The notes beneath the pieces are model-generated. The model did not search any database and had not been told where the DNA came from. It saw nothing but the letters and a program-made list of their open reading frames with translations. Positions 1-22,995 of a stretch of 22,995 bases of DNA are shown in pieces. Numbering within the stretch: position 1 is the stretch's first letter; each line of letters opens with the position of its first letter. This DNA comes from a virus. Position numbers and translations under genes: made by a program. The DNA is taken from the IMG/VR virus record IMGVR_UViG_3300032278_002495, positions 1-22,995 of that record. One strand, 5' to 3'.

Positions 1-27
1 AACTCACTCTGAAGAGAGATTTTGCCG

Positions 28-642
28 ATGTCGAATTTGCAGATTGTCACTACGCCTGACGGGCGCGCCCTTGAGCACGATGGGCAGCAAATCCCGCTGC
101 CTGCGTTAGCCGTTGATGCCATCGTTCACGCTTACGCTACCCCCGCTGGACTGTGGGCGGGCGTGCAGAAGCCCGGCGAGCCGCGCCCCGTCTATCCTGG
201 CGGCGGTGGGCAAAAGCTGCGGAGCGTTGAGCTAGAGGCCGATGCGGTCGCACTGCTTGAGGCGGAGCGTAATCGTAAGCAGGCCGACTTAAACGCTGCG
301 CGTGATGACGCCTTTGCGGCAGGGATGCTCTACCAGTTTGATAACGGCGACGATGTCGTTCAGACGCGCCCGCAAGATCAGATCAACCTTATAGGGTTGT
401 CAGCGAAGGCACAGCGACAAATAGCGGCAGGTGACAACACGCCAATGCCGTTTCGTGGCTTATCCAACGAAACGCGACTGTTAGAGCCTCGCGAGATGGA
501 CGCCATGGCTATGACCGCGCTTGCTCACATCGAAGGCATATACGCGCGAAGCTGGGCGAGAAAAGACGCTGTAGATGCAGCGACAACCCAGGCGGAGATC
601 GACGCTATTAGCTGGGAGGTAGGCAGTGAAGATCCAGCATAG
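28..642 (+). CDS. DUF4376 tail-associated protein
   Basis: Predicted 204-residue phage protein. The C-terminal half (about residues 85-200) has the features of DUF4376: a charged helix, an RDxAFAAG stretch, a DxVQTRxQDQINL segment, a PFR motif, and the ending YARSWARKDAVDAA. DUF4376 is common in tail fibre assembly or tail fibre proteins of tailed phages; its biochemistry is not established. I chose the ATG at 28 because GAAGAGAG at 11-18 is well spaced for it; a TTG at 22 would be too close. The stop overlaps the next gene by 17 bases, which indicates translational coupling in the late operon. The family call is from remembered motifs, not a search. Confidence 0.8.
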   Translation: MSNLQIVTTPDGRALEHDGQQIPLPALAVDAIVHAYATPAGLWAGVQKPGEPRPVYPGGGGQKLRSVELEADAVALLEAERNRKQADLNAARDDAFAAGMLYQFDNGDDVVQTRPQDQINLIGLSAKAQRQIAAGDNTPMPFRGLSNETRLLEPREMDAMAMTALAHIEGIYARSWARKDAVDAATTQAEIDAISWEVGSEDPA

Positions 643-2293
643 CGCCTTTCGTGGCGAGCTACCGATTCTTGATCCTCGCCTGCTGCCTGAGAATAACGCG
701 CAGGTAGCGCGCAATGTTTACCTGAAGCGCGGCACGCTGCGGCCTGAGAAAGCCCCTTCCACGGTGGTATCACTGCCAGGCGTTACCAGCCCCGCCAACT
801 TGTACCACTATGACGTGGGTAGCGATGGCGATGGATTCTGGTTTTCCTGGGGGCAGTCTTATGATGTTGACGTGGTTCGCTCGCCGATTGCCAGCGATGC
901 TTATGCCCGGGTGTACTGGACAGGGCAGGGTCCGCCTAAAATGTCATCGCTCGATATGGCAACCGGCGGGAGTGGGCCATACCCCTCTAGCTGGTATCAG
1001 TTGGGCGTACCAGCACCCAGTGAAGCGCCCAGCGTTGCCACGCCATCTGATCGTGTCCCTCCCGAGCCTATCCGCAACGAACAAGGCGATGTGATTGAAG
1101 AGATCACGTTCCCGCCAAGAACCTCGCTGGAAACCGTTTATGTAGTGACCTGCGTTACGCGCTTTGGTGAGGAAGGCCCGCCAAGCAATCCGTCTGGCTT
1201 TATTTCGCGCTGGGACAGTGGCGAAGATATTCCAGCAGGCGGCTCGGTTGAGGTAAGCCTGCCCAGCATTCCGAGCGGCAACTTTGATATTGTCGCCAAA
1301 AGGATTTACCGCGCAGAGAGCGGCGGGCAGTACCAAATGGTGGCCGAGGTAGACGCGTCGGCAGCGAGTTACACCGATGGCGTTAATTCAGCAGCGCTGG
1401 GCGTTACACTGCAAAGCCTGGAATGGGACATGCCGCCTGCACAGTTAACCGGCTTAACGCAGCTTCCTAACGGCATATTGGCAGGGTTCTTTGATAGCAC
1501 CCTAGCGTTTAGCGAAGCCTATCGACCCCACGCCTGGCCAGTGGGTTACCAGCTGGCGTTCGATGATCCTATTGTCGGTATCGCATCGATCAGCGTCGGC
1601 TTGGTCGTTGTGACTACCGGGCAGCCCTGGCTGGTGACTGGCTCGAGCCCAGCCGCTATGTCGCAAATGCAGCTTGACGTTAACCAATCCTGCGTTGCCA
1701 AGCGCTCCCTGGTAGACATGGGCGGCTTTGCGCTCTACGCCTCTCCGGATGGTATTGTGGCGGCTGGTGGTGACGGCGCCCGAGTGGTAACGCGAGAGCT
1801 ATTTACTCGCGAGCAGTGGCAAGCACTAAACCCTAGCACCATTCACGCGTACCGCCACGATGGCCGCTATCTAGCGTTTTACAGCGGTGGCTGCTTTGCG
1901 CTCACGCTGGGCCAGGGCGTGGAGTTTTACGACCTGAGCGCAAGCGGTGGTTACTACGATGTCACGCGCGACATACTGTATCTTATCCAAGGCGGCAGCG
2001 TTTCAGCCTGGGGTGAGGGTGAGGCCATGACGTATACATGGCGGTCACGACTACACGAAATACCGCCAGGCGCTGCAGGGTTTAGCTGTGCCAAGGTGAT
2101 TGCTAGCCAGTATCCGGTAACGCTTCGCGTGATTGCCGATGGAGAGATGGTTCTTGAGCATGAGGTGATCGACGCACATCTCTTCCGATTGCCCGCAGGC
2201 TACACGCTGTCGCGAAACTGGGAAATTGAAGTGTCCGGCAGCCACGAAGTGCACTCCGTGCAAGTCTCAACGTCGCCGGGAGAGCTCATTTAA
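626..2293 (+). CDS. virion structural protein, propeller-like tail/nozzle candidate
   Basis: 555-residue protein starting at GTG 626, with GGGAGG just upstream and its start inside the end of the preceding gene. The N-terminus (LPENNAQVARNVYLKRGTLRPEKAP) is the 'all loci become annotated with a value' type of opening seen in podovirus beta-rich tail proteins such as P22 gp10-like or T7 nozzle-like families. The rest is rich in short beta repeats with YxxxG and fibronectin-like segments around residues 165-260, then a propeller-like series (VGLVVVTTGQPWLVTG, FALYASPDGIVAAGG). No signal peptide or membrane segment is visible. The position just before the tail fibre fits a tail-hub or nozzle role. 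The structural role is inferred; only a virion protein of the late operon is well supported. Confidence 0.6.
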   Translation: MKIQHSAFRGELPILDPRLLPENNAQVARNVYLKRGTLRPEKAPSTVVSLPGVTSPANLYHYDVGSDGDGFWFSWGQSYDVDVVRSPIASDAYARVYWTGQGPPKMSSLDMATGGSGPYPSSWYQLGVPAPSEAPSVATPSDRVPPEPIRNEQGDVIEEITFPPRTSLETVYVVTCVTRFGEEGPPSNPSGFISRWDSGEDIPAGGSVEVSLPSIPSGNFDIVAKRIYRAESGGQYQMVAEVDASAASYTDGVNSAALGVTLQSLEWDMPPAQLTGLTQLPNGILAGFFDSTLAFSEAYRPHAWPVGYQLAFDDPIVGIASISVGLVVVTTGQPWLVTGSSPAAMSQMQLDVNQSCVAKRSLVDMGGFALYASPDGIVAAGGDGARVVTRELFTREQWQALNPSTIHAYRHDGRYLAFYSGGCFALTLGQGVEFYDLSASGGYYDVTRDILYLIQGGSVSAWGEGEAMTYTWRSRLHEIPPGAAGFSCAKVIASQYPVTLRVIADGEMVLEHEVIDAHLFRLPAGYTLSRNWEIEVSGSHEVHSVQVSTSPGELI

Positions 2294-2316
2294 TAACGCC
2301 TAGCCGTGAGGCTCGC

Positions 2317-3975
2317 ATGAATAATCGACGTAAGACGCTGCCCCCGATTGACCCCAAGACCGACCCGAAGCTGCGCCCGCTTCTCGAAGCGCTTAAGGAA
2401 ATCACTGAAACCGGTGACGGCGTGCGCGGTGATCCTATGGATCGCAAGCTGACGATTCGCGACTTGGTGGATGCAGGGCTAGCCCGCCTCAGGCCAGGCA
2501 GCATGACGGAGTTTGGCCCCGCTGATGACGAGGCCATCGACAACGACCCGCCTGGTTCAACGCTGATTCCGCCGCGCCCAACAGGCTTTAACGCTATCGG
2601 AAGCTTTGGCTATATTGTGCTGTCCTGGGATATTCCCGGTGACCAGTATCTTAATCATGCCTTTACCAATATCTATCGCAGCGAGACCGACAACTTCGCT
2701 AATGCGGAGATGATAGGCCGCGATACTGGGATGATGTATACCGATCATATCCGAGAGGTTGAGGAGGATGGCGTTGGGTTTTACTACTGGATCACCTTTA
2801 CCAGCACGGAGGACATGGAAGGGCCAGCCAACAGCACTAGCGGTACCTATGCCGAAGTCATTCCGGATATTGGTTTTTTGCTGGATAAGCTTTCTGGCCA
2901 GGTAAACGAAGAGGTGTTGACGCCTGCTTTTAAAAATAGGCTTGATGGCTTTCAGGAAACAATCAGTGATTTAGGCGACCGTTATACGCTGTCGGTGACC
3001 AACAACGGGTACGTTTCTGGCTTTACCATCTTCAATACTGGGCAGCAAAGCGACTTCGCTGTCTTGGCAGACCGCTTTACGATAGCCAATCAGTTTGGCG
3101 ATGAACGTCATCCATTCTTTGTGACCGGCGGAAAGACCTACATTGATACCGCATTTATCAGAAACGCATCCATTCAAGAAGGCCAGCTTGGCCCTATATC
3201 GTTTGGCAAAATAACCGATAGTCGCGGGAATCCTGTTACTACCGTTGCAGGCAAGCTAAAGGGTGAGCTGATTGAGGCGGATAATTTAAGCGTTGCTGAA
3301 GCAGCAAAGTTTTATGGCAACGTTTTTTCAAATAATTTTCGGTCAGGTGTTTCTGGCTGGGCGATATACCAGAGCGGTAACTTCGAGCTAAACGAGGGGC
3401 GCATTAGAAACTCGGTTCAGATTGGCAATACGACGGCTGGCGATATAGCTCAGGGCGTAGGTAGTATTAATAACTGGACGCGCCCCGATTCTACGCTGAT
3501 AGATGGCAACAAGATATTCACCGGCGATGCATACGTCGATACTTTGCAGATCAAGGGTCAAGCTGTAACAGTGCCTGTGGCTTCTTTCACTGAATCTGGG
3601 ATAAGTTTAGGTACTAACTGGACTACCGTACAAACACTTTGGGTTAGTCGTGCCAATGCTCCTATACATCTGACGTTTGGTTGTTCTTGTCGCGCAGACG
3701 ACTCATCGTCGGCAGTTGCCGATGCGTCTGTATCTGCCCGGTTGGTAATAAACTATCGGGAGGCTGCGGTCTATAACACAATCGTCAGTGACTCTGCTAG
3801 GGCATATAACACCGGTTCGGGGACTGTATTTGCGCGCGCACGTGGCTTGTTTTCGGGAGGCTATCTGTTAGGCGCTGGTACTGGCGCAGCTATAGTGCAA
3901 ATACAACTGTCCCGAACTGGAAACTCGGGTGGTGCCTTTAATCGCTTCATTCAAGCACTTACCGTTAAGAGGTAA
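2317..3975 (+). CDS. tail fibre / J-like host-specificity protein
   Basis: 552 residues. Residues about 85-180 form a fibronectin type III-like domain (YIVLSWDIPGD, FTNIYRSETDNF, YYWITFTSTEDMEGP). Residues about 205-290 match the central straight-fibre module of lambda J-type tail tip proteins: RYTLSVTNNGYVSGF, then an LADRFTIA and FFVTGGKTYIDTAFIRNASI pattern. The C-terminal 250 residues are a variable beta-rich, Ser/Thr/Gly-rich region, probably the receptor-binding tip. A GAGG sits six bases before ATG 2317. From about 2850 onward the DNA turns AT-rich, unlike the operon around it, which suggests exchange of the receptor-binding part. The likely job is host recognition at the cell surface. 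Confidence 0.75.
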   Translation: MNNRRKTLPPIDPKTDPKLRPLLEALKEITETGDGVRGDPMDRKLTIRDLVDAGLARLRPGSMTEFGPADDEAIDNDPPGSTLIPPRPTGFNAIGSFGYIVLSWDIPGDQYLNHAFTNIYRSETDNFANAEMIGRDTGMMYTDHIREVEEDGVGFYYWITFTSTEDMEGPANSTSGTYAEVIPDIGFLLDKLSGQVNEEVLTPAFKNRLDGFQETISDLGDRYTLSVTNNGYVSGFTIFNTGQQSDFAVLADRFTIANQFGDERHPFFVTGGKTYIDTAFIRNASIQEGQLGPISFGKITDSRGNPVTTVAGKLKGELIEADNLSVAEAAKFYGNVFSNNFRSGVSGWAIYQSGNFELNEGRIRNSVQIGNTTAGDIAQGVGSINNWTRPDSTLIDGNKIFTGDAYVDTLQIKGQAVTVPVASFTESGISLGTNWTTVQTLWVSRANAPIHLTFGCSCRADDSSSAVADASVSARLVINYREAAVYNTIVSDSARAYNTGSGTVFARARGLFSGGYLLGAGTGAAIVQIQLSRTGNSGGAFNRFIQALTVKR

Positions 3976-3978
3976 TTT

Positions 3979-4338
3979 ATGTTCAATAGATATGCTTTTG
4001 TTTCAGTTGAAGGTCGTATAGAAAGCATCATTTCTGGGCCGATGCGTTATGTCGAGTGTAGTAGTGAGATAAGGGACACAACTCATTACTTTGACAATAC
4101 ATTGGGCGTTATTTGTAGAAAGGAAGCACTCAATTATCAGCAAAACACTAGAGGATTGGTCGTTACTTTTGAAGGGGTTCCGTCTGGTGTAAAGGTTGAA
4201 ACCAACGGCATGGAAACTATTGCGGATAATGAACCGCTAGTGATTGAGTATGATGTTCCGGGCACTTATACGATCATCTTTAGTGGACACGTTCGTTATC
4301 TAGATCATGAGCTGGAGGTGACGGTTGGCAACGCTTAA
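3979..4338 (+). CDS. small tail-fibre-linked hypothetical protein
   Basis: 119 residues, not recognised. It opens with a strand-rich segment (MFNRYAFVSVEGRIESIISGP) and ends with a beta-sandwich-like region (VTFEGVPSGVKVETNGMETI, YDVPGTYTIIFSGHVRYLDHELEVTVGNA) that resembles an Ig-like or carbohydrate-contact fold. It starts three bases after the tail fibre stop, with AGAGG overlapping that stop as ribosome site. GC content is clearly lower than in the flanking virion genes, the same as in the fibre C-terminus, so the two probably moved together. A fibre chaperone or fibre-tip partner is plausible but unproven. Confidence 0.65.
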   Translation: MFNRYAFVSVEGRIESIISGPMRYVECSSEIRDTTHYFDNTLGVICRKEALNYQQNTRGLVVTFEGVPSGVKVETNGMETIADNEPLVIEYDVPGTYTIIFSGHVRYLDHELEVTVGNA

Positions 4339-4702
4339 AGCCAGTACGTTTAATGATCGTGATAGCGCCGAACGCCACTTTCTCGGCCTTGTGGATCAGG
4401 GGGCAGAGAACGCTCGTATGCGACATTTGACTCCTGGCTCTGGGCAGTCGATGACATATGAGGTCAAGTACCAAGAGGCGTTGGCTGGTGGCGGCCCAAT
4501 GCTTGCTGCCGAAGCCGAAGCGTTGGATATGACTGTGCAGGAAGTTATCGACTCGGTGCTTATGGCGCGTCAGCAGTGGCAAGTGCTAGGCGCTCAGATT
4601 GAAGCGGCGCGATTAAAAGCCAAGAAGGCTATCCGCGAAGCGCAAACTGCTGCGGAAATGCACCGCATCGCCAGCGAGCTACAACACCAGCTTACGCCGT
4701 AA
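4325..4702 (+). CDS. small helical tail/fibre-assembly-type protein
   Basis: 125 residues, starting with TTG at 4325 inside the previous gene; GGAGG at 4314-4318 gives correct spacing and decides this unusual start. After a short N-terminal part (MATLKASTFNDRDSAERHFL) a helix-rich region follows, with LEAARLKAKKAIREAQTA-like charged heptads near the C-terminus. Short proteins of this kind follow tail fibre genes in many temperate phages and often act in fibre assembly, but I cannot name a family. The 14-base overlap implies coupled translation with the upstream gene. GC content returns to the operon average here. Confidence 0.6.
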   Translation: MATLKASTFNDRDSAERHFLGLVDQGAENARMRHLTPGSGQSMTYEVKYQEALAGGGPMLAAEAEALDMTVQEVIDSVLMARQQWQVLGAQIEAARLKAKKAIREAQTAAEMHRIASELQHQLTP

Positions 4703-4746
4703 CCTGCTACACTATCCCTTTAAATTGCCCCACCGTGAGGTGCCGC

Positions 4747-5232
4747 ATGCCCCGCCAGAATGAAGCTGCGTTTATACGCGGCGCACTGCAAAATAATGAA
4801 AGCGCCGCTGCCTTCTGCGAGTCGCTTTTCCGCATTTCTCAGACCCTCGATGACCTGATCGATAAAGATAATCCAGTGACGGATGCGACGCTTATCCGTA
4901 CGTTCTGGGAAGCGCTGATCGAGCTGCCCGCTAACCCGTTCTATCGCCAGCACGAGCCCTACCTTCGCCCACTAATGGCTAGCGCATTACAAGACTGGCG
5001 AGATAGCGCGTGCCTTGAGCGCACCGACAATCACCACTACCGCTCGATTGCCTTTGTGTTGCGCGACCAGCTCGCCACGGTACTGATCCAGTGCGCCTAC
5101 TTGGTAGGTGGTTACGATTGGATGAGTCAGGTCAGCGTGCCGGTTCGTCAGCATATTCACGAAGATACACTTGGCGATTACATGGCATCGCTCAACAAGA
5201 CGCCAGCAGTAGACGAGGAGGCAAGCCAATGA
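4747..5232 (+). CDS. conserved phage protein with DDLIDKD motif
   Basis: 161 residues, all-helical by composition. ATG 4747 is preferred over an upstream in-frame GTG at 4735 because GAGG at 4737-4740 is spaced six bases before it. Proteins of this size and pattern (FCESLFRISQTLDDLIDKD, FWEALIELPANPFYRQH, LASVLIQCAYLVGGYDW-like ending) recur in podovirus late regions just upstream of the ejection proteins, and their role is not known to me. The DDLIDKD segment at about residues 34-40 superficially resembles the first Asp-rich motif of isoprenoid synthases; no second Asp-rich motif is obvious. The stop overlaps the next start as ATGA. Confidence 0.7.
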   Translation: MPRQNEAAFIRGALQNNESAAAFCESLFRISQTLDDLIDKDNPVTDATLIRTFWEALIELPANPFYRQHEPYLRPLMASALQDWRDSACLERTDNHHYRSIAFVLRDQLATVLIQCAYLVGGYDWMSQVSVPVRQHIHEDTLGDYMASLNKTPAVDEEASQ

Positions 5233-5894
5233 GCGGCGGTGGCGGTGGAGACAACAGCGTTAAAGATACGCCCGAACAACGAGAGCTGGCAGCGGTCGCG
5301 GCGGAGAAGTGGAACTTTGCCCAAGAGAAGTTAGCGCCGCTTGAGAACGCTTATATGGAAAGCGTGGGCGATATGACCAGCAATGCCAACATGAGCTACA
5401 TCGCTGGCCGCACCATGCAGAGCCAGCAGCAGGCCACAGGCGAGGCGAACCAGCAGGTGGGGGCGCAGCTCGGGCAGGCAGGTATTAACCCTGCTAGCGG
5501 CCGCTATCAGTCGGCGATGAGTGGCATTGCTCTTGGCGGCGCCAACGCAGGCGGCGAAACCCTTGGGCGCGCACAGTTCGAGCAGGAGAATCAGCAGATT
5601 CGGGGCCTGCAAAACATCGTGGCGATTGGCCAGGGTCAAGCGGGGCAGGCACAGCAAGGCTTATCGAATGTTGCCAGCCAATCAGCCGCCGATGCCCGCC
5701 AGTCAGCGGCGAATCAGTTCAATCGACGCAGCGCTAATTTGCAGCTTCTAGGTCAGGTTGCAGGCGCCGGTACAGCTTACGGCTTGAACGGCGCCGGTAG
5801 TGCCCCGCCAGCCGCAGGTCTTGATCTTTACCAGCAAGCCAATACGGGAAGCGTAGCTCCCGGTCAGGGTGCTGGCTACTTTGGCGGTTTCTAA
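5229..5894 (+). CDS. internal virion (ejection) protein, Gly/Gln/Ala-rich
   Basis: 221 residues starting at ATG 5229, whose ATGA overlaps the previous stop; GAGGAGG lies seven bases upstream. The first residues are glycine-rich (MSGGGGGDNS). Residues about 15-60 are helical (EQRELAAVAAEKWNFAQEKLAPLENAYME), then a long low-complexity Ala/Gln/Gly region follows with repeated QAQQ/GQAGQ stretches. The composition, lack of signal peptide and position upstream of other Gln-rich proteins match small DNA-ejection proteins of podoviruses. A role in the ejectosome that carries DNA across the envelope is inferred from context; no named domain is visible. Confidence 0.6.
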   Translation: MSGGGGGDNSVKDTPEQRELAAVAAEKWNFAQEKLAPLENAYMESVGDMTSNANMSYIAGRTMQSQQQATGEANQQVGAQLGQAGINPASGRYQSAMSGIALGGANAGGETLGRAQFEQENQQIRGLQNIVAIGQGQAGQAQQGLSNVASQSAADARQSAANQFNRRSANLQLLGQVAGAGTAYGLNGAGSAPPAAGLDLYQQANTGSVAPGQGAGYFGGF

Positions 5895-5903
5895 GGAGGC
5901 GCT

Positions 5904-6380
5904 ATGCAATACCAGCCAACGCTAGGACAGATCAACTATGCCCCCTCAGAAATTGCTCAACAGCGAGTAGACCCAGACCAAGCTATGCGCGGCGACCAGG
6001 GAGCGTCAAAGCTACTTGGTCAACTCAATCGCGCCCAGTGGACTGACTGGAAAAACCGCTTTGCTCCTTATGTTGATGAACTTGCCCGAGTGGCTCAGGA
6101 CAGTAGCGCACCGGGCACGGCTGCTGCTAACGCCAGTAATGCTATGGGCATGGCGTATGACGCTAACCAGCAGGGGCTAGCTATGCAGCGCCAAGGATTC
6201 GGCATCAACCTAACGCCACAGCAGCAAGCGGCAGAACAGCGCCGCACCAGCGTTGAGCGCAGCGCCTCAATGGTGAGCGCAGGCAACGAAGCACGCATCT
6301 CTGCCCAAGATCGCCAGGACGCCATTCTGGCGGGCGGCATGGGCCTCTCCAATATTCCTGACCGGGTGATGAACCAATGA
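5904..6380 (+). CDS. internal virion (ejection) protein, Gln/Ala-rich
   Basis: 158 residues, start ATG 5904 preceded by a strong AAGGAGG. N-terminal half includes a helical segment (GASKLLGQLNRAQWTDWKNRFAPYVDELARVAQD); the C-terminal half is Gln/Ala/Arg-rich and probably coiled (QQQAAEQRRTSVERSASM). No membrane segment or enzyme motif is visible. It lies nine bases after its upstream partner and overlaps the next gene by ATGA, so the cluster is likely made in fixed ratios. Assignment as a virion-internal or scaffold-like protein rests on composition and position. Confidence 0.55.
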   Translation: MQYQPTLGQINYAPSEIAQQRVDPDQAMRGDQGASKLLGQLNRAQWTDWKNRFAPYVDELARVAQDSSAPGTAAANASNAMGMAYDANQQGLAMQRQGFGINLTPQQQAAEQRRTSVERSASMVSAGNEARISAQDRQDAILAGGMGLSNIPDRVMNQ

Positions 6381-6616
6381 GCTACGGACTATTAGGCCTT
6401 CGCCAGCAAATGGAAGGCCAAGCCATGCAAGGATTAAGCGACCTCGCAGGCCAGCAGCGTAAAGCCAAGCTGCAAGAGGACCAGATGAAGCAGGCCGAGC
6501 GCGCCCAGAAGATGAGTGCCGTCGGCACCGGCGCAGGTATCGGCATGATGGCCGGTGGGCCAGTAGGCGCTGCGATTGGCGCGGGCGTTGGCTTTCTCGC
6601 CAGCTCAATCTTTTAG
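6377..6616 (+). CDS. small glycine-zipper virion protein
   Basis: 79 residues, starting at ATG 6377 in an ATGA overlap. The first 48 residues form a charged helix (QRKAKLQEDQMKQAERAQKM). Residues about 50-79 form a hydrophobic glycine-zipper segment, GAGIGMMAGG then GAAIGAGVGF, ending in LASSIF. Glycine zippers commonly pack in membranes. In an ejection cluster this could be the piece that inserts into the inner membrane when DNA enters, but that is inference. A holin role is less likely, because no lysis partner is adjacent and the N-terminus is long and charged. Confidence 0.65.
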   Translation: MSYGLLGLRQQMEGQAMQGLSDLAGQQRKAKLQEDQMKQAERAQKMSAVGTGAGIGMMAGGPVGAAIGAGVGFLASSIF

Positions 6617-6625
6617 GAGGTCACT

Positions 6626-7885
6626 ATGGCAGGACTCGATACACGCGGCTTGGCCAGTGGCTTTGCACAAGGCTTTGGGCTGATGAACCAGTATCAGCAA
6701 CAGCAATTCCAGAATGAGCGCGCTGAAAAACAGGATGCGATGCAAGCCGAGCAATTCGACATGCAGAAGCAACAGTTCAGTGCCCAGCAAGAAGATGTGC
6801 AGCGGCAGCGCGATATGGAAGAAATACAGTTCACGCTCGGCAAGATCGGCTCCGGCATGGACGTCGCCGAAGACGAGCTGGAAACCCTGCGCCGGTACCC
6901 GAAGTTTTGGGCCGCGCTAGACCCGCAGACAGACGCGTCGATCAACCAGGCCATGGCAGTGATTGACCCTGATGCCACTGTCGACGCCAACGACCCCGAA
7001 AGCCTGGCAGCGCTAAATCAAATGTTTGGCGCCGAGATTAACCGTGGCGAGGGTGGGCAAAAACGTGTGGTGGGCATGTACCCCGGCACGGACGGGCAGA
7101 GCGTCATGCTTGAGCTGGAAGTAGTGGGCGAGGACGGCAATACCTACCGAGCGCCGATGACCGAAGGGCGCGGTACCGCTGATGACGACCTGGTTAAAGC
7201 GGTGCCGATCGAAGCGCTGGTGGAGCAGGTGCAGGGGATGCGCTTACTTCGCAACACCATGCGCACGCCAGAAGCCCAGCAGCGTGCGACACAAGTGCTT
7301 GGTTTATTGCGCGGTGATAGCAACGAGCGTTGGGAGCAAGTGCAAGGCCCGGGCGGCTCTATCCTGCAGCGTAATACGGTGACCGGCGAAACTAAGCAGG
7401 TGCTAGGACGCGCGCCACGCGCCGCTGGTGGCAGCGGCAGCACACCAAGCCGTATTCAGGAGGCGCAAGCGCTGGTGGATCGCGAGGTGTACCCAACCTT
7501 TGCAGAAGCCTACGAAGCGGTGCGCGCCAGGGCTGGACAAAATAACCCTGCAGCTAATGCTCGTGACGAACTGGACTACGAGCTTAATCAGCTAGAAAGC
7601 ATTATGAGTATACTTAATGACCCTTTATCCCGAAACCGGCTAAGCGAAGAAGACCTTCAGCGCTACGAGCAAAGAGCGGCGGCTATTCAGGAGCGCATAC
7701 CTAACCTTGAGCGGCAGGCATTTAATAGAAGCGCCGAGCCAGCCGGTCAGCGAACGCCTGCCCCGAGCGCCTCTCCACAGTCACAGCCGCAGCCTGAGCG
7801 TGAGCGCGGCTTAAGGCCTGGACCAGCACCTAGCGAAGAAACTGACGAAGACCCTGCTGCTGCCATTTTGAACAAATACTTCTAA
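6626..7885 (+). CDS. internal virion (ejection) protein, coiled-coil N-terminus
   Basis: 419 residues; AGGAGG precedes ATG 6626. Residues about 18-75 are extremely Gln-rich and probably coiled coil (NQYQQQQFQNERAEKQDAMQ). A mixed alpha/beta middle region follows (about 100-260), then an acidic/Pro-rich linker and the short tail ILNKYF. There is no signal peptide. It lies directly before the giant polyvalent protein, the usual place for a second large ejection protein. It may form the periplasmic or inner-membrane part of a DNA-delivery tube, as ejection proteins do in T7 and P22, but sequence alone does not show this. Confidence 0.6.
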   Translation: MAGLDTRGLASGFAQGFGLMNQYQQQQFQNERAEKQDAMQAEQFDMQKQQFSAQQEDVQRQRDMEEIQFTLGKIGSGMDVAEDELETLRRYPKFWAALDPQTDASINQAMAVIDPDATVDANDPESLAALNQMFGAEINRGEGGQKRVVGMYPGTDGQSVMLELEVVGEDGNTYRAPMTEGRGTADDDLVKAVPIEALVEQVQGMRLLRNTMRTPEAQQRATQVLGLLRGDSNERWEQVQGPGGSILQRNTVTGETKQVLGRAPRAAGGSGSTPSRIQEAQALVDREVYPTFAEAYEAVRARAGQNNPAANARDELDYELNQLESIMSILNDPLSRNRLSEEDLQRYEQRAAAIQERIPNLERQAFNRSAEPAGQRTPAPSASPQSQPQPERERGLRPGPAPSEETDEDPAAAILNKYF

Positions 7886-7902
7886 TCAAGAAGGAGCCGC
7901 GT

Positions 7903-10900
7903 GTGAACGCCGCCGAAGACCGCACACCGCCCAAGTGGACAGATATCGCCAATGACCCAGATTTTCAGGCCGCTGACTGGCAGACAAAGCAGCGCGTGCG
8001 AGGCGAGTTCTACCGCCGCGCCATTGAGCCCAATACGCCAGCATCGCTGCGCGAAGATGTGCAAAGCCAGTTCTTTGCCCGCACGGCATCTGACGTGTTT
8101 GGTGAGCGCGAAACACCCAATTTAGCCAGCAACGCTTTGCGTAACGCTGGTGAGCGCGGCCTCGATTTGGCGGGCAATGCGCTGCAGTTCGTGGGCAACG
8201 TGGCAGACCGTGGAGAGCAGGCAATTACCGACGCGCTTGGAGGCATTAACCCGGGCGTGATCGGTGGCAGCGTTGACGAGATGCGCGAGCGGGGCTACGA
8301 ACCGGATGTGGCGCTAGGTGGCTTTGGCCTAGACTTCACGATGCGCGCCAAGCCAGAGGATACCAGCACCGGGCTTATCGACACTGGGCAGGCGGTTGAA
8401 GACATTAGCCTAGGCTACCAGCCTAACTACACGATTGACCGTGCCCTTGATGAACCAAGCATTAGAACCATCGCGGGCGCTGCTGCCGAGCAAGGGCCAG
8501 CAGCACTGGCCGATATGGCAGGCCTAGTGGTAAGTCTGCCTGCCTACCTAGCGGCGCGAACACAGGAGATAGGCGAAGGCCGTGTTGAGAACGACAACCG
8601 CGAAGGAATGCCGGAAGGTCGCGATTATGCCGTCTCTGGCCCGACGGCTGCCGCCTCTGTGCTGCTAGACCGCTTTGCTCTTGGCCGATTACTTCCAGGC
8701 AGTGGAAATGCGGTAACTAGCGCACGACAAATACCCGGGGCTGTTGGTCGCGCCGCAGCTACAGAAAGTGTTACTGAGGCGATTCAAGAGGGTGGTATTG
8801 AGTACGCTGGGGAGTCTGTGGGCACTGAGACAGGCTGGAATGCCACAACCGCTGCGCGCCGTGCGGCAGGTGGCGTGATTGTTGGCGGCCCCACCGGGGG
8901 CGCTGTGCGAGCTGGTACCGCCGCCATGGAGTTGCGCGGAAATAATCAGCAGGGAAGTGAGCAACCAGAGCCTAGCGAATCCCCTGCTGAGCAATCTTCC
9001 CCCGCTCCAGAGGAAGCGCCGACCCCAGAAGCTGAAACCGCTAATGACGAGGCAATCGGCACCGCTGCCGAACTAATCGCCAAGCCTCGTTTTGAGCTGT
9101 CATCCGCTGAGCGCGAAGTGCGCGACTCCATTAGCTACGGCGATGCCTTTAAGGCTCTGCGAGCGGCTGCTGAAGCGCGCGGCGATAGTGACGCCGTTGC
9201 AGAACTGGACGCCGTTAGCAGCGAGATTTCAGCGGCGCTGGAAGCGGAAACCATAGCGCGCTCGCGAAACGATAGCGACGCTTTCACACCTATTCGTGAG
9301 CAGCTGAAAAGCGCGTCAGAGCGCTTCACGCGTGTAATGGATCGCCTTAACACGCCCGAGGCTGAGAGCAAGGCAAGCGCGCCCAGCGCTAACAAGGATG
9401 GCAACGCCCAGTGGGAAGAGGCTTGGCGCGAGCAAGCCGCCCAAGACGGCATTGCAGACTACGACCCTAACGCCAACCTGCCTGACACCACGATCACGAT
9501 TAACGGTGAACAGGTGGCTGATGAATCTCTGGTGCCGCCCGAAACACTTGACGTTGCGCGCCAAGACGAGCAAGCAGAAGAAGTGACTAAAGAAGTGGGG
9601 CAGCCAGCAGTGGCCCAGCCTGAGCCAGCGCTTGCCCCCGACCAGCCTTCACCCAATCCTGACACCAAGACTCCGCGCCGCGTGCCGGTTGAAAGCATCC
9701 AGGTAGACCCCGAGGCCTACCAGTTCCGCACCGAGGTAAACGATCAGGGCGTGGACACTCGCCTGGAAGGCATCGAGAAATGGGACGACCTACGTGCTGG
9801 CAACCTGATTCTGCATGAGCGTACCGACGGTAGCGTGTACGCTGCTGATGGTCACCACCGCATTAACCTAGCTCGCCAGCTACAACAGCCAGACGTGAAC
9901 GCGATTGTGCTGCGTGAAGCCGATGGCGTTACCGTTGAGGATGCGCGCCGTGCCGCCGCTGAGGCGAACATTGCCGCAGGCAGCGCTACTGCTTTGGATT
10001 CCGCGAAGGTATTCCGTAATAGCAATGGTGATATCGATACGGTGATTCGTGAGAGTAACCTGCCGCGTACCCAGCTTGTGCGCGACGGTGCCGACATTGC
10101 CAAGCTGGACACTGAGCCGTTTGGTGCGGTGCTTAACAAGGTAATCACTGAGAAGGACGGCGCGGTTATCGGTCGTTCTTTTGCCGACCCCGACCAGCAG
10201 CTTGCCGCCGTGGGCGTCTTCCAGCGAGTGAAGCCGACCAACGACAATCAGCGCGAGTTGCTAGCCAATGAAGTGCGCCAAGCAGGCTTTGCCGAAAGCC
10301 AAGGCGAGCAAGGCGGCTTGTTTGGTAATGATCCAGCAGAGTCGCTTATTGGCGAGCGCGTAAAGGTAATGGATAGCCTTCGCCAAACCCTGGTGCGCGA
10401 CAAGCGCTTATTCGCTACGCTGAACGATAACGCCCAAACGGCTGAGCAGGCAGGCAACCGCATTGCCAAGGACCGCAACAACGCCCTACAGGAAACCTCG
10501 GCAGACGCCATTGCACTGCTAGAGCGGGCGACGACCACGCCGGAAATTAACCAGCAGATCAACGACGCCGCGCGCCGTGTGAAGGATGGCGAAACACTTG
10601 CCAGCGTGACGCGAGAACTTAAAGAGGCATTACTAAATGGCACAAACAGCCCAGCAGCGAGCGAAGGACGTACACCAGCACCTAGCAGCGGACAGGCTGA
10701 TCAAGCAGGGCAAGACGCTGGAAGAAGTGAACCAGTACCTGCAAGCAACGACGCACGAACAGCGCGTTCAGGAGAACAACGCCCACGCCCTGGAGCAGGA
10801 GCGCAAGCAGAACCAGCGGTAACTCTAAAGACTGACGGCACGCCTTTCCAAACCCGTCGCGCTGTTGAACTGTCTAGGCGCTTCCGCGACACGCCTAACG

Positions 10901-13900
10901 CCCAGCCCGTTGAAGTAGAGGGTGGATGGGGTTTTGCTGTGGCTGACACGCCTATGCAGAATGCAGAAAGCACTAAGCCAGCAGGCCAGAATGTTAGCGG
11001 CCTTACCTCGTTGCCTTATGGGGGCAAGCGTTGGAACAAGGGCACCAAAACGGCAGAGGAAATGAGCGGCCAGGCGCCTATCGTTGATTACTCCGGTCGC
11101 CGCGTTGTGCTGAAAGACGTTAATGGCGTTACCGTGCCGTTCTATCAAAGCACTGGCGCCGGCGGCAAGGCAGCCACCAAGCCTGGGCAGTGGTATCCAT
11201 TCACCGGCATTGGTAGCGATGGCTGGATTAACAAGCTGGGCGATGCTGATATATCGCAATACTACGGCAGCCCAGCGCTGCGCCAGGCAGCGCAAGAGCT
11301 AGATGCTACGGTTGGTGACATTCGCAGTCGTGACGATATCCCTAAGACCGGCACGACCGGCACCGGCCAGGCGTTTATTGATGCGGTGAACAGTGCCTTT
11401 GATGGACAGCAGGTGTCAGCAAACAATCAGCCTGACTCAAAAATCAACGTTCAATCCAGCGTTGATGCACTAAAAACAGCCGTTGATTCACAGACCTCCG
11501 ATCTGGCCCTCGAAACCCAAACAGAAGAAAGCCTTGCGCAACGCGAGCAGGAAGTTCAGGCCGCTGAACAGACCGAAGCCGACCAGCGCAACCAAGAAGC
11601 GCAGCGCGCCCAAGCAGACGCCGAGGTCGACGACTTTACTCTATCCGGCAGCAATCGCACCGCTGATGTGGCTGCTGCACGCGGGCAGAGTGACCTGCTT
11701 GGCGCGCAGCCAGCGTCTAATGAAAATACTCCGCCAAGCGAGCAGCAGTATTACCGCGACTGGCCACTATTAGACGAGATGCCTGACGGCTGGAAGAGAG
11801 ATCCGACCGCCGGATCACCCTTGGCCAGGTACGAGTTTGCTACTAACGGCCGTAGCGTGCTGTCTGGCCAGCAAGAGCGTGCGTTAGTGCGAATCAGGCC
11901 CGCACCTGCAGCCGGCCAGAACACTGATTCACCTACGGCCCAAGTCCAGCAGGATTTAGCCAACGAAGCGCCCAAGCCCAAGCGCCGTAACCAGCCGCTG
12001 CAATACACCGGCTACTCAGGCGAACAGCGCAGCGTGCGCAGCTATCAAGAGGTTGGTAACTTCCGCATTGCCAAGGTGAACGACAGCCTTTACGAAGTGA
12101 TTAACCCTGATGGTCAAGCCGTTAGCCAGCGAGCGGGGGCGGACGGTGCCGCACAAGAGGCTCAGCGACTAAACGACCTCCCCGCCGACGACCAGCGCTA
12201 CGCTATCGGCCAAAGCGACGCCCGCCCGGTAAGCCGTGACGCCATCGAGGAAGCGCTGGCCAGCTCGCCCGAACTATCCGATGTAACGGTGATCCAGTCC
12301 GCAACCGAGCTGCCGCCGCAATCCATCCTGATGATGGCCTTGCAAGGCGTGACGCCACGCGACGTGCGCGGCCTGTTCGTGGGCGACCAGCTCTATGTGA
12401 TTGCGGATAACGTTGATGACGTACAAGAGGGCGTGCGTACCGCCGTTCATGAAGCCGTAGGTCACAAAGGTATGCGCGCCGTGCTGGGCGACGAGCTAGA
12501 AACAGTCATGCGCCAAGTCTATAACTCGCTACCATTAGATCCGCGAGGACGCGAGGCGCTGAACGAAGTGCTAGAAAGCTACCCGTTCCTTGATCAGTCC
12601 AACCCTGAACATCAGCTTACCATCGCTGAAGAGATGGTCGCCCACCTCACCGAGAAGGGCTGGCAGCCTAACGTAATACGCCGCGCCGTGGCTAAAATCC
12701 GCGAGCTGCTGCGCCGCTACTTCCCCAGCATGAACTGGACGGATGCGGACGTTATGCAGCTATCCGAGCGTTCGCGTGAGTACCTGCGCAGCCAGCAGGA
12801 AAAGGCGCAAGCGAGTACTGATCCTTGGTCAGATATGCGCTTTTCAATGGCTACGCCCCCCGGCGGCAACTTTAATCCCAATGACAGCACCAACTTCGCG
12901 CTGCCTGATGAAACGCTAAGCCAAACCGCGTTACGTAAAATGGCTGACAAAATGAACCGCCTCAAAGTCACGCAAGAAGCTATCAAACAAGCCGGTGGCA
13001 ACATCAATGAAGACAATGATGTGTACCTAGCGGAGGAGCTTTTCCACGGCAAAACAGAGCGTGACTTGAATGAGCTAAGCCGCAACTACGTCGAGAAGCT
13101 AGCCAAAGGCATGGCGGCGCGCGGCATTCAGCAAGAAGAGTTGGACGCCTACCTTTATGCTCGTCATGCTCCAGAGCGAAATGCCCGAATAGCTGAACGC
13201 AATCCTAATGATCCCAAGTACGCAGATGGCGGCTCAGGCATGACTAATGCCGAAGCGTCCGCCATCATGCAAGAGGCCGAAAGTAGCGGCAAGAAGCTCC
13301 GGCTTGAGCGCTTGGCCGCTATCGTGGATGACATGCTGGCACATCGCCGCGAGATCATCCGCGAAGGCGGACTGGAGACGGATGAGGTGCTAGATGCTTG
13401 GGATGCCAGCTATGACTACTACGTACCGTTGAAAGGTTGGGCAAATGATGAAGATGTTCCTGTTGGCCAGGACGGCAGTGGCCGGATGCGTTCTGGTCGC
13501 GGCTATGAGATCGGTGGGCGAGAAACTAAAACGGCGCTTGGTCGCCTATCAAAAGCGGCTTCACCTTCTACGCAAGCGATTGTCGATACCACTGAGTCTG
13601 TTATTCGCAAGCGCAAAAACGAAGTTGGCAATGCCTTGCTATCACTGATCACGGATAACCCAAACCCCGATTTGTGGCAGGTGTTCACCAACAACGACCC
13701 GGATACTCAGCGTACTCAGGTCGAGCGCACTAACCCAGACGGCACCAAGCGTATTGAAGTAGAAGAGCGCCCGGTGGCTATGGAAATGAACGAGCGTTAC
13801 TTCAAAACCAAGAAGGCGGGCCGGACATACTACATTAAGATCAACGACCAGCGCCTGCTGAACGCAATGCGCAATGTAGGGCCAGAGCAGAACAACCTTC

Positions 13901-15630
13901 TGGTACGCACTGCCGCAGCTGGCACGCGCGCTTTATCTGCCATGATGACCAGTTATAACCCAGAGTTCATGCTGTCCAACTTTACCCGAGACGTGCAAAC
14001 GGCGCTGCTCAACGTGGCCGCAGAGCAGACCAGAGACGACGGCAAGATAAAAGGCCAGAAGATTGCTAGGCAGACAGCGAGAGATATTCCACACGCAATG
14101 AAAGCGGCCTATCGAGGGCTGGCTGACCCTGACGCACCGCGAAACACTGAGTGGGATCGTTGGTTTGACGAGTTTATCGAGGACGGGGCCAAAACAGGCT
14201 ACTTCGATATGAAAGACTTGGCTGGCCAAGCCAAAGAGATTAAAAGCATTATTGGTCGCGAGAACGGCGGCACTATGGGCAATATGCTGAAGGCGAAGAA
14301 GACCGTAGCCGACTTCGTTGAGAACATGAACGGCTCCGTTGAAAACGCGGTGCGCCTATCCGCCTACGTCAATGCGCGCAGGGCAGGCATTAGCCGCAAG
14401 AAGGCCGCCAGCTTGGCCAAAAACCTAACGGTCAACTTTAACCGCAGAGGGGAGGCCGGCACTGCGCTTAATGCTGCGTACATGTTCGCCAACGCATCCA
14501 TCCAGGGCACCATGAACGTCGCCCGCACCATGGCCACTGTGAAAGATACGCCGGTGGGCGGTAATAGGATGAACATCTGGGGCCGCATGAACGCCGCTCA
14601 AAAGCTAGCGGTAGGTATGGCCGTAGGCAGTTACGCAATGGCCATGTTCAACCGTATGATGTCAGACGAGGATGATGACGGCGAGCTGTTCTATGACAAA
14701 ATTCCCGGTCACGTTAAAGAGCGCAACCTGATCATCATGACAGGCGGCAAGGACTATGTGCGCATTCCTTTGCCTTACGGATACAACGTGTTCTCCAACA
14801 TTGGCACGCATGCTGAATCCGTTATGTCAGGCAAATCATCACTGACGGAGGCAGGCAAGGACATGACGCTGGCCATTCTTGGAAGCTTTTCTCCCATCGG
14901 CTTCCAAGATTCAGAGGATACATCCAACTTGGTGATGAAAAACCTCACACCTACGCTGTTAGGTTCGGTTACCCAGGTGGCAGTCAATGAAGATTTTGCA
15001 GGCCGCGTGATCTTCAGAGAGAACTTTCATTTTGGCACGCCCAAGCCAGACAGCGCTCTAGCCTTCCGGTCTACGCCATCGGCTTACCAAAGCTTTGCCC
15101 AGTTTATTAACGAGCTCAGCGGCGGCAGCGAGTACCGTTCAGGCAGTGTCGACGTTAGCCCTGATGTACTACAGCACGTGGTCAACTATTACGGCGGCGG
15201 TGCTTGGTCGTTTACTGAGAAAGTGGCCGACAGCATTAAGCGCACAGCGACTGGCGAGACCATCGATGCCCACCGCATTCCGTTTGTGGGCCGCTTCAAG
15301 TCTGAGGTCAATGAATACGGCGATATTCAAACGTTCTACGAGCGCCGCACCGAGGTCGGGCAGCTGCATGAAGAGTTTATCAATCTGCCTAGAGAGGAAG
15401 CGCGTAGCTTCTATGAGGAGTATGGCGGCAAGATTGCGTTGTTTGATATGGCAACGGATCTTGAAAAAACACTGACACAGTTACGCAAAGTGCGCGACGC
15501 CATTGAAGCAGACGACAGGCTGACTGCCGCCGAGCGCGACGAGCAGCTCGACGAGATTGAAGACGCGATGGATAGCGAGGTGGATTTCTTTAACCTGCTT
15601 TACAACCAGGCCGAAGGGACGGTTCAGTAA
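7903..15630 (+). CDS. giant polyvalent ejection protein (ParB-like, zincin, LPD38)
   Basis: 2575 residues from GTG 7903, with AAGGAG six bases ahead. Visible parts in order: an N-terminal helical region with Gly/Ala-rich amphipathic segments (about 180-340) as in ejection proteins; a ParB/sulfiredoxin-like domain at about 590-700 with DGHHR near 648-652; a low-complexity linker at 913-973; a metallopeptidase-like domain with HEAVGH at 1516-1521 and a downstream AEEMVAH near 1575; and a C-terminal large polyvalent-protein domain of LPD38 type from about 1685, best seen at 2010-2200 (NPEFMLSNFTRDVQTAL, VNARRAGISRKKAASLAKNLTVNFNRRGEAG). Such proteins are packaged and delivered with phage DNA. 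Catalytic activity is inferred from motifs only. Confidence 0.8.
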   Translation: MNAAEDRTPPKWTDIANDPDFQAADWQTKQRVRGEFYRRAIEPNTPASLREDVQSQFFARTASDVFGERETPNLASNALRNAGERGLDLAGNALQFVGNVADRGEQAITDALGGINPGVIGGSVDEMRERGYEPDVALGGFGLDFTMRAKPEDTSTGLIDTGQAVEDISLGYQPNYTIDRALDEPSIRTIAGAAAEQGPAALADMAGLVVSLPAYLAARTQEIGEGRVENDNREGMPEGRDYAVSGPTAAASVLLDRFALGRLLPGSGNAVTSARQIPGAVGRAAATESVTEAIQEGGIEYAGESVGTETGWNATTAARRAAGGVIVGGPTGGAVRAGTAAMELRGNNQQGSEQPEPSESPAEQSSPAPEEAPTPEAETANDEAIGTAAELIAKPRFELSSAEREVRDSISYGDAFKALRAAAEARGDSDAVAELDAVSSEISAALEAETIARSRNDSDAFTPIREQLKSASERFTRVMDRLNTPEAESKASAPSANKDGNAQWEEAWREQAAQDGIADYDPNANLPDTTITINGEQVADESLVPPETLDVARQDEQAEEVTKEVGQPAVAQPEPALAPDQPSPNPDTKTPRRVPVESIQVDPEAYQFRTEVNDQGVDTRLEGIEKWDDLRAGNLILHERTDGSVYAADGHHRINLARQLQQPDVNAIVLREADGVTVEDARRAAAEANIAAGSATALDSAKVFRNSNGDIDTVIRESNLPRTQLVRDGADIAKLDTEPFGAVLNKVITEKDGAVIGRSFADPDQQLAAVGVFQRVKPTNDNQRELLANEVRQAGFAESQGEQGGLFGNDPAESLIGERVKVMDSLRQTLVRDKRLFATLNDNAQTAEQAGNRIAKDRNNALQETSADAIALLERATTTPEINQQINDAARRVKDGETLASVTRELKEALLNGTNSPAASEGRTPAPSSGQADQAGQDAGRSEPVPASNDARTARSGEQRPRPGAGAQAEPAVTLKTDGTPFQTRRAVELSRRFRDTPNAQPVEVEGGWGFAVADTPMQNAESTKPAGQNVSGLTSLPYGGKRWNKGTKTAEEMSGQAPIVDYSGRRVVLKDVNGVTVPFYQSTGAGGKAATKPGQWYPFTGIGSDGWINKLGDADISQYYGSPALRQAAQELDATVGDIRSRDDIPKTGTTGTGQAFIDAVNSAFDGQQVSANNQPDSKINVQSSVDALKTAVDSQTSDLALETQTEESLAQREQEVQAAEQTEADQRNQEAQRAQADAEVDDFTLSGSNRTADVAAARGQSDLLGAQPASNENTPPSEQQYYRDWPLLDEMPDGWKRDPTAGSPLARYEFATNGRSVLSGQQERALVRIRPAPAAGQNTDSPTAQVQQDLANEAPKPKRRNQPLQYTGYSGEQRSVRSYQEVGNFRIAKVNDSLYEVINPDGQAVSQRAGADGAAQEAQRLNDLPADDQRYAIGQSDARPVSRDAIEEALASSPELSDVTVIQSATELPPQSILMMALQGVTPRDVRGLFVGDQLYVIADNVDDVQEGVRTAVHEAVGHKGMRAVLGDELETVMRQVYNSLPLDPRGREALNEVLESYPFLDQSNPEHQLTIAEEMVAHLTEKGWQPNVIRRAVAKIRELLRRYFPSMNWTDADVMQLSERSREYLRSQQEKAQASTDPWSDMRFSMATPPGGNFNPNDSTNFALPDETLSQTALRKMADKMNRLKVTQEAIKQAGGNINEDNDVYLAEELFHGKTERDLNELSRNYVEKLAKGMAARGIQQEELDAYLYARHAPERNARIAERNPNDPKYADGGSGMTNAEASAIMQEAESSGKKLRLERLAAIVDDMLAHRREIIREGGLETDEVLDAWDASYDYYVPLKGWANDEDVPVGQDGSGRMRSGRGYEIGGRETKTALGRLSKAASPSTQAIVDTTESVIRKRKNEVGNALLSLITDNPNPDLWQVFTNNDPDTQRTQVERTNPDGTKRIEVEERPVAMEMNERYFKTKKAGRTYYIKINDQRLLNAMRNVGPEQNNLLVRTAAAGTRALSAMMTSYNPEFMLSNFTRDVQTALLNVAAEQTRDDGKIKGQKIARQTARDIPHAMKAAYRGLADPDAPRNTEWDRWFDEFIEDGAKTGYFDMKDLAGQAKEIKSIIGRENGGTMGNMLKAKKTVADFVENMNGSVENAVRLSAYVNARRAGISRKKAASLAKNLTVNFNRRGEAGTALNAAYMFANASIQGTMNVARTMATVKDTPVGGNRMNIWGRMNAAQKLAVGMAVGSYAMAMFNRMMSDEDDDGELFYDKIPGHVKERNLIIMTGGKDYVRIPLPYGYNVFSNIGTHAESVMSGKSSLTEAGKDMTLAILGSFSPIGFQDSEDTSNLVMKNLTPTLLGSVTQVAVNEDFAGRVIFRENFHFGTPKPDSALAFRSTPSAYQSFAQFINELSGGSEYRSGSVDVSPDVLQHVVNYYGGGAWSFTEKVADSIKRTATGETIDAHRIPFVGRFKSEVNEYGDIQTFYERRTEVGQLHEEFINLPREEARSFYEEYGGKIALFDMATDLEKTLTQLRKVRDAIEADDRLTAAERDEQLDEIEDAMDSEVDFFNLLYNQAEGTVQ
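10637..10822 (+). other. nested out-of-frame ORF (61 aa), possible overprinted gene
   Basis: Inside the giant ejection gene, in another plus-strand frame, an ATG at 10637 follows directly after an in-frame TAA, with AAAGAGG about nine bases upstream. It encodes a 61-residue helical, Gln/Glu/Lys-rich protein (QRAKDVHQHLAADRLIKQGK, then a LEEVNQYLQATTHEQRV segment). By my count roughly four fifths of its codons end in G or C (CAG, AAG, CTG, GAC), as in neighbouring genes, whereas only about one third do so in the main frame across the same bases, which there encodes a Ser/Pro/Ala/Gly linker. Either a genuine nested gene or a frameshifted fossil of an older domain. Confidence 0.45.
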
Positions 15631-15836
15631 CGATCAGACTGGGGAGCGTCGCCAAGTAATTCTTGGCGCGTCTCCCAGGCTTCCATTATTTCCTGCTGCT
15701 TTTCTTTAGGCAGCATCTGGTAAAACCGCTGGGCATAACGCTCAGCGGTTTTTATATCGTCCAGCGCTGATATGTACAGCATGACCGTGATTATCAGCGC
15801 AATGGCCAGCACTGCTATGGCCCCATCTTTATTCAT
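15624..15836 (-). CDS. single-helix inner-membrane protein
   Basis: 70 residues. I chose the ATG at 15836 (minus strand), with GGAGGAGG just before it, over a longer reading frame starting at 15875. Residues about 5-24 form one transmembrane helix (IAVLAIALIITVMLYI), followed by a charged helical cytoplasmic or periplasmic part ending in PQSDRY. It starts 11 bases after the lipoprotein stop, so the two share an operon. Its 3' end overlaps the convergent giant gene by seven bases, and the late-operon terminator lies inside it. A spanin-like pair with the lipoprotein is a possibility, but the orientation against the late operon argues for expression in the lysogen instead. Confidence 0.7.
   Translation of the reverse strand: MNKDGAIAVLAIALIITVMLYISALDDIKTAERYAQRFYQMLPKEKQQEIMEAWETRQELLGDAPQSDRY
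15722..15753 (+). terminator. intrinsic terminator of the late operon
   Basis: Perfect 10-bp arms AAAACCGCTG (15722-15731) and CAGCGGTTTT (15743-15752), with a GC/GC pair extending inward, end in a five-T run. It starts 92 bases after the giant gene's stop. The A-run on the left arm makes it potentially bidirectional. It lies within the coding sequence of the convergent membrane protein gene. Confidence 0.85.
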
Positions 15837-15847
15837 ACCTCCTCCAC

Positions 15848-16489
15848 TTAGCAGCCATTCAAATTGTCGTAGCAAAAGGCGTTTGGCGCAGACCGCAAGT
15901 GCCCCTCTACATAAGTGCCATCGTTTTTGATGTAAGGGTTGATATATTGGTATTGAGTTGAAGATGCGGAGCTTCCGACCATTAAGGCCATCCCTATAGC
16001 TTGGCTCAATTGCCTCATTTCACTTTTATGCCTATCTAAATGGTTAGCAGCAATTCTGCGATCCATCATGGCGCCGTGCTGCTGACCCAGCCAGTTCGAT
16101 GTAGATATCCCATCTGTATCACTAGGAGACTTCATCATCGCAACTATCTGAACTCCATAGTGACTTGCGCACCCATCTAGCCATTTCTCCAAGTCGGCCA
16201 TTTCGCGCCTTGCCTTAATGAGGCTAGAAGATGCTTTTGCTGTGCTGCTTGTATCGATTGATTGCAGTATATCCTGGCGGTACGAGACGAAAGTGGACCC
16301 GCAAATTGCTGTGGCGGAATCAAAGTTCTCATGATTAGATGGCGATATTGCTAGATGCTCTAATCTGTATTGTGACAACGCGTTAATCTTTGCTTGAGCA
16401 TTATCTATGTTGGCTTGATACCTTTGGGATGCGCACCCAGAAAGCAAAGAAGCAACGGCAATTAAAGTAACTAATTTTAATGGCTTCAT
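15848..16489 (-). CDS. prophage lipoprotein
   Basis: 213 residues with a classic lipoprotein signal peptide: positive N-terminus (MKPLK), hydrophobic core, and lipobox LSGC with Cys19 as the lipidated residue. Residue 20 is Ala, so outer-membrane sorting is expected rather than Asp-mediated retention. The mature part is helical, contains several cysteines, and ends with the motif GTYVEGHLRSAPN (191-203), a short GTYV...HxRSxPN pattern found in assorted secreted proteins of unknown fold. GC content is lower than in the late genes. Orientation and position beside the att end fit a moron, possibly a superinfection-exclusion or surface-altering protein; this function is inferred. The ribosome site is AGGGAG. 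Confidence 0.75.
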   Translation of the reverse strand: MKPLKLVTLIAVASLLSGCASQRYQANIDNAQAKINALSQYRLEHLAISPSNHENFDSATAICGSTFVSYRQDILQSIDTSSTAKASSSLIKARREMADLEKWLDGCASHYGVQIVAMMKSPSDTDGISTSNWLGQQHGAMMDRRIAANHLDRHKSEMRQLSQAIGMALMVGSSASSTQYQYINPYIKNDGTYVEGHLRSAPNAFCYDNLNGC

Positions 16490-16512
16490 ACCTTTGCTCC
16501 CTTTGTTTTCAC

Positions 16513-16530
16513 ACCGCCCCTAAGGGCGGT
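16513..16530. repeat. perfect inverted repeat upstream of lipoprotein gene
   Basis: ACCGCCC and GGGCGGT arms with a CTAA loop. No T-run follows on either strand, so a terminator is unlikely. It would lie in the 5' leader of the lipoprotein transcript or in its promoter region. Confidence 0.6.
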
Positions 16531-16580
16531 TAGTCCAGAAATGCTACCTCCCCAACGAAATGCGCGCCACCTTAGCGGCC

Positions 16581-16620
16581 TGCCAATAAAAACCACCCGT
16601 AGGTGGCTTCGTGATTGGCA
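16581..16620 (-). terminator. intrinsic terminator after the toxin gene
   Basis: On the minus strand, arms CCACC and GGTGG with a TACG loop (16593-16606) are followed by TTTTTATTGG. A second pair, TGCCAAT (16581-16587) and ATTGGCA (16614-16620), encloses it. It lies 12-25 bases beyond the stop of the toxin gene and separates that operon from the lipoprotein gene. Confidence 0.75.
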
Positions 16621-16631
16621 GCGAGGGCCTG

Positions 16632-17039
16632 CTATTGCATGCACGCTCTAACAACTGCTTCTTGGGCTTCAGAAATATCAAGGCTATCAACCGCGCACTC
16701 CTGAAGTTCTTTCAGTATTGCGGCGTCAAGCGTGCAGATATCGGAAATAACACCTGAGAACTTCTTCTGAAGCGCTTCGCTTGCCTTGAACTCATAGTAA
16801 ACGTCTAGGCAGACCCAAGTTGTTTTCTGTAGATAGCAGGTATGCAGCGGAAGATGGAAGTTTGGGAATCGGTCTTCAGGCTGGCAACCATAAACATTAC
16901 CACGCCCATGCTGCTTGGAGGTGGTTTTAGCCACGACGGCGACACCGTCTTTGAAGCCCAAGACAACAAATAATTTCTCGCCCGATACGCCATCATGGAA
17001 ATGAAAGTCTCTATCGAAGAACACTGACCCTGGCGTCAC
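16632..17039 (-). CDS. putative Panacea-partner toxin, MazF/PemK-like
   Basis: 135 residues. It starts with GTG at 17039 inside the end of the antitoxin gene (29-base overlap), with GGGGAG about eight bases upstream; a second in-frame GTG lies at 17024. The N-terminal half looks like a small beta-barrel (GSVFFDRDF, GEKLFVVLGF, VAVVAKTTS), reminiscent of the MazF/PemK endoribonuclease fold, where a TS pair follows a strand. A WVCLDVYYEFKA segment and a helical tail follow. Toxins paired with Panacea-domain antitoxins are diverse. RNA cleavage is a plausible activity here but no catalytic residue set can be proven from sequence. Confidence 0.6.
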   Translation of the reverse strand: MTPGSVFFDRDFHFHDGVSGEKLFVVLGFKDGVAVVAKTTSKQHGRGNVYGCQPEDRFPNFHLPLHTCYLQKTTWVCLDVYYEFKASEALQKKFSGVISDICTLDAAILKELQECAVDSLDISEAQEAVVRACMQ

Positions 17040-17592
17040 CGCGCAAGCTCCCCATTAGCTGTTGATGCTCGTTGGCAATAGCCATGACTTCATCACGCTC
17101 TTGCGCTCGCACTGCAAGATCGTAAGGAATTTTTTCTTGTTGCCCGCCCCATTGATTGAACACCTTGTCCCATGGCTGGTTTTCCAGATGGGTCGCTTCA
17201 ATCATGTCTTCGGCCTTATGGTGCTCAAATTCTTTAGCAAGGCGCTCCATAAGCTTGCGCTCTCGCTTGCTGAAATGGGAGCCATCAAATTCAGCCTTAG
17301 GCTTGAAGGTAAGCATAGGGCGACCATACCCAGTGGGTATTTCGGTAAAATCAATCGCCTTTGCCATGTCCGGCTCCGGGCAATTGATCTCGTCAAAAAG
17401 ACGCTGAGGAACCGGCCCCATCTTCCAGGCGTAATAATCCTGACCGGTCACGTTGCGACCAGTATCTTTGAAGTGTTCAAAATCCAGGAAGTAGAGAAGC
17501 TTGAACAGCTTAATCTTCCCGCATTTCTGCGTGTTCTGTGCGAAGTAGATGATCGTATTGATCAGCTTCTCGCGTTCGTGTGTCATTAACAT
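17011..17592 (-). CDS. Panacea (SocA-like, DUF4065) antitoxin
   Basis: 193 residues from ATG 17592, chosen because GAGG sits seven bases upstream; a longer start at 17616 lacks a well-placed site. Residues about 25-65 carry the Panacea signature: KLLYFLDFEHF (31-41) with TGRNVTGQDYYAWKMGPVP following. SocA/Panacea proteins neutralise varied toxin partners, and the downstream overlapping gene is the expected toxin. The order antitoxin then toxin, with a 29-base overlap, supports coupled expression. A stretch of direct repeats at 17657-17674 upstream may be the operator. The family call is strong; the target is unknown. Confidence 0.8.
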   Translation of the reverse strand: MLMTHEREKLINTIIYFAQNTQKCGKIKLFKLLYFLDFEHFKDTGRNVTGQDYYAWKMGPVPQRLFDEINCPEPDMAKAIDFTEIPTGYGRPMLTFKPKAEFDGSHFSKRERKLMERLAKEFEHHKAEDMIEATHLENQPWDKVFNQWGGQQEKIPYDLAVRAQERDEVMAIANEHQQLMGSLRGDARVSVLR

Positions 17593-17656
17593 GGTGGCGA
17601 CCTCGCGTACTGGCATTGCCAGAGCGCTCGATATAGCTCCTGCTGAATTTTTTTGC

Positions 17657-17674
17657 GTACGCTACATACGTTAC
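17657..17674. promoter_or_regulatory. tandem 9-bp repeat upstream of antitoxin, possible operator
   Basis: GTACGCTAC and ATACGTTAC lie side by side 65-82 bases before the chosen antitoxin start, read on the plus strand as two NTACGNTAC units. Near-palindromic CGTAC/GTACG cores suit a dimeric regulator. No clear sigma-70 boxes could be assigned. Confidence 0.35.
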
Positions 17675-17722
17675 AACATAGCGCATTTCGCGACTTCTTA
17701 GATAGGGAATAGCGGTGAAGGT

Positions 17723-18004
17723 TTAGGCCTTCTTATTCTTTTCTCTTTCTTCCATCTGCTTCAGAAGTCTCTCCTCAACCATATCGGCGATCATCGAGGC
17801 CAGCAGCTCCCGGCGCATTTCTTCGGTTAGCTCTGGCTTTTCAATAGAAGATATGAAGGTGTTTTCTGCTTTGAAGCTTTCCTGTAGACGAGCAATAAGC
17901 TCCGCAGTCATGGAGCGGTGATTTTCCTTTGCCGCAATTTTCAGTTTCTCTTTCAGCGACTTAGGTATTTTGAGATTGGTTTGAACTTCGGTGTCTTTAT
18001 CCAT
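17723..18004 (-). CDS. Mnt-like ribbon-helix-helix repressor
   Basis: 93 residues. The N-terminal 45 residues follow the Arc/Mnt ribbon-helix-helix pattern: strand VQTNLKIP, then LKEKLKIAAKENHRSMTAELIARL, very close to P22 Mnt (KLKFRAEANGRSMNSELLQ, from memory). As in Mnt, a charged C-terminal helix follows (EEMRRELLASMIADMVEERL), suited to tetramer formation. It diverges from an Arc-like gene and an antirepressor gene, the P22 immI plan, so it most likely represses the antirepressor promoter in the lysogen. No Shine-Dalgarno precedes the ATG, and a TATATT box lies eight bases before it, so its mRNA may be leaderless. Confidence 0.85.
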   Translation of the reverse strand: MDKDTEVQTNLKIPKSLKEKLKIAAKENHRSMTAELIARLQESFKAENTFISSIEKPELTEEMRRELLASMIADMVEERLLKQMEEREKNKKA

Positions 18005-18012
18005 GTAGCAAA

Positions 18013-18039
18013 AATATAGCCATTTCTCGTTGACAGCAA
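18013..18039 (-). promoter_or_regulatory. candidate promoter of the Mnt-like gene (leaderless)
   Basis: On the minus strand, TTGCTG (18039-18034) and TATATT (18018-18013) are 15 bp apart. The expected start near 18006 is only two bases before the ATG at 18004. The weak -35 overlaps the -35 of the opposing promoter, as expected if a bound repressor activates it. Confidence 0.45.
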
Positions 18040-18058
18040 CGTAGCATTTATCTATATT
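18030..18058 (+). promoter_or_regulatory. Pant-like promoter for arc-ant operon
   Basis: TTGACA (18030-18035), a 17-bp spacer and TATATT (18053-18058) form a near-consensus sigma-70 promoter. Transcription should start near 18065, just before the palindrome GTAGCTTTTTGCTAC (18066-18080). A GTAGC copy at 18041-18045 lies in the spacer. Confidence 0.8.
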
Positions 18059-18100
18059 TTGAAACGTAGCTTTTTGCTACCTATCGAATAAGGAGTATTT

Positions 18101-18259
18101 ATGGCTAACACTGACCCTCAATTCAACCTACGCCTTGACCCTGAGCTGAAGGCTTGGCTTGACGCAAAGGCAAGAGAAACCCGCCTCAGCCGCACTTGGC
18201 TGGTCAACAACCTGATTCGTGAGGCCAAGCGTCATGAAGCTAAAAACCCAGCAGCTTAA
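18101..18259 (+). CDS. Arc-like ribbon-helix-helix repressor
   Basis: 52 residues, with AAGGAG six bases before ATG 18101. The opening DPQFNLRLDPELKAWLDAKA matches the P22 Arc/Mnt strand-plus-helix pattern (PQFNLR in Arc, from memory), followed by the second helix RTWLVNNLIREAKR and a short basic tail. The size equals that of P22 Arc (53 residues). It is the first gene after the strong promoter and precedes the antirepressor, exactly as arc precedes ant in P22. There, Arc turns down both immI promoters early in infection; the same feedback is inferred here. Binding sites are probably the GTAGC repeats upstream. Confidence 0.85.
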   Translation: MANTDPQFNLRLDPELKAWLDAKARETRLSRTWLVNNLIREAKRHEAKNPAA

Positions 18260-18331
18260 AAACGAAGAAGCCCCCGGCGCTGCAACGCCAAGGGCTTCGG
18301 ATTACCACCAACCAACTACGAAAGGTGACGC
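18258..18331 (-). ncRNA. candidate Sar-like antisense RNA
   Basis: A minus-strand RNA of about 70 nt is predicted between arc and ant. An extended -10 (TGC-TAGTAT, 18345-18337) would start it near 18331-18329. It covers the complement of the antirepressor ribosome site (AAAGGTG) and ends at a good hairpin: GAAGCCC and GGGCTTC outer arms with GGCG/CGCC inside (18298-18267), followed by TTCGTTTTT. P22 has an antisense RNA (sar) of nearly the same length in the same arc-ant gap that blocks ant translation. The -35 match is poor; no expression data are available. Confidence 0.55.
18267..18298 (-). terminator. hairpin terminator of the antisense RNA
   Basis: GAAGCCC/GGGCTTC and GGCG/CGCC form an eleven-pair stem with a two-base internal loop. 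T-rich sequence follows only on the minus strand; on the plus strand GGATTACC follows, so it is not a terminator for arc-ant. It could still slow or fold the arc-ant mRNA. Confidence 0.65.
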
Positions 18332-18332
18332 T

Positions 18333-19079
18333 ATGAATACTAGCACACATCTCATCACAATCGAATCCGCCGAGATTGACGGGCAGCTCATTGAAACCGT
18401 CAATGCTCGTGAACTGCATTCATTCTTAGATGTGGGCGTGCGTTTTAATGACTGGATTTTTCGCCGCATCAATGAATACGGGTTCGTTGACGGCCAGGAC
18501 TTTTACTCAGAATTGAGTAAAACCCCAAACGGCGGGCGTCCCAGCAAGGAGTACGCTATTTCTCTCGATATGGCCAAGGAGCTATCCATGGTCGAGCGAA
18601 ACGAGAAGGGCAAGCAAGCGCGTCAGTATTTCATCGAGTGCGAGCGCAAGGCTAAGCAAGTACCCAGCGACCCTATGCAGGCTCTATCAGACCCCGCCAC
18701 GATGCGCGGCTTATTGCTGAGCTATAGCGAGAAGGTGCTTGAGCTTGAATCCCAGGTAACAGAGCAAGCCCCGAAGGTAGATGCCTATCAACGCCTATCC
18801 GATGCAGAAGGCTCGCTGTGCATCACTGATGCAGCCAAATACCTTCAGGTGAAGCGCAAAGACCTGATTAACTACCTGTACTCCAATGGGTGGATTTATC
18901 GCCGCGTAGGCAACAAAAATTGGCTTGGCTACGACACGAAGCGCAAGCAGCAACTGGTAACGCACAAAGCGACCACCTACACGCTGGATGATGGCACCGA
19001 AAAGCTTAGTGAGCAGGTACGCATCACCACAAAGGGGTTGGCCAAACTAGCGCTGACCTTTCGGGAGGACGCCGCATGA
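18333..19079 (+). CDS. phage antirepressor, AntA domain plus KilAC
   Basis: 248 residues from ATG 18333, with AAAGGTG upstream; a longer in-frame start at 18219 would run through the Arc-like gene and is rejected. Residues about 20-110 are an AntA/AntB antirepressor domain (VNARELHSFLDVGVRFNDW, GGRPSKEYAISLDMAKELSM, KGKQARQYFIECE). Residues about 125-240 match the KilAC/ANT C-terminal domain (SLCITDAAKYLQVKRKDLI, NGWIYRRVGNKNWL, VRITTKGLAKLAL). Antirepressors bind and disable the main lysogeny repressor, which is not in this window. Expression is likely held down by the Mnt-like and Arc-like proteins and by the candidate antisense RNA. The stop overlaps the next start. Confidence 0.9.
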   Translation: MNTSTHLITIESAEIDGQLIETVNARELHSFLDVGVRFNDWIFRRINEYGFVDGQDFYSELSKTPNGGRPSKEYAISLDMAKELSMVERNEKGKQARQYFIECERKAKQVPSDPMQALSDPATMRGLLLSYSEKVLELESQVTEQAPKVDAYQRLSDAEGSLCITDAAKYLQVKRKDLINYLYSNGWIYRRVGNKNWLGYDTKRKQQLVTHKATTYTLDDGTEKLSEQVRITTKGLAKLALTFREDAA

Positions 19080-19516
19080 ACCGTTTATTTTATGCTAGCA
19101 GCATGGTTAGTAACGCGGCCAGCTTGCTTACTGCTCTTTCAGCCGATGTTGAAGATATGCACTACGGGGCCCTAATGGGCACCATCCAGCAGTTGGAGTT
19201 ACTTCAGGAGGCTATCAATCTGAAAGCCACGGCGCTTACTGGCAGTGAGGCTCTTCAAATAGATGTAGTGTCTATGCTGGGAGAAGGCGGACTATCTGAA
19301 GACGTGGAGGCTCTGCTCGATGATTATGTTTCAGTTCGCCTCAGTAGTATTGAAGCGGCAGTGCTTAGCGTACAGTCGCGATATTTGGAATCAGACGACA
19401 AGCCGCTCGCCATGATCGGCCGCTCGATGTTTGAAGCGCGGCGCTGGATCAGCGCCGCGACGCATGCGGTAAATGCAGAACTTGATGCAAAGCTTTCCGT
19501 TCGCTTAGTCGCTTAA
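19076..19516 (+). CDS. hypothetical protein co-transcribed with antirepressor
   Basis: 146 residues, start ATG 19076 overlapping the antirepressor stop, with GGGAGG upstream. Largely helical, with acidic stretches (ALSADVEDMHYGALMGTIQQ, LGEGGLSEDVEALLDDYVSV) and no recognised family, signal peptide or membrane segment. A hairpin with a T-run follows within 45 bases, so it is likely the last gene of the operon. Because it is coupled to the antirepressor, it should be switched on together with it, so an induction-linked role is reasonable but unproven. Confidence 0.7.
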   Translation: MNRLFYASSMVSNAASLLTALSADVEDMHYGALMGTIQQLELLQEAINLKATALTGSEALQIDVVSMLGEGGLSEDVEALLDDYVSVRLSSIEAAVLSVQSRYLESDDKPLAMIGRSMFEARRWISAATHAVNAELDAKLSVRLVA

Positions 19517-19529
19517 ACCATTACCCAAT

Positions 19530-19560
19530 CACCAAGCCGCCTACGGGCTGCTTTTTGGTG
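19530..19560 (+). terminator. possible terminator of the arc-ant operon
   Basis: AGCC (19535-19538) and GGCT (19546-19549) pair, followed by GC and TTTTT; outer CACCAA and TTGGTG (19555-19560) can also pair. It overlaps the 3' end of the convergent 58-residue gene. Confidence 0.55.
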
Positions 19561-19717
19561 CTTGGTCACTGGACGGCTTCGGGTAGCGATGCCCCGTTAG
19601 CTCCTCGATCCTATCAGCCGCCTCACGGCATGCGCGATTAGCGGGCAGCTTGCGCAGTTTTGTGACCAGTTCTTCATCGGTGAGCTTTCGATCAAAGTAT
19701 TCGGCGGGGGTTTCCAT
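19541..19717 (-). CDS. 58-residue hypothetical phage protein
   Basis: Minus-strand gene starting at ATG 19717 with AGGAG seven bases upstream. It encodes 58 hydrophilic residues: METPAEYFDRKLTDEELVTK, then LRKLPANRACREAADRIEEL and a Pro/Ser-rich tail. The codon pattern and helical composition look genuine, and short proteins with a 'DEELxxKLRKLPxNRACREAADRIxEL' pattern occur in phage accessory regions in my memory, without known function. It lies between the antirepressor operon and the att scar, convergent with the former. Confidence 0.6.
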   Translation of the reverse strand: METPAEYFDRKLTDEELVTKLRKLPANRACREAADRIEELTGHRYPKPSSDQAPKSSP

Positions 19718-19964
19718 GGGTGGCTCCTGTTCGTTTTAAACCAGGATAGCAGGGCAGGGGTGTAGCGGGGAGGTATGGCAGGCAAAGCACTCAAGCATGG
19801 CGGCATGCTTGAAAGCTCTGTGAGGAGTTTGTGAGCGCGTCACCTTTGCTGACGTGAGTAACAGCACGTTATGCGCCGCTGATGTAGCAAATTCACGTTG
19901 CACCCAGCAGATAACTATATAAATATCAGTTGCTTATATTAGGGCGAGGTATGGTTTCGGTGTC
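19718..19964. other. noncoding stretch between last phage gene and att scar
   Basis: No supported gene. It holds a 9-bp hairpin at 19791-19812 and then AT-rich sequence (about 19910-19940) leading into the tRNA fragment. Attachment-site arm sequences would be expected here, but no clear repeated integrase sites are visible. Confidence 0.5.
19791..19812. repeat. 9-bp hairpin near the att end
   Basis: TCAAGCATG and CATGCTTGA flank a GCGG loop. It is not followed by a T-run, so it is not a terminator. It may bind a dimeric protein or be part of the attachment region. Confidence 0.55.
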
Positions 19965-20022
19965 TTGAAAACCGGCATAGGTTAATAGCCTATCCAGGGT
20001 TCGAATCCCTGTCCCTCCGCCA
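19964..20022 (+). other. 3' fragment of tRNA-Ser(UGA), att scar
   Basis: The fragment has the anticodon loop CTTGAAA (UGA at 19966-19968), a 3' anticodon arm, the long variable arm ATAGG/CCTAT typical of tRNA-Ser, a T arm CAGGG/CCCTG around TTCGAAT, the acceptor strand TCCCTCC, and G plus CCA ending at 20022. No matching 5' acceptor strand (GGAGGG) lies upstream. Integrases that target tRNA 3' halves leave exactly this partial copy at one prophage end; the intact gene should be at the other end. Confidence 0.8.
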
Positions 20023-20030
20023 TTATTAAA

Positions 20031-20072
20031 AAAGCCCGTAGAGTCAACGACTTGCGGGCTTTGATTTTTTTT
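20031..20072 (+). terminator. terminator of the original tRNA-Ser gene
   Basis: AAAGCCCG (20031-20038) and CGGGCTTT (20055-20062), with an inner AGTC/GACT pair, are followed by GA and eight T residues. Confidence 0.85.
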
Positions 20073-20075
20073 GCA

Positions 20076-20099
20076 TTCTAACCACTTTTCTAACCATTT
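20076..20099 (+). repeat. two tandem 12-bp repeats beside the att scar
   Basis: TTCTAACCACTT and TTCTAACCATTT sit head to tail directly after the tRNA terminator. They might be integrase arm sites or chance AT-rich repeats. Confidence 0.5.
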
Positions 20100-20512
20100 T
20101 TTTGAGAGCTATTCTCAGGTAGTCATACTGGATAGATTTCCAGTTTCATGGTGAAAAGTCGGTTCCCTCCTGACCTTCTTTCTAGCCTTTCATTCTGCTG
20201 GGCACCTAACCGATATGGGCCGCCGCGCTGTAGCGAGCGCCACCGATCCCGCCGCTAGTCAGCCGACACGCCCCGCCGAACTCCCGCGGGGGGCGTGCGG
20301 GTGACAAGTAGCGCTGAAATTGATGTGAGCGAGCCGCACCGGGTGCGGTTGATTGTTGTTTAGCCGAAGTCTCAAGCATTCGATGCTGTGGAGGTGGTGG
20401 TCATAGCCAGCCGTAAAAGGTGACGATCCGCACCTTTTACGCTGAAACTATGGGCAACGCATTGATTTAGCGTAATTCCTTCAGAGAATCGGAATTATAG
20501 CCACGCGCCACC
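20100..20512. other. hairpin-rich noncoding region
   Basis: No convincing gene on either strand. Three strong inverted repeats occur: CACGCCCC/GGGGCGTG at 20268-20298, CCGCACC/GGTGCGG at 20334-20348, and CGTAAAAGGTG/CACCTTTTACG at 20412-20441. Candidates are a structured RNA, remnants of a mobile element, or an integration hotspot spacer. Confidence 0.5.
20412..20441. repeat. perfect 11-bp inverted repeat
   Basis: CGTAAAAGGTG and CACCTTTTACG are separated by eight bases; CAG/CTG extends the stem across a one-base bulge. No T-run follows. Confidence 0.75.
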
Positions 20513-20785
20513 TTAACGGCTGTGGCTGTGCTCTTGAATGTAAGTCTTTAGCGCCTGATCTATGCGCCGTTGCCAGCCTTCCCCTTGCGCCTTGAAGTGC
20601 TCGATCACTTCCGGCGATAAGCGGATGGAAGTCTTTACCTTGGTGGGTGCCTGCTGGCGGCCACGCTGACCAATGGCGCGTTGTAGGTTAGCGGGCAACA
20701 CCTCAGACATAGGGCGCATCTGCTTAACGTCCTGGTCTGTGAGTTCTCTTACTTCACCGTCTTTATTCGTGAGCCGCGTTTTCAT
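20513..20785 (-). CDS. brnA: BrnA-type antitoxin
   Basis: 90 residues ending in the family's DNA-binding part: SIRLSPEVIEHFKAQGEGWQ then RRIDQALKTYIQEH, the usual BrnA 'FKAQGxGWQxRIxxxL' signature. It overlaps the upstream brnT gene by 23 bases, the standard toxin-antitoxin order. BrnA neutralises BrnT and represses the operon through its ribbon-helix-helix domain. It lies on the chromosomal side of the att scar, so it belongs to the hotspot or host rather than to this prophage. Completeness looks normal. Confidence 0.85.
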   Translation of the reverse strand: MKTRLTNKDGEVRELTDQDVKQMRPMSEVLPANLQRAIGQRGRQQAPTKVKTSIRLSPEVIEHFKAQGEGWQRRIDQALKTYIQEHSHSR

Positions 20786-21038
20786 AGCGCCTTACCTCCC
20801 GTGTGTTGGCTTTCCTCAGGCTGATAACCCGTATGCCGCCTTCAATGGGCGTAAAGCACACCACGTGTACCCGTTGCCCGATCTTGCCCAACCCGATGAA
20901 GCGCTGTTCTGGATAGTCGTAGCGGTCATCTTCATGGAATAGCGCGCCGTCCCAATCAAAGCGTTCAACCGCTGTGAAAGGTAAGCCGCGCTCCTCCTCA
21001 TTGCGAGCGCTTTTGTTCGGGTCAAAGTCGATTATCAT
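20763..21038 (-). CDS. brnT: BrnT-type ribonuclease toxin
   Basis: 91 residues from ATG 21038; a TTG at 21059 adds seven residues but has no better ribosome site. The sequence follows the BrnT pattern: MIIDFDPNKSARNEEERGLPF, DxxYDYPEQRFIGLGKIG, VHVVCFT, then ISLRKANTREVRRYE. BrnT is a RelE-fold ribonuclease that inhibits translation. No Shine-Dalgarno is visible before the ATG, and TACAAT lies eight bases ahead, so a leaderless message is possible. Paired and overlapping with brnA downstream. Confidence 0.85.
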   Translation of the reverse strand: MIIDFDPNKSARNEEERGLPFTAVERFDWDGALFHEDDRYDYPEQRFIGLGKIGQRVHVVCFTPIEGGIRVISLRKANTREVRRYENAAHE

Positions 21039-21229
21039 GTTATTTAATTGTATGGACAAAAAGAAAGAAAGGAAAGTTCTATCTAGCTGGCGCTAGGGTC
21101 ATAGCTACGCCGTTGTTTGCTGGGGTAGGGTATTCCATTATTAGCTTGGGCTGCCTGGCCACCGCTTGAAAGCGGGCAAGCCGGGGAAGGTAAAGCGCCC
21201 ACCTACCTTAGTGTGTTGCGGGGGCTGAG

Positions 21230-21547
21230 CGTGTACGAGCGCAGGTGGGCGATGAAGCCTTGCGCCAGCACTGCCGCGCTCAGCTCGCCAGGTTGTTGGC
21301 CCTGAGGCGGCTAACCCAACGCGGGATGTGATTAAAGATTGGGCGCAGGAGACGTTCACCGCTACCCACACCTATCAACAGCCCAGCGAGCATCATGGGA
21401 TAGCACCGTCTGCTCGCGCTTGCGATGGGGCCTTGGCAGCTTTGCTTAACTGGCATTGGTAGCGAATGGGGTGAACAGTATGCCGGGTATTTAGGCGGTG
21501 CCATTGAAGCCGCCGAGCGGGGTGTGGCGGGCTTGTTGGCTAAGTAG
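21230..21547 (+). pseudogene. decayed flavin amine oxidase C-terminus
   Basis: Three frame segments read as one family: RAQVGDEALRQHCRAQLARL (frame from 21230), then GPEAANPTRDVIKDWAQETF plus TATHTYQQPSEHHG (from 21298), then GIGSEWGEQYAGYLGGAIEA plus AERGVAGLL, ending at TAG 21545-21547. The DWA..TAT and GYLxGAIEAAER patterns are those of C-termini of FAD-dependent monoamine oxidases. At least two frameshifts separate them and no N-terminal FAD domain is present. A remnant left by chromosomal decay or by insertion of the neighbouring toxin-antitoxin unit. Confidence 0.6.
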
Positions 21548-21563
21548 AGCGCTTGCCTACGCG

Positions 21564-22451
21564 CTAATCCAACAGCGATTCGCCAGAGCGAGTGAGCAGC
21601 GCTTTTAGGCTGGGGGATTCAAACCGGCGTTGAATGGTAATGGCGTAGAATTCTTCCCATACGCCGGGCAGCGCGCCGTAATCTTTTAGCGTGCCGTTGT
21701 GCAGCTCGTCACGTACTACCACGGGGGGCATAACGGCAATGTGCTGCGTGTCCCGCGCCAGTAGGCGCATCATTGCCATGTCGTCGACTTCGGCGGCAAT
21801 CTTGGGCGTTAGCCGGTAGTGGCTGCACAGCTGGTCGAAGGCGTGGCGAGTGGCGTTTTCAACCCCAGGCAGAATAAACGCGTGGCCGCTCAGGCCGTTG
21901 GGGAAAGCGGGTGGCGGCGAGAGGTGGGGTGCTGCAATTAAACTTACCGGCTGGCGCGCTAACCGCTGGGAGCGCCAGGGGTGTTCGCTATCGCCACGCA
22001 CCGGCTGGTTCGAGAGCACCACGTCTAGCTTGTGGGCCGAAAGCCGCCTTAGCAGGTCATCCAGACCACCGCTTTGCAGTATCAAATCTAGGTCGTCTCG
22101 GCCCAGCAACGGCCGTACAAATCCTTCCTGAAAGTTGCGCGATAGCGTGGCCACTGCCCCGACGCGCACCACTTCGCGATGGGCGTGACCGCCTTCAGCA
22201 AACAGCGCGCTCAGCTCTTCGCCTTGGGTGAAGATGGTTTCCGCGTAATCAAACGCCAGCCTGCCTGCTTCGGAAAGGTGCAGCTGCCGCCCTTCGCGAA
22301 TAAACAGCGCTTGGCCCAGGCGCTCCTCTAACTGGCGAATTTGCTGGGAAAGCGACGACTGTGACACGTGCAGCGCTTCGGCCGTGCGGGTCAGGTGGCC
22401 TGATTTCGCCACTTGCCAAAAATAGTAAAGGTGATGGTAGTTGAGCTTCAT
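21564..22451 (-). CDS. LysR-family transcription regulator
   Basis: 295 residues, full length for the family. The N-terminal winged helix-turn-helix is clear (LTRTAEALHVSQSSLSQQIR, QLEERLGQALFIREGRQLHL), of the NhaR-like subgroup that opens with MKLNYHHLYYF. The remainder is the periplasmic-binding-like effector domain (VVRVGAVATLSRNFQEGF, LDVVLSNQPV). It is divergent from the NuoL-like gene, with 130 bp between them, the usual place for a LysR regulator and its target. In similar loci of gammaproteobacteria such regulators sit beside DabB/DabA inorganic-carbon or NDH-1-like genes; the ligand is unknown. Confidence 0.85.
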   Translation of the reverse strand: MKLNYHHLYYFWQVAKSGHLTRTAEALHVSQSSLSQQIRQLEERLGQALFIREGRQLHLSEAGRLAFDYAETIFTQGEELSALFAEGGHAHREVVRVGAVATLSRNFQEGFVRPLLGRDDLDLILQSGGLDDLLRRLSAHKLDVVLSNQPVRGDSEHPWRSQRLARQPVSLIAAPHLSPPPAFPNGLSGHAFILPGVENATRHAFDQLCSHYRLTPKIAAEVDDMAMMRLLARDTQHIAVMPPVVVRDELHNGTLKDYGALPGVWEEFYAITIQRRFESPSLKALLTRSGESLLD

Positions 22452-22507
22452 GGCAGAGGGGCCTCAGGCTGCGTGTTGGCTATTCGTTCTGTTTTAAAGA
22501 ACGATTA

Positions 22508-22535
22508 TTGAAAAATAAACTATTTTTTATATGGT
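22508..22535 (+). promoter_or_regulatory. candidate promoter of the NuoL-like gene
   Basis: TTGAAA (22508-22513) and TATGGT (22530-22535) are 16 bp apart in an AT-rich stretch of the divergent region. A LysR site is likely close by, but no clear T-N11-A dyad could be fixed. Confidence 0.45.
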
Positions 22536-22581
22536 GGCGAGCTGGGCATAGTTTGTGGCATACGACTGAAGGGGAAAGGCT

Positions 22582-22995
22582 ATGCCACATTTTATCAACA
22601 TAACGGTGCTATCACTGCTAGCGCTGTGGTTACTGGTCCCGGTTTCGCTGTTAGTGATGGCGGGCGTCAGCGCACGGGCCAGCACGCCCGCATCGCTGAA
22701 GCGCGCTTGGCAAATAGGCCGCTGGTTAACGGCAAGCGCGCTGGTCGCGAGCCTAGCGGTGGGCGGGCTACTGGTGCTGGATGCGCTGGGTGTACCCACT
22801 GGCCTGCCCGAAGCCGCGCAGCCACTGGGCTTGTATCCGGATGGCTTGGCCGTGTGGATGGCGCTACTCATCAGCTTGTTAGGCACGGTGCTGCTGCGTT
22901 TTGCAGAGAACTACCTAAAGGGCGACCGTGGCGAGCGTCGGTTTTTGCCCTGGTGTTTGGTGGTGCTGGCAAGCGTGATGCTGCTGGTCTTTACC
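22582..22995 (+). CDS. dabB: NuoL/DabB-like proton-conducting membrane subunit, partial
   Basis: 138 codons up to the window edge, with AAGGGG before ATG 22582. Hydrophobic helices at about residues 8-28, 46-68, 88-106 and 125-138 alternate with short loops. The segment ISLLGTVLLRFAENYLKGDR and GLYPDGLAVWMALL correspond to the early part of NuoL-like subunits, in the DabB variant that pairs with DabA (DUF2309) for energy-coupled inorganic carbon uptake. The downstream partner is outside the window, so DabB rather than another antiporter-like subunit is probable but unconfirmed. Divergent from a LysR gene. Confidence 0.7.
   Translation, partial: MPHFINITVLSLLALWLLVPVSLLVMAGVSARASTPASLKRAWQIGRWLTASALVASLAVGGLLVLDALGVPTGLPEAAQPLGLYPDGLAVWMALLISLLGTVLLRFAENYLKGDRGERRFLPWCLVVLASVMLLVFT

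Follow-up and report, generated by a model that had tools for sequence, protein, structure and literature searches.

A predicted sar-type antisense RNA ahead of an AntA/KilAC antirepressor gene in a phage immI-like module

Does the gap between the arc-like gene and the antirepressor gene (ant) of this viral DNA encode an antisense RNA like sar of Salmonella phage P22, a textbook case of antirepressor control by antisense RNA? In P22, sar occupies positions 15021-15090 (minus strand), arc ends at 15022 and ant starts at 15091; hence, the length and the place of sar match those of the RNA considered here, as the original prediction had proposed. We analysed the whole 22,995-nt stretch that contains this locus, referred to here as the window. 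Given the position, the strand, the conserved structure, the conserved promoter motif and the homology to P22 sar, we conclude that the locus is very likely (a probability of about 0.88) a P22-sar-type, cis-encoded antisense RNA within a complete immI-like module, consisting of an mnt-like gene, a Pant-like promoter, an arc-like gene, sar and ant.

The module and the predicted RNA

The order of the module, which is in the 15.6-22.9 kb part of the window, is that of P22 immI, with a divergent mnt gene, a promoter, arc and ant. The mnt-like gene (17723-18004, minus strand) encodes a 93-aa repressor that matches the Pfam Arc family (E 3.7e-12) and is 28% identical to P22 Mnt across 69 aa (E 6e-9). 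The Pant-like promoter for arc-ant (TTGACA-17-TATATT; 18030-18058, plus strand) matches the consensus at 11 of 12 positions, and the arc-like gene (18101-18259, plus strand) encodes a 52-aa ribbon-helix-helix repressor that matches Pfam RHH_1 (E 4.6e-6) and, weakly, Arc (0.052), and that has the motif PQFNLR in common with P22 Arc. A gap of 73 nt separates the stop codon of the arc-like gene from the ATG of ant (18333-19079, plus strand), which encodes a 248-aa antirepressor with AntA (PF08346, E 4.8e-27) and ANT/KilAC (PF03374, E 2.3e-25) domains. By its sequence, the Shine-Dalgarno of ant is AAAGG (18321-18325, plus strand), 7 nt 5' of the ATG and under the predicted antisense RNA.

The intergenic region between the mnt-like and arc-like genes (18005-18087) contains a 10-nt inverted repeat (GTAGCAAAAA/TTTTTGCTAC) and a 25-nt direct repeat, which are likely repressor operators; relatives with different repressors carry different repeats at the operator-like region.

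The original prediction was that a leftward extended -10 within the start of ant, and a hairpin followed by a T-tract on the minus strand, define an RNA of ~70 nt in the arc-ant gap, and we recovered each of these elements. The predicted RNA is ~68-72 nt long, with its 5' end at ~18330 and its 3' end at ~18258-18260 (minus strand), as judged from Rfam family RF00262, a held-out covariance model (R2, described below) and the fold. Its putative promoter is a Psar-like extended -10, TGCTAGTAT (TGC-TAGTAT; 18345-18337, minus strand), that lies in ant codons 2-5 (codon 5 partly) and consists of TGn and a hexamer matching TATAAT at 4 of 6 positions. The 5' stem-loop (18305-18328, minus strand), identified from the fold with support in relatives, includes the complement of the ant Shine-Dalgarno. 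Next comes an intrinsic terminator hairpin of 14 bp with the loop TGCA (18298-18267, minus strand), detected by terminator scan, fold and covariation, and then the T-tract TTCGTTTTT (18266-18258, minus strand). This hairpin is the strongest by pair count among 8 terminator-like sites in 3 kb, where 3.3 +/- 1.8 are expected. The claim that the T-tract is limited to the antisense strand also holds, since the letters that follow the hairpin on its plus-strand side, GGATTACC, include no T-run. The minus-strand RNA has a folding energy of -33.0 kcal/mol (z = -4.4), which none of 200 shuffles equalled; with -26.4 kcal/mol (z = -2.25), the plus strand folds less well over this stretch, because several pairs that are G-U on the minus strand are A-C on the plus strand. 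The 5' stem of the window RNA is weak by itself (z -0.55).

Homology to P22 sar

Comparison with a covariance model of sar, which had been put forward as a check, supported the prediction: Rfam sar (RF00262) matches the RNA at full length, in the right place and on the right strand (18330-18263, minus strand), but its score of 32.9 bits falls under the gathering cut-off of 43 bits, and the sequence of the window RNA has diverged from that of P22 sar. Seven related loci have a match to the same family in their arc-ant gaps, the only sar matches in 70 kb. With our own models, homology to sar was established in both directions. Model R1, made from 49 gaps with P22 left out, identified P22 sar as the best match in the P22 genome (15018-15090, minus strand, 56.4 bits). 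Model R2, made from 35 gaps of other phages, with P22 included and the window and its nearest kin left out, identified the window RNA at 18329-18258 (minus strand) with 50 bits and an E of about 1e-10; elsewhere in the window, it matched only a weak plus-strand image of the hairpin. The training sets of both R1 and R2 contain hairpins gathered with a pattern. This choice partly fixes the outer 8 base pairs, but it places no constraint on the inner pairs, on the 5' part or on anything beyond the RNA. In a phylum-wide sample of 398 genomes, ordinary terminators scored up to about 44 bits with R1; hence, a model score is no proof by itself and means little below this level, and we rejected the Rfam match, which is also under its cut-off, as proof in its own right. 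A match to ctRNA_pGA1 (28 bits, cut-off 45) is weak and overlaps the same hairpin, and blastn of the 91-nt gap against phages returned short weak matches only.

Another reading is that the hairpin is a plain leftward terminator that shields arc/mnt from antisense transcription begun in or beyond ant, with no promoter of its own and no regulation of ant. It would serve well as an intrinsic terminator, and similar hairpins act as ordinary terminators elsewhere, at matches away from ant. We nevertheless consider this explanation unlikely: the held-out model match covers the whole ~70 nt, structure and conservation are seen in the rest of the RNA as well as in the terminator, and an extended -10 at a fixed distance accompanies the hairpin across unrelated ant genes.

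The sar reading is further described by direct comparison with P22. In both phages, the RNA lies in the arc-ant gap on the strand opposite ant, is ~70 nt long and has two hairpins; from its predicted ends, the window RNA would measure ~68-72 nt, with the terminator at the end of arc. The two also share the terminator GAAGCCCT...GGGGCTTC and the leftward promoter motif TGCTAnnnT in the first ant codons (a predicted promoter in the window). The RNA covers, and is complementary to, the ribosome-binding site of ant (as predicted for the window), and a divergent mnt or mnt-like gene is present in each. In contrast to P22, where the target is an Ant of the P22_AR_N/P22_AR_C family, the target in the window has AntA and KilAC domains, and we detected no significant similarity between the window ant protein and P22 Ant. 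The phage also differs from P22, and the host probably does.

A second comparison is the c4 antisense RNA of phages P1 and P7, which lies on the same strand as ant, upstream of it in the same transcript, and acts in trans. Like the RNA proposed here, c4 is a small RNA directed against antirepressor translation, which it blocks near the ribosome site (PMC12197685). In the window, by contrast, the strand opposite ant bears the structure, the terminator and the RNA's own promoter motif, and the RNA overlies its target. An Rfam scan of the window gave no match to the c4 family.

A similar layout is seen in the Pseudomonas phages PS-1 and UFJF_PfDIW6, whose arc-ant gaps are 69-70 nt long and contain a hairpin and, on the minus strand, a -10-like motif; the ant of PS-1 is of the AntA type as well. 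No antisense RNA is annotated at the arc-ant junctions of these two phages; the description of UFJF_PfDIW6 names two Arc proteins and an antirepressor, and we found no mention of an antisense RNA in its text (PMC8951688).

Conservation of structure and promoter motif

Comparison of the arc-ant gap among relatives, proposed originally as a further check, bore out the prediction: at the same position, relatives have kept the hairpin with its T-tract, the 5' stem and the -10. Compensatory changes affect five inner pairs of the terminator stem: 73 cells changed on both sides, compared to 23 after shuffling, and none of the 500 shuffles reached this number. For the 5' stem, the mean z among 20 diverse representatives is -1.66 on the minus strand versus -0.35 on the plus strand, and the 5' part is more stable on the minus strand than on the plus strand in 50 of 51 gaps. 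G-U pairs form only on the minus strand, while the A-C counterparts would pair only on the plus strand. The ratio of G-U to A-C pairs was 39:9 for the inner part of the terminator stem and, for the 5' stem, 36:12; since G-U pairs outnumber A-C pairs, the folded molecule is the minus-strand RNA.

These strand differences argue against the alternative that the hairpin belongs to no antisense RNA and instead affects translation or processing of the arc-ant message on the plus strand. Admittedly, the genes on either side of the hairpin are probably cotranscribed, and the plus strand too is able to fold, as noted above. Nonetheless, the excess of G-U pairs, the greater stability of the minus-strand 5' part and the restriction of the T-tract to the minus strand together make a plus-strand element very improbable.

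The promoter motif is conserved with the structure. On the minus strand, TGNTANNNT occurs, its hexamer at -14 to -7 from the ant start, in 40 of 51 distinct cassette-linked gaps, but in only 10 of 105 control ant genes, taken from loci without the cassette; the Fisher p-value of 7e-18, like our other p-values, is optimistic because common descent and recombination link the homologous loci, and the figures are best read as guides. The -10 falls in ant codons 2-6 and is read in two frames, as M-x-S-I-A (21 cases) or M-x-N-N-S-T (23 cases); hence, it is the DNA motif that is kept, and not one peptide. A -35 is apparent in many relatives (mean best score 4.0 of 6, versus 2.8 for shuffled sequence). 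In the window it is poor, reaching at most 3 of 6, and P22 Psar, with 3 of 6, is equally poor under the same measure.

Distribution, mosaicism and proposed action

A search of 2.9 million viral contigs with a pattern for the hairpin only identified 62 distinct loci. In 54 of these, an ORF with a ribosome site starts 28-37 nt past the hairpin, compared to 3% of random positions, where ORFs were counted if they had at least 75 codons or ran off the contig. A short Arc-like ORF ends at the T-tract in most hairpin loci; some cases with P22_AR_N have no arc. A survey with R1 only, covering 201 genomes in the family of a Halomonas relative, gave 12 matches. Ten of these have the -10 and an ORF whose start is at most 3 nt from the predicted 5' end of the RNA; the other two, both in one genome, lack this arrangement. 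Relatives include Halomonas and Vreelandella prophages. A homologue search with Arc alone returned one distant match, and with Mnt four. Junctions between ribbon-helix-helix and ant genes in several more distant relatives (L004, L014, L017, L021, L022 and L114) lack a strong minus-strand terminator; therefore, the cassette is not general to repressor-antirepressor pairs. On a separate phage contig, Rfam sRNA-Xcc1 has a match over its cut-off (L200:4050-4134).

Close relatives show exchange on both sides of the cassette. Locus L001 matches the window at 98% over a stretch that begins at the end of arc and takes in ant; its cassette is identical and its arc different. Two others, L082 and L083, have flanks and cassette in common with the window, combined with a different arc, a different operator sequence and a KilA-N antirepressor. 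Between two exchangeable genes, the cassette is the constant joint. These comparisons also bear on whether the window holds a decayed cassette carried along by recombination, its structure kept and its promoter too weak to fire. Consistent with decay are the poor -35 in the window and locus L085, where the hairpin is partly degraded and lies ahead of a non-ant ORF. We give this idea little credence, however, since L001 has an identical cassette, since its structure is intact in L082-L084 even though the shared stretch differs in sequence by about 17-20%, and since Psar of P22 has no better -35.

The cassette recurs among many unrelated phages, and the gene past it encodes, depending on the phage, a P22_AR_N, Bro-N, AntA, KilA-N, ORF6N, Rha or DUF3077 protein. 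It is probable that sar is a widespread modular antisense cassette that stays constant while repressor and antirepressor are swapped, and that its targets belong to seven or more unrelated families (P22_AR, Bro-N, AntA, KilA-N, ORF6N, Rha and DUF3077). Such a cassette would comprise a promoter in the first codons of the target, a 5' stem over the Shine-Dalgarno complement and a terminator, with the promoter dictating the N-terminal codons of the target; it would account for the look-alike first codons of unrelated antirepressors. PMC13397905, citing Schaefer and McClure 1997, states that P22 sar occurs in several phages. What appears to be new here is a sar cassette ahead of an AntA/KilAC antirepressor unrelated to P22 Ant, and in the literature that we searched, mostly open-access papers, we found no description of a modular cassette across unrelated target families. 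The same cassette beyond enteric phages, ahead of unrelated antirepressors, would be a general regulatory part; its natural variants offer a ready set for testing pairing requirements, and its presence can flag antirepressor genes that were annotated without the accompanying RNA gene.

At several loci (L184, L234, L240, L198 and L261-L264), the cassette precedes short ORFs that encode no recognisable antirepressor: the ORF of L184 is DUF3077, and those of L198 and L261-L264 encode proteins of about 90-100 aa without assignment. Hence, sar may control proteins other than antirepressors.

P22 sar blocks translation of ant by pairing with the mRNA, and its expression and role have been described (PMC12197685, PMC13397905). 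By homology with P22, we infer transcription, pairing, a translational block and a role in lysogeny for the window RNA. RNA polymerase would initiate leftward at the extended -10 that lies within the first codons of ant, and the ~70-nt transcript would stop at the hairpin and T-tract by the end of arc. The RNA would be the complement of the arc-ant gap, with the part complementary to the ant Shine-Dalgarno carried in the 5' stem-loop; once paired with the arc-ant mRNA, it would keep ribosomes from entering at ant and leave arc unaffected. Antirepressor levels would thereby be kept low wherever the arc-ant message is made, for example during late readthrough into the module. The immI module of P22 is in the late region, and late transcription passes through it (PMC2629481). 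In the window, the module follows large plus-strand genes that resemble virion genes; hence, late readthrough is a plausible occasion for such control.

The surroundings of the module include further features. Ahead of it, one ORF of 2575 codons spans 7903-15630 (plus strand). A gene with a SocA-like/Panacea antitoxin domain (17011-17616) overlaps a 135-aa ORF without a family match (16632-17039), and the two (16632-17616) are possibly a toxin-antitoxin pair adjoining the immunity module. A 146-aa ORF without a family match (19076-19516) overlaps the ant stop codon and stays with ant in L001. Relatives have in common a tRNA-like stretch (19943-20022) with weak Rfam matches to tRNA-Sec and plastid tRNA ends, and with no ARAGORN prediction; it is probably an attachment-site remnant at the right end of the prophage. 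Just past it are genes for a BrnA antitoxin and a BrnT toxin (20513-21059), in a flank that is partly shared with L083.
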